From Rufibacter psychrotolerans (GTDB taxonomy: Bacteria; Bacteroidota; Bacteroidia; Cytophagales; Hymenobacteraceae): DNA of 64,000 nucleotides. Shown piece after piece: positions 1 to 64,000 of this stretch. Both the position numbers and the translations under genes were made by a program. Numbering within the stretch: the first letter of the stretch is position 1; each line of letters starts with the position of its first letter. The stretch spans positions 434,001 through 498,000 of the forward strand of contig NZ_JAFFJV010000001.1 of NCBI RefSeq assembly GCF_016924645.1. The letters run 5' to 3'. Below the pieces are notes generated by a model. It saw nothing but the letters and a program-made list of their open reading frames with translations, was not told where the DNA came from and ran no database searches.

Positions 1-275
1 CCCACGTACGTAAACTGAACCTTGCTTTCAGATTGGTTGGTTTTGAGGGAGTAATTTCCCTCTATATCTGTAGTGGTGCCCACACTGGTGCCCGGAATAA
101 AGATGGACACTCCAATGAGCGGCTCCTTGGTCACTGCATCTTTAATGGTGCCCTTCACCACCGTTGCGGTACTCTGGGCCTGAGTTGGGTTGAAGTTTGC
201 TCCAAAGGCTAGAAAGGCCAAGCAGCAAATAAGTATATGTAAAGGGTTGACATATACATTCTTACTTGAATACAT
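1..275 (-). CDS. Outer-membrane protein N-terminus with carboxypeptidase-regulatory-like domain (partial)
   Basis: Only the first 91 codons lie in the window; the rest runs off the left edge. The start at 275 is followed by a signal peptide with a hydrophobic stretch (LHILICCLAFLAFGA) ending near AQS at residues 33-35. It then enters a CarbopepD_reg-like beta-sandwich (VKGTIKDAVTKEPLIGVSIF, then GTTTDIEGNYSL, then FTYVG). In Bacteroidota this domain heads SusC/RagA TonB-dependent receptors and also DUF5686-type envelope proteins; the visible part cannot tell them apart. The ATG lies inside the 3' end of gtrA (14-nt overlap) with an AGAG just upstream, so translation is probably coupled to gtrA and the gene may belong to the lipid operon. 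Confidence 0.75.
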   Translation of the reverse strand, partial: MYSSKNVYVNPLHILICCLAFLAFGANFNPTQAQSTATVVKGTIKDAVTKEPLIGVSIFIPGTSVGTTTDIEGNYSLKTNQSESKVQFTYV

Positions 276-633
276 ATCTCTTTTGTTGAATGTAATTGTA
301 GAAGAAACCTACCAGCAGGGACACGAAAACCTTAGAAAAGATGTAGTTCAGACCCAGGTAGTGCGTAAAAGCAAACACCCCCGTGGCGTTGAGCAACAGA
401 CTTCCGTTCCATACAATAAAATACTTGGTTGCTTGGGTAGGTAAATGTTTATGAGTAGCATGGAAGACCCAGGTTCTGCTGAGGGTGAAGTGCGTGACTC
501 CGCCGGCAATAGTACCCAGAACTGAAGCGCCTACATACCAGAGCCCTACTAGTTCCACGGTGAGGATCGTCACCAAGAAATCGACTCCCGAGGCTATAAG
601 GGAGGCCGCTTGGGACTTCAGGAAGGTGAGCAT
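262..633 (-). CDS. GtrA family membrane protein
   Basis: A 123-residue protein with four predicted membrane helices and the GtrA hallmarks: a first helix after a short basic N-terminus, then the TFSRTWVF-like stretch (here HFTLSRTWVFHA), and a C-terminal FFYNYIQQKRYVFK ending. GtrA-like proteins are thought to help move lipid-linked (polyprenyl-phosphate) sugars across the inner membrane. The start codon abuts the stop of the upstream pgpA (633/634) and the 3' end overlaps the next gene, so it is inside a tightly packed operon. Here it may serve glycosylation or flipping of an inositol or sugar lipid headgroup; that link is inferred from neighbours only. Confidence 0.88.
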   Translation of the reverse strand: MLTFLKSQAASLIASGVDFLVTILTVELVGLWYVGASVLGTIAGGVTHFTLSRTWVFHATHKHLPTQATKYFIVWNGSLLLNATGVFAFTHYLGLNYIFSKVFVSLLVGFFYNYIQQKRYVFK

Positions 634-1092
634 TTAGAAAAGGTCGAAGTACAGGCAAAGATGTAAGATCACGTTAGCGTAAACTCCGGAAAGCACATCG
701 TCCAGCATCACACCCCAACCACCGGCTAACTTCTCTGTTCTTCTTATGTAAAAGGGTTTCACAATATCAAAAAAACGGAACAAGACCAGCGCCGCCGCCA
801 CGTAGTGAAGCTGAACCGGAACGAACAGGAGACTGATGCACATGCCCGCCACTTCATCTATCACTACTTTTTTGTCGTCTTTGCCCCAGTAGGGTTCCAC
901 TTCCGTGGCAGACCAGACGCCCAGTGCCGTGATCAGGAACGTGACGCCCGCTTGCCAGAAGACAAGCTCATTCCCACCGCCCTGCCACAGATACCAGGCA
1001 ATACAGGTTGCCACAGCCGCAACCGTGCCCCCGCCTTTGCCCACATAGCCTATGCCTAAGCTGGTGGAAATGAGTTTGTGTAGTTGAATCAT
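634..1092 (-). CDS. pgpA: Phosphatidylglycerophosphatase A family protein (PgpA-type lipid phosphatase)
   Basis: 152 residues, the normal PgpA length. It has the family features GIGYVGKGGGTVA near residues 14-26, the acidic VIDEVAGM segment in the middle and FRFFDIVKPFYIRR followed by GVMLDDVLSG towards the C-terminus, with several membrane helices. PgpA dephosphorylates phosphatidylglycerophosphate. In Bacteroides inositol-lipid clusters a PgpA homologue sits beside the myo-inositol-phosphate synthase and is proposed to dephosphorylate an inositol-phosphate lipid. Here it lies 7 nt after the inositol phosphate synthase gene, so the second role is at least as likely. Substrate not decidable from sequence. 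Confidence 0.88.
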   Translation of the reverse strand: MIQLHKLISTSLGIGYVGKGGGTVAAVATCIAWYLWQGGGNELVFWQAGVTFLITALGVWSATEVEPYWGKDDKKVVIDEVAGMCISLLFVPVQLHYVAAALVLFRFFDIVKPFYIRRTEKLAGGWGVMLDDVLSGVYANVILHLCLYFDLF

Positions 1093-1099
1093 AGTATAC

Positions 1100-2425
1100 T
1101 TACAGAGCTTCCACTAAATCCTGGTAGTAATCCAGGCCCAGGTGCGTGATCAGGTCTTCGCCCATCATGTGGCGCAGGGTGTTCTGCAGCTTCATCAATT
1201 GCTTGAAGATGTCGTGCTCCGGTGCCAGGCCCTCGGCGGTCTGCGGCGACTTGTAGTAGAAAGACAGCCACTCCTGGATGCCGCTCATGCCGGCACGCTG
1301 CGCCAGGTCGGTGAACAGGGCAAGGTCAAGCACCAGCGGAGCCGCCAAGATGGAGTCGCGGCACAGGAAGTTGATCTTGATCTGCATTTGGTAACCCAGC
1401 CACCCGAAGATATCGATGTTGTCCCAGCTCTCCTTGTTGTCGCCGTGCGGCGGGTAGTAGTTGATGCGCACCTTATGGTACATCTCACCATACAACTCAG
1501 GATTTGACTCCGGACGGAAGATCTCGTCCAGCACGCTCAGCTTGGACACTTCCTTCGTCTTGAAGTTATCCGGATGGTCCAGCACGTAGCCGTCGCGGTT
1601 CCCCAGGATGTTAGAAGAGAACCAGCCTCTCACCCCCAAGGCGCGGGCGTGCAAACCAGGAGCCAGGATGGTTTTCATCAGCGTCTGGCCGGTTTTGAAG
1701 TCCTTGCCGGAGATGGCGATGCCGTTCTCTCTGGCCAGTTCTACCAGGGCCGGGATGTCCACGGTCAGGTTCGGCGCGCCGTTGGCGAACGGCACCCCGG
1801 ACTTGATGGCCGCATAGGCGTAGATCATGCTCGGGGCGATGGCCGGGTCGTTGTTGAGCAGGCCTTCCTCAAAAGCAGCCACAGATCTGTGTACATCAGA
1901 TTCTTCGATGTAGATCTCGGTGGAGCCGCACCATACCATCACCAGGCGGTCGCAGTCATTCGCTTCTCTGAAGTTCAGGATATCGTCCATCAGCATTTCG
2001 GCCAGCTCCATCTTGTTGGCGCCCTCTTTCACGTGGGTACCGTCCAGGTTGCGGGCGTAGGCTTTGTCAAACACCGCTTTCATAGGAACCAGGGCTTCCA
2101 GCTCGGGTTTGATGGAGTGCAGCAGCATGGGCTCCAGCACCTTGGCGTTCACCGCCGCTTCAAACACGTTGTCTGAGTACACGTCCCAGCCGCCGAATAC
2201 GATATTGTTCAGGTCTGCCAACGGCACGAAATCTTTGATGAGGGGGAAACGGTCATCGGTACGTTTGCCTAACCGGATGCGGCCCATTTGGGTAAGGGAA
2301 CCTACCGGTTGTGAAAAGCCTTTTTTGATAGCTTCCACTCCGGCAATGAGGGTGGTAGCCACCGCTCCCAAACCTGGCATCAGAATTCCTAAACGTCCGT
2401 TCGCGTCTTTTACTTGGTGATCCAT
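1100..2425 (-). CDS. ino1: myo-Inositol-3-phosphate synthase (INO1 family)
   Basis: 441 residues. The N-terminal Rossmann segment (LGILMPGLGAVATTLIAGVE, residues 12-31) and the length match the INO1 family, which converts glucose-6-phosphate to inositol-3-phosphate with NAD as recycled cofactor. Family-like stretches follow, such as VFGGWDVYSDNVFEAA, SMIYAYAAIKSGVPFANGAP and SGKDFKTGQTLMKTILAP, the last being the catalytic Lys region. The start is 27 nt after the epimerase gene's stop, in the same direction. In bacteria outside Actinobacteria this enzyme usually signals inositol-containing lipids; the adjacent sphingolipid genes suggest an inositol-phosphoryl ceramide. No CDP-alcohol phosphatidyltransferase, the expected next enzyme, is visible in the window. 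Confidence 0.93.
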   Translation of the reverse strand: MDHQVKDANGRLGILMPGLGAVATTLIAGVEAIKKGFSQPVGSLTQMGRIRLGKRTDDRFPLIKDFVPLADLNNIVFGGWDVYSDNVFEAAVNAKVLEPMLLHSIKPELEALVPMKAVFDKAYARNLDGTHVKEGANKMELAEMLMDDILNFREANDCDRLVMVWCGSTEIYIEESDVHRSVAAFEEGLLNNDPAIAPSMIYAYAAIKSGVPFANGAPNLTVDIPALVELARENGIAISGKDFKTGQTLMKTILAPGLHARALGVRGWFSSNILGNRDGYVLDHPDNFKTKEVSKLSVLDEIFRPESNPELYGEMYHKVRINYYPPHGDNKESWDNIDIFGWLGYQMQIKINFLCRDSILAAPLVLDLALFTDLAQRAGMSGIQEWLSFYYKSPQTAEGLAPEHDIFKQLMKLQNTLRHMMGEDLITHLGLDYYQDLVEAL

Positions 2426-2452
2426 TTTACTTAGTTAAGGTACATCAATTGT

Positions 2453-3435
2453 TTATAACCACTTATTTACTTTATACCAGTGAAGGGTCTGAAAAAGGCC
2501 TTTTTCAAGATCGTATTCAGGGGTATAATTTAAATCTCTTTGAATGCGAGAGATGCTGCAGTTCCAGTTTTCGGCAATGAGCTCGCTTATCTTTTCCCGG
2601 TTCAAAGCTGGGGTTTTGCTTCCGGCCAGCAGCTCAGACACCGTCGCCATCACTTTGACCAGTCCCAGTGGAAGGTGAAACCGAAGGGCTTTCTTCTGGA
2701 GCGCCTGCTTGGTAAGATCAGCCAGGGCGTAGCGGTCATAGCTTTTCCCATCTGAGATATTGTAGCTCAAGTGGTTTTCTGCCAGGTGCAGGGCCTGCAT
2801 CACCGCCCTGGCCAGGTCTTTCACGTACACAAAGCTCAGCCGCTGCTTCCCTTTGCCTATGTAAGGGTCCAGCCCCTTGCTGATGGTGGAGAACAGAATG
2901 AAAATATCCTTCTCCCGCGGCCCGTACACCGCCGTGGGCCTGAGCACCACCAAAGGGAGTTCTTTCATCCGGGCTAGGTATTGTTCGGCCAGCAGTTTGC
3001 TCTTGCCGTAGTTGGTCACGGGTTTTGCCGAAGTCTCCTCTGTAATGGGTTGGGTCTCCTGGTAGGATACCGGCCCCAGAGCGGCCAGACTGCTGATGAA
3101 GACAAACTTCTTCAGGGGAATCTGGGCTTGTACAGCGGCCAGCGCCAGATTTTGGGTGTACTCTGCGTTTACTTTGTTGTATTCCTGCGCATCTTTCGCT
3201 TTGGTAATGCCAGCGGCATGCACGATGTAGGTATATTGTTTTTCTTCCAGTTCCTGCTGCAGGGCGGCCACACTGGTAAAGTCTAGCTGGGTGTACTGAA
3301 TAGGGAAGGCCTTGAGGTGGTCTACGGCACTGGACGGACGTACGGCCGCAAAGACGTCCAGTCCTGCGTTCACCGCGGCCTCTACCAGGTGATAGCCCAC
3401 AAAGCCACTGGATCCCGTTATCAGTACACGTTCCT

Positions 3436-3439
<4 letters not shown>
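2453..3439 (-). CDS. NAD-dependent epimerase/dehydratase, candidate ceramide reductase (CerR-like)
   Basis: 328 residues, extended SDR fold. The nucleotide motif TGSSGFVG is at residues 9-16, a Ser-containing strand FISSLAALG near 115-122 and the catalytic YGKSK at 144-148 (Tyr144, Lys148). On sequence alone it is a generic sugar-epimerase/3-beta-HSD-type SDR. Its position between the GNAT-type gene and inositol phosphate synthase, four genes after an ACP and two after serine palmitoyltransferase, matches the bacterial ceramide route known from Caulobacter. There an epimerase-family enzyme (CerR) reduces the 3-oxo group after N-acylation. The start overlaps the stop of the upstream gene by 4 nt (ATGA), implying coupled translation. 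The specific function is inferred from context. Confidence 0.8.
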
Positions 3440-5785
<2,346 letters not shown>

Positions 5786-5852
5786 TTACAATCTCTTTTA
5801 ATTGCCGCAAGTGCAGATTTTCATCTATCCGGTGCTTGGCAGAAGCGCCGGC

Positions 5853-5860
5853 GAAAGGTA
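5853..5860 (-). promoter_or_regulatory. Putative -7 promoter box of spt operon
   Basis: Read on the minus strand this is TACCTTTC, one base from the Bacteroidota -7 consensus TAnnTTTG. It lies 68 bp upstream of the spt start. Candidate MarR operator 1 begins 12 bp further upstream, where the -33 contact of RNA polymerase would fall. Confidence 0.45.
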
Positions 5861-5872
5861 GTGCTATAATTG

Positions 5873-5887
5873 GTTGACGCGGTCAAC
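5873..5887. promoter_or_regulatory. Candidate MarR operator 1 (spt promoter)
   Basis: Perfect inverted repeat GTTGAC-GCG-GTCAAC. It shares the pattern GTTGA-N5-TCAAC with two other sites flanking marR and lies just upstream of the spt -7 box, so binding should block spt transcription. Confidence 0.65.
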
Positions 5888-5904
5888 TATCTGATCTTTA
5901 GATG

Positions 5905-5919
5905 GTTGATACGGTCAAC
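5905..5919. promoter_or_regulatory. Candidate MarR operator 2 (spt promoter)
   Basis: GTTGATACGGTCAAC, again GTTGA-N5-TCAAC. Its start is 32 bp from that of operator 1, about three helical turns, so two dimers could bind the same face. It sits between the marR stop codon and the spt promoter. Confidence 0.62.
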
Positions 5920-5936
5920 TAAATGTATAAAAAATT

Positions 5937-6359
5937 TTAAATTTTATGTCTTAAATGCAAGGCAACTTTAACAAAAGTATCTACTTCTTCTTTGGTTAAC
6001 CCCTCCTGCAGTCTGGTGTTGACCCGGTGCTCTATTTGCAGGGACTTCTTCAGGAGAGACCTGCCCAGTGGCGTGAGATACAAAGTCTTTTTCCTTCTGT
6101 CGCAGGTGTCGCCGGTTCGTTCTACCAGTTGCTTTTCCTCCAGGGCGGCAATCACCCGCAGTACCGCTGATTTGTCAATCTTGACAATGTCGGCCAGGTC
6201 TTGCTGAATGAGTTTGTTGTTCTTAGACAGGATGTTCAGGAAAACGAAATGCTGGTAGGTAAGGTCCAGGCCCGAGTTCTCAAACTCCTTCTCCACTGCC
6301 TTGCCCAGCACCAGTCCGGTGCGGGCTATCAGTAAGCCAAGATGCGCTGCCTCGTTCAT
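5937..6359 (-). CDS. MarR family transcriptional regulator
   Basis: 140 residues with the MarR winged-helix layout: N-terminal dimerisation helices, then HTH LIQQDLADIVKIDKSAVLRVIAALEEKQLVERTGD (about residues 55-88) and the wing DRRKKTLYLTPLG (about 89-101), followed by C-terminal dimer helices. It is transcribed toward spt from 151 bp upstream. Copies of GTTGA-N5-TCAAC lie both in its own promoter (6396-6414) and between it and spt (two copies), the usual arrangement for an autorepressing local regulator. MarR proteins commonly respond to small lipophilic or aromatic ligands, so a lipid intermediate or acyl thioester is a reasonable but unproven effector. Confidence 0.92.
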   Translation of the reverse strand: MNEAAHLGLLIARTGLVLGKAVEKEFENSGLDLTYQHFVFLNILSKNNKLIQQDLADIVKIDKSAVLRVIAALEEKQLVERTGDTCDRRKKTLYLTPLGRSLLKKSLQIEHRVNTRLQEGLTKEEVDTFVKVALHLRHKI

Positions 6360-6395
6360 TGCCTTAGGGTTTTACCTCTGCAAAGTAGCAGAAAC

Positions 6396-6414
6396 TAGTT
6401 GACACTATCAACTA
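6396..6414. promoter_or_regulatory. Candidate MarR operator 3 (marR autoregulation)
   Basis: TAGTTGACACTATCAACTA: perfect 7-bp arms TAGTTGA/TCAACTA around CACTA, containing the GTTGA-N5-TCAAC core. It lies 7 bp upstream of the marR -7-like box, mirroring the arrangement at spt. Confidence 0.68.
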
Positions 6415-6628
6415 ATCTACGGTATACTGAATGATAGTGTTCACGGGTTGAAAAAGCTGATTTTGAAAAGTTTAGAGGCCGGCTGTCTGGACTGCGCCAA
6501 CTGCTCGCCCCAGGGTTCATGGAAATGGGGGCGGATGACCATCTCGCGGTCTTCCTAAACGGTGGCAGGACCGCTCAGGCCGGGCAGTTGGGTTTGAAGA
6601 GGCCAGCAGGGAAAGTAAGTAGGTGCCG

Positions 6629-6670
6629 CCTGTTTCGCGGCCGTTTTCCAGAAAAGGGAGCCAAAACGGC
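6629..6670. repeat. Family A palindromic repeat
   Basis: Left half ends GCGGCCGTTTT, loop CCAG, right half AAAAGGGAGCCAAAACGGC. Imperfect copy downstream of the ACP gene. Confidence 0.6.
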
Positions 6671-6695
6671 TTTAAGGCTGAGAGTTTGTCCTGAC

Positions 6696-6739
6696 GGGTG
6701 TCTTGGGGCTGTCTTGGGCAAAACGGCCCCAAAACACCC
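6696..6739. repeat. Family A palindromic repeat
   Basis: Arms GGGTGTCTTGGGGC and GCCCCAAAACACCC pair with one mismatch around CTGTCTTGGGCAAAAC. It lies 32 bp past the ACP stop and may double as its transcription terminator. Confidence 0.7.
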
Positions 6740-6771
6740 GGTTCAGGTCTGGTGCTGGCGGGGAGGGCCCT

Positions 6772-7023
6772 TTAGTTCTTGGTCTGGCTGGAAACGTACT
6801 CCACAAAGTCGCCCACGGTGTTGAACGGCACCTCGTCTGGGATCACAATCTTGAAGTTCTTCTCCAGTTCCCAGATAATGTCTACCACGTCAACGGTGTC
6901 AAACCCCAGCTCTTTGCTCAGGTTGGAAGAAGTGCGCAGCCGTGACGGCCTGATTTCTTTTACTTTGCTGATGATTTTGACCACCCTCTGTGAGATGGAA
7001 GGTACTGGTAAAGCAGGTATCAT
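6772..7023 (-). CDS. Acyl carrier protein with Thr at the phosphopantetheine site
   Basis: 83 residues, small and acidic in its second half, with the three-helix ACP pattern: SNLSKELGFDTVDVVDIIWE (residues 33-52) aligns with the canonical helix-II motif LGaDSLDxVE, then VIPDEVPFNTVGDFVEYV (60-77). The residue that should be the 4'-phosphopantetheine Ser is Thr43 (codon ACC on the minus strand, 6897-6895). This either needs a tolerant phosphopantetheinyl transferase or means the protein works without the prosthetic group. An ACP beside spt is part of the ceramide cluster of Caulobacter, so it may supply or present the acyl chain. It is 412 bp upstream of marR, probably in a separate transcript. 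Confidence 0.85.
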   Translation of the reverse strand: MIPALPVPSISQRVVKIISKVKEIRPSRLRTSSNLSKELGFDTVDVVDIIWELEKNFKIVIPDEVPFNTVGDFVEYVSSQTKN

Positions 7024-7110
7024 AAAGTTGGTAAACGTCTTTCTATAAAGGATCAGGTACTAGTGGTTAGGTGGCCTTTTCTGGCAAACCCCCGGCTAAA
7101 AACAGAGGCT

Positions 7111-7157
7111 CTGCCGGTTTTTGGGGTGTTTTGGTGAAAAGGGACGCAAAATTACCC
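7111..7157. repeat. Family A palindromic repeat (degenerate)
   Basis: CCGGTTTTTGGGGTGTTTTG, then TGAAAAGGGACGCAAAAT; the halves pair poorly but keep the family layout. In the gap between the RND permease and ACP genes. Confidence 0.45.
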
Positions 7158-7206
7158 ATTGTGCGCCTTAGTGCAAAAGGGGAAACAGTATCATTGATGA
7201 AAGTGA

Positions 7207-7232
7207 TAAAAGCGGGCGCAATATGCGCCCGC
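7207..7232 (-). terminator. Rho-independent terminator of the RND operon
   Basis: Perfect 8-bp stem GCGGGCGC/GCGCCCGC (7212-7219 and 7225-7232), loop of five, followed on the minus strand by TTTTATC. It lies 50 bp past the permease stop codon. Confidence 0.8.
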
Positions 7233-7281
7233 CTTTGTTCATCATTCACTATTCAATTATTGGTACTTTGGATTAGGTTCT

Positions 7282-10200
7282 TTACACCAGGGCCGGGTGG
7301 CCGTGCTGCTCTTTCTTGGATTCCAGTTCGGCGGTCTCGCGCTCCAGTTCCTCGGCGGTCTTGTCTACCAGGACAATCTCGGTCTGCTTGTCCAGGCCAA
7401 ACTTGGCCAGCACGCGGTCAAACAGGTAGTAAATCACCGGTACCACAATCAGGGTCAGGAACATGGACGAGCTCAGACCGCCAATCAGGGCCCAGGCCAG
7501 GCCGTTCTTGGTGGCGGCCACTGAGCCACCGGCCAACGCGATCGGTAACATACCAATCACCATGGCCAGGGTGGTCATCAGGATCGGGCGGAAACGAATC
7601 CGCACGGCTTCCACCAGGGCGTCTTTCACGTGGTGTCCTTCCTTCTTCATCTGGTTGGTAAAGTCTACCACCATAATGGCGTTCTTGGCTACCAGACCAA
7701 TCATCATGATAATACCCAGAATGGAGAAGATACTCAATGACTGGGCGGCCAGGGCCAGGGCCAGCAAGGCTCCAATGATGGCGAGCGGAATGGAGAACAA
7801 GACCACCAGCGGATACACGTAGGAGTCATACAGGGCCACCATGATCAGGTACACGAAGATGATGGAGGCCAGCAAGGCAATCCCCAGCGTACCGAACCCT
7901 TCAGACTGGTTCTTCAGGTCACCGGCGTAGTCAACGGTCACGCCGTTGGGCACTCTGATCTCGGCCATCTTGGCCTGAATGTCAGCCCCCACGGAACCGG
8001 ACGGACGCCCGATAACCTGCGAGTTCACGTTCAGGGAGGTCACGCGGTTGGTACGCTCCAGCTGCGACGGACCGGTAGACTGCTTAATGTCAGCGAACTG
8101 ACCCAGCCGCACTACCTTGCCTTCGTTGTTGATGAAAGACAGGTTGGCAATGTCGGTCACGTTGCGGCGGTCAAACTCATCCAGACGGATGTTGATGTCG
8201 TAGTCCTCGGTGCCCGAGCGGAAAGTTGCGTCGGTGTTTCCGGAGAAGGCCATCTGCATGCCGGCGCCCACGCTTTCCAGAGACAAGCCTACGCTCGCCA
8301 TCTTGTCGCGGTCCACCACTACCTCAATCTCGGGGTTACCGCCTTCCACAGACACTTCCACGTCAACGGTTCCTTCCACGCCTTCCACCAGTTTGGTAAC
8401 CTGGTTAGAGAAGGTAATGAGGGTGTCCAGGTTAGGGCCAGAGAGCACCACCTGGATAGGCGCCTGGGCGTTCCCCACCAGACCTACCGGTACCGGCGTT
8501 ACCTCCACGTTGGGCAGTTTGCTCTCAATGTCTGCTTTGGCCCGTCGGCTAAACTCCTGCGTGCTGAAGGCGCGTTCCTTCACGTCTACCAGGGCTACGG
8601 TAAGCTCAGACTGGTAAGCCGAGGTCTGGCCCTGCTGCGAGGAGGCGGTGGTACCCACGGTGGTAAACACCCGGGTAACCTCCGGAATACCGCGCAGGTA
8701 TTCTTCCACCTGCTTGGTGGCGAAGTTGGTCTGCTCCACGGTGGCATTTTTGGGCAGTTCCAGCTGCAAGCTCACCTCGCCGCGGTCACCCGCCGGAATA
8801 AACTCGTTCCCGATGAAGCCGAACGGCACCAGCATAAACGAGGCAACCAGTAACACAAACGTGGCCGCAATGGTGATGAACTTGTGGTTGAAGGCCCATC
8901 TCAAGGCGCCGGTGAAGCCTTCAATGATTCTGTCCAGCAGGCGCTCAAACCACAGGATAAAGCGCCCGAACAGGTTCTTGTCAGACACGTGCTCCAGCTT
9001 GGAGAAGCGGCTGGCCAGGAGCGGAATCAGGGTAAAGGCCACGAACAGCGAGATCATGGTGGCAATGGCCACTACCACGGCAAACTGCCGCAGGATGTCA
9101 GACACCAGACCGGAAGACAGGGCAATAGGAATGAACACCACCACAATTACCAGGGTAATGGAGGTAACGGTGGCACTGATTTCCCGGATACCGTCATACG
9201 CTGCCTGGGCCGGGTTCTTGCCCATTTCCATGTGGCGGTAAATGTTCTCAATCACCACAATGGCGTCGTCTACCAGAATACCTACCACCAGCGAGAGCGC
9301 CAGCAAAGACATCAGGTTCAGGGAGTAACCCAGCAGGAACATGGCAATGAACGTGGCAATCAAGGATGCCGGGATAGACACCATTACAATGACCGCGTTG
9401 CGCAGCGAGTGCAGGAACAGCAGCATTACCGCCGCCACCAGGAACACCGCAATCACCAGGTCGTGGATCACGGAGTCAGCCGCTTCCAGGGTAAAGTCTG
9501 AGGAGTCTGTGGCGATGTTGAATTTCAGGCCTTCCTTGGCGTAGGTCTGCTCCAGTTTGGCCAGGGCGGCCTTGGTCTGGGCACTTACCTCCACGGCGTT
9601 GGCATCTGACTGCTTCTGGATGGTGATCCCCACTGACGGTTTGGAGTTGATACGGCTCAACACGTCCACGTCTTTCTGGGTGTCCTGCACCTCGGCCAGG
9701 TCAGACAACCGCACCACGCCGTTCTGGTCGTCTCTGATGACCAGGTTGCGCAGTTGGTTCAGGTCCTGGTACTTACCGGCCAACCGCAGCTGGGTCTGTC
9801 CGTTCTCGTTCTTGATTCTACCGGTAGGGAAGTCCAGGTTGGAGTTCCTGATCTTCTGCTGCACCTGCAGGATGGAGATGCCGTAGGCTTCCAGCTTCTG
9901 CGCCTGAATGTTCACCTTGATCTCGCGCTCAGAACCACCCAGAATCTTGATCTGGGCCATACCGGGCACGCGGGACAGCTCGGGCTTGATTTTGTTGTCA
10001 ATCAGGTCGAAGAATTCAGTGGCCGGCATGTTGGCCGTGGCCCCCATCTTGATGATGGGCAAGTCGTCAAAGTCAAACTTGTTCAGAGTGGGCGGGTCCG
10101 CGTCTTCGGGCAACTGGGCCAGAATGGTGTTGATCTTCCGCTGGGCGTCCTGCAAGCTCAGGTCCACGTCGGTGCCCTGGTTCAGCTGCACCGTAATAAT

Positions 10201-10467
10201 GGAGAAACTCTCCAGCGAGGTTCCTTTCATCTCCTTCACGTTCTCCAGAGAGGAGAGCACATCTTCAATCTCCTTGGTCACCGAGTTCTCCACCTCGTTG
10301 GGCGAAGCACCGGGGTACAGGGTGGTCACCGTCAACACGGGCGGGCTGAACTTAGGCAGCAACTCGTAGTTGAGCGATTGGTAGGAGACAATCCCCAGCA
10401 GGGTGAGTACGGTAAAGACCACCACCACCAAGGTTGACCGCTGTATGGATAATTTGGTTATATTCAT
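7282..10467 (-). CDS. RND efflux transporter permease (AcrB-like)
   Basis: 1061 residues, normal for an inner-membrane RND pump. After the first helix (residues about 12-28) come the porter loop segment SPPVLTVTTLYPGASPNEVE (41-60) and the core TM4 motif LVVGILVDDAIVVIEN, with Asp400-Asp401 as the proton-relay pair. The second half repeats the fold, with IMMIGLVAKNAIMVVDF near the matching helix. It drives drug, lipid or metabolite export by proton antiport together with the adaptor and TolC encoded immediately upstream (permease start 41 nt after the adaptor stop). Substrate unknown. The C-terminal tail is charged and Glu/Lys-rich (TAEELERETAELESKKE). Confidence 0.95.
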   Translation of the reverse strand: MNITKLSIQRSTLVVVVFTVLTLLGIVSYQSLNYELLPKFSPPVLTVTTLYPGASPNEVENSVTKEIEDVLSSLENVKEMKGTSLESFSIITVQLNQGTDVDLSLQDAQRKINTILAQLPEDADPPTLNKFDFDDLPIIKMGATANMPATEFFDLIDNKIKPELSRVPGMAQIKILGGSEREIKVNIQAQKLEAYGISILQVQQKIRNSNLDFPTGRIKNENGQTQLRLAGKYQDLNQLRNLVIRDDQNGVVRLSDLAEVQDTQKDVDVLSRINSKPSVGITIQKQSDANAVEVSAQTKAALAKLEQTYAKEGLKFNIATDSSDFTLEAADSVIHDLVIAVFLVAAVMLLFLHSLRNAVIVMVSIPASLIATFIAMFLLGYSLNLMSLLALSLVVGILVDDAIVVIENIYRHMEMGKNPAQAAYDGIREISATVTSITLVIVVVFIPIALSSGLVSDILRQFAVVVAIATMISLFVAFTLIPLLASRFSKLEHVSDKNLFGRFILWFERLLDRIIEGFTGALRWAFNHKFITIAATFVLLVASFMLVPFGFIGNEFIPAGDRGEVSLQLELPKNATVEQTNFATKQVEEYLRGIPEVTRVFTTVGTTASSQQGQTSAYQSELTVALVDVKERAFSTQEFSRRAKADIESKLPNVEVTPVPVGLVGNAQAPIQVVLSGPNLDTLITFSNQVTKLVEGVEGTVDVEVSVEGGNPEIEVVVDRDKMASVGLSLESVGAGMQMAFSGNTDATFRSGTEDYDINIRLDEFDRRNVTDIANLSFINNEGKVVRLGQFADIKQSTGPSQLERTNRVTSLNVNSQVIGRPSGSVGADIQAKMAEIRVPNGVTVDYAGDLKNQSEGFGTLGIALLASIIFVYLIMVALYDSYVYPLVVLFSIPLAIIGALLALALAAQSLSIFSILGIIMMIGLVAKNAIMVVDFTNQMKKEGHHVKDALVEAVRIRFRPILMTTLAMVIGMLPIALAGGSVAATKNGLAWALIGGLSSSMFLTLIVVPVIYYLFDRVLAKFGLDKQTEIVLVDKTAEELERETAELESKKEQHGHPALV

Positions 10468-10508
10468 TTTCTAAACTTCTTCTGAATAAGAAAAGCTACT
10501 TGTCTTTA

Positions 10509-11564
10509 TTACTTGAGGGTAGTCACCTGAATGCCTTCACGCAGGTTGATCTGACCAGACTGCACCACTTTCTCGCCGGGCTGTACGCCCTCCAGCACTT
10601 CTACCTGGTCTTGGGTAACGGTGCCCACTTTCACTTTGCGGATGTACGCTTTGTTGTCTTTCACTACCCACACGCTGGGGTCCTGGATGCTTCCCACAAT
10701 GGCTTCGCGGGCCAGCAGCATGGCATCCCGCTGATCGGCTACCGGGAAAAAGGCGGTGCCGTACATACCGGCGCGCAGGTTGTTGTTGGCGCTGTTCTTC
10801 ACCTCAATCTCCACGTCATACTTCAGGGTAGGGTCGGCCTGGGCGCCAATGGCCGTTACCGTGCCGTCATACTGCTGGGCACCCCCGGCAGTGGCGGTTA
10901 CCTTCACTTTCTGGCCCCGGTTAATGAGCAGCACCTCAGACTCAGACACCTTCACGTTCAGCTTCAGGCGGTCTACGTTCACAATGTCATACAGCGGGGT
11001 GCCTGGGTTCAGGTAAGAGCCTACCTCAATGTGCATGGCGTTGATCTCCCCGCTGATGGGGGCCGTTACGCGGGTGTTGCCCTGGTTCTGGCGGGCCGCT
11101 ACCAACTGGGCGCGGGTGGCGTCTACGTTGATCTGGGCTTCCTCCAGCTGGCGCTTGGTGATGGCGTCTCCGGCGGCCAGGTTCTTCATGCGCTCCAGGT
11201 CTTTCTGGGCTTTCTGGTAGTTGGCCTGGGCGGTGGCCAGGTTGGCGCTCATGGTATTGTCCTCTACCTGGATCAGGAGCTCACCGGCCCGCACTCTGTC
11301 GCCTTTGCGCTTGAGCACGCGCTGGATCTGGCCTGAGGTCTCCGACAGCAGCTTTAGGCTCTGCACCGGCTGGAAGTTACCCTGCGCGGTGAACGACTTG
11401 TCCAGCTTGGCGGTCTGGGCCTCGGTTAAGGTCACCGGAATGGCTTCGCTCTTGATTTCGGCCACGGCGGCGGCGGCCGTCATTTCCTCTTTGTTCTTGT
11501 TGAGCGTGTAAGCTACCGCACCCAGCAAAGCAACAACAACCAGGATATAGATTAGTTTTTTCAT
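10509..11564 (-). CDS. RND efflux periplasmic adaptor (membrane fusion protein)
   Basis: 351 residues. An N-terminal membrane anchor (LIYILVVVALLGAVAYTL) is followed by the first lipoyl half (LLSETSGQIQRVLKRKGDRV), an alpha-helical hairpin (LATAQANYQKAQKDLERMKN through AQLVAARQNQGNT), the second lipoyl half (VTAPISGEINAMHIEVGSYL), and beta-barrel and membrane-proximal domains. No lipobox, so it is held by its N-terminal helix. It bridges the RND permease and the TolC-type channel. It is 24 nt downstream of the tolC-type gene and 41 nt upstream of the permease, in one operon. Confidence 0.94.
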   Translation of the reverse strand: MKKLIYILVVVALLGAVAYTLNKNKEEMTAAAAVAEIKSEAIPVTLTEAQTAKLDKSFTAQGNFQPVQSLKLLSETSGQIQRVLKRKGDRVRAGELLIQVEDNTMSANLATAQANYQKAQKDLERMKNLAAGDAITKRQLEEAQINVDATRAQLVAARQNQGNTRVTAPISGEINAMHIEVGSYLNPGTPLYDIVNVDRLKLNVKVSESEVLLINRGQKVKVTATAGGAQQYDGTVTAIGAQADPTLKYDVEIEVKNSANNNLRAGMYGTAFFPVADQRDAMLLAREAIVGSIQDPSVWVVKDNKAYIRKVKVGTVTQDQVEVLEGVQPGEKVVQSGQINLREGIQVTTLK

Positions 11565-11588
11565 TTTTTTAGGTGTACAGAAAAGAGG

Positions 11589-12944
11589 TTATTGGATTAG
11601 GTTCTTTAACTCGCCGCGGGCTCTGATGTAGTTCAGCTGCGAGATTTTATATTTCAAGCGTTCGTTGTTCAGGTTGGTTTGGGCTTCGCGCAGGCTTACC
11701 TCTGCCTCCAGCAGGTCGGTGAGCGGGGAGAGGCCCTCTTTGTAGAGGCTGTTGGTGGTGTTGTACACCTCCTGCGCCAGCTGCACGTTGCGCTCCTGGT
11801 TCTGGATGGCCAGCTCACTGGTGCTGATCTGCTTCAGGGCGTTGTCTAAGCCCATCTGCGTGTTAAGGGCCAGGTTCTGCATGTCCAGATCGGTGCGCTT
11901 AACATCCAGCTCGGCTTGTTTTATCTGGTTGCGGCGCTGGAAACCATCAAAGATGGGAATGTTCAGCTGCACGCCTAACACAAAAGTGTTGAACCAGGGT
12001 TTGCTTCTGTCAAAGAAATTAAACTCCTGGCGCTGGGCGTTGTAAGTATATTGCCCAAATCCGGCCAGGGTAGGGAAGGCGCGGCCTTTGATGTTCTCCA
12101 CGTTGAGGCCATACAGCTTCTTCTGGGTTTGCAGGGCCTGGTAGTCGGTGCGCTGGGCCAGTACCTCATTGGCGTCTACCGTGAGCGGAAGCACCGTGTT
12201 GGTCAGGTTAGCGTCGGCGGCAATGTCAAAGTGCTGGTCCAGGGGCATGCCCATGAAGAACTTAAGGGCGTTTTTCTGCTGCTCATAGGCAGAGGCCAGG
12301 GTCTCGCGCTGGTTCTCCAGGTTGGTCTTGTTCACGGTGATGCGGTTCACGTCTACCTTCTTGGCGAAATCGTTCTTGTACTGCAGCGTCAGGATCTTCT
12401 CCAATTGCACCAGGCGGTTGTAGTTGGCCTCAATCGTGTTAAACTGCTCCTTGGTCTGCAGCGCCTGCAGGTAGGCCGAGCTCACGTTGTAGAGCACGTC
12501 TTCCTTGCTCATCTGGGTGCGCAGGCGGTACAGGTCGCGGGTGGTGGCGGCGGCCTCCAGGCCCACAAAGTACGATTTGCTGAAGATCAGCTGCGACAGC
12601 TCCAAGCCGCCGGTGGTGTTGTATTTCTGACCGAACTTCACGGGTACATAAGTACCGGGCTGCCCAATGATCTCGCCGGGCAACAGCTGGGTGGGAATAG
12701 ACGGGTACACCGCCACCTGGCCCGTACCGGTGATCTGGGGCAGGCCAGAGCCTTTGGTTTCCTTGATGCGGTACTCGGCGCCCTGCTCATCTAGCTGCGC
12801 CTGCAGAATGCTTATGTTATTGGTAGTGGCATAGGTCAGCGCTTCTTGCAGCGTAATCACCTTGCCGGTGGTTTGACTTTGCGCATAACTGAAACTCGCC
12901 ACTAGTGAGAGCAGGAGACTCAGCAGGTAATGCTTTTTGTTCAC
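11589..12944 (-). CDS. TolC family outer-membrane channel
   Basis: 451 residues from a GTG start at 12944, chosen because it directly precedes a good signal peptide (NKKHYLLSLLLSLVASFSYAQ). A longer frame to 13043 would overlap the regulator gene. The mature protein begins GKVITLQEALTYATTNN, the usual TolC repeat start, and has two structural repeats with long helices (LYRLRTQMSKEDVLYNVSSA; LDVKRTDLDMQNLALNTQMG). It forms the outer-membrane exit duct of the pump. Transcribed first of the three pump genes, after the regulator, with a candidate operator 41 bp before its start. Confidence 0.92.
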   Translation of the reverse strand: MNKKHYLLSLLLSLVASFSYAQSQTTGKVITLQEALTYATTNNISILQAQLDEQGAEYRIKETKGSGLPQITGTGQVAVYPSIPTQLLPGEIIGQPGTYVPVKFGQKYNTTGGLELSQLIFSKSYFVGLEAAATTRDLYRLRTQMSKEDVLYNVSSAYLQALQTKEQFNTIEANYNRLVQLEKILTLQYKNDFAKKVDVNRITVNKTNLENQRETLASAYEQQKNALKFFMGMPLDQHFDIAADANLTNTVLPLTVDANEVLAQRTDYQALQTQKKLYGLNVENIKGRAFPTLAGFGQYTYNAQRQEFNFFDRSKPWFNTFVLGVQLNIPIFDGFQRRNQIKQAELDVKRTDLDMQNLALNTQMGLDNALKQISTSELAIQNQERNVQLAQEVYNTTNSLYKEGLSPLTDLLEAEVSLREAQTNLNNERLKYKISQLNYIRARGELKNLIQ

Positions 12945-12984
12945 GGTTGTAGGATTGGTTAAATTGTTTTGATCAATCTTTTTA

Positions 12985-13002
12985 GTTCTGATATGTGAGA
13001 AC
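12985..13002. promoter_or_regulatory. Candidate operator for the GbsR-type regulator (tolC side)
   Basis: GTTCTGATATGTGAGAAC: arms GTTCT/AGAAC. It shares length, ends and the GAGAAC half with a second site upstream of the regulator (13542-13559). Located between regulator and pump genes. Confidence 0.5.
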
Positions 13003-13018
13003 CAAGCGGGCAAAAAAA

Positions 13019-13486
13019 TTATTGGCCCCGGCCTTGGCGCCACTTTTCCAGCAGCATGGGCACTTCCTGTGACAGGAACTCCATGAACTCAATCCGCTCC
13101 AGCACCTTCTCGTGCATGGCCGGGTTGGAGTTTCCGCGAAGGTCATTGGCCTGACGGAGCAACTTGCTGAAGCCCAAGATAGACTCCATCTTGTTAATCA
13201 CTTCCTCATACCAGTTGTCCATCAAAGCCCCGAAGTAGCGCTTGCGGTCTCCGGGGTAGGTAGTGTACTCTAACAGGCGCATCTGCAGCAGCAGGTTCAA
13301 GGCGTTGCTGGCCGCACTTTTACTGATGTTCAGGGTGTCAACAATCTCCTCAAAACTCAGGTGTGGCCGGTCAGAGACGTACAACAGCCCCATGATACGG
13401 CCCACCACTGGCGGAAGGCCCTGCTGCTCATGGTAAATGCCTATTTTCTCTATTAAGTGTTTCTGTTCCTGGGTTAACTGTGCCAC
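13019..13486 (-). CDS. GbsR/MarR-type transcriptional regulator
   Basis: 155 residues. The winged HTH is clear: LSFEEIVDTLNISKSAASNALNLLLQMRLLEYTTYPGDRKRYF (about residues 43-85), preceded by a helix (LPPVVGRIMGLLYVSDRP) typical of the GbsR-like branch of MarR regulators. It is the first gene of the efflux operon, and two matching 18-bp inverted repeats (before its own gene and before the tolC-type gene) suggest it represses both. A TACCTTTG -7 box lies 32 bp upstream. Confidence 0.88.
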   Translation of the reverse strand: MAQLTQEQKHLIEKIGIYHEQQGLPPVVGRIMGLLYVSDRPHLSFEEIVDTLNISKSAASNALNLLLQMRLLEYTTYPGDRKRYFGALMDNWYEEVINKMESILGFSKLLRQANDLRGNSNPAMHEKVLERIEFMEFLSQEVPMLLEKWRQGRGQ

Positions 13487-13517
13487 GTAATCCTCCTTAT
13501 TTGACTTTAGAACGCTG

Positions 13518-13525
13518 CAAAGGTA
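13518..13525 (-). promoter_or_regulatory. -7 promoter box of the GbsR-type regulator
   Basis: TACCTTTG on the minus strand, an exact TAnnTTTG match, 31 bp before the start codon. Confidence 0.6.
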
Positions 13526-13541
13526 GGGATTAGTTTCTTTG

Positions 13542-13559
13542 GTTCATAATTTTGAGAAC
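13542..13559. promoter_or_regulatory. Candidate operator for the GbsR-type regulator (own promoter)
   Basis: GTTCATAATTTTGAGAAC, GTTC-N10-GAAC, matching the site at 12985-13002. It is 16 bp upstream of the -7 box, over the expected -33 region. Confidence 0.5.
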
Positions 13560-13815
13560 TAAATTTCTGGTGATTTCTCGCAATTTTTCACAGGGGCGCC
13601 TAAGGCGTTGCAGGTCAGTGGTTTGTTAGGGTAGAAGGGGTGCGGAAAGAGCCGTTTGGCCGGTTATTTCACCAGCGGCAGGGCTAAAACCGGCGCGAAG
13701 ATACTGGCCGAAAAGTAATTTACAAGGACTTCTTCTTATTTTAACAATTGCCCGGCCGGGAAAGCCGCGTCTGCCCAAACCAGAAGCCGCCAGCCGCCAG
13801 ACCCCAAGGAGTAAA

Positions 13816-13858
13816 CCCCGTTTTTGGCCTGAAATTGGGAAAGCGCCCCCAAAACGGA
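13816..13858. repeat. Family A palindromic repeat
   Basis: CCCCGTTTTTGGCCTGAAAT, then TGGGAAAGCGCCCCCAAAACGG. Degenerate but clearly alignable. Confidence 0.55.
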
Positions 13859-13904
13859 CGGCCGGTCCGGCGCCTACGAGGCTGGCGGATGCTTTAACGC
13901 AAAT

Positions 13905-13950
13905 CTCCCGTTTAAGGGCCGTTTCTGAGAAAACAGCCCCTAAACGGGAG
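13905..13950. repeat. Family A palindromic repeat (strong)
   Basis: 20-nt arms (CTCCCGTTTAAGGGCCGTTT and AAACAGCCCCTAAACGGGAG) with two mismatches and a 6-nt loop. It starts 26 bp past the M28 peptidase stop, in terminator position. Confidence 0.78.
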
Positions 13951-13976
13951 AACTATCATAAGGCAAGAAGGGAGGG

Positions 13977-15617
13977 CTATTTCTTGTAGCGCAGCCCGAA
14001 GATGTCGTTGGGGTTCCAGGTAGGTCGTTCCTGCGCCTGAGCTACCTGGTAGCTGATGAGGAAGTTGAGCTGCACGTAGCGCTTGGCGGCCTCAAAGTCA
14101 AAGGAATTGTTGAGCTCATCCTGCGGCTTGTGGTAGAACGAGGCCCGCCAGACCTCCACCTGCTTGTTCAGGTTGTTTTGGCCGTCTTTGGTTTTGTTGC
14201 CGTACTTGATGTGCAAGGCCGGGATGCCCTGGCTCACGAAGCTGAACTGGTCGCTGCGGATAAACCGGTTCTGGTCGGGCTCCGGGTCTGCCTCCACGGC
14301 AATGCCCAGGTAGGCGGCCGCGTTGGCCACTGGCTTGGCCAGCGATGAGTGCTCTGCCCCCAGGGCCACCGCCGAAAGCAGCGGGGCAATCAGGGTGGGC
14401 ATGTCGGTGTTGATGTTGGCCACAATGTTCTGCTTGGGCACGGTGGGGTACCTGGCAAAGTACGCTGAGCCCAGCAGGCCCATTTCCTCGGCGGTTACCA
14501 GCACAAACAGGAGCGAGCGCCGGGGTTTTTCCTTCAGGCTACTGTACAGCTTGGCAATCTCCAGCACGCTGGCCACGCCCGAGGCATTGTCATGGGCCCC
14601 GTTGTAGATTGAGTCGCCCTTCACGGGAGTGCCAATGCCCATGTGGTCCAGGTGGGCGCTGTGCACCACGTACTCCTCGCGCAGAGTAGCGTCTGACCCC
14701 GTGATTTTGCCCACTACATTATAAGAGTCAAAGTCGCGGTAAGTGGAGGTGTACCGCCCCGACAGGCGGGCGGGCAGGGCCGCGGAGGCAGGGGTGCCGT
14801 TCTTCAGGGAGGCCACCACCTGGGCGGTGTCTAGCCCGGCGCCCTTAAGCAGCGTCTGGAAGGTGGCGGCGTTCACGTACGCAAACAGCCTGGACTGGTC
14901 TGAGACATAGCTGCCAGAGGCGGCCACTTTTCCGTCGGGGAGCATGACGCTGTTCACCCCTGCGGCCAGGTTAGGAACCGTGAGCCTGGGATTAGGATTG
15001 GGGTTGGCCACCATCACGCCCACCGCCCCGTGGTTGACCGCATTCTGCAGGATGGTGGAAAAGTGCATGCTGGCCGCGGCAATGGTGGAGTGGAAGCTTT
15101 TGGGCGCGCCGCGCAAGATCACCACAATCTTTCCTTTCACATCCAGATTGGCGTAGTCGTCATAGCCTACCTCCGGGGCCGTGATGCCGTAGCCGGCAAA
15201 CACCAGCGGGGCCTCCACGGTCATGGAGGCATGCTGCGGGTTAGGGTAAATAGTGAAGTCCTGGCCCTGTACCAGGTGCTGGGTGCCCTGGGCAGTGGTG
15301 AGGCTTAAAGTGGCGTCTTTGCCCGTAAAGGCCTTTCTGATGCGCACGGTCTGCAGGTAGGTGTTGTTTTCGCCGGCGGGCTGCACGCCCATTCCCTTGA
15401 ACTGCTGTACCACGTAGTCTACCGCCATCTGGTACCCGGGCGTGCCCGGCTGGCGGCCCTGCAGTTTATCATCGGCCAGGTACCGGATGTGCCCTTTGAG
15501 GGCCTCAGGCTTTACGGTCTTCAGCTGTTTGGAGACCCCCTTGTCCAGTTGGAGCGACTGGGAGAATGCCGCGCCGGAGAAAAGCAGGGCACTGAGCAGA
15601 AAGGATGTATATTTCAT
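13977..15617 (-). CDS. M28 family metallopeptidase with PA domain
   Basis: 546 residues from the ATG at 15617, which directly precedes the signal peptide MKYTSFLLSALLFSGAAFSQ. An upstream in-frame Met would only add residues without signal character. A PA-type insert is visible (APLVFAGYGITAPEVGYDDY, GKIVVILRGAP). The zinc site follows the M28 pattern: HSAHLDHMG (His and Asp), GAHDNASGVASVLE (bridging Asp), TAEEMGLLGSAYF (Glu-Glu), NINTDMP (Asp) and ALHIKYG (His). Such secreted aminopeptidases trim peptides outside the inner membrane. Monocistronic, with a strong palindrome after the stop. Confidence 0.93.
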   Translation of the reverse strand: MKYTSFLLSALLFSGAAFSQSLQLDKGVSKQLKTVKPEALKGHIRYLADDKLQGRQPGTPGYQMAVDYVVQQFKGMGVQPAGENNTYLQTVRIRKAFTGKDATLSLTTAQGTQHLVQGQDFTIYPNPQHASMTVEAPLVFAGYGITAPEVGYDDYANLDVKGKIVVILRGAPKSFHSTIAAASMHFSTILQNAVNHGAVGVMVANPNPNPRLTVPNLAAGVNSVMLPDGKVAASGSYVSDQSRLFAYVNAATFQTLLKGAGLDTAQVVASLKNGTPASAALPARLSGRYTSTYRDFDSYNVVGKITGSDATLREEYVVHSAHLDHMGIGTPVKGDSIYNGAHDNASGVASVLEIAKLYSSLKEKPRRSLLFVLVTAEEMGLLGSAYFARYPTVPKQNIVANINTDMPTLIAPLLSAVALGAEHSSLAKPVANAAAYLGIAVEADPEPDQNRFIRSDQFSFVSQGIPALHIKYGNKTKDGQNNLNKQVEVWRASFYHKPQDELNNSFDFEAAKRYVQLNFLISYQVAQAQERPTWNPNDIFGLRYKK

Positions 15618-15735
15618 TGGTTGCTGGTTATCAGAAGATAAGGCCCCAGGAAATGCCGCAGGTACCGGGCAGCGCAGGCAGCTTCCAGGCAATTACCCCG
15701 GTAAAACCTGTTTGGAGCGGGTTTCGGGCCGGAAA

Positions 15736-15751
15736 TTACTAAAATTAGTAA
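15736..15751. promoter_or_regulatory. Palindrome upstream of M28 peptidase
   Basis: TTACTAAAATTAGTAA, 7-bp perfect arms around AA, about 120 bp before the peptidase start. Possible operator; no regulator is linked. Confidence 0.35.
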
Positions 15752-15880
15752 GAACTAAGCTACCGCGCAGAAACCGTACCAAAGGGCGTCAGGCCTTGCC
15801 GGAACTTGGGTCCTGGACTCGCCAGACAGGAGGTTGCCGGGGCTGGGCTAAGGTGCACGCCTGAGGAGCGCTTGACTGCC

Positions 15881-15921
15881 CTTGTTTTACAGGCCTTTTC
15901 AGGAAAATGGCCGCAAAACAC
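15881..15921. repeat. Family A palindromic repeat (degenerate)
   Basis: CTTGTTTTACAGGCCTTTTC, then AGGAAAATGGCCGCAAAACAC. Confidence 0.5.
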
Positions 15922-15969
15922 TGCCAGCACCGTTTAGAGAACTCTGCCGGAGGAATTATTGGAGCTAAC

Positions 15970-16006
15970 AAAAAGAAAAATCCCCGCAGCCAGGGCCGCG
16001 GGGATT
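15970..16006 (-). terminator. Rho-independent terminator of a small minus-strand transcript
   Basis: 9-bp stem AATCCCCGC/GCGGGGATT (15979-15987 and 15998-16006), followed on the minus strand by TTTTCTTTTTG. A well-formed terminator that no large gene explains; the only candidate upstream is the 42-codon frame at 16080-16208. Confidence 0.8.
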
Positions 16007-16079
16007 CAGAACGGTTTAGTGGAAAATGACAGCCAAAAGGGTAGGGGGTAAGCCCAACCTACGGGTAGGCCCCCGGCGA

Positions 16080-16208
16080 TTAGCGCGATTGCTGCCGCAC
16101 CGGTACCGGCACAGGCTGCAGGGTAGGGCCAATTAATTTGGAAATCAAATCGTTCAATAAGGAAGCAATCGAAGAAAGTGTGGTAAATCTCATTGGTGTA
16201 AAGTTCAT
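16080..16208 (-). CDS. Predicted 42-aa peptide of unknown function
   Basis: A short frame with a Shine-Dalgarno-like AGGAG two bases before the ATG (a second Met at codon 6 gives roomier spacing) and a strong terminator starting 74 nt past the stop. The product begins MNFTPMRFTTLSSIASLLND, continues LISKLIG and ends in a Pro/Val-rich tail, PTLQPVPVPVRQQSR. Residues 8-27 would form an amphipathic to hydrophobic helix, as in small membrane-active or signalling peptides, but no family is recognised. A 74-codon frame in another register overlaps it; the frame chosen here has the more protein-like composition and a ribosome site. Alternatively the transcript is a small RNA. Confidence 0.4.
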   Translation of the reverse strand: MNFTPMRFTTLSSIASLLNDLISKLIGPTLQPVPVPVRQQSR

Positions 16209-16665
16209 AACTCCTGATTAGAACAGGCAAGAAGCGGTTGCCGTGGTAAGGCCGGCCTGTCTTCGTTGGGTCTGTTCTCCCCTTCTAAAACAGCATCAAT
16301 TCTTGGAAGAATTTATTGAATTTACTACAAGAATCTCAAAAATGATAGTAAACTCCCATAATCTTTTCAAGAGGTGATTCTTGTAGGTACAACGATAAGA
16401 ACCCCAAAATCTGTTCCTCTCCTGAAAAAATATTTTTGGGGCCGGAAAAGGCAAGTCCAGCCAGGCAGCGGAGCCCACTCGGGCTGAGCGCCGTTGGGCG
16501 GTCTTCCCCGTTAATATGCCTGCTTTCTGCAGGCGTGCAGGACCGTTCGCGCAGCAGGTTGGTGTGCCAGTGGCCCGCTGGGAGGGTGGCCCATTTTCCA
16601 GGCCTGGAAAATGGGCAGATCTGCCAACTCGCCCGCCCGTTTACAGTATAACCGTAGTTTTAGCC

Positions 16666-17757
16666 ATGTTGGAGCCAAATTCAGATAAAAAAGGACTGTT
16701 CCGGTTGGCGGTCATCACCTCCTTGGGGTGGGGGATCATCAGCCTCTTTCCCATGATCAACGCCCGGCGTCCGTTCTTTCTGGAAGGCCGGCCCTCCCGG
16801 GCCTTCAGGATGCACCCCGGCGGGCCGTTTTCATCCTCGCAGGACGCTGCTTCCCTCACCGCGCTCTGGGTCTTCCTGCTCATGTTCAGCTTCTGGCTGA
16901 TGAACCTGTACCTGTACAGCCGGTTCTCCCGGATGCCGTGGGCCGGGAAAACCAAAAACTACCTGCGGTACGGGCTCAGCTGCCTGCTGGCGGTGGTGGT
17001 GTACTACGGGTTCTCTACCCTGGTGTACGTGCTGGCAGACGGCGGGCGGCCCCGCATCTTTCCCCTCATGGTGGCGCTCGCCAACAACGTCATTATCCTG
17101 GTGCTGATAGACCTGATCATTCTGCAGCGCAAAAGCGCCCAGATCGCCGTGGAGAACAGCCAACTCAAGATGAACCACGCCATTGCGCAACACCAGCACC
17201 TGAAGCACCAACTGCAGCCGCACTTTCTGTTCAATTCGCTCACTACCCTTAAATCACTCATCAAGAAGCAGCGGCCCGAGGCGGAGGAGTACCTGGTGCG
17301 GCTCGCCGATTTGCTCAGGGCCTCCATCAACTCCGGGAACGAAACCGTTATTCCGCTGAGGGACGAACTCAAACTCTGCGTAGACTACCTGGAGATGCAG
17401 AAAGTGCGGTTCAAAGAAGCCTTCCGGTACCAGATTACCCTGCCGGATTCTATCCTGCAGACGGGCTACCTGCCCATTTTCTCCCTGCAACTGCTGGCCG
17501 AAAACGCCATCAAGCACAACGCCTTTACCGTAGAAGAGCCCCTCGCCATCCAGATTGCTTACCAGGAGCCCAACACCATTGTGGTCACTAACAACAAGAA
17601 GCCCAAACAGACGCTGGAGGCCTCCTCGGGCATCGGGCTCAGGAACCTGTCTGAGCGGTACCAGGTCATCTGCGGCACCGGCATTGCCGTGAGGGAGACA
17701 GACCAGTATTTCACGGTTGAACTTAAGCTGCTGTTGCATGAACCTAGTCATCATTGA
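16666..17757 (+). CDS. LytS/YehU-type sensor histidine kinase
   Basis: 363 residues from the ATG at 16666; an in-frame Met 150 nt upstream would add a low-complexity, non-homologous leader. Four predicted membrane helices (about 12-32, 65-85, 102-124, 133-153) are followed by a coiled segment and the His_kinase domain: HQLQPHFLFNSLTTLKSLI with phospho-acceptor His186, RLADLLRASI, the N-box LQLLAENAIKHNA, and the SGIGLRNLSERYQ glycine loop. It partners the LytTR regulator whose gene overlaps by 20 nt. No ligand-binding domain is visible apart from the membrane part. Confidence 0.92.
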   Translation: MLEPNSDKKGLFRLAVITSLGWGIISLFPMINARRPFFLEGRPSRAFRMHPGGPFSSSQDAASLTALWVFLLMFSFWLMNLYLYSRFSRMPWAGKTKNYLRYGLSCLLAVVVYYGFSTLVYVLADGGRPRIFPLMVALANNVIILVLIDLIILQRKSAQIAVENSQLKMNHAIAQHQHLKHQLQPHFLFNSLTTLKSLIKKQRPEAEEYLVRLADLLRASINSGNETVIPLRDELKLCVDYLEMQKVRFKEAFRYQITLPDSILQTGYLPIFSLQLLAENAIKHNAFTVEEPLAIQIAYQEPNTIVVTNNKKPKQTLEASSGIGLRNLSERYQVICGTGIAVRETDQYFTVELKLLLHEPSHH

Positions 17758-18496
17758 AGACGAACCCCTCACGGCCGAGGACCTGGCCGATACGCTGCTG
17801 GAAGTGGCGCCCGGCGCCACGATTGAGGCCGTGCTGCCCTCGGTGAAAGCGGCGGTGGCGTATTTCCAGACAAATCCGCAGCCCGATCTTATTTTCGCTG
17901 ACATCCAGCTGGGCGACGGGCTGAGCTTTGAAATCTTCCAGGCCGTGTCCCTCACCAAACCCGTGGTGTTCTGCACCGCCTACAACGAGTACGCGCTGGA
18001 GGCTTTCCGGGCCAACGGCATTGATTATATCCTGAAGCCCTTCACCAAGGCTTCCATTGCGAAAACGCTGCAGAAATACCGGCAACTGCAAGAAAGCCTC
18101 GCGCCCGCCAGGCCAGATTACCAGGCCCTGCTGCAACTCCTGGACAACCGCCCGGCCCCGAAACCCACCTCGGTGCTGGTCTACCAGCGCGACAAGATCA
18201 TTCCGCTGCCCTTTGACCAGATTGCCGTGTGCTATTCCCAGCACCTGATCACCCACGCCGTCACGTTTGACCAGCGCAGGTTTACCCTTAACCAGAGCCT
18301 GGAGGAGATGGAAGCCCTCTGCGGCAACCAGTTCTTCCGGGCCAACCGTCAGTTCCTGGTTAACCGCAACGCCATCAAAGAGGCGGCCCAGCACTTGGGG
18401 CGCAAACTGGTCGTGTCGCTCACCATCCCCTTCCCGGAAGAGATCATCGTCAGCAAAGCCAAGAGCCCCCTGTTCCTGAACTGGCTGGCGAAGTGA
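17738..18496 (+). CDS. LytTR-type response regulator
   Basis: 252 residues from the ATG at 17738, which sets the receiver start MNLVIIEDEPLTAEDLADTL. Receiver: acidic pair Glu7-Asp8, phospho-acceptor Asp55 (LIFADIQLGDG), Thr80, Lys100 (YILKPF). After a Pro-rich linker (RPAPKPTS) comes a LytTR DNA-binding domain (LVYQRDKIIPLPFDQIAVCY, then FFRANRQFLVNRNAIKEAAQ). Overlap with the kinase gene shows a cognate pair. LytTR regulators bind direct repeats upstream of few targets; the small exported-protein gene 295 bp downstream could be one, but no site was identified. Confidence 0.93.
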   Translation: MNLVIIEDEPLTAEDLADTLLEVAPGATIEAVLPSVKAAVAYFQTNPQPDLIFADIQLGDGLSFEIFQAVSLTKPVVFCTAYNEYALEAFRANGIDYILKPFTKASIAKTLQKYRQLQESLAPARPDYQALLQLLDNRPAPKPTSVLVYQRDKIIPLPFDQIAVCYSQHLITHAVTFDQRRFTLNQSLEEMEALCGNQFFRANRQFLVNRNAIKEAAQHLGRKLVVSLTIPFPEEIIVSKAKSPLFLNWLAK

Positions 18497-18791
18497 AAAA
18501 CAAAGGCACGTCCAGCCCGAAGGGGAAGCGGGAGCCGGGTTTTATCTCCACCTCTCCAGGTGCATCTACTAAAGAGAGGCGGCAGTTTGGGTTCCAGGCC
18601 TCTTTTCCGGGAAACACCCTAAAATAGATGGGCCGTTTCACCGGCGGGTTTTGTCCGGTTCGCGGTGGGGTTTGTCCGTTTGGCGCCGGAAGCGGGTTTT
18701 GGGGGCTCTTTCTGGCACCTGCTTTGCAAATGGTCTGGCAACCGGGGCAATTACCCCGGAGATCAACCAGAAACCCAAACCCTAAACTAAA

Positions 18792-19292
18792 ATGAAAAAG
18801 TATTTTTTAATGATGGCCTTAGGTCTGGCGGTAGCCGGAACCTCTTACGCGCAGGATGCGCCCCGCAGAGACAGAGTAGCCAACAGAACGGAGCAGGGCC
18901 GCGGTGACCGCGATGGTTTCCGCCGGAACCAAGACAAACGCGAGAAGCTAGACCCCGAGCAAGTGGCCACCCGCCGCACCCAGATGCTGACCAAGAAGTA
19001 TGACCTGAGCAACTCGCAGGAAAGAAAGCTGCAGGCGCTTAACCTGAAGCATGCCCAGCAACTGCAAAGCCTGCGCGGCAGTTTCGCCAAAGGCAGCGAA
19101 CGCAACGGCCAGCACCGGGAGCAACTGAAACAGCTGCGCACCAATTGGGAGAAAGAGCTGAAAGGCATCCTGAGCAAAAAGCAGTACACCCAGTACCAGG
19201 AAGACCGCCAGCAGCTGCAAGCCAAACGCGGCGACCGGTCAGGAGGCAGAGAGGGCCAGCGTGACCAGGCCAGAAGAGCCCGGAACAGCTAA
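18792..19292 (+). CDS. Small exported, highly basic/charged protein (Spy/DUF4890-like)
   Basis: 166 residues with a signal peptide (MKKYFLMMALGLAVAGTSYA|QD). The mature part is rich in Arg, Gln, Lys and Glu: a disordered Arg-rich start (DRDGFRRNQDKRE), then helices (EQVATRRTQMLTKKYDLSNS, QERKLQALNLKHAQQLQSL, WEKELKGILSKKQYTQYQED) with the LT..Q-like periodicity seen in periplasmic Spy/CpxP and DUF4890 proteins, and an Arg/Gly-rich tail. Probably a periplasmic chaperone-like or stress protein. Monocistronic, followed by a hairpin terminator. Family assignment is tentative. Confidence 0.7.
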   Translation: MKKYFLMMALGLAVAGTSYAQDAPRRDRVANRTEQGRGDRDGFRRNQDKREKLDPEQVATRRTQMLTKKYDLSNSQERKLQALNLKHAQQLQSLRGSFAKGSERNGQHREQLKQLRTNWEKELKGILSKKQYTQYQEDRQQLQAKRGDRSGGREGQRDQARRARNS

Positions 19293-19321
19293 GTAACCCG
19301 AGCACCAGGAGTACCGCAGAG

Positions 19322-19346
19322 AAAGCAAGTGACCACGCTTGCTTTT
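19322..19346 (+). terminator. Terminator after the small exported protein
   Basis: AAAGCAAG/CTTGCTTT stem (19322-19329 and 19338-19345) running into a short T tract, 30 bp after the stop. Confidence 0.65.
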
Positions 19347-19368
19347 TCTGTGTGGTCCCTTCCCCCTA

Positions 19369-19410
19369 CTTGTTTTGGAGCCACTTTTGGGAAAATGGCT
19401 CTAAAACAGG
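19369..19410. repeat. Family A palindromic repeat
   Basis: CTTGTTTTGGAGCCACTTTT, loop GGG, AAAATGGCTCTAAAACAGG. Between two convergent genes, so it could terminate both. Confidence 0.68.
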
Positions 19411-19450
19411 CCGCAACTGATACCTCCTGTATCCTCCTGATGCTTACTCG

Positions 19451-20782
19451 CTAATTAACCGCCGGCAGCACAATATGGAAGGTGGTGCCTTGTTGTTCCT
19501 GGCTTTCCACGGCAATGGAGCCGCCGTGCTGCTCAACCAGTTGGCGGCAGATGCTGAGGCCCAGCCCCGTGGACTTCTCGCCCTGGAGACCGCGCCGCCG
19601 GGCCTTGGAGAACCGGTCAAAGAGCTGCGCCTTAAACTGGTCGGGGATGCCAATGCCGTTGTCGGCTATGGTGAGCAGCAGCTTTTTATCGGCTTGCCGC
19701 AAGCCAATGGTGATCTGGCCCTTACTGGGGGTGAACTTCACGGCGTTGGAGAGCAGGTTGTTCATGATGCGCTGGAACCGTTCCTTGTTGAGGTGAGCGT
19801 ACAGCGGCGTGTCTGGGTGCGTGAGGAGCAGGCGGCGTGAGCCCTGCAACTGGGTTTCCCACTCTTCCTGCACCTGTTGCAGCAAACGGCAGAGGTTGAG
19901 CCGTTCCAGCGGAATGCTGTCCTGCTGCTCCTCGCGGGAGAGGTACAGCAACTCATTGATGATGTGCCGCGACGACTGGCAACTGGTCTGGATCAGGTTC
20001 AGGTATTGTTGCTGCTGCTCGGGTGAGTTGGTGGGCTTCTGCAGCAGGGTAGTGAGCATCTCAATGTTGTTGAAGGGGCTGCGCAGGTCATGGGCCACCA
20101 CGCCCAGGATCTCAGACTTGGCCCGGCTCACTTTCTGGATCTCCAGGTTCTTCTGCTCAATCTCCTTGAGTTGCAGGAAATGGGTGGCCCGGTGGCTGTA
20201 CATGACCCGCGAGAGCACAAAGAAGCAGGTCAGGATCACAAAGGACATGCACTGGTTCAGGAGTACCTGGTCTGGCGGAAGGTCTGTCAGCAGGAGCACC
20301 CCGGTAAAGGCCAGCGCCGCAAACAAAACCAGCGCCAGGCTGCCGTCATACTCGAAGTCCCAGAGGAAGGCCACCGTGACCAGGCCCAGCAGGTACATGG
20401 TCAAGGTGTTCTTGGGGTTGCCCTGCGCAATGTAGGTAATGCCCAGGCAGCAGAGGATAAAGATGCACGCGTATAAAAAGCAGAGCAGTTGTGCCCACCA
20501 GACCGGTTTTGGGGCTGTTTTCTGGTCTTTAAGGGTAAAATGCGCCAGCACCTGCACCAGGGCGGAGGCAAAGGCCAAAAAGATGTTAAGGCCCCGGAAG
20601 AAGCCCACGTGCGGAATGCGGTTCAGCGAAGGGAAGGCCAGCGGGAGCATGACAATGCCACAGGGTACCAGCAAGGTAAGGGTGGAGGCTAGCCGTAGCT
20701 TTCTCAGGTTCTGCAGAGAATACTCCTCCCTAAAAGCCTCCAGGTGCGGAGGAGCGGGAGCGTTGAAAAAGTAGAAGTTCAA
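19451..20782 (-). CDS. Membrane sensor histidine kinase
   Basis: 443 residues. N-terminal half: about six membrane helices between residues 30 and 195 with no extracellular domain. Then a short coiled coil (LKEIEQKNLEIQKVSRAKSE) and the HisKA domain VVAHDLRSPFNNIEMLTTLL with phospho-acceptor His231. The HATPase domain has the N-box IMNNLLSNAVKFTPS, G1 IADNGIGIPDQFK, F-box LFDRFSKARRR and G2 GEKSTGLGLSICRQLVEQHG. No response regulator lies next to it, so it is an orphan here. A TACCTTTG promoter box lies about 65 bp upstream. A stretch of coding DNA near 20502-20520 coincidentally or otherwise matches the left half of the family A repeat. Confidence 0.92.
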   Translation of the reverse strand: MNFYFFNAPAPPHLEAFREEYSLQNLRKLRLASTLTLLVPCGIVMLPLAFPSLNRIPHVGFFRGLNIFLAFASALVQVLAHFTLKDQKTAPKPVWWAQLLCFLYACIFILCCLGITYIAQGNPKNTLTMYLLGLVTVAFLWDFEYDGSLALVLFAALAFTGVLLLTDLPPDQVLLNQCMSFVILTCFFVLSRVMYSHRATHFLQLKEIEQKNLEIQKVSRAKSEILGVVAHDLRSPFNNIEMLTTLLQKPTNSPEQQQQYLNLIQTSCQSSRHIINELLYLSREEQQDSIPLERLNLCRLLQQVQEEWETQLQGSRRLLLTHPDTPLYAHLNKERFQRIMNNLLSNAVKFTPSKGQITIGLRQADKKLLLTIADNGIGIPDQFKAQLFDRFSKARRRGLQGEKSTGLGLSICRQLVEQHGGSIAVESQEQQGTTFHIVLPAVN

Positions 20783-20846
20783 GGCAATGCGCTGCTGGTT
20801 TAGGTATGCACCAGCAGCCCCTTCGCTGATAGATGCACTGTGGGTG

Positions 20847-20854
20847 CAAAGGTA
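20847..20854 (-). promoter_or_regulatory. -7 box of the histidine kinase gene
   Basis: TACCTTTG on the minus strand; predicted transcript start near 20842, leaving a leader of about 60 nt. Confidence 0.55.
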
Positions 20855-21007
20855 AGAAAAGTCTTATAATACAGGTACAGAATACTCCGTATAAGCCGCA
20901 GAGACTACAGATAATTCTATTGGTAGTCCGCCGCCACCAGCTGGATGGCTGAGCAGGGAAGGGCTCGGCGCTAAGCGTTTCAGAAACAAAGGCTTACCGC
21001 GCAGCAT

Positions 21008-21015
21008 TATATTTG
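21008..21015 (+). promoter_or_regulatory. -7 box of the DUF6600 gene
   Basis: TATATTTG on the plus strand; predicted leader of about 140 nt. No clear -33 partner. Confidence 0.45.
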
Positions 21016-21159
21016 CGGGAGTATAGCGTTTTTCTATGTTTTGGCAAGATGTTTGGTTAAAACCAGATAGGGGGAGTCTTCTCTCCGATTGCTTACCAAG
21101 GGGGCCGTTGCTGGCTCCCGGCAAGAGGCCGCTGCCCATATTTTTTAACTTCAGTACAC

Positions 21160-22485
21160 ATGAAAACCTTTATCAATAACCTGGGGGTCTGGGGAGCGCT
21201 GCTGCTCCTGACCCTGGGCCTGGCAGCCTCCCCAGAGGCGCAGGCGGCACGTCCGGGAGACCAGGTGTCTTTCCAGACGTTTTATGATGAATTAGACCGG
21301 CACGGCCGCTGGATACGGGACCCCGAGTACGGCTACGTGTGGTCGCCCAACGTGGAGCGGGACTTTCAGCCCTATGCTACCCGGGGCCACTGGGTCATGA
21401 CCGAGTACGGCAACACCTGGGTCTCTGACTATGACTGGGGCTGGGCGCCGTTCCACTACGGCCGCTGGTACTATGACGATTTTTACGGTTGGCTGTGGGT
21501 GCCCGGCCATGAGTGGGGACCGGCCTGGGTAGATTGGCGCAACGGCGGCGGCTATTACGGCTGGGCTCCCATGGGGCCGCGCGTAACCGTGGTGGTGCCG
21601 GCCACCCGCTGGGTGTTTGTGCCGGTCATGTACATCACCAGCCCGCGCATCTATGAGTACTGCGTGCCCAGAACCCGGGTGGTGAACATCTACCACAACA
21701 CCACCATCATCAACAACTACTATGAGCGCGACCGCCACCGGTACGTGTACGGACCCCGCCGGCAAGACATTGAGCGCGCTACTAACCGCAAGGTGAATGT
21801 GTACCGCGTAGACCGCGACAGCCGGCCCGGTAGGGCATCCGTGGCGGATAACTCCGTCCGGATCTACCGCCCCGACGTGAATGCCCGCCGCGAGGAAGCC
21901 CCTTCACGGGTAATTGCCCGTGACAACACGTCCCGCTCCCGGTTCACCGAAAGCCGGGAAACCGTAGGCCGAAGCGACCGGAGCAGCAGCGTAGACCGGA
22001 GCCGCGAAAGTGAGGAGAATGTGGCTAACCGCCGCCGGCCGGGCGGTGAGGAGTATTCCACTCCCAGAAGCCGGTCTGGCGTGGAGGCCACGTCCGAGCA
22101 GCGCAGCACCGCAGAAAGTACCCGCCCAAGAGAAAGCGGGCGCAGGTCGCCAGCTACTACCGGGGAGTACGCCCGCCCATCGCGCCCAGAGGGAACCTAT
22201 TCACCAAGACGTTCCAGGCCAATAGAAACAGCGCCTGCCGTGCAGGATGCCTCCACCGGCTATGGTTCCTCCGTACGAACTCAGGATGGTTATTCTACCC
22301 GCCGGAGCGAGGCCCCCAGCCAGGGGCAGTACCAGACCCGGTCGCGGCAAGAACCGGTTGGGGCCGGGCAGTACCAGCAGCGCAGCCGGCAAAGTTCCGC
22401 TCCCGCCCAGGCACCGGCTCCCAGAACTTCTTCGCGCCAAGGTACCGTTACGGGCCGTGACGGCAGCCAGCGCGGCCGAAACTAA
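21160..22485 (+). CDS. Exported DUF6600-type protein with Tyr/Trp repeats and Arg/Ser-rich tail
   Basis: 441 residues with a signal peptide (hydrophobic WGALLLLTLGLAASPEAQA). Residues 30-150 carry the aromatic repeat pattern of DUF6600 proteins: FYDELDRHGRWIRDPEYGYV, then WAPFHYGRWYYDDFYGWLWV and VDWRNGGGYYGWAPMGPRV. Residues about 210-441 are low complexity, rich in Arg, Ser, Pro, Gln and Glu (for example SRPIETAPAVQDASTGYGSS), and likely disordered. The family is common in exported proteins of Bacteroidota and Proteobacteria, with unknown function. The strongly basic tail suggests interaction with an anionic surface or polymer; that is inference. Confidence 0.82.
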   Translation: MKTFINNLGVWGALLLLTLGLAASPEAQAARPGDQVSFQTFYDELDRHGRWIRDPEYGYVWSPNVERDFQPYATRGHWVMTEYGNTWVSDYDWGWAPFHYGRWYYDDFYGWLWVPGHEWGPAWVDWRNGGGYYGWAPMGPRVTVVVPATRWVFVPVMYITSPRIYEYCVPRTRVVNIYHNTTIINNYYERDRHRYVYGPRRQDIERATNRKVNVYRVDRDSRPGRASVADNSVRIYRPDVNARREEAPSRVIARDNTSRSRFTESRETVGRSDRSSSVDRSRESEENVANRRRPGGEEYSTPRSRSGVEATSEQRSTAESTRPRESGRRSPATTGEYARPSRPEGTYSPRRSRPIETAPAVQDASTGYGSSVRTQDGYSTRRSEAPSQGQYQTRSRQEPVGAGQYQQRSRQSSAPAQAPAPRTSSRQGTVTGRDGSQRGRN

Positions 22486-22516
22486 GAGACAACTGATTTA
22501 ATGAATGATGGGAAAG

Positions 22517-22543
22517 CCGCACTTCTTTGAGGTGCGGTTTTTT
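22517..22543 (+). terminator. Terminator after the DUF6600 gene
   Basis: CCGCAC (22517-22522)/GTGCGG (22532-22537), extended by flanking A/T pairs, then six T. Confidence 0.82.
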
Positions 22544-22574
22544 GTTTTTCTTGTCAAGCCAATGAGCATGGCTT

Positions 22575-22615
22575 CCAGTTTTAGGGCTGTTTTCAGGATT
22601 TCGGCCTTGAAACAG
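22575..22615. repeat. Family A palindromic repeat
   Basis: CCAGTTTTAGGGCTGTTTTC, AGGA, then TTTCGGCCTTGAAACAG. Between convergent genes. Confidence 0.6.
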
Positions 22616-22682
22616 AAAAAGAAGTTGCTCGGGACTGATAGAGCCTGGGTCTGTTTGCGCCATGGTCCTCGGGATTTCGGGC

Positions 22683-23534
22683 TTAGCCTTGAAGAAATTC
22701 CAGCATCAAGTGGTTTACCCGGTCAGGCTCCTCGTGGTGCAGCCAGTGGGTGGCTTGGTCCAGGAAGACGAGTTGCCCCCGGCGGCACTGGTCTACGCTG
22801 GGTTCCGCCAATTCGGTGCCCAGAAACTGGTCTTGCTTTCCCCAGAGCAGGAGGGTAGGGAGGTCAATTTTGCGGTCTGCCGCAATGGGGTGGTACTTGT
22901 AGGCCCGGTACCAGTTGATCATGGCTTCCAGGGCACCGGGTTGGTTCCAGGCGGTTTTGTAAGCCTCCAGTTCCTGGGCAGAAAAGGTGCCCGGCCGGGC
23001 CGAACCGGTCATGGTGCTTTCCAGCACTTTAAAGTCAAACGAGCTGCTCACCGCCTCGGGCACCCAGGGCAATTGGAAAAAGCCGGCGTACCAGCTCCTC
23101 AGCATTTGTTTGGGGTTGCGGGTGAGGTGCGCATGAAACACCTTGGGGTGGGGCATGTTCAGGATCACCAGCTGCCGGAGCAGAGCCGGCTGGTGCAGGG
23201 CCAGGTTCCAGGCCACCGCGCCGCCCCAGTCATGCCCCACTAGCACCACCTGGCCCTGGCTGATTTGCGGAATAAGCCCGGCGATGTCCTGGGTCAGCTG
23301 GTCAATGGTGTAGGCGTCCACCCCGTGGGGCCGGCTGCTCAGGTGGTAACCCCGCTGGTCTGGAGCGACGGCGTGCCAGCCCTGCGCCGCGAAGAACGCC
23401 AGCTGGTGCTTCCAGCCGTACCAGAACTCCGGGAACCCGTGCAGGAACAGAATGGTAGGCCCCTCGGCCGGGCCGGCTTCTACGGTGTACAGGTGAATGC
23501 CGTTGGTGGAGTAGGAATGGGCTCTGGTCTTCAT
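22683..23534 (-). CDS. Alpha/beta hydrolase (epoxide-hydrolase-like)
   Basis: 283 residues from the ATG at 23534; a 41-residue in-frame extension upstream is basic, overlaps a degenerate repeat and is not expected in the family. Oxyanion motif HGFPEFWYGW (32-41), nucleophile elbow VGHDWGGAVA with Asp102, an acid candidate in LLWGKQDQFLG and a His in DQATHWLHHEEPD. An Asp nucleophile in HDWGG together with HGFP is the pattern of soluble epoxide hydrolases and haloalkane dehalogenases. Cytosolic, monocistronic; substrate unknown. Confidence 0.88.
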   Translation of the reverse strand: MKTRAHSYSTNGIHLYTVEAGPAEGPTILFLHGFPEFWYGWKHQLAFFAAQGWHAVAPDQRGYHLSSRPHGVDAYTIDQLTQDIAGLIPQISQGQVVLVGHDWGGAVAWNLALHQPALLRQLVILNMPHPKVFHAHLTRNPKQMLRSWYAGFFQLPWVPEAVSSSFDFKVLESTMTGSARPGTFSAQELEAYKTAWNQPGALEAMINWYRAYKYHPIAADRKIDLPTLLLWGKQDQFLGTELAEPSVDQCRRGQLVFLDQATHWLHHEEPDRVNHLMLEFLQG

Positions 23535-23577
23535 GGCTTGGGGGTTGATGGCAACCCTTTTACGTGCCAGGCGCGCT

Positions 23578-23624
23578 CTTTTCCGTTCTTTGGCTACATT
23601 TTGAGAAAGCGGGCATAAAACGAG
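23578..23624. repeat. Family A palindromic repeat (degenerate)
   Basis: TTTTCCGTTCTTTGGCTACA then TTTTGAGAAAGCGGGCATAAA; weak match only. Confidence 0.35.
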
Positions 23625-23628
23625 ATTG

Positions 23629-24103
23629 GCGGAGACGCTCGCAGGAGCAGCGCACACGACGAGTCGGAGTCCTGAGTCTTGAGTCCTGAGTCCTGAGTGG
23701 GGAACGGGTTTTTAGGGGCTTTTGGGAAAACGTGTGCTGGAACGTAATTGAACCCACCCCCTGCCCCTCCCAGGAGGGGAGTTATCAGCTACTTTAAGGA
23801 GAAAGTAACTCTTAATAAGCTCCCATGGCTAAAAAGAATCTGAAGGCGCTGTTTGCAAACGATGGAGCAGATTTCTCGTCACTAAACTGTATTTCTTTCA
23901 CGTTTCGCCACTGCCTATGGCAAAACAACCCCAAACCGGGTTTAACCCAATTCCCCTCCTGGGAGGGGAATTGGGTTAAACCACGTTCCTGACCTCTTTT
24001 TACAAAAACTAAAAACATATTCCCTACTCAGGACTCAGCACTCAAGACTCAGGACTCAGGACTCCGGCTCGTCGTGTGCGCAGCTCCTACGAGGGTCTCC
24101 ACC
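23629..24103. repeat. Composite non-coding element with about 70-78-bp inverted ends
   Basis: Left end 23629-23698 and right end 24026-24103 are inverted copies sharing GCGCACACGACGAG, GGAGTCCTGAGTC and a heptamer tandem (GAGTCCT-like, four units on the left, five on the right). The interior carries CCCCTCC-CA-GGAGGGG (23764-23779) and a perfect 21-bp-arm palindrome (23939-23982). No transposase; it could be a MITE-like remnant. Confidence 0.65.
23939..23982. repeat. 44-nt perfect palindrome, 21-bp arms
   Basis: Left arm GGTTTAACCCAATTCCCCTC plus C, spacer TG, exact complement on the right. Strong cruciform or RNA hairpin potential inside the composite element. Confidence 0.85.
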
Positions 24104-24156
24104 GATGCCTTTCTGCCCACTTTCACCAAAACAGCACAGAAATGCAGCCACAACTA

Positions 24157-24190
24157 GAAAACCCCGCCTTGCCAAAGACAAGAACGGGGT
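24157..24190 (-). terminator. Terminator of the gltBD operon
   Basis: On the minus strand ACCCCG...CGGGGT with an inner CTTG/CAAG pairing, then TTTC. It lies 65 bp past the gltD stop. Confidence 0.6.
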
Positions 24191-24254
24191 CCCAACAACT
24201 AAACGAAACAAAGGCTTTAAGCAGGGGCCCACCCTTTAAACGGCTGGCCTTTTT

Positions 24255-25709
24255 TTAGAACAACTGGTATTTGGAGAGTTCCTTTGACGGAAGTTCAGAC
24301 TCGCCCATGAGGTACACGTCAATGGCGCGGGCGGCCTCGCGCCCGTCAGAGATGGCCCACACCACCAGCGACTGGCCGCGGCAGGCATCGCCGGCCGAGA
24401 AAATGCCCGGGATGTTGGTCTGCCAGTCGTTCAGCTTGAAGTTGCCGCGGCGGTCCAGCTCAAACTTGAAATTGGCAGTGAAGGCATCGTGCTCGGGACG
24501 CTCGTAGCCAATGGCAATCAGGGCCAGGTCGCAGGGCAGGATCTTCTCGCTGTTAGGCTTCTCGGTGTACTCAGACTGGTTTTTCCATTCCAGTTCTACC
24601 ACGCGCAGGCCCTTCACGTGGCCGTTTTCATCAGCAATGAATTCCTTGTTCAGCCAGCCCCAGCTGCGCTCGCAACCTTCCTCGTGCGAAGAGGAGGAAG
24701 AGAGTGTGACGGCCACCTCGGGCCAGGGATTGGTGGGGTGCCGCTCAGTGCTGGGCATGTAGCGGTACTGCAGCTGCGTGATGGACTTGGCAAACTGGCG
24801 ATTGGCCGTGCCCACGCAGTCGGAGCCGGTGTCGCCGCCGCCAATCACCAGCACGTGCTTGCCAAACGCGTTGAGGTCCTGCTCCGGCGCGATCTGCGCC
24901 CCGTCTACCCGGCGGTTGTGCAAGCCCAGGTAATCCATGGCAAAGTGGATGCCCTTGAGGTGGTTGCCCGGGATGGAGATGGCGCGCGGTTTGGTGGCTC
25001 CAATGCAGAGCAAGACGGCGTCATACTTGCGGTAGAGCTTTTTGAGGGTGGTGTCTTGCCCAATCTTGCGGTTCAGCTTGAACTTGATGCCTTCTTCCTC
25101 CAGAACGGCCAGCCGGCGGTCAATCACCCATTTCTCCAGCTTGAAGTCAGGGATGCCGTAGCGCAGCAGGCCGCCGGCTTTCTCGTCTTTCTCAAACACG
25201 GTCACCTTGTGGCCCGCCCGGTTCAGCTGGGCCGCCGCCGCCAAACCGGCCGGTCCCGAGCCCACGATGGCCACTTTCTTGCCGGTTCGCTGTTGCGGCG
25301 GCTGGGGTTTCACCAGGCCCAGCTCAAACGACTTCTCAGCAATGGCTTTCTCTATGTGCTCAATGGCCACGGCCGGCTTGTTGATGGCCAGCACGCAGCT
25401 GCTCTCGCAGGGGGCCGGGCAGATGCGTCCCGTGAACTCGGGGAAGTTGTTGGTGCTGTAGAGCACGCGCACCGCCCGCTCCCAGTCGCCCTCAGAAACG
25501 GCATCGTTGAAGTCGGGGATCAGGTTGCCCAGGGGGCAGCCGTTGTGGCAGAACGGAATGCCGCAGTCCATGCAGCGCGAGGCCTGCTGCTGGGTCTTGT
25601 CCTCCGGAAACGGCAGGTAAATCTCGTTGGAGTCGTTGATGCGGGCTTTGGGGTCACGGGTGCCGGGCACCTCGCGGTTATACTTTAAGAATCCATCTGG
25701 CTTTCCCAT
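24255..25709 (-). CDS. gltD: Glutamate synthase small (beta) subunit
   Basis: 484 residues. N-terminal cysteine cluster for Fe-S binding: CMDCGIPFCHNGCPLGN (about 46-62) and GRICPAPCESSC. Then FAD-binding VAIVGSGPAGLAAAAQLNRA, NADPH-binding VLVIGGGDTGSDCVGTANR, and the C-terminal FAD motif GIFSAGDACRGQSLVVWAIS. It passes electrons from NADPH to the large subunit for glutamate formation from glutamine and 2-oxoglutarate. The start overlaps the gltB stop by one base (TAATG). Confidence 0.97.
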   Translation of the reverse strand: MGKPDGFLKYNREVPGTRDPKARINDSNEIYLPFPEDKTQQQASRCMDCGIPFCHNGCPLGNLIPDFNDAVSEGDWERAVRVLYSTNNFPEFTGRICPAPCESSCVLAINKPAVAIEHIEKAIAEKSFELGLVKPQPPQQRTGKKVAIVGSGPAGLAAAAQLNRAGHKVTVFEKDEKAGGLLRYGIPDFKLEKWVIDRRLAVLEEEGIKFKLNRKIGQDTTLKKLYRKYDAVLLCIGATKPRAISIPGNHLKGIHFAMDYLGLHNRRVDGAQIAPEQDLNAFGKHVLVIGGGDTGSDCVGTANRQFAKSITQLQYRYMPSTERHPTNPWPEVAVTLSSSSSHEEGCERSWGWLNKEFIADENGHVKGLRVVELEWKNQSEYTEKPNSEKILPCDLALIAIGYERPEHDAFTANFKFELDRRGNFKLNDWQTNIPGIFSAGDACRGQSLVVWAISDGREAARAIDVYLMGESELPSKELSKYQLF

Positions 25710-28700
25710 TATACCAATGCTTTTTCGGTTTCTGCTTCTTTTACCTCTAGTTGCATGGCCTTTTTAAGGTCATGCGGCATTACTTTCACAAAGTGCTGGC
25801 GGTGGTGTTCCCAGTTCTCCAGGAAGCCCTGCGCCAGCACGCTGCCGGTGTAGGCCACGTGCTCCTGCAGTTTGTGCACCATCCAGAGCAGGTCCTGGGC
25901 GTCTGGCTCTTCCAGGCCCACCATGTCCAGGTTGCACTGCTCCACGTAGCTGGGGTCTGGGGCGTAGAGGTAGGCCATTCCGCCGCTCATGCCGGCCGCG
26001 AAGTTCTTGCCCACCGCGCCCAGCACCAGCACCTTGCCGCCCGTCATGTACTCGCAGCCGTGGTCGCCAATGCCTTCCACCACCGCCTCGGCGCCCGAGT
26101 TGCGCACGCAGAAGCGCTCGCCGGCCATTCCGTTGATGTACACCTTGCCCGAGGTGGCCCCGTACAGCGCCACGTTGCCCGTGATGATGTGCTCATGCGC
26201 CAGGTACTCGCTTTCTTTAAACGGCTGCAAAATGAGCTTGCCGCCCGAGAGGCCTTTGCCCAGGTAGTCATTGGCTTCGCCGTAGAGCTTGAACGTAACC
26301 CCCGGGGCCAGGAACGCCCCGAAGCTTTGCCCCGCCGAACCGTAGAACGTGGTCTTGAAGCTATCCTCGGGCAAACCAAACTTGCCGAAGTTGCGCGAGA
26401 TCTCATAGGAGAGCATGGTGCCCACTGAGCGGTCCACGTTGATGATGCGGTACTCCACCTCCGTGTTGCCTTTCTTCAGGTCGCGGATGAGTTTCTTGTC
26501 CAGCACTTTGCTGATCTCGTGGTCCTGCTCAATTTGCTTGTACCTGCCCACGTTGCGGGCCACGTACTCCTGGTGGAAGATGGGCGAAAGGTCCAGGTTC
26601 TTCAGTTTCCAGTGGTTCAGGTCAGTTCTTACTTTCAGCACCTGTGACTGGCCCACCATTTCGTTGATGGTCCGGAAGCCCAACGTGGCCATGATCTGGC
26701 GCATTTCCAGGGCCATGAAGGTGAACAGGTTCACCACGTGGTCTGGGTCGCCGGTGAACAGCTGGCGTAGGTCGGGGTTCTGGGTGGCAATGCCCACCGG
26801 ACAGGTGTTCAGGTGGCACTTACGCATCATAATGCAGCCTTCCACAATAAGCGCGGCCGTGGCTACCCCGTATTCCTCGGCGCCCAGCAGCGTGGCCACC
26901 ACCAGGTCATACCCGGTCAGGATCTTGCCGTCGGTCTGCAGCACTACGCGGCTGCGCAGGTTGTTCTTGAGCAAGGTCTGGTGCGCCTCGGCCAGGCCAA
27001 TTTCCCAGGGCAGACCGGTGTGCCGGATGGAGCTCAAGGGGCTGGCCCCGGTGCCGCCGTCGGCGCCCGAGATCATGATGGCGTCGGCTTTCGCTTTGGC
27101 CACGCCCGAGGCAATGGTACCTACGCCGGCCTCGGCCACCAGCTTCACGTTGATACGCGCTTTGGGGTTGGCGTTCTTTAGGTCAAAGATGAGCTGCTTC
27201 AGGTCTTCAATGGAGTAGATGTCGTGGTGCGGCGGTGGGGAGATCAGGCCCACGCCAGGGGTGGAGCAGCGCACGCGGGCAATCCAGTGGTCTACCTTGT
27301 GACCGGGCAGCTGTCCACCTTCCCCCGGTTTGGCACCCTGGGCAATCTTGATCTGGATCTCATCGGCGTTGGCCAGGTAGTGGCTGGTGACCCCAAAGCG
27401 GCCAGAGGCCACCTGCTTCACCCGTGACATCTCTGAGTCGCCGTTGGGTTTGGGCGTGTAGCGAGCCTCGTCTTCGCCGCCCTCGCCGCTGTTGCTCTTG
27501 CCGCCAATGCGGTTCATGGCAATGGCCAGGGTGCTGTGCGCCTCGTAGGAGATAGACCCGAAGGACATGGCGCCCGTGGCGAACCGCTTGAGGATGGCCG
27601 ATACCGGCTCCACCTCGTCCAGCGGCACCGACTGCCGTTTCCGGAATTCAAACAGGTTGCGGAGCGTAATGGTGGTCTGCTGCTGGTGCTCGCGGATGGA
27701 CTTGGAGTACTCTTTGTACAGTAAATAATCGTTGAGGCGGGTGGACTTCTGCAGCAGGTGAATCACCTTGGGCGTGAGCAGGTGCTCCTCGCCGTCGCGG
27801 CGCCACTGGTAAAACCCACCCGACTCCAGCAGGTTCTCCAGGTCTGGGAACGCCGACTGGTGTTTGGTGAGCGCTTCCCGCTCCAGGTCCTCAAAGTTAA
27901 GGCCTTCCAGGCGGTTGGTGGTGCCCTTGAAGCATTTCTCAATCACTTCCTGGCCCAGGCCCAGGATCTCAAAGATCTGGGAGCTCTGGTAACTCTGCAG
28001 CGTGCTGATGCCCATTTTAGACAAGATCTTGAGCAGGCCATTGTCTACGGCGTAGATGAAGTTCTGGAAATAATGAGTGTAGGGCTGCGCGTTGTTCAGT
28101 TTCTGCTGGTCGTGCAGGCCTTTGATGGTATCATACACCAGGAACGGGTACACCGCGCTGGCCCCGTACCCAATGATAGTGGCGAAATGGTGGGTTTCCC
28201 AGGCATCGCCGGCCTCTACCACCAGCCCCGTCTTGGTGCGGATGCGTTTTTCAATGAGGTGGTGGTGCACCGCGCCCACGGCCAGCAACGACGGGATGGC
28301 CGCCCGCTGCGCCTGGATGTTGCGGTTAGAGATGATCAGTATTTTCTTGCCCGCGCGCACGGCGGCCTCGGCCTCGGCGCAGATACGGTCAATCTCGCGT
28401 TGCAGGTTGCCGGTTTCCCGCGTAGAGAAGGTAGCATCCAGGATTTCATGGTCAAAGCCTTCTTCCTTGAGGAAAATCAGTTTCTGGAACTCCACGGGAT
28501 CCAGCACGGGCTGCGAGATATGGATCTGGCGGGTGTGCAGCTCGGTCTCGTCCAGAATGTTCCTGGACTCCCCCACGCGGGTGAAGAGCGACATCACCAG
28601 CCGTTCCCGGATGGAGTCAATGGGCGGGTTGCTCACCTGCGCGAAGAACTGCTTGAAGTAATGCGACACGTGCTGGCTCTGCTGCGAGAGAACGGCCAGG

Positions 28701-30220
28701 GGCGTGTCGGAGCCCATGCTGCCCACCGGCTCATACCCCGTGGCGGCCATGGGCTCTACCAGCATCTTCAGGTCTTCGCGAGTGTAGCCGTAGGCTTTCT
28801 GGCGCTGGCGCAGTTCTTCTGGGGTGCAGGGCTCCAGCAAGACCGCCGGCTCGGGGCGCAGGCGCAGTTTGATGCGGTTTTTCTGAATCCAGTCAAAATA
28901 CGGCTTGTCATTGCAGACAATGGCTTTAATTTCCTCGTCTTCGTAGATGCGGCCCGCGGAGATATCGGCCAGCAGCATTTTGCCCGGCTGCAGGCGGCCG
29001 CGTTTCACCACGTCTCTGGGGGCCACGGTGAGGGCGCCAGCCTCCGAGGCCATGATCAGGCGGCCTTGTTTGGTGAGACAGTAGCGCACCGGGCGCAGGC
29101 CGTTGCGGTCAAGGGTGGCACCAATCTGGGTGCCGTCGGTGAAGAAAAGGGCGGCGGGTCCGTCCCAGGGCTCCATCAGGGCCGCGTGGTATTTGTAGAA
29201 CGCCTTCTTGTAGGTGTCCATGTGCGGGTTGTTCTGCCAGGCCTCGGGCACCAGCATCATCATCACGTGCGGCAGCGGCCTCCCCGACAGGGTGAGCAGC
29301 TCCACCAGCGCATCCAGGTTGGCCGAGTCGGAGTCCTCGGGGTTGGTGACCGGCAACAGCCACTGCATCTCCTCCTCGGTGAACAGGGGCGAGGACATGA
29401 GCGCCTCCTTGGACTTCATTTTGTTCACGTTCCCCCTGATGGTGTTGATCTCGCCGTTGTGCGCGATAAAGCGGAACGGCTGGGCCAGGCGCCAGTTAGG
29501 GAAGGTGTTGGTGGAGAAGCGGGAGTGCACCACGGCTATCGCCGATTTAAAATCGGGGTGGCGCAGGTCATGGTAGTACTTCTCCAGTTGGTTGGTTTTG
29601 AGCTGCCCTTTATAGATAATGGTGCGGGAAGAAAAGCTGGCGATGTAAAAGGTGCCGTTCTCGCCGCGCACGCTTTTGCGGGTCTCATTGCTGATGAGGT
29701 TGCGCAGCACGAACAATTTGCGCTCCAGGTCTTCGCCCATGATGGTGGGGTCTACCGGCTGCACAAACACCTGCTCAATGTAGGGTTCCACGGCCTTGGC
29801 GCCGTGGCCCGGCACTTGGCCGTTCACCGGCACCAGGCGGTAGCCCAGCAGGCTCAGGCCCAGTTTGCGCAGGCAGTTGTTCAGGATCTTGCGGGACTTT
29901 TCCCTTACCTCATACACGGCCGGGAAAAAGACCATGCCCACCCCGTAGCTGCCCTGCGGGGGCAGCTGAATGGCAAATTCGGCCAGTTCCTTCTTGAAAA
30001 ACTCATGGGGCAATTGCACCAGGATGCCCGCGCCGTCGCCGGTTTCGGGGTCACTACCGGTGGCTCCACGGTGCTCCATGTTCTTCAACATGGTAAGGGC
30101 GTCTTTTACAGTGGCATGCGATTTTTGACCATCTAGGTTTACCACACAACCAACGCCGCAAGCATCGTGCTCTAACTCGGGCGTATATAACCCTCTAGTA
30201 CGTTCGTCAGCTTGATTCAT
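25709..30220 (-). CDS. gltB: Glutamate synthase large (alpha) subunit
   Basis: 1503 residues, full length. The start is followed by a 20-residue propeptide and Cys21 (HDACGVGCVVNLDG), the N-terminal nucleophile of the class II glutamine amidotransferase domain after processing. Central and FMN-binding domains follow (GGKSNSGEGGEDEARY, GTGASPLSSIRHTGLPWE), with the 3Fe-4S ligands CIMMRKCHLNTCPVGIATQ, and the C-terminal beta-helix domain (SGGKLILQPF, GATSGKVYINGMAGERFCVR). Ammonia tunnels from the amidotransferase to the FMN site, giving two glutamates per cycle. Operon with gltD; a 502-bp AT-rich upstream region probably holds the promoter. Confidence 0.98.
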   Translation of the reverse strand: MNQADERTRGLYTPELEHDACGVGCVVNLDGQKSHATVKDALTMLKNMEHRGATGSDPETGDGAGILVQLPHEFFKKELAEFAIQLPPQGSYGVGMVFFPAVYEVREKSRKILNNCLRKLGLSLLGYRLVPVNGQVPGHGAKAVEPYIEQVFVQPVDPTIMGEDLERKLFVLRNLISNETRKSVRGENGTFYIASFSSRTIIYKGQLKTNQLEKYYHDLRHPDFKSAIAVVHSRFSTNTFPNWRLAQPFRFIAHNGEINTIRGNVNKMKSKEALMSSPLFTEEEMQWLLPVTNPEDSDSANLDALVELLTLSGRPLPHVMMMLVPEAWQNNPHMDTYKKAFYKYHAALMEPWDGPAALFFTDGTQIGATLDRNGLRPVRYCLTKQGRLIMASEAGALTVAPRDVVKRGRLQPGKMLLADISAGRIYEDEEIKAIVCNDKPYFDWIQKNRIKLRLRPEPAVLLEPCTPEELRQRQKAYGYTREDLKMLVEPMAATGYEPVGSMGSDTPLAVLSQQSQHVSHYFKQFFAQVSNPPIDSIRERLVMSLFTRVGESRNILDETELHTRQIHISQPVLDPVEFQKLIFLKEEGFDHEILDATFSTRETGNLQREIDRICAEAEAAVRAGKKILIISNRNIQAQRAAIPSLLAVGAVHHHLIEKRIRTKTGLVVEAGDAWETHHFATIIGYGASAVYPFLVYDTIKGLHDQQKLNNAQPYTHYFQNFIYAVDNGLLKILSKMGISTLQSYQSSQIFEILGLGQEVIEKCFKGTTNRLEGLNFEDLEREALTKHQSAFPDLENLLESGGFYQWRRDGEEHLLTPKVIHLLQKSTRLNDYLLYKEYSKSIREHQQQTTITLRNLFEFRKRQSVPLDEVEPVSAILKRFATGAMSFGSISYEAHSTLAIAMNRIGGKSNSGEGGEDEARYTPKPNGDSEMSRVKQVASGRFGVTSHYLANADEIQIKIAQGAKPGEGGQLPGHKVDHWIARVRCSTPGVGLISPPPHHDIYSIEDLKQLIFDLKNANPKARINVKLVAEAGVGTIASGVAKAKADAIMISGADGGTGASPLSSIRHTGLPWEIGLAEAHQTLLKNNLRSRVVLQTDGKILTGYDLVVATLLGAEEYGVATAALIVEGCIMMRKCHLNTCPVGIATQNPDLRQLFTGDPDHVVNLFTFMALEMRQIMATLGFRTINEMVGQSQVLKVRTDLNHWKLKNLDLSPIFHQEYVARNVGRYKQIEQDHEISKVLDKKLIRDLKKGNTEVEYRIINVDRSVGTMLSYEISRNFGKFGLPEDSFKTTFYGSAGQSFGAFLAPGVTFKLYGEANDYLGKGLSGGKLILQPFKESEYLAHEHIITGNVALYGATSGKVYINGMAGERFCVRNSGAEAVVEGIGDHGCEYMTGGKVLVLGAVGKNFAAGMSGGMAYLYAPDPSYVEQCNLDMVGLEEPDAQDLLWMVHKLQEHVAYTGSVLAQGFLENWEHHRQHFVKVMPHDLKKAMQLEVKEAETEKALV

Positions 30221-30506
30221 TCCTTTGTTTGTATTGTAGAGTTTGGCAAGGGTGAATGAGTAAGCTATAGAGAAAAATCTAAAAAATCAACTGGTTAGTT
30301 GCTGATTTAATAGCATGATTAATGTATGGATGTGAAATTGATTTTGTATTAAGGTCATCATATTTAAAATATCAAAGTCATCCAGAAAAATGCTGGTGTA
30401 AATGGGAAACTGTTAATCTGCGGCAGAAAAAAAAATATGCGGGTAAGGGGAGGCTGGCGCACCCGGGGCGGCGCTTGCCGGGGTAGGCCGTATTTCTGGC
30501 GGTAAC

Positions 30507-30547
30507 CCGTTCTGGCGGCGTTCTGGCAAAAACAGGCCAAAAACGGA
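30507..30547. repeat. Family A palindromic repeat (degenerate)
   Basis: CCCGTTCTGGCGGCGTTCTG, GC, AAAAACAGGCCAAAAACGG. Confidence 0.55.
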
Positions 30548-30647
30548 CGGTCCCGGGAGAGGGGAAGCTAAAGGGAAGGAACAGAGAGTGTTAACCGGAG
30601 TGGAGCAAGGCGCTCACGCAAGCGGAAGGAAGGGACGGCACAAAACG

Positions 30648-30699
30648 GCGCTCCCGTTTCAGGGCTGTTTTTCCAAAACCAGACCCTAAACGGTGCGCC
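30648..30699. repeat. Family A palindromic repeat, extended
   Basis: Starts GGCGCTCCCGTTTCAGGGCT, ends AGACCCTAAACGGTGCGCC; the outer GGCGC/GCGCC pair extends the usual hairpin. It lies 23 bp past the stop of the four-TM gene. Confidence 0.65.
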
Positions 30700-30722
30700 C
30701 AAACTATAGAAACAGGGGCGGC

Positions 30723-31214
30723 TCAGGCATAAAGTCTGTCCTTTGACCGCTCCAGCAGGTAGACCAGCACCAGGGCCAGCACGTTGACCGTGACAAACGC
30801 CACGCCGGCGCCCGCTCCAAAACTGAAGCTGAACGAAGAAAGGGACAGCCGAAACTTAAACAGCCAGCTCTCCAGAAAATCAATGCCCACGCCCACTTTA
30901 AGCCCCGCCACAAAGTTGTAGGTGAGGCCAGACATGCTAAAGCTGAAGGCCTGCAAAATCTGGTTGGCCAGGGAGAGATTGAACGCCAGGCGGGTCTGCC
31001 TAAAGAGCAGGAAGCCGCACAGAATGGAGAAGATGTACAGCACGGCAGCGGCAAAAATGCCCACCCAGGTAGAGGCAGACGGGTTCTGCAGGGCCGGAAT
31101 CATTTTAAGGCAAAGCCCCAGGCCAATGAGTCCGCCGGCCAGTTGGTAAACGGCAATGCCTAACGGAAGCGGATGTTGTTTTGTATGCGGGTTCTGTGGT
31201 GAAAGCCTGCTCAT
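30723..31214 (-). CDS. Hypothetical four-TM membrane protein
   Basis: 163 residues. Predicted helices near 18-40 (GIAVYQLAGGLIGLGLCLKM), 50-70 (VGIFAAAVLYIFSILCGFLL), 76-100 and 135-155 (VAFVTVNVLALVLVYLLE). The region between helices 3 and 4 (SFSFGAGAGVAF) is small-residue rich. No family recognised. Monocistronic, bounded by palindromic repeats and by the downstream end of the second RND operon. Integral inner-membrane protein; function unknown. Confidence 0.7.
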   Translation of the reverse strand: MSRLSPQNPHTKQHPLPLGIAVYQLAGGLIGLGLCLKMIPALQNPSASTWVGIFAAAVLYIFSILCGFLLFRQTRLAFNLSLANQILQAFSFSMSGLTYNFVAGLKVGVGIDFLESWLFKFRLSLSSFSFSFGAGAGVAFVTVNVLALVLVYLLERSKDRLYA

Positions 31215-31230
31215 GGGTAAGTTCTTTAGT

Positions 31231-31260
31231 AAAAAGCCCCGGCTACCAGGCCAGGGCTTT
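31231..31260 (-). terminator. Terminator of the second RND operon
   Basis: AAAGCCC/GGGCTTT stem with an inner GGC/GCC pairing, followed on the minus strand by a five-T tract; 105 bp past the permease stop. Confidence 0.7.
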
Positions 31261-31314
31261 CTTGTTACGGGAAAAGGTCTCTAAACTCCGGCCAAACAGG
31301 CTAGAGGCGGTTTT

Positions 31315-31354
31315 CTGTTCTGGGGCTGTTTTAGATAAAACAGCCCCAGAACAG
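31315..31354. repeat. Family A palindromic repeat (perfect)
   Basis: Arms CTGTTCTGGGGCTGTTTT and AAAACAGCCCCAGAACAG are exact complements, loop AGAT. It starts 11 bp past the RND permease stop; the cleanest copy in the window. Confidence 0.88.
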
Positions 31355-31364
31355 GTAAGAAGGA

Positions 31365-34300
31365 TTAATGGTCAAAGTCTACGTCTTTGTAGCGCTCGCG
31401 CAGGGCGGCCAGGCCTTTCTTGCCGTAGGCCACGCGGGTAATTACCACGTACAGCACCGGCACAATAAAGATGGCCAGGAACGTAGCCGCCAACATACCG
31501 CCAATCACAACCCAGCCAATGGTCTGCCTAGACACCGCCCCGGCACCCGAAGCCAGCACCAGCGGCACTACCCCCAGGATAAAGGCCAGCGAGGTCATGA
31601 TGATGGGACGCAGACGCAGGCGTACGGCTTCAATGGTAGCCTCAATCAGGTCCATGCCGCGGTCTACCCGCTCCTTGGCGAACTCCACAATCAGGATGGC
31701 GTTTTTGGCGGCCAGACCAATCAGGGTGATCATCCCAATCTGGGCGTACACGTTGTTGTCCAGCTTAGGCAGGAAGGTGAGGGCCAGAATAGCCCCGAAC
31801 ATACCCAGCGGAATGGCGAACAGGATGGAGAACGGCACGCTCCAGCTCTCGTACAGGGCGGCCAGCAACAGCAACACCAGGACAATGGAGAGCGAGAAGA
31901 TGTAGACGGTACTGTTCCCCGCGGCCAGCTCCTCGCGGCTGAGGCCTGAGAAGTCATAGCCATAGCCGGCCGGCAACACCTGGGCCGCTACCTCTTCCAG
32001 GGCCTGAAGGGCCTGTCCACTACTGTAGCCCGGGGCGGCGCTGCCCGAAATCTCAATGGACCGGAACAGGTTGTAGTGCGAGATCACCGCCGGGTTCTCC
32101 ACCACCCGGGTAGACACCACCGCGCTCAGCGGCACCGACTCGCCCACGCGGTTCAGGACGTAATACTGGCTCAGGTCCTGGATGTCCATGCGGTAAGCGG
32201 TATCGGCCTGGGCCACCACCCTGAAGTTACGGCCGTAGCGGGTAAAGTCGTTGATGTAGCGGCTCCCCATGTAAGACGACATGGTGGCAAACACATCGGT
32301 GAGGTTGAGACCCAGTTTCTTCACCTTTTCGCGGTCCACGTCTACGTGGTAGCCCGGCGTACGGGTGTTGAAGAAGCTGTAAGCCATGGCAATCTCGGGG
32401 CGCTGGTTGGCCGCGCCCAGGAACTGCCCCATCACGCGCTCCATCTCCTTAATGTCGCCGGCGGTGCGCTGCTCCAGCATAAAGCTGAAACCACCCGACT
32501 GCCCCAGACCCGGAATGGCCGGCGGCGCCACCACCACAATGTTGGCTTCCTTGATGGCGGCAAAGCGCTGGTTCAGTTCGGCCATCACGCCTTGCAGCTT
32601 CATGGCCTCCTCCTGCCGTTCCTCCCAGGGCCGCATCTGAATGAAGAAGGTACCGCTGTTAGATTTAAACGAGAAGTTAAGGGCGTTGAGGCCGGAGATG
32701 GAAGTAGCGTTCCTGATGGCCGGCACTTCCTTGAGAATGCCCGCCATTCTTTCCAGCACCGCCTGGGTTCTGTTGGCCGAGGAGCCTTCTGGCAGCTCCA
32801 CCGCAATGAACAAACGACCCTCGTCTTCAGTAGGGATAAAGCCGGTTGGTTTGTTGGCGAACAAGCCCACGGTGCCCACATAGATACAGGCCAGGATAAT
32901 CAGGGCCAGCGGGGCGGCTTTGATGCTCTTGCGCACGCCCACTGAGTAAGACTCCGTGGTTCTGGCGAACCAGTTGTTGAACCGGTAGAAGAACTTGTTC
33001 AACCCTCTGGACTCGCGGTTCACGTTCATGGGTCGCAGCATGAGCGAGCAAAGCGCCGGGGTAAGCGTCAAGGCCACAAAGGCCGAAATCAATACTGAGA
33101 TGGCGATGGTAATGGCGAACTGCTGGTACAGACGGCCCACAATACCCGGGATAAAGCCCACCGGAATAAACACCGCCGCCAGGATCAAGGCAATGGCAAT
33201 AACGGGCGCCGTGATGTCTTTCATGGCCTTACGGGTAGCCTCGCGCGGCGAGAGCCGCTCATGGTCTATGTAGTGCTGCACCGCTTCCACCACCACAATG
33301 GCATCATCCACCACAATACCAATGGCCAACACAAACCCGAAGAGGGTAAGCGTGTTGATGGTAAAGCCCAGCGGAATGAAGAAGATAAAGGTACCGATGA
33401 TGGACACCGGAATGGCCAGGATAGGCACCAGGGTAGCGCGCCAGCTCTGCAGGAACAGGAACACCACAATGATTACCAGCACCAGGGCCTCCAGCAGGGT
33501 GTGCACCACCTCGTTGATGGACACCTCCACCACCGTCACTGACTCAAAGGAGACAATGTAGTCCACGTCGGCGGGGAAGGATTTCTTCATCTCGGCCAGG
33601 GTGGCGTAGATGCCCTCGGCGGTGGCCACGGCGTTGGAGCCCGGGGCCTGGTAAATCAGCATCATGGCGGCCGGGTTCCCGTTGATGGTGGCCTGCCGGC
33701 CATAGTCAAACTGCCCGAACTCCACGCGGGCCACGTCTCGCAGGTACACCAGGGAACCGTCCTGCGGGTTGGTGCGAATGATCACGTTCTCAAACTGCTC
33801 CTGGGTAGCCAAGCGGCCACTCACCGTAATGGGGTACTGGAACGCCTGCGAGCTGTACTGCGGCCGCGCGCCTACCGTACCGGCCGCCACCTGCATGTTC
33901 TGCTCCTGAATGGCCGCCACTACCTGGTTAGGGCTCATGTTGTACTGGGCCAGTTTGTCGGGTTGCAGCCACAGGCGCATGCTGAAGTCCTGGCCAATGG
34001 CGGTCACGTCACCCACCCCGGCTACCCGCAGCAAGGCGTCTTTCACGTAAATGTTGGTGTAGTTGTCCAGGTACTGCACGTCGTGGGTCTTTCTGGGCGA
34101 GTAGATCCCCACCACCATCAGGATACTGGGGTTCCGTTTCCGCACGGTTACCCCTAGGCGGCGCACCTCTTCGGGCAGGCTGGGCTCGGCAATGCTGGCG
34201 CGGTTCTGCACGTCCAGGGTGGCAATGTCAATGTCAGTACCCACCTCAAAGGTCACGGTCATGTTCATCTGGCCGGTACTGGTGTTGGTGGAGGTAAGGT

Positions 34301-34532
34301 AGGCCATGCCCGGCGTACCGTTCACCTGCGTCTCAATGGGCGTGGCCACGGTCTGCTCCACCGTCTGGGCATCGGCCCCCGTGTAGTTCGCCGATACCGA
34401 TACCGTGGGCGGGGAAATGTCGGGGTACTGGGTAACGGGCAGGTTCATCATGGCCAACGTTCCTACCAGCACGATCACAATAGAGATCACGATGGCGGTG
34501 ACGGGCCTTCTTATAAATACATCAGATATCAT
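31365..34532 (-). CDS. RND efflux transporter permease (HAE1/AcrB family)
   Basis: 1055 residues. The N-terminus MISDVFIRRPVTAIVISIVI, VTQYPDISPPTVSVSANYTG (34-53) and the TM4 motif LAIGIVVDDAIVVVEAVQHY with Asp409-Asp410 identify a hydrophobe/amphiphile-type RND pump, closer to AcrB/MexB than the other permease in this window. The second half has MITLIGLAAKNAILIVEFAK and a conserved C-terminal helix. Third pump gene of the operon, 27 nt after the adaptor. Export of drugs or detergents is likely; the natural substrate is unknown. Confidence 0.96.
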   Translation of the reverse strand: MISDVFIRRPVTAIVISIVIVLVGTLAMMNLPVTQYPDISPPTVSVSANYTGADAQTVEQTVATPIETQVNGTPGMAYLTSTNTSTGQMNMTVTFEVGTDIDIATLDVQNRASIAEPSLPEEVRRLGVTVRKRNPSILMVVGIYSPRKTHDVQYLDNYTNIYVKDALLRVAGVGDVTAIGQDFSMRLWLQPDKLAQYNMSPNQVVAAIQEQNMQVAAGTVGARPQYSSQAFQYPITVSGRLATQEQFENVIIRTNPQDGSLVYLRDVARVEFGQFDYGRQATINGNPAAMMLIYQAPGSNAVATAEGIYATLAEMKKSFPADVDYIVSFESVTVVEVSINEVVHTLLEALVLVIIVVFLFLQSWRATLVPILAIPVSIIGTFIFFIPLGFTINTLTLFGFVLAIGIVVDDAIVVVEAVQHYIDHERLSPREATRKAMKDITAPVIAIALILAAVFIPVGFIPGIVGRLYQQFAITIAISVLISAFVALTLTPALCSLMLRPMNVNRESRGLNKFFYRFNNWFARTTESYSVGVRKSIKAAPLALIILACIYVGTVGLFANKPTGFIPTEDEGRLFIAVELPEGSSANRTQAVLERMAGILKEVPAIRNATSISGLNALNFSFKSNSGTFFIQMRPWEERQEEAMKLQGVMAELNQRFAAIKEANIVVVAPPAIPGLGQSGGFSFMLEQRTAGDIKEMERVMGQFLGAANQRPEIAMAYSFFNTRTPGYHVDVDREKVKKLGLNLTDVFATMSSYMGSRYINDFTRYGRNFRVVAQADTAYRMDIQDLSQYYVLNRVGESVPLSAVVSTRVVENPAVISHYNLFRSIEISGSAAPGYSSGQALQALEEVAAQVLPAGYGYDFSGLSREELAAGNSTVYIFSLSIVLVLLLLAALYESWSVPFSILFAIPLGMFGAILALTFLPKLDNNVYAQIGMITLIGLAAKNAILIVEFAKERVDRGMDLIEATIEAVRLRLRPIIMTSLAFILGVVPLVLASGAGAVSRQTIGWVVIGGMLAATFLAIFIVPVLYVVITRVAYGKKGLAALRERYKDVDFDH

Positions 34533-34559
34533 GTTGTTTCTGAAATAGCCTCTTAAACA

Positions 34560-35705
34560 TTATTTTCTGGCACCAGCCGGGGCACCGCCTCCGGCTTGCG
34601 GCGCGCCTACCTGAATCTTGGCTCCCTGGCGCAGTTTCTGGATGCCTTCCACCACAATCACGTCGCCGGCCTCTAAGCCTTCGCGGGCCACAATCTTGTC
34701 CTGGAAGCGGGTGCCCAGCAACACGTTCTGCTGCTGCACAGAGTCGCCCTGCACTTTGTACACAAAGTACTCACCCAGCTGCTCGGTCACGGCTTTGTAC
34801 GGGATGGTAACCTGCTGGCCAATGTCCTGGTTGAGCACGTTCACGCTCACGGTCATGCCGGCAATGAGCTGGCGGTCTGGGTTGGGGAAGCTCACGCGCA
34901 CCGTAATGGTACCAGACTGCAGGCCCACGGCGCGGTCAATGGCGGTGAGCTTGCCGGTGTGCGGATAGCCCGTGCCGTTAGACAGGGTGAGGGTGAAGAG
35001 CGAGTCGGGCTGCTTGCCCTGGCGCAGGCGGTTAAAGCGCGGCAACTCCTGCTCGTTGATCACGAAGTCCACTCCGGTGGGGCCGTCTGAGGAGATGGTG
35101 TTCAGCAGGGTTTGGCCGGGGCTTACCTGCGAGCCCACCCGCACCTGCGAGATGCCAATGGTACCGCTGAACGGCGCGTTGATGACCGAGTAGCCCAAGT
35201 CTGTGGAGGCGCTGGCCACCTGGGCCCGGGCCACGGCCACCTGGGCGCGGGCGGTTTCCACGTCGGCGCGGGCGTAGTCTACGCGTTGGCGGGCAATGGC
35301 GTCCTGGCGGGCCAGGTTCTCATAGCGTTCCAGGTCTTTCTGCACGCGGTCCAGGTTGGCCTGCGCGCTGCGCACGTTGGCCTGGGCCTGGCGGTAGGCG
35401 GCCATGTATTTGGTGCGGTCAATCTCATAGAGCTTCTGGCCTTTGGTCACGCGCTGGCCGTCTTTCACGAAGATCTGGGAGATGTAGCCGCTTACCTGCG
35501 GGCGCAGTTCTACCTCGTTGAGCGGCACCACGGTGCCCGGGTAGGTATCTGTGCCCACCACGTGCTCTTGGCTAACGGTATAGGTGTTCACCGGAACGGG
35601 GCCGCCCATCATGGCGCCCTGTGGGGCAGCTTCCTTTTTACCGCAAGATACCAGCATGGTCGCAAACAGGGCGGCCGCCGCCAATGGGGAATACGTTCTT
35701 TTCAT
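34560..35705 (-). CDS. RND efflux periplasmic adaptor lipoprotein
   Basis: 381 residues from the ATG at 35705; the longer frame to 35807 would overlap tolC and lacks signal features. The signal peptide ends in a lipobox (AALFATMLVSC|GKKEA, Cys20), so it is an outer- or inner-membrane-anchored lipoprotein like AcrA. Lipoyl halves (LRPQVSGYISQIFVKDGQRV and VINAPFSGTIGISQVRVGSQ) flank a helical hairpin (AYRQAQANVRSAQANLDRVQ through VAVARAQVASAS). It connects the permease and the TolC-type channel. Confidence 0.94.
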   Translation of the reverse strand: MKRTYSPLAAAALFATMLVSCGKKEAAPQGAMMGGPVPVNTYTVSQEHVVGTDTYPGTVVPLNEVELRPQVSGYISQIFVKDGQRVTKGQKLYEIDRTKYMAAYRQAQANVRSAQANLDRVQKDLERYENLARQDAIARQRVDYARADVETARAQVAVARAQVASASTDLGYSVINAPFSGTIGISQVRVGSQVSPGQTLLNTISSDGPTGVDFVINEQELPRFNRLRQGKQPDSLFTLTLSNGTGYPHTGKLTAIDRAVGLQSGTITVRVSFPNPDRQLIAGMTVSVNVLNQDIGQQVTIPYKAVTEQLGEYFVYKVQGDSVQQQNVLLGTRFQDKIVAREGLEAGDVIVVEGIQKLRQGAKIQVGAPQAGGGAPAGARK

Positions 35706-35736
35706 TTTATAGGGAAGTGTTTTTCTGTTCTGGTGA

Positions 35737-37071
35737 TTATTCAACGGCAATGGTGCCCAGGGCGCGCTGTACATCCAGCTTGCTGGACAGCACGTTGTAC
35801 AGGGCATTGTAATAGTTCAGCTGCGCGGTGCGCAGGTCGGTCTCGGCCACAATCAGGTCAAGGTAGGTCTTGATGCCCTCGTTGTACTGCAGCCTGATCA
35901 CGTTGTAGACCTCTTCGGCCAGCTGGTTGTTGCTCTGCAGGGTGAGCCAGTCGGTATAGTCGCTCTTGTAATTGGCCAGGGCGGTCTGGTACTCGGTGTT
36001 GATGACGCGCTGCAGGTTCTCCAGGTCCACGTTGATGCTTTCTTCGCGCAGGCGCGAGATGCGCACGTTCTGCAGCCTTCGGCCCCCCTGGAAGATAGGA
36101 ACGCTCAACTGCAGGCCTACCTGCGAGGTGGGATACACCTGGCTGTAGAGATCAGAGAGGTTGTTGCTGAAGAACAGCGGGTTGTAGTTGCCGTACACCG
36201 AGGCGGTGGGCAGGAAGCCCCAGCGGTAGTAGCGCGTGTTCAGAAGCTGGATCTGCCGCTGCGTCTGCAGCTGCTGGAACTCTACCCGGTTGGCGTATAC
36301 CACCTGCTGGGTAGTGTCTACCTGTATGTTCTGCTGCATCTGGTTGTAGTCATACGCCAGGTCCAGGTTGGTTTCTACCGGGAGGCCCATCAGTTGCTTG
36401 AGCACCGCCACGCGGGCCTTGATGGTTTCCTGGGCGCGTTTGCGGTCGGCGCGGGTGCTGGCCAGGGTGATGCTGGCGCGCTGGTAGTCGGTTTTGTCTA
36501 CCAGGCCCTGCTCGTACTGGGCGCGGGCGTCGCGGTACTGCTTTTCCAGGCGGGTGATGTTCTCGTCCAGGATGCGCAGTTGCTCCTGGGTGAGCAGCAC
36601 GCTGTAAAAGGCCTTGCTCACGTCTACCACAGTGTTGATCTTGCTGGCCCGCGTGTTCTGGTCCAGGGAAAGACGGGTGTAACGCGCCGCGCGGGAGGCC
36701 AGCAAGAGGTCATTGCTATACAGCGTTTGGTTGGCCTGCAGCAGCACGTTGGACGTGTAGTTCTGGCCAAGGGTGATGACCTGGTCACCGAACACGCTGC
36801 GTTGCCGCTGAATATTGCGTACCGCCGAGAACTGGCCCGTTACCTGGGGCAGCCAGCCGGCTAACTGCGCCCTGATCTGGCGCTCACCAATTTCTTCTTC
36901 AATCTGGGCTTGTCTCACCTCGGCCTGGTTCTGCAGGGCGTACTGCACGCACTGCTGCAGGGTGAGGGTGCCGCTGGGGGGACTCTGGGTGGTACCGCCT
37001 TGTGCCGCTGCCCCCAAGGGCACCAGCAGGTATCCCAGGACAACAGACACCAGAAGCTTGATTCTCTTCAT
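35737..37071 (-). CDS. TolC family outer-membrane channel
   Basis: 444 residues with a signal peptide (LLVSVVLGYLLVPLGAAAQG). The mature protein opens with GTLTLQQCVQYALQNQAEVR, the TolC-type start, and shows the duplicated long-helix pattern (YTRLSLDQNTRASKINTVVD; LQNVRISRLREESINVDLEN) and the late conserved IRLQYNEGIKTYLDLIVAET. First structural gene after tetR, 32 nt upstream of the adaptor; forms the outer-membrane duct of the second pump. Confidence 0.94.
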   Translation of the reverse strand: MKRIKLLVSVVLGYLLVPLGAAAQGGTTQSPPSGTLTLQQCVQYALQNQAEVRQAQIEEEIGERQIRAQLAGWLPQVTGQFSAVRNIQRQRSVFGDQVITLGQNYTSNVLLQANQTLYSNDLLLASRAARYTRLSLDQNTRASKINTVVDVSKAFYSVLLTQEQLRILDENITRLEKQYRDARAQYEQGLVDKTDYQRASITLASTRADRKRAQETIKARVAVLKQLMGLPVETNLDLAYDYNQMQQNIQVDTTQQVVYANRVEFQQLQTQRQIQLLNTRYYRWGFLPTASVYGNYNPLFFSNNLSDLYSQVYPTSQVGLQLSVPIFQGGRRLQNVRISRLREESINVDLENLQRVINTEYQTALANYKSDYTDWLTLQSNNQLAEEVYNVIRLQYNEGIKTYLDLIVAETDLRTAQLNYYNALYNVLSSKLDVQRALGTIAVE

Positions 37072-37103
37072 GGATAATATAGTTAGGAGTAAGTAAAAGG
37101 GAT

Positions 37104-37691
37104 TCAGTCTTTTTTAATGCCGTCCCACACCATCTGGGCCAGTTGCTGCAGGTCTGCCTGGGAGAGGGTGAGCTGTTCAGACAGGTGAAGCTTGGCGGCG
37201 GTGAGGGCACTGCTGTAGATCATCATGCGCATGAGGCGTGGGTTCATGGGGCGCAGGTAATTGTTCTCAATACCCGACTCTATGAACTGGATGACCTCTT
37301 TCTGGAAGCGCTCATCCTGTTCTTTAGAGCAGCGTTGCACATAGGGGGAATTCACGAACTGCTCCATGAAGAAGAGTGAATTGGGGTTTTGGATGTAGAA
37401 CATACACCGGCTGATCCAATGGCTGAAGAACCGGGCCTTGTAATCCATGTCTTCGCGGCTGTTTTCCTTGATGGCATCTAGCAACCTGTATTGGGTGTAG
37501 GTATACAATTCCTGGATTAAGGTGTCTTTGCTGTCAAAGTAATGGTAAATGGTGCCGGCCGCCACGCCCGCCTTTTTTGCCACCTGGCTCATGGGCGTGC
37601 CATGGAAGCCGTTTTCCTTGATTAGCTTAAGCGTACTTTCTAGAATCGCTTTCTTCTTCTCAGCCATCATCGCCATCTCGTTTCTCGCCAT
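37104..37691 (-). CDS. TetR/AcrR family regulator
   Basis: 195 residues. N-terminal HTH: AILESTLKLIKENGFHGTPM, SQVAKKAGVAAGTIYHYFDSKDTLIQELY (residues about 15-63), a textbook TetR DNA-binding domain with the GTIYHYF recognition helix. The helical C-terminal ligand domain follows. It is the first gene of the RND operon, 32 nt before tolC. GAATG-TT-CATTC (37701-37712) lies 10 bp before the start codon, where repressor binding would block the operon's own promoter. Confidence 0.94.
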   Translation of the reverse strand: MARNEMAMMAEKKKAILESTLKLIKENGFHGTPMSQVAKKAGVAAGTIYHYFDSKDTLIQELYTYTQYRLLDAIKENSREDMDYKARFFSHWISRCMFYIQNPNSLFFMEQFVNSPYVQRCSKEQDERFQKEVIQFIESGIENNYLRPMNPRLMRMMIYSSALTAAKLHLSEQLTLSQADLQQLAQMVWDGIKKD

Positions 37692-37700
37692 CCGTCTATT

Positions 37701-37712
37701 GAATGTTCATTC
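37701..37712. promoter_or_regulatory. Candidate TetR operator
   Basis: Perfect inverted repeat GAATG-TT-CATTC between the tetR start and its -7-like box (37720-37727, TTACTTTG on the minus strand). Confidence 0.55.
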
Positions 37713-37845
37713 GGTTTTGCAAAGTAAGAACCATTTGAACCGTAAAACAAAGAAACGCATGGTAGCCTAAAGGAAAGCAACAGATACTAGTATGGAGTTT
37801 GCATGAAAAAGTTTTCCTTAGAGGAGAAAATCAACCGCTTTCAGT

Positions 37846-37874
37846 CCGCTTTGGAAAAAAGGGCCCCAAAACGG
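37846..37874. repeat. Family A repeat, partial
   Basis: CCGCTTTGG, then AAAAAAGGGCCCCAAAACGG; only the right half is well kept. Confidence 0.4.
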
Positions 37875-38279
37875 AGAAGCTATGGTCACGCAGGGTGAAT
37901 TCATGTCCGGTGTGCCCCGGTCTGATCAGAGCCTTGCAGGGGCAAACGGTTTCAACCCCGTTTGCGGGTTTCCTGGGCCTGCGCTGCATTTCTGGGTTGT
38001 TTTCTCTGACAGATTCACCTGAGTGGGGCGGGAATTCCGGCGAGGTTTCGGTCTGTCAGGGTCAGACCGAGGGAACGGTGGTGGCTACATTGGCCAGAGC
38101 ACCTGGGTTTGGTTCTTCAGGCTGCGGCCTGACATGGGTGAGGGCCTGAAATTCGTAAGGCGGAAGCGTGAGAACCTTTGCGCCATCTGTTCTAATACAG
38201 CCGTGACGGTGAAAACAATCGGCCTTGCCGGTACCTGGAGGAAAAAGGCAGGAGGGACGCGTGCTCACGGGTAGCCGTG

Positions 38280-38319
38280 CCGTTTTGGGGCCGATTTAGG
38301 GGAAAAGGGCCCTAAACGG
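38280..38319. repeat. Family A palindromic repeat
   Basis: CCGTTTTGGGGCC and GGGCCCTAAACGG arms around GATTTAGGGGAAAA; it ends 2 bp before the ypdA stop codon. Confidence 0.68.
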
Positions 38320-38320
38320 C

Positions 38321-39310
38321 TTAGAAAGAGCTGGTGCGGTCCTGTTCCAGAATGTGCTGCACAATCTTCTGGGCGTGGTCACGGGAGTTCTCTATGAACC
38401 ACAGGTGGGTGTCCATGCCGCCGCAGACCACCCCGGCCAGGTACAGCCCGGGCTGGTTGGTTTCCATGGTCTGGGGGTTGTGCTGCGGGTACAGCTTGTC
38501 GTCTGGGGAGAGCTCTACCCCAAACTTGCGGAGCAGGTCAAAGTTAGGTTTGTAGCCCGTGAGCGCCAGCACAAAGTCATTCTCCAGGGTGACAGGTCCG
38601 TCTGGGGTTTGGATATCCACTTCGCCCGGCCTGATGGCGGTAATGCAGGAATTAAAGTGCGCCTTGATGCTGCCTTCCTTGATGCGGTTCTCAATATCGG
38701 GCCTGACCCAGTACTTCACCCGCCGACCGATTTCGGGGCCCCGCACCACCATGGTCACGCGGGCGCCTTTGCGGTAAGTTTCCAGGGCCGCGTCTACTGA
38801 GGAGTTGCTGGCGCCCACCACCACCACGTTCTGCAGGGCGTAGTAATGCGGGTCTTTGTAGTAGTGGGTCACGTGGGGCAGGTCTTCGCCGGGTACGTCC
38901 ATGAGGGCCGGCAGGTCATAGAAACCCGTGGAGACAATCACTTTGCGGGCCCGGTAAGAGCCCTTGGCCGTCTGCACCTCAAACCTGGGGCCCACCTTCT
39001 CCACCGAGAGCACTTCCTCAAACAGGCGCACGTTCAGGTTAAACTTGAGGGTCACCCGGCGGTAGTATTCCAGGGCCTCGTTGCGGCGCGGCTTGGGGTT
39101 GTCTGAGATAAAGGGCACCCCGCCAATCTCCAGCTTTTCTGAGGTGGAAAAGAACGTCATGGTCACCGGGTAATTGTAGAGCGAGTTCACCAGGGCGCCT
39201 TTGTCCAGGATCACGTAAGAGAGTCCGGCTTTCTGGGCCTCAATGCCGCACGTGAGCCCAATGGGCCCGGCCCCGATTACTACTAGGTCAATTTCTGAAG
39301 AGGTACGCAT
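38321..39310 (-). CDS. ypdA: YpdA-type flavoprotein (bacillithiol disulfide reductase family)
   Basis: 329 residues. FAD motif LVVIGAGPIGLTCGIEAQKA (9-28), the YpdA-typical VNSLYNYPVTMTFFSTSEKL segment, NADPH motif VVVVGASNSSVDAALETYRK and the C-terminal LAGVVCGGMDTHLWFIENSR. It lacks a CxxC pair of thioredoxin-reductase type, as expected for YpdA, which reduces bacillithiol disulfide with NADPH. Points to bacillithiol-type redox buffering. The -7 box TACCTTTG ends four bases before the ATG, so the mRNA is probably leaderless; the Rossmann motif starting at residue 9 rules out a later start. Confidence 0.9.
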   Translation of the reverse strand: MRTSSEIDLVVIGAGPIGLTCGIEAQKAGLSYVILDKGALVNSLYNYPVTMTFFSTSEKLEIGGVPFISDNPKPRRNEALEYYRRVTLKFNLNVRLFEEVLSVEKVGPRFEVQTAKGSYRARKVIVSTGFYDLPALMDVPGEDLPHVTHYYKDPHYYALQNVVVVGASNSSVDAALETYRKGARVTMVVRGPEIGRRVKYWVRPDIENRIKEGSIKAHFNSCITAIRPGEVDIQTPDGPVTLENDFVLALTGYKPNFDLLRKFGVELSPDDKLYPQHNPQTMETNQPGLYLAGVVCGGMDTHLWFIENSRDHAQKIVQHILEQDRTSSF

Positions 39311-39314
39311 GCCG

Positions 39315-39322
39315 CAAAGGTA
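39315..39322 (-). promoter_or_regulatory. -7 box of ypdA, overlapping the translation start region
   Basis: TACCTTTG on the minus strand, followed by CGGC and then the ATG. Transcription would begin at or next to the start codon. Confidence 0.6.
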
Positions 39323-39434
39323 CAGAGGGATTTTGGGATGGAAGCAAGGGTGTGAACCAGACAGTGTACGAACGCGGGCTGAAACAGGCGCAAAATAAGC
39401 CCGCCCAATTAACCTGCCGCCAGAAATTTCGAGG

Positions 39435-39479
39435 AAGCGTTTCAGGCTTTATTGCTGAAAATCAGCCCCAAAACGCTGG
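39435..39479. repeat. Family A palindromic repeat
   Basis: AAGCGTTTCAGGCTTTATTG then CTGAAAATCAGCCCCAAAAC followed by GCTGG. Confidence 0.55.
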
Positions 39480-39550
39480 GATAGGGTAGGGCAGCCCGGG
39501 TACGCATGATCCTGCCTGGCCCAACTTACGTTTAAGCTCCCAAACGTTCC

Positions 39551-39592
39551 GCCGTTTTGGGGCTTTTTCCGTAAAAACGGCGCCAAAACCGC
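39551..39592. repeat. Family A palindromic repeat
   Basis: GCCGTTTTGGGGCTTTTTCC, then GTAAAAACGGCGCCAAAACC followed by GC. Confidence 0.62.
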
Positions 39593-39724
39593 AAAAAGTG
39601 CGAAGTTGTGGGCCCGGTGCCCGAAAAAATTGCCCATACAAAGGCAGAACAGAGTACCTTCCGCCGGCGGACCAGAGCGGAACCCGTGACGCAACCACCC
39701 TTTCACCCCTACACGCAGGTAAGC

Positions 39725-41914
39725 ATGAACCGGAAGATCAGGCAGCTACAGTCTTTCTTTTACAGCCAGAATTTCTCAGACGGCCTCCGGATCACCATTG
39801 GGGTGCTGCTGCCCGCGCTGCTGTTCTCTTACCTGGGCCAGTTGCAGACGGGCATCACCATCTCACTGGGCGCGCTGGGCACCAGCCTGGCCGATTCACC
39901 GGGGCCGGCGGTGCACCGGCGCAACGGCATGCTGGTGTGCATGGGCGTGTGTGCGGTGGTGGCCTGGTGCACGGTGCTTGCCCGCCTGCACCCGGTCACG
40001 CTGGGCCTGGAGATTTTCGTGCTGAGCTTTGTGTTTTCCATGTGGCAGGTGTACGGCATGCGCGCCACCCTCATAGGCCTGGCCGGGTTGCTGGTGCTCA
40101 TCCTGTCCATGGACCGGCCGCTGGCCCTTAACCAGGTGCTGCCCTACGGGTTGCTGGTGCTGGGCGGGGGCGTCTGGTACCTGCTGCTGAGCCTGCTCAC
40201 GTTCCAGATCATGCCGTACCGGCCCGCGCAGCAGGCCCTGGGCGAGTGCATCCTGGAGGTGGCCAACTTCCTGCGCATCAAGGCGGGCTTTTACCGGCCC
40301 CAGGCCAACCTGCAGCAGGAGTACCGCAAACTGGTGACCCAGCAGATTGTGGTGAGCGAAAAGCAGGACGCCGTGCGCGAGGTGCTGTTCAAGACCCGGC
40401 AGATTGTGAAGGAGTCCACCGACACCGGCCGCAAGCTGGTGATGACGTTTGTAGACCTGGTAGACCTGTACGAGCAGATCACCGCCATCCATTATGACTA
40501 TGCCACCATCCTGGAGAAGTTTGGGCCCACCGGCATCCTGGACCAGATCTCCGGGCTTGTGGAGAACCTGGCCGATGAGCTGGAGAACATCGGCTTTGCC
40601 ATGCAGGCCAACCTGAAACTCACCCATCGGCCGGACTTCCAGCAGAAGCTGGAGCACCTGAAAGCCTCCATTGACGCCCTGGACAACCAACTGGAGGAAA
40701 CCAGCACCCTGGTGTTGAAGAAAGTGTTGGTCAACATCAGAACCATCGCGCAGCGCCTGGCAGACATTATATCGTACCACAACCCCCAGGCCGCCCATCG
40801 GGCCAGCCTGACCCACACGCTGGAGTTTGGCCAGTTTGTGTCGCACCAGAACTTTTCGCCGCGGCTGTTCCTGGACAATCTCACGTTCGGTTCGTCGGTG
40901 TTCAGGTTCTCGTTGCGGGTGGCCCTGGTGGCGCTCTTTGCCTACGTGCTCACCAAGTTTTTCCCGTACGGGCAGCACAGCTACTGGGTGTTGCTCACGG
41001 TGGTGTTCATCCTGAAACCCGCCTTCAGCCTCACCAAGCAGCGCAACGTGGAGCGGGTGGTGGGTACCCTGGTGGGTGGTGTGATTGGGCTATTGATTCT
41101 GTACCTGGTGCGCAATGAGACGGCCCAGTTCCTGTTCCTGCTGCTGTTCATGACCGGTTTTTACACCGTGCAGCGCATCAACTACGTGCTCAGCGTGATT
41201 CTTATGACGCCCTTTATGCTCATCCTGTTCAGCTTTCTGGGGGCCGGGGGACTGGCCATTGTAGAGGAGCGCGTGATTGACACTGTGGTGGGCTGCGCCA
41301 TTGCCTTTGCTGCCACCTACTTTGTGTTTCCCAACTGGGAGTCGCAGCAGGTGGGGCGCTTTGCCCGGGGCGTGCTGGAGGCCAACCTGAACTACCTGCA
41401 GGTCCTGGCCCACGGGCTGGCGGGCCAGGAAATAGCCGAGGTACAGTACAAACTGGCCCGCAAGGAGGTGTACGTGAAGTCGGCCAACCTGTCGGCGGCG
41501 TTCCAGCGCATGTCCGGCGAGCCCAAGCGCAAGCAGCGCAACAGCCAGCAGGTCTACGAGTTTGTGGTGCTCAACCACGTGCTGTCTTCCTACATTGCCA
41601 ACGTGGTGTCTGAGCGCCTGGCCACCGGGGCCAAAGGCTACCCGAAGCCGTTCCTAAGGCCCATCCGGAGGGCGCAGCTTTCCCTCACCGAGGCCATCCG
41701 GCAGCTGGCGCCCCAGTTCCAGGCCCCGGAGCCCGAACACGAGGCGCCAGAACCTGCCGCCGAGACCCTGCCTACTCTTTCCGCCGAAGACCGCCTGCTG
41801 GCCGAGCAGCTGGAGTTCATCCGGAAAATCTCAGCCGACATCCAGAAGCTCACCCGCCAGATCACCGCCGCCCAGAAAACTCCAGCCCCGAAACAGGCTG
41901 CAGCCGCGGAATAG
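39725..41914 (+). CDS. FUSC family membrane protein (YccS/aromatic-acid exporter-like)
   Basis: 729 residues from the ATG at 39725; a 39-residue in-frame extension upstream overlaps a repeat-rich gap and has no family features. Layout: N-terminal membrane block (about 20-165: GLRITIGVLLPALLFSYLGQ, TGITISLGALGTSLADSPGP), a long cytosolic helical part, a second membrane block (about 415-560: VALVALFAYVLTKFFPYGQH, SYWVLLTVVFILKPAFSLTK) and a cytosolic tail that is Glu/Pro/Ala-rich. This is the YccS/FUSC arrangement. Related proteins export aromatic acids, but the substrate here is unknown. Monocistronic. Confidence 0.9.
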   Translation: MNRKIRQLQSFFYSQNFSDGLRITIGVLLPALLFSYLGQLQTGITISLGALGTSLADSPGPAVHRRNGMLVCMGVCAVVAWCTVLARLHPVTLGLEIFVLSFVFSMWQVYGMRATLIGLAGLLVLILSMDRPLALNQVLPYGLLVLGGGVWYLLLSLLTFQIMPYRPAQQALGECILEVANFLRIKAGFYRPQANLQQEYRKLVTQQIVVSEKQDAVREVLFKTRQIVKESTDTGRKLVMTFVDLVDLYEQITAIHYDYATILEKFGPTGILDQISGLVENLADELENIGFAMQANLKLTHRPDFQQKLEHLKASIDALDNQLEETSTLVLKKVLVNIRTIAQRLADIISYHNPQAAHRASLTHTLEFGQFVSHQNFSPRLFLDNLTFGSSVFRFSLRVALVALFAYVLTKFFPYGQHSYWVLLTVVFILKPAFSLTKQRNVERVVGTLVGGVIGLLILYLVRNETAQFLFLLLFMTGFYTVQRINYVLSVILMTPFMLILFSFLGAGGLAIVEERVIDTVVGCAIAFAATYFVFPNWESQQVGRFARGVLEANLNYLQVLAHGLAGQEIAEVQYKLARKEVYVKSANLSAAFQRMSGEPKRKQRNSQQVYEFVVLNHVLSSYIANVVSERLATGAKGYPKPFLRPIRRAQLSLTEAIRQLAPQFQAPEPEHEAPEPAAETLPTLSAEDRLLAEQLEFIRKISADIQKLTRQITAAQKTPAPKQAAAAE

Positions 41915-41916
41915 TC

Positions 41917-41960
41917 CTCCTGTTTTGGGCTTGTTTTTCCAGAAAAGCACTAAAAACCAG
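41917..41960. repeat. Family A palindromic repeat
   Basis: CTCCTGTTTTGGGCTTGTTT, then CCAGAAAAGCACTAAAAACC followed by AG. Starts 3 bp after the FUSC gene stop. Confidence 0.6.
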
Positions 41961-42097
41961 AACCAGATTTGCAGGAGTGGGGCAGAACGTGTATATATGT
42001 AGGTACATTAATTAAGGCCAACCCAAACGGGGAGCTTCGGGTTCCTGCAAGGGGCCTTTCTGTCACCAACAAGCTTCAGTAAACCAAACCTACCACT

Positions 42098-42634
42098 ATG
42101 GCAACTACCAAATGGGTGCTAGACCCCACGCACAGCGAAGTGCAGTTTAAAGTGAAACACCTCATGATCACCACCGTGACCGGCTACTTCCAGCGCTTCA
42201 ACGTGGAAGTGGAGACCCAGGGCGATGATTTCGCTACCGCTTCCAGCGTGCTCTTCACCGCCGACGTGAACTCCATTAACACCAACAACGAGCAGCGCGA
42301 CACGCACCTGAAGTCGGCTGATTTCTTTGAGGCCGAGCAGCACGCCGAGATTCGGTTCGTGGGCCAGCGCTACGAGAAAACGGGCGAGGACACTGCCCAA
42401 CTGCACGGCGACCTCACCATCAGGGGCACCACCAAGCCGGTGACTGTGGCCGTGGAGTTCGGCGGCATTGTGGTAGACCCGTACGGCCAGACCAAGGCCG
42501 GCTTCACCATTACCGGCAAGATCAGCCGCAAGGAGTTCGGCCTCACCTGGAACGCCGTGACCGAGGCCGGCAGCGTGGTGGTGAGCGACGAAATCAGGCT
42601 GAACGCCGAGATTCAGTTAGTGAAGCAAGCGTAA
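42098..42634 (+). CDS. YceI family lipid-binding-type protein
   Basis: 178 residues covering one YceI lipocalin-like barrel: WVLDPTHSEVQFKVKHLMIT (5-24), then VTGYFQRFNVEV, TNNEQRDTHLKSADFFEAEQ and LTIRGTTKPVTVAVEFGG, with GFTITGKISRKEFGLTWNAV near the C-terminus. There is no signal peptide, so unlike periplasmic YceI it should be cytosolic. Members bind isoprenoid-type lipids; the exact role is unknown. Monocistronic, ending in a terminator fused with a palindromic repeat. Confidence 0.93.
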   Translation: MATTKWVLDPTHSEVQFKVKHLMITTVTGYFQRFNVEVETQGDDFATASSVLFTADVNSINTNNEQRDTHLKSADFFEAEQHAEIRFVGQRYEKTGEDTAQLHGDLTIRGTTKPVTVAVEFGGIVVDPYGQTKAGFTITGKISRKEFGLTWNAVTEAGSVVVSDEIRLNAEIQLVKQA

Positions 42635-42635
42635 C

Positions 42636-42676
42636 CGCCGTTTTCACCCCCAAAACAGAAAAGGAGCCCTAAAACG
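42636..42676. repeat. Family A palindromic repeat fused to a terminator
   Basis: CCGCCGTTTTCACCCCCAAA, then ACAGAAAAGGAGCCCTAAAA followed by CGG. Confidence 0.5.
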
Positions 42677-42688
42677 GCTCCTTTTTTT
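42662..42688 (+). terminator. Terminator after yceI
   Basis: AGGAGCC/GGCTCCT stem (42662-42668 and 42676-42682) with a 7-nt loop, then six further T. The loop and left arm are part of a family A repeat. Confidence 0.85.
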
Positions 42689-42973
42689 GTTTACGGCTCT
42701 TTGCCAGAACGGGCGCTACAATAGAAGCTTGCCCAGAACAGGAGCGGGCAGAAGCTAGGCGCAGAAAACAGCCTCTCTGGTAAAAGTTGGGCCAGACCGG
42801 AGGAAAGTGGCAAGGAAGGAATGGTTTTTGTTTGAAGATTGAAAAGTGCGGGGGAACTGCAGCCCGGTAACCGGTTGGGAAACAGCGCTAAACGAAAAAT
42901 AGCTGCCGCAAAATATGTGTATTTTGAAATATTTTGGTAAGCAGTGTAATTTTTTTTATAACCATAGGCTTAT

Positions 42974-42985
42974 CTATACGTATAG
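42974..42985. promoter_or_regulatory. Palindrome upstream of the GAF gene
   Basis: CTATACGTATAG, perfect 12-bp palindrome 45 bp before the start codon. Possible regulator site; none is linked. Confidence 0.35.
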
Positions 42986-43030
42986 CAGGTGTCCCCACAT
43001 CAAGAAGAGAAGTAGGAGCGTCAAGTTTTT

Positions 43031-43579
43031 ATGGCAATGAAGAATACTTTTGGCATGGAGATCATCCCAGACAATGAGGCTGATCGGGTTCAAAGACTAC
43101 ACGATTACCAGATTTTAAAGATTGAAACCGAAGGGGCTTTCAAGCACATTGCGGCCCTGGCGGCCCACATGTTCAGGGTACCCATTGCCTTGGTTTCTTT
43201 TGTAGACGCAGACAAAGTTTGGTTTAAGGGCAGCGTGGGCATGGACGGGGAAACCGCCCTGGATCGGGGCGTGGGCCTGTGCTCCCTGTCCATCCTAAAA
43301 AAAGAGGCTACCGTGATCAAAGACGCCTCCAAAGTACCCTTTCTGCAGCACAACCCCCTGGTGGCCGGCAAGTTTGGGCTCCGCTTTTACGCCGCCGCGC
43401 CCCTGACCACCTATGACGGCTTCGCCCTGGGCTCAGTGAGCGTGGTGGACAGAACCCCGCGCGACTTTACCCCCGAAGACCAGGTAACCCTGGAGTACAT
43501 GGCCAAGCTGGCCATGGATGAACTGGAACTCTGGAAATGCCGCCTCTACACCGAACAGAAGGGCCGGGCCTTTGCCTAG
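43031..43579 (+). CDS. GAF domain protein
   Basis: 182 residues, essentially a lone GAF domain: DRVQRLHDYQILKIETEGAF (18-37), IAALAAHMFRVPIALVSFVD, AGKFGLRFYAAAPLTTYDGF and LGSVSVVDRTPRDFTPEDQV. The stretch LDRGVGLCSLSILKKEATVI carries the Cys position common in this GAF subgroup. There is no output domain, so it likely acts as a small-molecule or redox sensor in trans. A second Met two codons later is an alternative start. Monocistronic, with a strong terminator. Confidence 0.88.
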   Translation: MAMKNTFGMEIIPDNEADRVQRLHDYQILKIETEGAFKHIAALAAHMFRVPIALVSFVDADKVWFKGSVGMDGETALDRGVGLCSLSILKKEATVIKDASKVPFLQHNPLVAGKFGLRFYAAAPLTTYDGFALGSVSVVDRTPRDFTPEDQVTLEYMAKLAMDELELWKCRLYTEQKGRAFA

Positions 43580-43601
43580 CGCCCCATGCGTATAAAAACA
43601 A

Positions 43602-43633
43602 AAAAGCCTGCGTCTCCAAAAACGCAGGCTTTT
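43602..43633 (+). terminator. Terminator after the GAF gene
   Basis: AAAAGCCTGCGT/ACGCAGGCTTTT, 12-bp perfect stem with an 8-nt loop, T-rich on the right. It can work in both directions. Confidence 0.88.
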
Positions 43634-43654
43634 CTGTTTTTAAGGGCCAGCCGC

Positions 43655-43695
43655 CCAGGTTTTAGGGCTGTTTTCCTGAAATCCGGTGAAAAACA
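43655..43695. repeat. Family A palindromic repeat (degenerate right half)
   Basis: CCAGGTTTTAGGGCTGTTTT, then CCTGAAATCCGGTGAAAAAC. Confidence 0.5.
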
Positions 43696-43779
43696 AGATT
43701 CTCACCGGAAACCAGCCCTTTGCCGCTGCTGTGGACCTGTGCCAGGCACTTCCCTCACTGCTACCGCGAAGCCGGCCCT

Positions 43780-43821
43780 GGCTGTTTGGCCGGAGTTTTC
43801 CGGAAAACAGGCCCTAAACCA
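43780..43821. repeat. Family A palindromic repeat
   Basis: GGCTGTTTGGCCGGAGTTTT, loop CCGG, AAAACAGGCCCTAAACCA. Begins 6 bp past the GH28 stop. Confidence 0.62.
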
Positions 43822-43826
43822 ACTTG

Positions 43827-45227
43827 TTATTCAACAGAGGCGGTGCTTTTCTTGCCGCCCAGCCAGATGTTCTGCAACTCCACTTGCTCGGCGTTCACAA
43901 TGCTCACCGGAATGTTCACCGTGTCAATGGTGATGCCGTTGAAGAACAGGTTGCGCACCTTTTTATCGGCGAAGCCCTCCACGGTAATGCCGTAGCCGGT
44001 GGCCTTCTGGCAGGTGATGTTGTTGAAGTGGATGTCGTGGATGTCGGTTTGGTAGCCCTGGCCCTCGTTCTTGTACTTGGACGTGATCATGATCAGGTCT
44101 TCTACCTCGCCAAAGGCGATATTGCTGGCGTAGATGTGGGCAATCTCGCCGCCCCGGTCGGCATTGGACTTGAGGTAGAGCCCGCGCTTGAGTTTACCCG
44201 CGAAGGTGGAGTTCTCAATGTATACGTTGCGCACCCCCGCCGACATTTCGCTGCCCATGACCACGCCGTGCAAACCCATGAACCGGCAGTTACGGATAAT
44301 GATGTTCTGGCTGCTACGCTTGGAGGCACGCCCGTCATGGTCGCGGCCGGCTTTGATGGCAATGTTGTCGTCGCCGTTGTTGAAGGAAATGTTCTCAATT
44401 AAAACATCCTCGGTGAACTCGGGGTCAATGCCGTCGTTGTTGAGGTTATGGGCGTTGAACTGCACCCCGCGCACAATCACGTTCCTGCACAGCACCGGAT
44501 GGATGCACCAGAACGGCGAATCCTCAATCCTGATGTCTTCCACCAGAATGTTCTCGCACTCAAAGAACTGGATCAGCTGCGGGCGCAGGAACCGGCCTTT
44601 GCCAAACACCCGCTTTTCAATGGGTACCCGTTGGTGGTTCATGGCGCGGCTCTCGTCCTGGGCGGGCTTCTGCTGGGCGCGCCACTTGGCCCACCTTTGG
44701 GCATCCTCGGCCTTGATGGTGCCCTTGCCGGTAATGGCCACGTTCTTGAGCTGGTAGCCGTAAATGAACGGGCTGTAGTTATAGAGGAAGGTGCCCTCCC
44801 AGGTGGTTTTCACCACGGGCAGGTAATGGTCGGCCTCGGCGCTGAACACCAGCACAGCCCCTTCCTGCAGGTGCAGCTCGGTGTTGGACTGGAAGTGAAT
44901 GGGCCCGTTGATCTTGTACGTGCCCGCCGGTACCACAATGCGCCCGCCTTTGCTCTTCTTTGCCTGCTGCATGGCTTTGTCAAAGGCCGGCTTCCAGTTG
45001 GTGCCGTTGGCCGAAGCGCTCTTGAACTGGGTAATGTTGAACTGCCTGTTAGGAATAACCGGAGGCTTGATGCGCTGCAGAATTGCTTCCTTGGGGTCTG
45101 GCGCGGTCCTGAAGGCGGCCAGCAGGGCTACCGCAAGCACCATGCCCACTACCGGAAACCAGCGGTAGCTTTTCCTGTGCGCAAAGGGTGCCTGAAAGAG
45201 TTTTGAGAGGCTTGGTTGCTGCTTCAT
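43827..45227 (-). CDS. Glycoside hydrolase family 28 protein (polygalacturonase-like)
   Basis: 466 residues. An N-terminal hydrophobic segment (WFPVVGMVLAVALLAAF) acts as signal or anchor. The Pectate_lyase_3-like start (GGRIVVPAGTYKINGPIHFQ) leads into a right-handed beta helix with GH28 motifs: NNDGIDPEF (NTD equivalent), FNNGDDNIAIKAGRD (DD pair), GLHGVVMGSEMS (GHG equivalent) and KRGLYLKS (RIK equivalent). It probably cleaves pectin-type or rhamnosyl-galacturonan linkages. It stands alone rather than in a polysaccharide-utilisation locus. Putative -7 box TACCTTTA at 45256-45263. Confidence 0.93.
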   Translation of the reverse strand: MKQQPSLSKLFQAPFAHRKSYRWFPVVGMVLAVALLAAFRTAPDPKEAILQRIKPPVIPNRQFNITQFKSASANGTNWKPAFDKAMQQAKKSKGGRIVVPAGTYKINGPIHFQSNTELHLQEGAVLVFSAEADHYLPVVKTTWEGTFLYNYSPFIYGYQLKNVAITGKGTIKAEDAQRWAKWRAQQKPAQDESRAMNHQRVPIEKRVFGKGRFLRPQLIQFFECENILVEDIRIEDSPFWCIHPVLCRNVIVRGVQFNAHNLNNDGIDPEFTEDVLIENISFNNGDDNIAIKAGRDHDGRASKRSSQNIIIRNCRFMGLHGVVMGSEMSAGVRNVYIENSTFAGKLKRGLYLKSNADRGGEIAHIYASNIAFGEVEDLIMITSKYKNEGQGYQTDIHDIHFNNITCQKATGYGITVEGFADKKVRNLFFNGITIDTVNIPVSIVNAEQVELQNIWLGGKKSTASVE

Positions 45228-45357
45228 GTGCTGACAAGTAGGTGATGGAAAAGACTAAAGGTAGCACAAAATGCCTTTCTAAACCGGGATTAAACCTGAT
45301 TTATGGAGAGAGCATATTTTTGAAAATAAAGCTGTTTCGCGTTTTTGGTTTTGTCCC

Positions 45358-45463
45358 TGGCGCAAGCGCCGCTTATGCCTTGCGCGTACAAAGCTCCCTG
45401 TTTCTGGGCGGTTGTCTGAAAAGTAGCCCTGAAACGGCGGCACCAGCGGACGCTTGCGCCAGA
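45358..45463. repeat. Inverted repeat enclosing a family A repeat
   Basis: Arms CTGGCGCAAGCGCC and GGACGCTTGCGCCAG, 12 bp perfectly paired, with a family A copy (45396-45437) in between. Confidence 0.6.
45396..45437. repeat. Family A palindromic repeat
   Basis: CCCTGTTTCTGGGCGGTTGT, then CTGAAAAGTAGCCCTGAAAC followed by GG. Confidence 0.55.
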
Positions 45464-45684
45464 TGTAGCCCTTATAGATGAAAAAGGAGAAACCCTACAT
45501 CGGTTCTATATAAGGGAGTTAGGATGTATACTCTTCGGCCAAAGAAATTTCAGATCATCTCGCTACCCCAGCTACATCCCACGAGCCAACGGAATGGTCC
45601 ATCAAAGCTGATTCAATCCACCAACCTATATAGCCCCTCTACACCTAAATCTGCTCCTTCTCAACAGCTGCTGAAATCCAGGTC

Positions 45685-47232
45685 CTATTTCAACCGGCCG
45701 GCCTTGCGGCGCATGATCTCCTGCACGGGCACGTTCTCAATCTTGCTCTCCAGCCAGGAGATAATGTCCAGGTACAGGAAGGGCCGCCGCTCGTAGGGAT
45801 TCTCTGAGATGGCCATCAGACGTTCCTTCAGGTCTTTGAACGCCTCCCTCACCTGATTTGGGGCGATATTTCCCACATTGCGCAGAAAACGGAAGATCTC
45901 TACCTGCATCTGCTGCTGGTTGTCCATCTTGCCCAGGAAGTGGTACACCGTCCTGATCTGGTAATCCAGGGTGTCATCGTCGTAGCCGGCTTCGTAGTGC
46001 GCAATCAGGTTCAGGATGCGGGCGAAACACTGCAGGTCCTCGCGCAGGCTGGTGTTGCGGTGGTGGATGACCTTGTTGAGGTACTCAATGGCTTTCTTGA
46101 AGTTGCCGCTGCCAAAGTAGAGGCTGGCAATCTTGTAGTAGAACACCAGCATGCGGTGCGGGTCTAGCTGCGCCTGAAACCCCTCCAGGTTCTTGAGCAC
46201 CCCCGGAATCACCTGCAACCCCTCGGTGAACTTGCCCTCCAGAAAGTACGCGTTGATCTTGTTGGTATAGATGTAAAGGAAAAGCAGCGTGTCAATGTTG
46301 GGGTTAGAGCGGCGCTTGGGATCATCGGCAAACTCTTCCAGCTGGCGCAGCACCACTACAAACTTAGAGTGGTAGAGCAGGTTGTAGAGCGCGTTGAGCA
46401 GGTTGTGCATGCCCTTGATGTAGAGCACCGGCCGGCGCTCCTTCATGTGCGGATACGCATCAAACAGGTCCACCCACTTCTGGGCGAAGCGGTAGCAGGC
46501 TTTTAGGTCCTGGGTCATGAGGTGGTACCACACGTGCGCCTGGTAGTAGTACAGCTTCTCATAAAAGCCGGCGGTGCGCAGGTCTATTTGGGGCACGTTT
46601 TCCTGAAAAAAGGCCGAAATCGCCTCATGGTCCTGTTGGTTCCTGGCCAGGCCCACCTTAAGGTAATGCCCGTACAGCCGCAGGGCCACGTTGGAGAACT
46701 GGTGCATCCGGAAGAGGTGAGACGCCACCTGGGTGGCTTCCTGGCTCAGGTCCTCGGCCCGGCCGCTCAGGCTGCGCGTGATGTACTGGCTTTCAATCAG
46801 CTTCTCAAAGTCAATGGCCGTGAGGGCAATGTGCGGCAGCTCGTACTCCAGGGCCGTGCTCTTCACCTTGTCCAGCAGCTTGAGGCTTTGCTGGTAAAAG
46901 CCCTTGTTGTAGAGCACCCGGGCGTAGTCCAGCTGCTCGTGCAGCTGGATGTCCAGGTTCTGCGGGGCGTGGTACGTGCGCAGGCTGGAGAGCAGGTGCT
47001 TGTACAGGTTGTTCTTGAGGTTGGCTAGTTGCGCCTTCTTAATGCTGGGCACCTGCTTTAAGATCTTCTCCTCGTTCAGGGTTTCCTGCTGGTCCAGGGC
47101 GTCAAACAACTGCAGAAACTTCAAATCCTCACTGGAGCCGCTCTTGTTGGTGAACAGCCGGAAGTGCCGTTTCTCTGAGGGGGTGAGGGCTTTGATTAAT
47201 TGAAAAACAGGATCAATATTTTGGTTGGGCAT
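45685..47232 (-). CDS. Hypothetical helical-repeat (TPR-like) protein
   Basis: 515 residues, all-helical in appearance, no signal peptide or membrane helix. It starts MPNQNIDPVFQLIKALTPSE, KRHFRLFTNKSGSS, a pattern shared by long hypothetical proteins of Bacteroidota. The middle has TPR-like stretches (YARVLYNKGFYQQSLKLLDKV; FYYKIASLYFGSGNFKKAIE, followed by YLNKV). Probably a cytosolic protein-interaction scaffold. Not recognised beyond that. It is divergent from the leuA operon. Confidence 0.75.
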   Translation of the reverse strand: MPNQNIDPVFQLIKALTPSEKRHFRLFTNKSGSSEDLKFLQLFDALDQQETLNEEKILKQVPSIKKAQLANLKNNLYKHLLSSLRTYHAPQNLDIQLHEQLDYARVLYNKGFYQQSLKLLDKVKSTALEYELPHIALTAIDFEKLIESQYITRSLSGRAEDLSQEATQVASHLFRMHQFSNVALRLYGHYLKVGLARNQQDHEAISAFFQENVPQIDLRTAGFYEKLYYYQAHVWYHLMTQDLKACYRFAQKWVDLFDAYPHMKERRPVLYIKGMHNLLNALYNLLYHSKFVVVLRQLEEFADDPKRRSNPNIDTLLFLYIYTNKINAYFLEGKFTEGLQVIPGVLKNLEGFQAQLDPHRMLVFYYKIASLYFGSGNFKKAIEYLNKVIHHRNTSLREDLQCFARILNLIAHYEAGYDDDTLDYQIRTVYHFLGKMDNQQQMQVEIFRFLRNVGNIAPNQVREAFKDLKERLMAISENPYERRPFLYLDIISWLESKIENVPVQEIMRRKAGRLK

Positions 47233-47379
47233 TGTAAGTGAAAGAGAGGTAAAATATTGATTTTTAGGCGGTTGTCTTTTAGAATGCAGTGCTTGGAAAT
47301 AGTAGGCGCGGGTAAAATTGTTTTTCTATCTAGTATTAGTACGCACTTCTTTGTATCAGAACAAGAAGCCAAATAAACA

Positions 47380-48546
47380 ATGTCAGTTCAGAAGATACAA
47401 ATATTTGATACAACGTTGCGCGATGGCGAACAGGTGCCCGGCTGCAAATTGAACATGGAGGAGAAGTTGGTCATTGCGCGGCAACTGGAGCTTCTGGGGG
47501 TGAATGTGATTGAGGCGGGCTTCCCGGTTTCCAGCCCCGGCGACTTTGAGGCGGTGCGTGCCATTGCGGCCCAAACCAGAGAGGCCACCGTGTGCGGCCT
47601 CACCCGCGCCGTGGAGAACGACATCAGGGTGGCTGCCGAGGCCCTTAAACCGGCCCGTTACCCCAGAATCCACACCGGTATTGGTACTTCTGAATCACAC
47701 GTAAAGTTCAAGCTGCGCACCACCCAGGCCGATGTCATTGAACGGGCCGTGGCCGCGGTAAAACTGGCCAAAAGCTTTGTGGAAGACGTGGAGTTCTACG
47801 CCGAAGACGCCGGCCGCACCGACAATGAGTTCCTGGCCATGGTGTGCGAGGCCGTGATCAAAGCCGGGGCCACCGTGCTGAACATCCCCGACACCACCGG
47901 TTATTGCCTGCCCAATGAGTACGGCGCCAAAATCAAATACCTGTACGAGAATGTGCGGGGCGTGCAGAATGTAACGCTGTCTACCCACTGCCACAATGAT
48001 TTGGGCTTGGCCACCGCCAACTCCATCGCGGGGGCCGTTAACGGGGCCCGCCAGATTGAGTGCACCATCAACGGGGTAGGAGAGCGCGCGGGTAACACGG
48101 CCCTGGAGGAAGTGGTCATGATCCTGCGCCAGCACCCTTATTTGAACCTGGATACCAGCGTGAATACTCGCCTGCTGACGGAGACCTCGCACCTAGTATC
48201 ACACATGATGCGCATGCAAGTGCAGCCCAACAAAGCCATTGTGGGCGCTAACGCGTTCGCGCACAGCAGCGGTATTCACCAGGACGGCGTGATCAAGCAC
48301 CGTGAGACCTACGAGATCATTGACCCCAAAGAAGTAGGGGCCGAGGATTCTTCCATTGTGCTCACCGCCCGCTCCGGCAGAGCTGCCCTGGCGTACCGCA
48401 TGCAAAAATTGGGCTATGCTTTGGAGAAAGAAGCCTTAGATAAAGCATATACCGCCTTCCTGGAAGTAGCAGACAGAAAGAAAGAAGTAGTAGACGAAGA
48501 CCTCCATTTAATGGTGGAGCAGGACAATCTGGTTTCTGCAAATTAA
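47380..48546 (+). CDS. leuA: 2-Isopropylmalate synthase, short form lacking the regulatory domain
   Basis: 388 residues. Catalytic TIM barrel: [20 protein letters not shown] (9-28), [20 protein letters not shown] (metal-binding HxH), [20 protein letters not shown], then subdomains with [20 protein letters not shown]. It joins acetyl-CoA and 3-methyl-2-oxobutanoate, the first step of leucine synthesis. The sequence stops after the linker subdomain; the C-terminal LeuA allosteric domain (about 120 residues, leucine feedback) is absent, so control must come from elsewhere, such as transcription. First gene of the leucine block. Homocitrate or citramalate synthase is less likely given leuCDB next to it. 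Confidence 0.92.
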
Positions 48547-48635
48547 ATACCCGCTGTCATCTTGAAAGTACATGGCATAAGTGAGAAGGAAAAAGTAGAA
48601 GAGAGCAGCCTTACCAGATGACAAACGTGACAACT

Positions 48636-50030
48636 ATGGCAAAGACATTATTAGATAAGATTTGGGACGCTCACGTAGTGAAGTCCATTCCCGGTGGGTT
48701 AGATGTGTTTTACATTGACCGTCACCTCATACATGAAGTAACCAGTCCGCAGGCGTTTGATGAGATTGAGGCGCGCGGCTTGCCGCTGTTCCGCAAAGAG
48801 CAGATTGTAGCTACCGCCGACCATAACGTACCTACCAAGAACCAGCACCTGCCTATTCAGGAGCCGCTGTCCCGGTTTCAGGTAGATAAACTCACCGAGA
48901 ACTGCGCCAAGCACAACATTGAATTGTACGGCCTGGGGCATGAGAAGCAAGGCATTGTGCACGTAATGGGGCCGGAACTGGGCATCACCCAACCGGGCAT
49001 GACCATTGTGTGCGGCGACAGCCACACGTCTACCCATGGAGCCTTTGGCGCCATTGCGTTCGGAATTGGCACCAGCCAGGTAGCGCAAGTGATGGCCTCC
49101 CAGTGCTTGCTGCTGAGCAAACCCAAGAGCATGCGCATCACCGTTGATGGGGACGTGAGACCCGGCGTAACGGCCAAAGACATTATTCTCTACGTGATTT
49201 CCAAGCTGGGTACCGGTGGAGCAACAGGGTACTTTGTAGAATATGCGGGCAGTGCTTTCCGCAACCTGAGCATGGAGGGCCGCATGACCGTCTGCAACAT
49301 GTCCATTGAAATGGGCGCCCGCGGCGGAATGATTGCCCCTGACCAAACCACCTTTGATTACCTGAACGGTCGCGAGTTCGCGCCGAAGGGAGAGCGCTGG
49401 GATCAGGCGGTGGCCTACTGGTCAACCTTGTTCACCGAAGAAGGAGCCGCCTTTGACAAAGAACTGACGTTTGACGCCGCCGACATCGCGCCCATGATTA
49501 CGTTCGGGACCAACCCGGGCATGGGCATGGCCATTGACGCCCTGATTCCAACGGAGGTGCCAGTAAGTGAGCAAGCCAGCTACAGCAAATCATTGCAGTA
49601 CATGGGTTTCCAGCCGGGTGAGTCGTTGCTGGGCAAAGAGATTCAGTACGTGTTCATTGGCTCTTGCACCAACTCCCGCATTGAAGATTTGCGCCAGGTG
49701 GCTAGGTTTGTGCAGGGCAAGAAAAAGGCCCCGCACGTAGAGGCCATCATTGTGCCGGGTTCCAAGCAAGTAGAGAAACAAGCCATTGAAGAAGGCATAG
49801 ACAAAGTGCTCGCCGAAGCTGGTTTTGAGCTACGGGAGCCGGGCTGCAGCGCTTGTCTGGCCATGAACGAAGACAAGATTCCGGCCGGTGCTTACTGCGT
49901 GTCTACCTCTAACCGCAATTTTGAAGGCCGCCAGGGACCAGGTTCCCGCACCTTGCTGGCCAGCCCGTTGGTGGCGGCCATCACCGCCGTGGAAGGAAAG
50001 ATTGTGGACATCACCCAATACCTGAATTAG
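48636..50030 (+). CDS. leuC: 3-Isopropylmalate dehydratase large subunit
   Basis: 464 residues from the ATG at 48636, which gives the family start [15 protein letters not shown]; an in-frame ATG at 48618 would add six residues. Aconitase-type features: [39 protein letters not shown] (Cys ligand) and [18 protein letters not shown] (two further Cys ligands of the 4Fe-4S cluster). It forms the isomerase with LeuD, encoded 4 nt downstream, moving the hydroxyl of isopropylmalate. Confidence 0.97.
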
Positions 50031-50034
50031 TCAG

Positions 50035-50631
50035 ATGGAAAAGTTTGAAGTGCTTCAATCCACAGCGGTTCCGTTGCCGATTGAGAATATAGATACCGAC
50101 CAGATTATCCCGGCCCGCTTTTTAAAGGCCACCTCGCGCGAAGGCTTCGGGGAGAATTTATTCAGAGACTGGCGCTTTGACAATGCTGGTCAGCCCAAAG
50201 CGGATTTTGTCATGAATACCGGCCGCTATAGCGGAAAAATTCTAGTGGCAGGCAAAAACTTCGGGTGCGGTAGTAGCCGTGAGCACGCTGCCTGGGCCAT
50301 TTATGATGCCGGTTTCAAGGTGGTCATCTCCAGCTTCTTCGCTGATATCTTCAAAGGCAATGCGCTGAACAATGGCCTGTTACCGCTGCAGGTGAGCGAT
50401 GAGGTGCTGGCAAGATTGTTGGCCCAGATTGAGCAAGACCCGCAGACCACGTTGGTAGTGAACCTGGTGAACCAGGAACTGGAAGTGCCGGTGTGGGAAG
50501 AAAAAATCTCTTTTGAGATTGATGCCTACAAAAAAGAGTGCCTCATCAATGGCTATGATGACATTGATTTTTTAGTGAACCAGAAAGAAGCGATAGAACA
50601 ATACGAAAGCAACAGACCATGGGCGTATTAA
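50035..50631 (+). CDS. leuD: 3-Isopropylmalate dehydratase small subunit
   Basis: 198 residues, the swivel domain of the isomerase: [19 protein letters not shown] (14-32), [20 protein letters not shown] and [20 protein letters not shown]. It completes the active site with LeuC. The start is 4 nt after leuC; the end overlaps leuB by 13 nt. Confidence 0.97.
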
Positions 50632-51737
50632 CCAAAAGAATAGCCGTTTTACCCGGCGACGGAATCGGGCCGGAAGTTTGTGCCGAGGCCCTGAAAGTCT
50701 TGGAGGCGGTGTCTGAGCGTTTCGGGCACCAGTTTGAGCTAGACGTGCAACTCATGGGTGCCTGTGCCATTGACGCCACCGGCGACCCGCTTCCGGAGTC
50801 TACGCTGCAAGCTTGCTTTGAGGCCGATGCCATTTTGTTAGGCGCCATCGGGGACCCGAAATATGACAACAACCCCGCTGCCAAAGTACGCCCGGAGCAA
50901 GGGCTGTTGCGCCTGAGAAAATCCTTAGGCTTGTTCGCCAATATCCGTCCGGTAACCGCCTATGACGTGCTATTAGAGCATTCGCCCTTAAAAGCAGACC
51001 GCATTCAAGGGGCTGACATGCTGATTTACCGCGAGCTGACTGGCGGTATCTACTTTGGGGAGAAAGGCCGTACCGCCGATGGAGCGTATGACCACTGCAC
51101 TTATACCCGCGAGGAAATTGTGCGCATTGCGCACCTGGCCTTCCAATCAGCTACCACGCGCCGCAACAAACTGACCTTGGTAGACAAAGCCAACGTGCTG
51201 GAAACCTCTCGCCTGTGGCGCGAAGTAGTGCAGCAGATTTCCCCGGAATATCCGAGCGTAGCGGTTGATTACCTGTTTGTGGACAACGCTGCCATGCAGA
51301 TGATTCTGAACCCCAAGCAGTTTGACGTGATTCTCACCGAGAACATGTTCGGGGATATTATCTCAGACGAAGCTTCGGTGATTGCCGGTTCTTTGGGCTT
51401 GCTGCCTTCGGCCTCAGTAGGAGAGACCGCCGCGTTGTTTGAACCTATCCACGGCTCCTTCCCGCAGGGCAAAGGCTTAGGCATTGCCAACCCTATTGCT
51501 ACCATTTTGTCAGTGGCTATGATGTTGGAGCACTTCGGAATGTATGATGAGGCGACTTTGGTGAAAGAAGGTGTGGATTATGCCCTCCGAAGAAAGGTAT
51601 TGACCCCTGAACTGAACAGCGATAATCCTTATACCACTGAGCAAGTGGGCTGCTTCATCGCTGACTACGTGCAGGAGGGTGGCGAGTGTTTCCGGCACCT
51701 GAAGAACCTGGAATTGGGCTTGAGCACCATCATCTAA
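50619..51737 (+). CDS. leuB: 3-Isopropylmalate dehydrogenase
   Basis: 372 residues. [20 protein letters not shown] (8-27), the Arg-rich substrate segment [47 protein letters not shown] and [20 protein letters not shown] (Mg-binding Asp residues), then [20 protein letters not shown]. It oxidises and decarboxylates 3-isopropylmalate to 4-methyl-2-oxopentanoate with NAD. Last gene of the leucine block; a palindromic repeat follows the stop within a few bases. Confidence 0.97.
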
Positions 51738-51740
51738 AAT

Positions 51741-51782
51741 TGCGTTTTCGACCTGTTTTTCTAAAAACAAGCCGAAAACAGG
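51741..51782. repeat. Family A palindromic repeat
   Basis: TGCGTTTTCGACCTGTTTTT, CT, AAAAACAAGCCGAAAACAGG. 4 bp past the leuB stop. Confidence 0.7.
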
Positions 51783-51830
51783 AAATAGAAGTTTTTGAGT
51801 CCTGAGACTCGCGCTAGTCAAGGAATAAAG

Positions 51831-51872
51831 GTGCGTTTTTAGCCTGTTTTTCAGAAAACAGACCAAAAACAG
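51831..51872. repeat. Family A palindromic repeat
   Basis: GTGCGTTTTTAGCCTGTTTT, TC, AGAAAACAGACCAAAAACAG. Confidence 0.7.
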
Positions 51873-51889
51873 AAATAAAAAGAATACAG

Positions 51890-51949
51890 ATGCGACACCG
51901 GTCGGTCATTTACATTATTAGCATTTGTCCTCTGCCGCAAGGTGGGTAG
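51890..51949 (+). CDS. Candidate ilv attenuator leader peptide (19 aa)
   Basis: The frame encodes MRHRSVIYIISICPLPQGG: Val6, then Ile at 7, 9, 10 and 12 (all ATT) and Leu15, so 6 of 19 residues are branched-chain amino acids. It ends 23 bp before a strong intrinsic terminator that precedes ilvD. The codon run overlaps the base of a possible first hairpin, so a ribosome stalled for lack of isoleucyl-tRNA would change folding downstream. This is the classic amino-acid attenuator layout. There is no clear Shine-Dalgarno (A-rich region upstream), as is common in this phylum. Chance occurrence of a short frame is possible; the position and codon content argue against it. Confidence 0.6.
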   Translation: MRHRSVIYIISICPLPQGG

Positions 51950-52010
51950 GATAGGTCCCATACAACCTTTGGGAGCCTTTCTACCCGCCCGGTAGAAAGG
52001 CTCTTTTTTT
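51926..52010 (+). promoter_or_regulatory. Predicted transcription attenuator of ilvDBN
   Basis: Three exclusive pairings can be drawn. Protector: TGTCCT (51926-51931) with AGGATA (51948-51953). Antiterminator: AGGTCCCA (51953-51960) with TGGGAGCCT (51970-51978, one bulged base), with support from GGGTAG (51944-51949) and CTACCC (51981-51986). Terminator: 51973-52003. The antiterminator uses the left arm of the terminator, so only one can form. Confidence 0.6.
51973..52010 (+). terminator. Intrinsic terminator upstream of ilvD (attenuator)
   Basis: 13-bp perfect stem GAGCCTTTCTACC/GGTAGAAAGGCTC (51973-51985 and 51991-52003), 5-nt loop, seven T. It ends 35 bp before the ilvD start and well after leuB, so it acts on ilvD entry. 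Confidence 0.88.
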
Positions 52011-52045
52011 ACAGCAACATCAAGAATCACAAAGAATTACCAGCC

Positions 52046-53767
52046 ATGGCGTTAAATAAATACAGCGGCATTTACACCAAAGACGACAGCCTTCCGGCCT
52101 CTCAGGCCATGCTGATAGGGTCAGGGGTGAAAGAAGAAGACCTGCGCAAACCGTTTGTGGGCATCTGCTCTACCGGCTTTGAAGGAAACACCTGCAATAT
52201 GCACTTGAACGGCCTCGCCGATGCCGTGAAAATAGGTGTGCAGGCCAACGGCATGGTGGGCCTTCGGTTCAACACCATTGGCGTGAGCGACGGGATTACG
52301 AACGGCAACGCAGGCATGCGCTACTCTTTGGTGAGTAGAGAACTGATTGCTGATTCTATTGAGGCTATGGCCGGTGCGCATTACTATGATGCGGTGGCCA
52401 CGGTGGTAGGCTGTGATAAAAACATGCCGGGTGCCTTGATTGCTATGGCGCGCCTCAACCGCCCGTCGGTGATGATTTACGGCGGTACCATCAAAGGCGG
52501 TGAGTACAAAGGCCAGAAACTGAACATTGTGTCTTGCTTTGAGGCCTACGGCAAGAAACTGAACGGCACCATCTCAGACGAAGATTACCGCGGCATCATC
52601 CGGAACGCCTGCCCGGGACCAGGTGCCTGCGGCGGAATGTACACCGCCAACACCATGGCGGCCGCTATTGAGACCTTGGGCATGAGCTTGCCGTTCTCTT
52701 CCTCTTCTACGGCCGTGAGCGCAGAGAAAAACCAGGAAGCGCTTGACACCGGAGCCTACATCTTGAACCTGCTGGAGAAAGACATCAAGCCCAGAGACAT
52801 CTTAACCCGTGAGGCCTTTGAGAATGCTTTGGTCATGATTACGGTGCTGGGTGGTTCTACCAACGCGGTGTTGCATCTCATTGCCATTGCCCATGCCGCG
52901 GGCGTGCATTTGACCATGGAAGATTTCCAGGACGTGAGCAACCGCGTGCCGGTTCTCGCCGACCTGAAACCGAGCGGCAAGTACCTCATGGAAGACCTTT
53001 CCGCGTTGGGCGGCGTACCGGCGGTACAGAAAACGTTGCTGGAAGCCGGATTGCTGAACGGTGATTTACTGACCGTCACAGGCAAAACCCTCGCGGAGAA
53101 CTTAGAAAATGTGAAACCGCTGGGCGCGGAACAGGACTTGTTGAGACCGCTTTCCAACCCCATTAAATCAGACGGCCACATTCAGATTCTATACGGCAAC
53201 CTGGCTTCTAAAGGAGCCGTGGCGAAGATTTCGGGGAAAGAAGGTTTGCGGTTTGAGGGCCCGGCCATTGTGTTCAACTCTGAAGAAGAACTGAATGAGG
53301 GCATCGCCGCCGGAAAGATTCTACCGGGTCAGGTCGTCGTCATTCGGTACGTGGGGCCCAAAGGCGGTCCGGGTATGCCCGAAATGCTGAAACCCACCTC
53401 AGCCATTATGGGTGCTGGTTTAGGCGATAAAGTAGCCCTCATCACCGACGGTCGTTTCTCGGGTGGTACCCACGGCTTTGTGATTGGCCACGTGAGCCCC
53501 GAAGCCTATGACGGCGGCACCATTGCCTTGGTAGAAGACGGCGACTGGATTGTGCTGGACGCCGCCACCAACACCATTGACGTGCAGCTGAACGAGGCTG
53601 AACTGGCCATCAGGAAAAGTAATTGGAGAAGACCAGCCCCTAACGTGCAGAGCGGGGTGCTATTGAAATACATTAGAACGGTAAGTGATGCCAGCCACGG
53701 TTGTATCACCGATTTACAAGACGAAGCCTATGTTAACGCAAGAGAAACAAGCCCCAGCCTTGCCTGA
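52046..53767 (+). CDS. ilvD: Dihydroxy-acid dehydratase
   Basis: 573 residues. Cluster Cys in [17 protein letters not shown] (about 47-63), [20 protein letters not shown] and [20 protein letters not shown]. The C-terminal swivel part has [20 protein letters not shown] and [20 protein letters not shown]. It dehydrates dihydroxy-isovalerate and dihydroxy-methylvalerate to the 2-oxo acids of valine and isoleucine. First structural gene behind the attenuator. Its last 38 nt overlap ilvB. Confidence 0.97.
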
Positions 53768-55463
53768 GACAGACACCCAGTTGAGCGGTAGCCAAGCGCT
53801 GTTGCACGGCTTCGTGGTGGAAGGCGTAGATACTATCTTCGGCTATCCGGGCGGGGCCATCATGCCCATCTATGATGCCCTCTATGACTTTGAATGTGAC
53901 TTGAAACACATACTGGTGCGCCACGAGCAAGGCGGCATTCACGCTGCCCAGGGCTACGCCCGAAGCTCCGGCAAAGTAGGCGTAGTGTTCGCTACCAGCG
54001 GCCCCGGTGCTACCAACTTAGTGACTGGTCTCGCCGATGCCTTGATTGACAGCACGCCCTTGGTTTGCATTACGGGTCAGGTATTCGCGCATTTGCTGGG
54101 TACTGATGCGTTTCAGGAAGCTGATGTGATTGGCATTACCACGCCCGTGACCAAGTGGAATTACCAGGTAACCGATGCCACCGAAATTCCAGAGGTACTG
54201 GCCAAGGCGTTTCACATTGCCCGCAGCGGCCGTCCCGGTCCGGTCTTGATTGACATTACCAAAAACGCTCAGCTGCAGAAGTTCGCGTTTCAGGGCTACA
54301 CGCCGTGTGACCACATCAGAAGCTACCGCCCTAAGCCCATTGTGCGCAAAGAATACATCCGCCAGGCGGCGGAGTTGATTAACAAAGCCAAGAAGCCGTT
54401 CGTGCTGTGGGGTCAGGGCGTGATGCTCGGCTCCGCCGAACAGGAATTCAAGGCTTTCCTAGAGAAAACCGGGATTCCCGCGGCCTGGACTATCATGGGC
54501 GCGGGTGCGTTGCCCACCGACCATCCGCAGAACGTGGGCATGTTGGGCATGCACGGCAACTACGGTCCCAACGTGATGACCAACGAGTGCGATGTTTTGA
54601 TTGCCATTGGCATGCGCTTTGATGACCGCGTGACCGGCCGTCTGGACAAATACGCCAAGCAGGCCCAAGTCATCCACCTGGACATTGACCCCGCCGAGAT
54701 TGACAAAAACGTGAAAACCACCGTGCCCGTGTGGGGCGATTGCAAAGAAACCTTGCCGCTGCTCACCCAAATGGTGGAAACCAAACAGCACACCGAGTGG
54801 CTGGCCAAGTTCCGGGAGTTTGAGCAGAAAGAAATTGACGCGGTGATACGTGAAGAGCTGTTCCCAACCTCAGAGGAAATGACCATGGGCGAGGTGATTC
54901 AGCAATTGAATGAACTCACCAAAGGCGAAGCCATTATTGTCACCGATGTGGGGCAACACCAAATGGTGGCCTGCCGCTACGCCAAACTCAACCACACCCG
55001 CAGCAACATCACCAGTGGCGGATTGGGCACCATGGGCTTCGCCTTACCAGCCGCCATCGGGGCTAAGTTTGGGGCACCTAATAGAACCGTGGTGGCCGTG
55101 ATTGGCGACGGCGGTATGCAGATGACCATTCAAGAACTGGGTACCATCATGCAGAGCGGCATTGACGTGAAAATCCTGATTCTGAACAACCAGTTTTTGG
55201 GCATGGTGCGCCAGTGGCAGGAGCTGTTCCATGAGCGCCGCTACTCGTTCGTAGACATCACCAGCCCAGATTACGTGCAGGTGGCCAAAGGCTACGGCAT
55301 ACCCGGCCGCAGCATCAACCAGCGCGAAAACCTGGTAGAAGCCTTGCAGCAGATGCTCAGCAACCCCGGCTCTTTCCTGCTGGAAGTAATGGTGACCAAA
55401 GAGAACAACGTGTTCCCAATGGTGCCGCAGGGCTGCAGCGTGAGTGAAATTAGATTGAAATAA
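53730..55463 (+). CDS. ilvB: Acetolactate synthase large (catalytic) subunit
   Basis: 577 residues from the ATG at 53730, giving [20 protein letters not shown] ahead of the TPP enzyme core; an in-frame ATG at 53685 would lie deeper in ilv[21 protein letters not shown] with the catalytic Glu in [20 protein letters not shown], central domain [20 protein letters not shown], and TPP/Mg motif [20 protein letters not shown]. It makes acetolactate or acetohydroxybutyrate from pyruvate. The 38-nt overlap with ilvD is larger than usual and suggests translational coupling. Confidence 0.97.
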
Positions 55464-55484
55464 CCTTGCTAAACCAAGAAAGAG

Positions 55485-56093
55485 ATGAGTGAGCAAGCGC
55501 CAATAGAACGGCAGGAATATAATATCACGGTGTACACAGAGAACCAGATTGGGTTGCTCAACCGCATCGCGATGATATTCTCGCGCCGCAAGATGAACAT
55601 TGAGAGCCTCAACACCTCGCCCAGCGAGATTGAGGGAATTCACCGCTTCAACATCGTGATACACGAGACCGAGGAAGTCGTGAGCAAGATTGCCCGCCAG
55701 ATTGAGAAGCAGGTAGAGGTGCTCAAAGTGTACTTCAACACCAACGAGGACGTGATTTGGCAGGAGATGGCGCTTTACAAAGTGCCTACAGATATTGTGG
55801 CCGAAAAAGCCAAAGTAGAGCGTTTGCTCCGCGAAAACGGAGCCCGCGTGGTGGTCATCAGAAAAGACTACACCGTCTTTGAAACCACCGGCCACCGCGA
55901 GGAAACCGACAACCTCATTAAGATTCTGCAGCCGTTCGGGCTGATTGAATTCGTGCGGAGCGCCCGCATCGCCATCATCAAAGACAGTGACGGCTTCAAC
56001 CGCAAACTGCGTGAGTTTGAGCGGGCAGAACCAGGCCATGACGTGGTAGAGAACGAATTCCTGAACAGCCGCGAGAAGGTGTTCACCATGTAA
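55485..56093 (+). CDS. ilvN: Acetolactate synthase small (regulatory) subunit
   Basis: 202 residues. N-terminal ACT domain: NITVYTENQIGLLNRIAMIF, SRRKMNIESLNTSPSEIEGI (residues 13-52), the site of valine feedback in this family. The C-terminal domain activates the catalytic subunit (TGHREETDNLIKILQPFGLI, EFVRSARIAIIKDSDGF). Longer than E. coli IlvN (about 96 residues), close to IlvH types. 21 nt after ilvB. Also called ilvH. Confidence 0.95.
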   Translation: MSEQAPIERQEYNITVYTENQIGLLNRIAMIFSRRKMNIESLNTSPSEIEGIHRFNIVIHETEEVVSKIARQIEKQVEVLKVYFNTNEDVIWQEMALYKVPTDIVAEKAKVERLLRENGARVVVIRKDYTVFETTGHREETDNLIKILQPFGLIEFVRSARIAIIKDSDGFNRKLREFERAEPGHDVVENEFLNSREKVFTM

Positions 56094-56121
56094 TTCTGCT
56101 GCGTGGAAGAATAGTTTACAA

Positions 56122-56163
56122 AGCTGTTTTTGGCCTGATTTTCAGAAAGTAGGCAAAAAACAG
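56122..56163. repeat. Family A palindromic repeat
   Basis: AGCTGTTTTTGGCCTGATTT, then TCAGAAAGTAGGCAAAAAAC followed by AG. Confidence 0.62.
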
Positions 56164-56165
56164 AC

Positions 56166-56194
56166 TATGGCGCGGAAGTTACTTCCGTGACTAA
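56166..56194. repeat. Family C element, single half copy
   Basis: TATGGCGCGGAAGTTACTTC, then CGTGACTAA; it matches the left half of the full hairpin at 59303-59372. Confidence 0.6.
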
Positions 56195-56216
56195 CAAGAA
56201 GAAGGCATTTCCAACT

Positions 56217-56343
56217 GGCGCGAGACTTCAGTCTCGTGACAAAAGATGAAGCGAACGCTCCAGACTCGCCGGGAACCACAAGGAGATAATAGGGAGTCCG
56301 GAGACTCCAACCACATATCGGCACGAGTCTGGAGACTCGCGCC
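56217..56343. repeat. Family B GAGTCT-type palindromes in inverted array
   Basis: GGCGCGAGACTTCAGTCTCG at 56217-56236 and its inverted relative ending CTGGAGACTCGCGCC at 56343, with GGAGTC-CGGA-GACTCC (56294-56309) between them. Related copies: 57607-57628 and near 51797-51814. Confidence 0.62.
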
Positions 56344-56362
56344 GGAGACAAGAAAAAGTAAA

Positions 56363-56403
56363 AGTCGTTTTTGGCCTGATTTCTAGAAAAGAGGGCAAAA
56401 ACG
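56363..56403. repeat. Family A palindromic repeat
   Basis: AGTCGTTTTTGGCCTGATTT, CT, AGAAAAGAGGGCAAAAACG. Confidence 0.62.
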
Positions 56404-56471
56404 CAAAGAGCGCAGAAGTGCTTTTTTTAGATGTGTAAATCAACTTATAACCCTTATTAGCAAACAGTAAA

Positions 56472-57515
56472 ATGGCAAAGATCAATTTCGGCGGTGTAGA
56501 AGAAACCGTGGTAACCCGCGATGAATATCCGTTGGCAAAAGCCCAGGAAACTCTGAAAAACGAAGTGATTGCGGTGATTGGCTACGGCGTGCAGGGCCCA
56601 GGCCAGGCGTTGAACATGCGGGACAATGGCTTTAACGTAATTGTGGGCCAACGCAAGGATTCCGCCTCTTGGGAGAAAGCCAAGCAAGACGGTTTTGTGG
56701 AAGGCGAAACCCTGTTCTCCATTGAAGAGGCCGTGGAGCGCGGCACCATCATCTGCAACCTACTGTCAGACGCCGGTCAGATTGCCGTGTGGCCCACCAT
56801 CAAAGAAAGACTCAAGCCGGGCAAGACCCTGTACTTCTCGCACGGCTTCGGCATCACGTTCAAGGAGCAGACCAATATTGTGCCCCCGGCCGATGTGGAC
56901 GTGATCCTGGTGGCGCCCAAAGGCAGCGGTACCAGCCTGCGCCGTCTGTTCTTGGAAGGCGGCGGGTTGAACTCCTCCTTCGCGGTGTTCCAGGATGCCA
57001 CCGGCAAAGCCTACGAGAAAGCCATTGCCATGGGCATTGGCGTGGGCTCTGGCTACCTGTTCGAGACCGATTTCAAAAAAGAAGTGTATTCTGACCTGAC
57101 CGGTGAGCGCGGCGTGTTGATGGGTGCCCTGGCGGGTATCATTGAGGCCCAGTACCAGGTGTTGCGCCAGCGCGGCCACTCGCCGTCTGAAGCGTTCAAC
57201 GAAACCGTGGAAGAACTGACCCAGAGCTTAGTGCCTTTGGTGGGCGAGAACGGCATGGACTGGATGTTCAGCAACTGCTCGGTAACGGCCCAGCGCGGTG
57301 CCTTGGATTGGAAAGGCAAGTTCCGCGAGGCTACGTTGCCGGTATTGAACGAACTGTACGACAGCGTGGCCTCTGGCCAGGAAGCCGCCCGTACCATTCA
57401 GCGGGGTTCCACCCCGGGCTACCGTCAGGAACTGGAGGCCGAGCTGAAAGAAGTCCGTGAGTCTGAGTTATGGCAGACCGGGGCTACCGTAAGAAAGCTC
57501 CGCTCCGGAAGATAA
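56472..57515 (+). CDS. ilvC: Ketol-acid reductoisomerase
   Basis: 347 residues, class I length. Cofactor motif VIGYGVQGPGQALNMRDNGF (34-53), then GQRKDSASWEKA with basic and Ser residues suited to NADPH. SHGFGITF carries the catalytic His. Acidic metal ligands lie in SDLTGERGVLMGALAGIIEA, and the C-terminal knot has SVTAQRGALDWKGKFREATL. GVQGPGQ in place of the common GSQGHAH is typical of Bacteroidota versions. It turns acetolactate into dihydroxy-isovalerate. A strong family A palindrome lies 40 bp past the stop. Confidence 0.96.
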   Translation: MAKINFGGVEETVVTRDEYPLAKAQETLKNEVIAVIGYGVQGPGQALNMRDNGFNVIVGQRKDSASWEKAKQDGFVEGETLFSIEEAVERGTIICNLLSDAGQIAVWPTIKERLKPGKTLYFSHGFGITFKEQTNIVPPADVDVILVAPKGSGTSLRRLFLEGGGLNSSFAVFQDATGKAYEKAIAMGIGVGSGYLFETDFKKEVYSDLTGERGVLMGALAGIIEAQYQVLRQRGHSPSEAFNETVEELTQSLVPLVGENGMDWMFSNCSVTAQRGALDWKGKFREATLPVLNELYDSVASGQEAARTIQRGSTPGYRQELEAELKEVRESELWQTGATVRKLRSGR

Positions 57516-57550
57516 GTTTTCGCCCTTACTTAGGAGGGCGAAGGATAGAA

Positions 57551-57592
57551 GATGCGTTTTCGGCCTGTTTTCTCCAAGACAGGCCGAAAACA
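57551..57592. repeat. Family A palindromic repeat (strong)
   Basis: 13-bp perfect arms GTTTTCGGCCTGT (57556-57568) and ACAGGCCGAAAAC (57579-57591), 10-nt loop. Confidence 0.8.
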
Positions 57593-57606
57593 TAATTCCA
57601 TGCCGG

Positions 57607-57628
57607 TGCGCGTCTGGAGATGCGCGCC
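57607..57628. repeat. Family B palindrome
   Basis: TGCGCGTCTGGAGATGCGCG followed by CC; related to the GAGTCT-type palindromes before ilvC. Confidence 0.45.
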
Positions 57629-57640
57629 AGCGAATAAATT

Positions 57641-57671
57641 ACCTGTTTCCCAGAAAACAGCCCCAAAACGC
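57641..57671. repeat. Family A repeat, right half
   Basis: ACCTGTTTCCCAGAAAACAG, then CCCCAAAACGC. Confidence 0.5.
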
Positions 57672-57729
57672 CTTGCCGTACCGCCTCTCTCGCTGGGGAG
57701 GCGTTGGGGTGGGGCCAACCAGAATCACC

Positions 57730-59001
57730 ATGCAGAAAGTGTTAGCGTCAGTAGAGAACGTAGTCACGTTGGGCAATGTAGAGAAGGCGGCCAAAAACCT
57801 GAAGGGAGTGATTTACAAAACGCCCCTCATGAAAAACCTGTGGTTGTCGCAGACCTACGGGGCCGAGATTTATCTGAAGCGCGAAGACCTGCAGGTGGTG
57901 CGGTCCTACAAGATCAGAGGAGCCTACAACAAGATTTCTTCCTTGTCCTCTGAGGAAAGGGAGCGCGAGATTGTGTGCTCCAGCGCCGGGAACCATGCGC
58001 AAGGGGTGGCCTATGCCTGCCAACTGCTGGGCATCAAGGGCTACATTTTCATGCCCGCCCAAACGCCCGCCCAAAAGGTGAACAAAGTGCGCCTTTTCGG
58101 GAAGGACATGGTGGAGGTGGTGCTCACCGGGGCCACGTATGATGACACGTTCAAGGCCGCCAAGGAGTTCTGTGATGCGCGGGGCAGCGCCTTTATTCCG
58201 CCGTTTGATGACCTGGCCATTGTTGAGGGCCAAGCCACCGTGGGGCTGGAGATTTTTAAAGACGCTGATTTTGCCGTGGATTACCTGTTCATGCCCATTG
58301 GCGGCGGTGGCCTGGCTTCTGGGGTGTCCAGCGTGTTTAAGCAAGTAAGTCCTCACACCAAACTCATCGGGGTGCAGCCGCTGGGCGCGCCGTCTATGTA
58401 CCAGTCCATCAAGGAAGGGCAGCGGCAGGCCCTGGACACCATTGACTCGTTTGTGGACGGGGCCGCAGTAAAGTGCCCCGGCGAAATCACCTTTGAAATT
58501 TGCCGCGAACTGCTGGACCAAGTGGTGCTGGTGCCCGAGGGCCAGGTCTGTGAGGATATTTTAAAGATGTACAACGAGGAAGGTGTGGTCTTGGAGCCGG
58601 CCGGCACCCTGAGCATCTCGGCCCTGAAATCGTTTGCCGAAGAAATCAGGGGCAAGAACGTGGTGTGCGTGCTCAGCGGCAGCAACAATGACATCACCCG
58701 CATGGAAGACATCAAGGAGCGCGCCCTGCAGCACCAGGGCCTCAAGCACTACTTCATGGTCACGTTCAACCAAAAGCCCGGCGCCCTGCGCACCTTCGTG
58801 AACCACGTGCTGCAGCCCGAGGATGACATCATCCACTTCCAGTACATCAAGAAGAACAACAAGGAAAAAGGGCCGGTCTTTATTGGGGTAGAGGTAAAAC
58901 AGCCGCATGACGTGGAAGGCATTAAGCTGCGCATGCTGGAAGAAGGCTTTGCCTACGAGTACCTCAACGGCCGGCAAGACTTCCTGAATATGTTTGTGTA
59001 A
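57730..59001 (+). CDS. ilvA: Threonine dehydratase (biosynthetic)
   Basis: 423 residues from the ATG at 57730 (MQKVLASVENVVTLGNVEKA); a 19-residue upstream extension overlaps a repeat and has no family match. PLP lysine in EDLQVVRSYKIRGAYNKISS, SSAGNHAQGVAYACQLLGIK, the glycine loop MPIGGGGLASGVSSVFKQ, and a C-terminal ACT-like domain (HYFMVTFNQKPGALRTFVNH, VLQPEDDIIHFQYIKK). It is shorter than two-ACT-domain E. coli IlvA and fits the single-ACT type. It deaminates threonine to 2-oxobutanoate, entering isoleucine synthesis. Last gene of the cluster, closed by a terminator. Confidence 0.95.
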   Translation: MQKVLASVENVVTLGNVEKAAKNLKGVIYKTPLMKNLWLSQTYGAEIYLKREDLQVVRSYKIRGAYNKISSLSSEEREREIVCSSAGNHAQGVAYACQLLGIKGYIFMPAQTPAQKVNKVRLFGKDMVEVVLTGATYDDTFKAAKEFCDARGSAFIPPFDDLAIVEGQATVGLEIFKDADFAVDYLFMPIGGGGLASGVSSVFKQVSPHTKLIGVQPLGAPSMYQSIKEGQRQALDTIDSFVDGAAVKCPGEITFEICRELLDQVVLVPEGQVCEDILKMYNEEGVVLEPAGTLSISALKSFAEEIRGKNVVCVLSGSNNDITRMEDIKERALQHQGLKHYFMVTFNQKPGALRTFVNHVLQPEDDIIHFQYIKKNNKEKGPVFIGVEVKQPHDVEGIKLRMLEEGFAYEYLNGRQDFLNMFV

Positions 59002-59054
59002 GAGCCAGTATAGTTTGTTTTAGTCTGTTTATTTAGTGTTGTGTTGACGGAACG

Positions 59055-59083
59055 CCCCGCCCCTGAAAAGGGAGCGGGGTTTT
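59055..59083 (+). terminator. Terminator of the ilvA transcript
   Basis: CCCCGC (59055-59060)/GCGGGG (59074-59079), with inner CCCT/AGGG pairing, then TTTT. Confidence 0.8.
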
Positions 59084-59096
59084 CTGCTTTCAGCGC

Positions 59097-59141
59097 CGGT
59101 CTGTTTCAAGGGTGTTTTTCAGAAAAGGCACCATAATCAGG
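59097..59141. repeat. Family A palindromic repeat
   Basis: CGGTCTGTTTCAAGGGTGTT, then TTTCAGAAAAGGCACCATAA followed by TCAGG. Confidence 0.5.
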
Positions 59142-59302
59142 AATTAAGATTGGAACAGAGCAAGCCCACAGTTCCAGTTTTCAAGTGCCGAATTTTAGTT
59201 GTCGATTTTCCTCTCAGGTACTACGCATTCGGTTCCCCTTTGAAGGGAGTAGGGAGATGAGTACTCGTGCAGATTAGGCATTCTGGAGTGTCTTCTTTTT
59301 TC

Positions 59303-59372
59303 TATGGCGCGGATTTACTTCCGTGACTAATTGATACTGCTCAGAAAGTCACGGATGTAAATCCGCGCCATA
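59303..59372. repeat. Family C hairpin element (26-bp arms)
   Basis: Arms 59303-59328 (TATGGCGCGGATTTACTTCC...) and 59347-59372 (...TAAATCCGCGCCATA) are complementary with one mismatch; 18-nt loop. A half copy occurs at 56166. Looks like a small mobile palindrome. Confidence 0.8.
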
Positions 59373-59448
59373 ATGGGCCAATACCAGAACCGCCATGCTG
59401 CCCCACCAGCCGCCACGTAGCGTCATGAGGAGGCGGGTGTGTCCGTTA

Positions 59449-59490
59449 CTGCCTTTTCGGCCTACTTTGTCCAAAACGGGTCTAAAACGC
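59449..59490. repeat. Family A palindromic repeat (degenerate)
   Basis: CTGCCTTTTCGGCCTACTTT, then GTCCAAAACGGGTCTAAAAC followed by GC. Confidence 0.5.
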
Positions 59491-59555
59491 TTTCTGCTCT
59501 TTTACCGCATTTTCCGTTCATTCTTCAAGCTTCATCCAGCATCTCACTGCCTTTT

Positions 59556-59595
59556 CCGGTTTATACAAGTTTTTGGTAAAACAAGCCTGAAACAA
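59556..59595. repeat. Family A palindromic repeat (degenerate)
   Basis: CCGGTTTATACAAGTTTTTG, GT, AAAACAAGCCTGAAACAA. Confidence 0.45.
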
Positions 59596-59688
59596 ATGCA
59601 ATGGGTTATAAACCCACAAAACATTGCGGTAATAGAAGCTTTACAAAAGCATAACTGCCCCAAGTCGGCCTTAAACACCCCAGTCCAC

Positions 59689-59696
59689 TACTTTTG
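59689..59696 (+). promoter_or_regulatory. -7 promoter box of the susC-type gene
   Basis: TACTTTTG, exact TAnnTTTG. Predicted leader of about 115 nt. No regulator gene nearby. Confidence 0.55.
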
Positions 59697-59814
59697 AAGT
59701 GTCAAAACCAAGGGCGTCTTGCTTATAGGAAAATTACCATTTTCTGCCCGTCACCCGCTGGTCAACCCGTCACCATCGGCACTTTCTAACTTACCATAAA
59801 CAGACTACTCCACC

Positions 59815-62800
59815 ATGAGACAACGTTTACGTCCTTCTACCAAGAGGATAAACCTGAGCCCCCGCACGCTGCTTTTGGGGGTTTCATTGCTGGCCCTGCC
59901 TCCCCTGGCAGAGGCGCAGAATCTTACCTCGGAATCAGTGGGGAAGGAGGCTCACCTATCCCCCCAGACCGTTCTGGCCCAAACTAATCCCGCAGCCGGC
60001 AACGTGCCCCAGCAGGCCAAGACCATTGTGGCACTGCGCAACCAGCAAACCGAAAGAGTCAGAATCTCGGGTACCGTTTCTTCCGCCGAGATGGGCACCA
60101 TGCCGGGCGTGGTGATCACCTCCAACGGAACAGCCCTAGGCGCCACCGGTGCTGATGGTTCTTTCTCCATCCAGGTGCCTAAGGGCGCAGAAGTGGTGTT
60201 CTCGTTTGTGGGCTACACCTCCCTCAAAAGAACCTTCACGCAGAACGAGGCAGCGGTTACCATAAACCTGGTGCAGGACAGTCAGCAGCTCAATGAAGTA
60301 GTAGTAACTGCCCTTGGTATTAAGCGGGAGCAGAAAGCGTTGGGATACGCGACGCAGACGGTCACCAGCGAAGCCTTGACCGATGCCATGCCCAACAACT
60401 TCGCGCAGGCCCTGTCTGGAAAAGTGGCCGGTTTGAACCTGGTTTCTCCGGGCTCGGGACCGGTGAACTCTACCCGAATCAGTTTACGGGGCGACAACTC
60501 CCTGAACCCGGGCGGAAACAATGCCCTCATTGTGTTAGACGGCGTGCCCATGAGCAGCGGCATGACCAGCTCGGGGGTAGACAATGCGTATGGGGCTGGC
60601 TCCGGTGCGGACATTCCGGTGGACTTCGGGAACGGCATTGCCGACATCAACCCGAATGACATTGAAAGCATCACCGTCCTGAAAGGCCCTAGCGCCGCAG
60701 CGCTTTACGGAAGCCGGGCAGCCAACGGAGCCTTGATCATCACCACCAAATCGGGTTCACGCCGCACCAAGGGCATTGGCGTTACGGTGAACACCAACAT
60801 CAGCTTCAATGATGTGCTTAAATGGCCCGATTACCAGTATGAATATGGCCAGGGCACTGGCAAGTCCTTTAAGGATGGGGAGCCTTATTACTCCTACGGG
60901 GCCTCTGAAGACGGCGCCAACACCGGCAGTACCAGCAGTGCGTTCGGGCCTAAATTCAACGGCCAGTATTATTACCAGTATGACCCTACGCTGGAAGGCC
61001 AATCGGCCGAAAGGCAACTTTGGAGACCTTACAAAGATAATATCAAGGGGTTCTTCAGAACGGGGTACACCCTCACCAACAACGTAGCGCTGGAGGGCGG
61101 GGGAGAGCACGGGTCGGCCAGGGCTTCCATCACGCACTCCAAAAACGAGTGGATCATGCCCAACACCGGGTATGAGCGCTTAACCGCCGCCCTGAGCTTG
61201 AACTACAACATTTCTGATAAACTGAAGTTTACTTCCAAAGTAAACTTCACCAACAAAAAGAGCGACAACCTGCCCGGTACAGGGTACAGCAACCAGTCCA
61301 TTGCGTACTTTATGATCTTCCAGAACCCCAATGTGGATCTGGCCTGGTACAAGCCCAGGTGGAAGAATGGGCGAGAGCAAGTGGAGCAGATCCATCCGTT
61401 CAGCTCGTACATAGACAATCCGTACGTGATCGCGTATGAGATGACCAACTCGCTGAACAACTACTCAACCGTTGGGAACATAGCGGCTACGTATGAGTTC
61501 TCCCCCAAGCTGGATTTGATGGTTCGCTCGGGTATTGACTTAACGGCCGAGGACCGCGGCATGCGCCGCCCGTTCAATTCAGCCAACTTCCCGTACGGCT
61601 ACTACAAAGAGCAGAACATCTTTGACTTTGAGATCAATACAGACGCCTTGCTGACCTACAAAGAGCAGCTAGGAAGCAGGATAGATGTGAGAACCTCGGT
61701 AGGTGGGAACCTGCGCAACCAGCGGTATCGGGGTACGGATGGAGTGATTGACGGCATGGTGAGTCCGGCGGTGTACAAGCTGTCAAATGGTTTGAGCACC
61801 CCCATGATGACCACGCATCATAGAAACAGGAAAGTGAACAGCTTGTACGCCTTGGCCGCTTTCTCTTTTGAAGACAAGATCTTTGTGGACCTCACTGCCC
61901 GCAATGACTGGTCCAGTACGTTACCCATTCAAAACAGCTCTTTCTTCTATCCTTCCATTAGCACCAGCTTTATCTTGAGTGATCTGTTCAGATTGCCTAC
62001 GGCTGTTTCTTTTGCTAAACTGCGGATGTCTGCTGCCCAGGTAGGAAATGATACGGACCCCTACAGAACCAGAAAATACTACAACCAGAGTGAGTTTGCG
62101 GGCTCCGGGTCTGTGCCCACCACCCTCTACAACAAAGATTTCAAGCCTGAGATCACCACCAGCTATGAGGCAGGGCTAGAGTTTATGCTGTTCACCGGTC
62201 GCCTTGGCTTTGACGCCACCGTGTACAGAAACTACACCAAAAACCAGATCCTGGAGATTCCCATTGACCCCACCACCGGCTACACCAGAGCCGTCTTGAA
62301 CGCGGGGGAAGTGAGAAACCAAGGGGTGGAATTAGTATTGAACGCCAGACCCATAGAGCTCCCCAATTTCTCCTGGAGATCTACGGTTACCTGGTCCAAG
62401 AACAGCAACAAGGTGCTGAAACTGGCCGATGGTATTGAAGACCAGCAGGTGTTGGGCGTGGGTGGCCAGGCCTCCATCATTGCCAAAGTGGGCGGTACCA
62501 CCGGTGACATCTACGGGTTCGGGTTTGTGCGAAGCCCCGATGGCCAGATTGTGTACGATGAGAGCGGTTTACCCGCCTATCCAGACGAAGTACAATACAT
62601 AGGCAACGCCTACGCCGACTGGAAAGGCGGTTTCCTGAACGAATTTAAATACAGAAACTTCCGGTTCAGCTTTCTGCTGGATGGTTCTTACGGAGGCATC
62701 GTCTATTCCCAGACCCACCACAAAATGTCTGAGCAAGGCAAGCTGAAGCACACTTTGATGGGCCGCGAGGAAGGCTACATCATTGGCGACGGCGTGGTGC

Positions 62801-63153
62801 TGAACGGCGATGGTACCTATACCCAGAATACTAAAAAAGTAAACCCCGCCGACTATTACACCCGCTATTACCGCCGCGCCAACGTGGAGTCTAACTCCTT
62901 TGACGCCTCTTACCTGAAGCTGCGGGAAGTGCGTCTGGAGTACAACTTACCTGCCTCTTTCCTGAGCAAAACCAAATTCCTCAACGGCGCCAGCATTGCC
63001 CTCTACGGCCGCGATCTGGCCATGCTCACCAACTTCCCCATGTTTGACCCAGAAACGGCGGCCCTCAACGGGAGCAACATCATGCCCGGTATTGAAATGG
63101 GGCAGATGCCTTCTACCAGAACCATGGGCATGAACGTGACGCTCAAATTCTAA
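59815..63153 (+). CDS. SusC/RagA family TonB-linked outer-membrane transporter
   Basis: 1112 residues. Signal peptide (LLLGVSLLALPPLAEAQ), a spacer, then the carboxypeptidase-like domain (RVRISGTVSSAEMGTMPGVV, GADGSFSIQVPKGAEVVFSF, VGYTSLK) and the plug with the SusC signature LNEVVVTALGIKREQKALGY, GKVAGLNLVS, RISLRGDNSL and TVLKGPSAAALYGSRAANGA. The 22-strand barrel follows to the terminal LKF ending with aromatic Phe. It imports an oligomeric nutrient with the SusD-like lipoprotein encoded next. No glycosidase or anti-sigma gene adjoins, so the substrate may be peptide or carbohydrate. Confidence 0.96.
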   Translation: MRQRLRPSTKRINLSPRTLLLGVSLLALPPLAEAQNLTSESVGKEAHLSPQTVLAQTNPAAGNVPQQAKTIVALRNQQTERVRISGTVSSAEMGTMPGVVITSNGTALGATGADGSFSIQVPKGAEVVFSFVGYTSLKRTFTQNEAAVTINLVQDSQQLNEVVVTALGIKREQKALGYATQTVTSEALTDAMPNNFAQALSGKVAGLNLVSPGSGPVNSTRISLRGDNSLNPGGNNALIVLDGVPMSSGMTSSGVDNAYGAGSGADIPVDFGNGIADINPNDIESITVLKGPSAAALYGSRAANGALIITTKSGSRRTKGIGVTVNTNISFNDVLKWPDYQYEYGQGTGKSFKDGEPYYSYGASEDGANTGSTSSAFGPKFNGQYYYQYDPTLEGQSAERQLWRPYKDNIKGFFRTGYTLTNNVALEGGGEHGSARASITHSKNEWIMPNTGYERLTAALSLNYNISDKLKFTSKVNFTNKKSDNLPGTGYSNQSIAYFMIFQNPNVDLAWYKPRWKNGREQVEQIHPFSSYIDNPYVIAYEMTNSLNNYSTVGNIAATYEFSPKLDLMVRSGIDLTAEDRGMRRPFNSANFPYGYYKEQNIFDFEINTDALLTYKEQLGSRIDVRTSVGGNLRNQRYRGTDGVIDGMVSPAVYKLSNGLSTPMMTTHHRNRKVNSLYALAAFSFEDKIFVDLTARNDWSSTLPIQNSSFFYPSISTSFILSDLFRLPTAVSFAKLRMSAAQVGNDTDPYRTRKYYNQSEFAGSGSVPTTLYNKDFKPEITTSYEAGLEFMLFTGRLGFDATVYRNYTKNQILEIPIDPTTGYTRAVLNAGEVRNQGVELVLNARPIELPNFSWRSTVTWSKNSNKVLKLADGIEDQQVLGVGGQASIIAKVGGTTGDIYGFGFVRSPDGQIVYDESGLPAYPDEVQYIGNAYADWKGGFLNEFKYRNFRFSFLLDGSYGGIVYSQTHHKMSEQGKLKHTLMGREEGYIIGDGVVLNGDGTYTQNTKKVNPADYYTRYYRRANVESNSFDASYLKLREVRLEYNLPASFLSKTKFLNGASIALYGRDLAMLTNFPMFDPETAALNGSNIMPGIEMGQMPSTRTMGMNVTLKF

Positions 63154-63246
63154 AACCCCTCAGAGATTAGTCATTCACAAAAAAGCGACAGAACTCCCGG
63201 CGGTCTTGCTTTGCCGGCGGGCAGTTCTTCCAAAGAACCAGGAACC

Positions 63247-64000
63247 ATGATATCTATAAAGAAGACCTTTGTTTTACTCGCTGCTTTTGGGTGCTTCACT
63301 ACCGCCTGCACCGATGATTTCGAGGAGATCAACACAGACCCTAACCGGATTGAACTGATCAGCCCCGGCACCTTGCTCAACCCCATCCTCTATGAGATGA
63401 ACAGCTTCAACGCCAACCGGGCCGATGACTTCACCTTTGACCTCATGCAGGTGGCGCTTCCGTTCCCCAGTGCTTCGGGCGGCATTCACCGCTATGATGT
63501 CACGGAGAATTCCGGCAGCTCCACCTGGAACACCTACTACCGCTGGCTAACCAACATCAAAGAAATGCACGACGCGGCCGTGATAGCTGGTGATCCTAAC
63601 TACGAAGCCATTGCGCTGACCTTAAACGCTTGGGGGTACTCTTTACTGACAGATAGCTTTGGCGATGTGCCCATGGAAGATGCCAGCCGGGGCGAAGAGG
63701 GGCTTCTGTATCCTGCTTTCAATACTCAGAAAGAGATCTACACCAAAATTCTCGCCGACCTGGAAAGGGCCAGTACCTTGTTTGATCCGGTCAAGTCCAT
63801 GATCTACGGGGATGATATCTTGTATCACAAAGATGTGGCTAAATGGCGTAAGTTCTGTAACTCCCTTCGGTTGAGGTTGCTGCTGAGGGTTTCCAAAAGA
63901 GAAGAAATGAACGCTGCGGCCAAGATGGCCGAAATCCTTAACAACCCTACCAAGTACCCGGTATTCACGTCCAACGCAGATGCGGCCATTCTGCAGATAT
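63247..64000 (+). CDS. SusD/RagB family nutrient-binding lipoprotein (partial)
   Basis: 251 codons are visible; the gene continues past the right edge. Lipoprotein signal MISIKKTFVLLAAFGCFTTA with the acylated Cys probably at residue 21 (TTAC|TDDF). The mature start FEEINTDPNRIELISPGTLL, and NTYYRWLTNIKEMHDAAVIA and AWGYSLLTDSFGDVPMEDAS, are typical of the SusD-like group paired with SusC. It caps the SusC barrel on the cell surface. It starts 93 bp after susC; an imperfect GC-rich hairpin (about 63190-63225) lies between them and may lower expression or protect the upstream mRNA. Confidence 0.93.
   Translation, partial: MISIKKTFVLLAAFGCFTTACTDDFEEINTDPNRIELISPGTLLNPILYEMNSFNANRADDFTFDLMQVALPFPSASGGIHRYDVTENSGSSTWNTYYRWLTNIKEMHDAAVIAGDPNYEAIALTLNAWGYSLLTDSFGDVPMEDASRGEEGLLYPAFNTQKEIYTKILADLERASTLFDPVKSMIYGDDILYHKDVAKWRKFCNSLRLRLLLRVSKREEMNAAAKMAEILNNPTKYPVFTSNADAAILQI

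What the first reader, a model, noticed from the sequence alone, without database searches (positions are those of the whole stretch)
51890..52010. Ile-rich leader peptide and attenuator before ilvDBN
A 19-codon frame with four ATT Ile codons plus Val and Leu is followed by a candidate protector hairpin, an antiterminator and a 13-bp terminator with U7, all before ilvD. Ribosome-stalling attenuation is best known from Proteobacteria; a clear ilv example in Cytophagales would be a useful addition. It also fits the lack of an allosteric domain in LeuA.
Basis: partly seen in the sequence, partly recalled or inferred. Interest (0 to 1): 0.78.

Follow-up and report, generated by a model that had tools for sequence, protein, structure and literature searches.

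The report
Isoleucine-sensing attenuator inside leu-ilv operon
Just before the isoleucine and valine genes of a bacterium related to Hymenobacter lie a tiny test gene and an RNA switch that should stop transcription when branched-chain amino acids are plentiful; it looks like a real, conserved example of a classic mechanism, and some relatives carry two such switches in a row.

Summary
A 19-codon ORF (51890-51949, MRHRSVIYIISICPLPQGG, four ATT) is followed by a 13-bp perfect terminator with U7 (51972-52010) and a stable, mutually exclusive antiterminator (51941-51989) whose 5' arm contains the ORF's stop codon. The same module precedes ilvD in 10 of 14 same-genus loci. Related modules precede ilvD, or ilvE when it comes first, in 85 of 114 other family loci and 49 of 80 Bacteroidota-wide loci; antisense controls gave 0, 0 and 3. 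Best explanation: ribosome-mediated attenuation sensing charged Ile/Val (perhaps Leu) tRNA. Compensatory changes give only weak support. The kind is known (leader-peptide attenuation was already suggested for a Flavobacterium), so this is a new member. The freshest by-product: 23 relatives carry two leader-terminator cassettes in series, 14-67 nt apart; among transcription attenuators my searches found that only for Salmonella mgtCBR, which reads two different signals. Nothing here tests expression.

The parts
50619..51737 (+). leuB, gene directly upstream; transcription probably enters the attenuator from here
   Evidence: TIGR00169 over cut-off; ORF list
51744..51870 (.). two dispersed ~36-nt palindromic repeats (51744-51779, 51835-51870) between leuB and the leader; not part of the switch
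51890..51949 (+). leader ORF MRHRSVIYIISICPLPQGG*, the sensor
   Evidence: conserved in 10 of 14 genus loci
51905..51925 (+). candidate control codons Val-Ile-Tyr-Ile-Ile-Ser-Ile (GTC ATT TAC ATT ATT AGC ATT)
   Evidence: their role is inference from position
51923..51956 (+). candidate protector hairpin (1:2), -13.3 kcal/mol
   Evidence: 87.1% of cells paired in genus alignment
51941..51989 (+). antiterminator (2:3), -29.0 kcal/mol; 5' arm holds the leader stop codon 51947-51949
51972..52010 (+). intrinsic terminator (3:4) with U7 at 52004-52010, -23.5 kcal/mol
52046..53767 (+). ilvD, first gene controlled
   Evidence: TIGR00110 and PF00920
53685..55463 (+). ilvB, downstream gene (start codon as listed, uncertain)
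   Evidence: TIGR00118
55485..56093 (+). ilvN, downstream gene
   Evidence: TIGR00119, PF10369
56472..57515 (+). ilvC, possibly in the same transcript (378-nt gap after ilvN)
   Evidence: TIGR00465
57673..59001 (+). ilvA, possibly in the same transcript (start uncertain)
   Evidence: TIGR02079

Best explanation
The region is a ribosome-mediated transcription attenuator that senses charged branched-chain tRNA. A ribosome translates the 19-codon leader behind RNA polymerase. If charged Ile (also Val, perhaps Leu) tRNA is short, it stalls at codons 6-12 and leaves 51941-51960 free to pair with 51970-51989; the terminator cannot form and ilvDBN (probably ilvCA too) is transcribed. If supply is ample, the ribosome runs to the stop codon, which lies inside the antiterminator's 5' arm, covers that arm, and the terminator at 51972-52010 forms. 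If the leader is not translated, the hairpin 51923-51956 can do the same job. In this genus the switch is internal, between leuB and ilvD, so it would uncouple ilv from leu expression. Shown here: ORF, three competing stems, geometry, conservation. Inferred: translation, stalling, termination, and that leu and ilv share a transcript.
For: Anatomy. Conservation in 10 of 14 genus loci, with one in-frame length change of the leader. Same architecture with different sequence elsewhere: 10 of 14, 85 of 114, 49 of 80, against antisense 0, 0, 3 and 0 of 110 inside ilvD. In 167 leaders the leader end pairs with the terminator 5' arm as well as or better than at least 95% of shuffles in 129, and the stop codon lies in or next to the antiterminator arm in 145; stop-to-terminator gap median 23 nt, IQR 22-27, within the 45 nt allowed. 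ATT share of Ile codons 35 of 38 in genus leaders against 165 of 359 in their ilvD genes (could also reflect RNA constraints). When ilvE (TIGR01122 in the one tested; others by eye) comes first, the leader precedes ilvE. The genus also has a Phe/Tyr-rich leader plus terminator before pheA (15 of 15) and a His-rich ORF before hisG (16 of 16).
Against: No expression, ribosome-profiling or termination data. Covariation: within the genus no measure exceeds shuffles, and six of 19 antiterminator pairs fail in 5-8 of 10 rows; in 19 family sequences the score and paired cells exceed all shuffles, but the number of pairs with changes on both sides (178 of 500 shuffles as high) and of pair types (497 of 500) do not for the antiterminator (terminator 20 and 182 of 500). 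Four genus genomes with leuB next to ilvD lack the leader (G140, G143, G135, G144), so it is dispensable. 29 of 114 and 31 of 80 other loci show none by my criterion, and the phylum antisense control gave 3 of 80. No promoter was mapped, so 'internal' rests on short leuB-leader gaps.
Confidence: 0.85

Rival explanations
1. An ordinary intercistronic terminator that ends the leuACDB transcript, with a short ORF in front of it by chance or as a leftover; ilvD has its own promoter.
For: The terminator is strong and sits between two sets of pathway genes; terminator-like GAGCC..GGCTC hairpins occur elsewhere in these genomes.
Against: The ILV-rich frame, the antiterminator and the stop-codon placement recur in relatives, the module precedes ilvE when that gene comes first, and only 35 nt lie between the U-run and ilvD.
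Confidence: 0.07
2. A leader switched by a trans-acting factor or directly by tRNA or a metabolite (T-box, riboswitch, RNA-binding protein), the ORF being incidental.
For: Competing antiterminator and terminator stems are shared by such systems; a PyrR-site match lies across the stems but far below threshold (17.8 against 54 bits, E 4.1).
Against: No Rfam family reaches its gathering score in the window or in 14 related loci. Conservation sits in the coding frame and in the stems, with no separate aptamer-like domain visible.
Confidence: 0.05
3. The leader acts mainly through translation (re-initiation or coupling into ilvD) rather than premature termination.
For: A paper proposes that leader ORFs raise translation by re-initiation, with a Bacteroidetes distance peak at 11-14 bp (PMC4833913, passages).
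Against: Leader stop and ilvD start are 96 nt apart with a terminator and U7 between them.
Confidence: 0.03

Closest known systems
Proteobacterial ilv attenuators (E. coli ilvGMEDA leader ilvL, ilvBN leader ivbL; recalled)
   Same: ILV-rich leader ORF, competing antiterminator and terminator, control of ilv genes
   Different: No Rfam match; 19 codons; stop codon inside the antiterminator arm; located between leuB and ilvD in this genus
Leader-peptide attenuation candidates in Flavobacterium psychrophilum (PMC9723704, section 19 read)
   Same: Same phylum, amino-acid biosynthesis operons, leader peptide plus structured 5' region; that section names 5' elements upstream of pheA and hisG, and this genus has leader ORFs at both
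Bacteroid-trp RNA (RF01692)
   Same: Cis-regulatory candidate of Bacteroidetes listed in PMC2864571 (passage)
   Different: No match in the own genome
Salmonella mgtCBR tandem attenuators (PMC3641672, passages)
   Same: Two leader ORFs and two attenuators in series, as in 23 relatives here
   Different: There the signals are ATP and proline; here both leaders are ILV-rich and serve branched-chain operons; the window itself has only one
Corynebacterium ilvBNC leader (PMC10272879, PMC11857589; start of abstracts in listings only)
   Same: uORF or attenuator control of ilv genes outside Proteobacteria
   Different: Other phylum, ilvB rather than ilvD or ilvE first

Membership tests
Ribosome-mediated amino-acid attenuator (ilv leader type) | Short ORF rich in codons for the amino acids made by the operon | tested here: met
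   4 Ile, 1 Val, 1 Leu of 19 codons; ILV-rich in all 10 genus leaders
Ribosome-mediated amino-acid attenuator (ilv leader type) | Intrinsic terminator between leader ORF and first controlled gene | tested here: met
Ribosome-mediated amino-acid attenuator (ilv leader type) | Antiterminator mutually exclusive with the terminator and placed so that a ribosome at the leader stop would mask it | tested here: met
   51941-51989 overlaps the terminator 5' arm and the stop codon; the masking itself is inference
Ribosome-mediated amino-acid attenuator (ilv leader type) | Protector (1:2) hairpin | tested here: inconclusive
   Stable in the window, 87.1% cells paired in the genus; single-sequence folds differ in some genus members and in relatives outside it (-7.5 to -16.4 kcal/mol in nine Hymenobacter-type leaders)
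Ribosome-mediated amino-acid attenuator (ilv leader type) | Conservation of leader and stems in relatives | tested here: met
   10 of 14, 85 of 114, 49 of 80 loci; antisense 0, 0, 3
Ribosome-mediated amino-acid attenuator (ilv leader type) | Compensatory changes in competing stems | tested here: inconclusive
   None above shuffles in the genus; in 19 family sequences score and paired cells exceed 500 of 500 shuffles, counts of pairs and pair types do not
Ribosome-mediated amino-acid attenuator (ilv leader type) | Read-through depends on charged Ile/Val/Leu tRNA and on leader translation | not testable with these tools
   needs RNA-seq or reporters
T-box or other Rfam leader family | Match to the family model | tested here: not met
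   0 matches at gathering score in the window and in 14 loci; best sub-threshold matches are weak
Bacteroid-trp RF01692 | Match to the model | tested here: not met
   0 in own genome; control rings in Bacteroides ihuae

The most novel reading that the evidence does not exclude
The window holds one half of a widespread, Rfam-absent family of branched-chain attenuators in Bacteroidota whose larger form is tandem: an upstream cassette (in one genus a leader ending ..RGVEMVC or alike, antiterminator in its last codons) and, usually about 30 nt later, a downstream cassette (leader ending ..PLPPG or alike, antiterminator across the stop), both ILV-sensing and in series on one transcript, which should multiply termination and sharpen the response. 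The window's genus kept only the downstream type and uses it as an internal switch between leu and ilv genes.
Probability: 0.5. Interest if true: 0.66.

Novelty: new member of a known kind. Interest (0 to 1): 0.5.

Why it matters
It gives a clean, testable branched-chain attenuator in a phylum that starts translation mostly without Shine-Dalgarno sites (recalled), and shows that such modules are widespread in the Bacteroidota loci sampled although no Rfam model reached threshold on those scanned. The internal position raises a testable question: whether cells uncouple ilv from leu expression mid-operon. Loss in four genus members beside relatives that keep it (IlvD 97% identical for one) is a natural experiment. 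Serial ILV cassettes in relatives would be a simple natural case of one kind of signal read twice in one transcript.

Tried and rejected
LeuA allostery link: rejected, since the attenuator lies downstream of leuA and no ILV-rich ORF with a terminator was found in 700 nt before leuA in 14 genus loci; one (L352) has an ILV-rich ORF without terminator. Rfam identity: none at threshold; sub-threshold matches at 51730-52060 are mostly miRNA families, plus PyrR and suhB on the + strand and Phe_leader and cyano-S1 on the - strand, all weak. A second leader upstream in the window: none; the only other hit of a looser scan of the whole window is on the minus strand overlapping the palindromes. Further copies in genus genomes: weaker model hits (E 5e-4 to 0.1); the ten inspected are hairpins, most of them terminator-like, without an ILV-rich leader. 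Promoter search with one spacing of a recalled Bacteroidetes consensus: 6 matches against 4.1 expected, none between leuB and ilvD. Leaders displaced elsewhere in the four leaderless genus genomes: not found in the 8-kb stretches fetched. An earlier tally dropped true terminators through a faulty T-run filter and is superseded. In-frame ILV enrichment over the leader set (0.49 against 0.26 and 0.07 in the other frames) is not used as evidence because the leaders were selected on it. Left out before counting: L006 from the tandem set (its first cassette looks spurious) and G053 from the family set (only a 35%-identical paralogue). Kept and counted as negative: L130, with only 144 nt upstream. 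Family loci with a leader within 600 nt were not extended, so tandems there may be undercounted.

Full report
WHAT IS THERE. Between leuB (stop at 51737) and ilvD (ATG 52046) lies a 19-codon frame, 51890-51949, MRHRSVIYIISICPLPQGG, with four ATT, one GTC and one CTG. It is followed by a 13-nt perfect inverted repeat (51973-51985 / 51991-52003) and U7 at 52004-52010. Three alternative stems fold better than shuffled controls: protector 51923-51956 (-13.3 kcal/mol, z -2.9), antiterminator 51941-51989 (-29.0, z -5.2), terminator 51972-52005 (-23.5, z -6.6). Folded whole, the leader prefers a form that contains the antiterminator (-48.9, z -4.0), so termination needs something to mask 51941-51960. 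The leader stop codon (51947-51949) lies in that arm. The genes around it are leuA, leuC, leuD, leuB and ilvD, ilvB, ilvN, ilvC, ilvA by curated families.

GENUS. IlvD was searched in 204 family genomes; 129 gave a hit and 128 loci were examined (one paralogue-only genome left out). Of 14 genus loci, 10 carry the leader. Peptides vary in the middle but stay ILV-rich (for example ..SVICFIVITPLPQGG..SVISIIVIIPLPQGG..LVIISIIISPLPPGS), with one in-frame length change, while the end PLP(Q/P)G(G/S), which encodes the protector and antiterminator arms, is nearly fixed. A covariance model of these 10 found strong hits (E <= 2e-28) in 10 of 16 genus genomes, each before ilvD; the next hits were E 5e-4 or weaker, and the ten of them inspected are hairpins without an ILV-rich leader, most of them terminator-like. 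Four genomes with leuB beside ilvD lack it (G140, G143, G135, G144) and two genomes gave no IlvD hit. In G140, G143 and G144 the leader's place holds a GC-rich CCCCTCTC..GGGG stretch that looks like a repeat.

FAMILY AND PHYLUM. A combined criterion (ATG ORF of 10-40 codons with at least 6 ILV in 10 residues, and a terminator with a T-run whose 5' arm starts no more than 45 nt after the stop) was applied to the upstream sequence held, 144-2500 nt per locus. Positive: genus 10 of 14, other family loci 85 of 114, Bacteroidota-wide set 49 of 80 (the set was chosen by IlvD similarity, includes one Ignavibacteriae record and some odd labels, and two of its loci duplicate family loci). Antisense controls: 0 of 14, 0 of 114, 3 of 80; inside ilvD: 0 of 110. 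An earlier 600-nt version gave 10, 32 and 24 positives, antisense 0, 0 and 4, and 0 or 1 per set in five rounds of dinucleotide shuffles. Where ilvE is first the leader precedes ilvE (the one ORF tested is TIGR01122, the others are named by eye). Over 167 leaders, pairing of the leader end with the terminator 5' arm matches or beats at least 95% of shuffles in 129, the stop codon is in or next to that arm in 145, and the stop-to-terminator gap is 22-27 nt (IQR). ATT is 35 of 38 Ile codons in genus leaders against 165 of 359 in ilvD; 240 of 328 against 1108 of 2041 in the phylum set. Slow decoding or RNA constraints could both explain it.

COVARIATION. In the genus alignment none of the three stems exceeds column shuffles: paired cells are 76.2% for the antiterminator, 89.2% for the terminator, 87.1% for the protector; six of 19 antiterminator pairs and two of 14 terminator pairs fail in half or more of the rows. 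The window has the most stable antiterminator of the ten (-30.7 against -17.9 to -25.4). In 19 family leaders the covariation score exceeds all 500 shuffles for antiterminator (0.174 against 0.138) and terminator (0.162 against 0.133), as does the share of paired cells; but the two measures least inflated by relatedness do not stand out for the antiterminator (pairs changed on both sides: 178 of 500 shuffles as high; pair types: 497 of 500) and only partly for the terminator (20 and 182 of 500). This is weak support.

HOW IT MOST LIKELY WORKS. Stalling at Val6 to Ile12 would leave the arm from 51941 free (A-site at 51923 plus about 12-15 nt of footprint; distances recalled), so the antiterminator forms and ilv is transcribed. 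A ribosome at the stop codon would cover the arm, so the terminator forms. Without translation the protector could give the same result. Stalling at Leu15 is predicted to be ambiguous because the ribosome would already cover part of the arm; so Ile and Val are the likelier signals in this species. In six of the nine loci where the leuB end was found, leuB stop and leader ATG are 58-69 nt apart (152, 262 and 431 in the others), and much of the short gaps is palindromic, so transcription probably enters from leuB. The switch would then decide mid-operon whether ilv follows leu. This is inference; no start site is mapped.

THE LEUA ARGUMENT. But the attenuator is downstream of leuA, and no leader with terminator was found in 700 nt before leuA in 14 genus loci. 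The argument is not supported.

TANDEM CASSETTES. In 24 loci the scan found two cassettes; one (L006) looks spurious and was dropped, leaving 23: 17 in the family, 13 of them among the 27 loci of one genus (g5), and 6 elsewhere (Ignavibacteriae L011, Chryseobacterium L038 and L044, Lutibacter L051, Tenacibaculum L057, Cyclobacteriaceae L071). The antiterminator test passes in 20 of 23 upstream and 21 of 23 downstream cassettes. The first terminator ends 14-67 nt before the second ATG, 27-33 nt in 14 of 23, which leaves little room for a separate promoter. Upstream leaders in g5 end ..RGVEMVC or alike, downstream ones ..PLPPG or alike. Both are ILV-rich (upstream I 0.26, V 0.15, L 0.07; downstream I 0.32, V 0.10, L 0.14). 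Searches for tandem leader attenuators ([quoted passage not shown] I saw no report of serial branched-chain leaders there, in a library that lacks most subscription papers.

WHAT IS KNOWN. PMC9723704 (section 19 read) reports strong clues for leader-peptide attenuation upstream of amino-acid operons in Flavobacterium psychrophilum and conserved structured elements at pheA and hisG. The window's genus has a Phe/Tyr-rich leader plus terminator before pheA in 15 of 15 and a His-rich ORF before hisG in 16 of 16 loci; for hisG no terminator above threshold lay between ORF and gene. PMC2864571 lists Bacteroid-trp (passages). PMC2965389 (passages) said in 2010 that, the atypical ermC leader apart, no leader-peptide system was known to it outside Proteobacteria and Actinobacteria before its own Firmicutes case. 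PMC7366714 (passages) notes short ORFs in long 5' UTRs of Bacteroides thetaiotaomicron reminiscent of leader peptides. Vitreschak et al. 2004 is not held; from memory its abstract includes Bacteroidetes/Chlorobi. Searches combining Bacteroidetes or Bacteroidota with leader or attenuation terms listed no paper that by title or opening of its abstract describes this element.

VERDICT. Real, conserved, and best explained as ribosome-mediated attenuation; a new member of a known kind, with an unusual internal position and, in relatives, an interesting tandem form.

Noticed in passing
51744-51779, 51835-51870, 56133-56152, 57565-57584, 57641-57660: Dispersed palindromes of the type GTTTT..GCCTGTTTTTCAGAAAACAG..; 21 copies with up to 3 mismatches in the own genome (0 for the reversed control pattern), and 4 matches to a 20-nt core in the window, 0 expected (the copy at 51744 was found as a repeat). 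REP-like intergenic repeats of unknown origin.
   Followed up: partly
56294-56338: Second short palindrome family GAGTCTGGAGACTC between ilvN and ilvC (2 in window with up to 1 mismatch, 0.01 expected); similar stretches are visible upstream of ilvD in several genus members.
   Followed up: no
45685-47232 (-): 515-aa protein divergent from leuA, with only a weak TPR match in Pfam; a 514-aa protein with a similar end lies upstream of the ilv leader in Lutibacter (L051; no Pfam match) and a similar start was seen near L066. Possibly a conserved neighbour of branched-chain operons; similarity judged by eye.
   Followed up: partly
L330 and L343 (own genome), L317-L347: His-rich leader ORF (..GVHCHHFHHSS or alike) before hisG in 16 of 16 and Phe/Tyr-rich leader (MIQRNSYFYGFYFFGPQPGLNR or alike) with terminator before pheA in 15 of 15 genus loci.
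   Followed up: partly
L113/L247, L117/L250: A roughly 230-aa methyltransferase (Methyltransf_25 in the one tested) sits between the leader and ilvD in some Hymenobacter-type genomes.
   Followed up: partly
L084 (G140): Genome with IlvD 97% identical to the window's lacks the leader, with repeat-like sequence in its place.
   Followed up: partly
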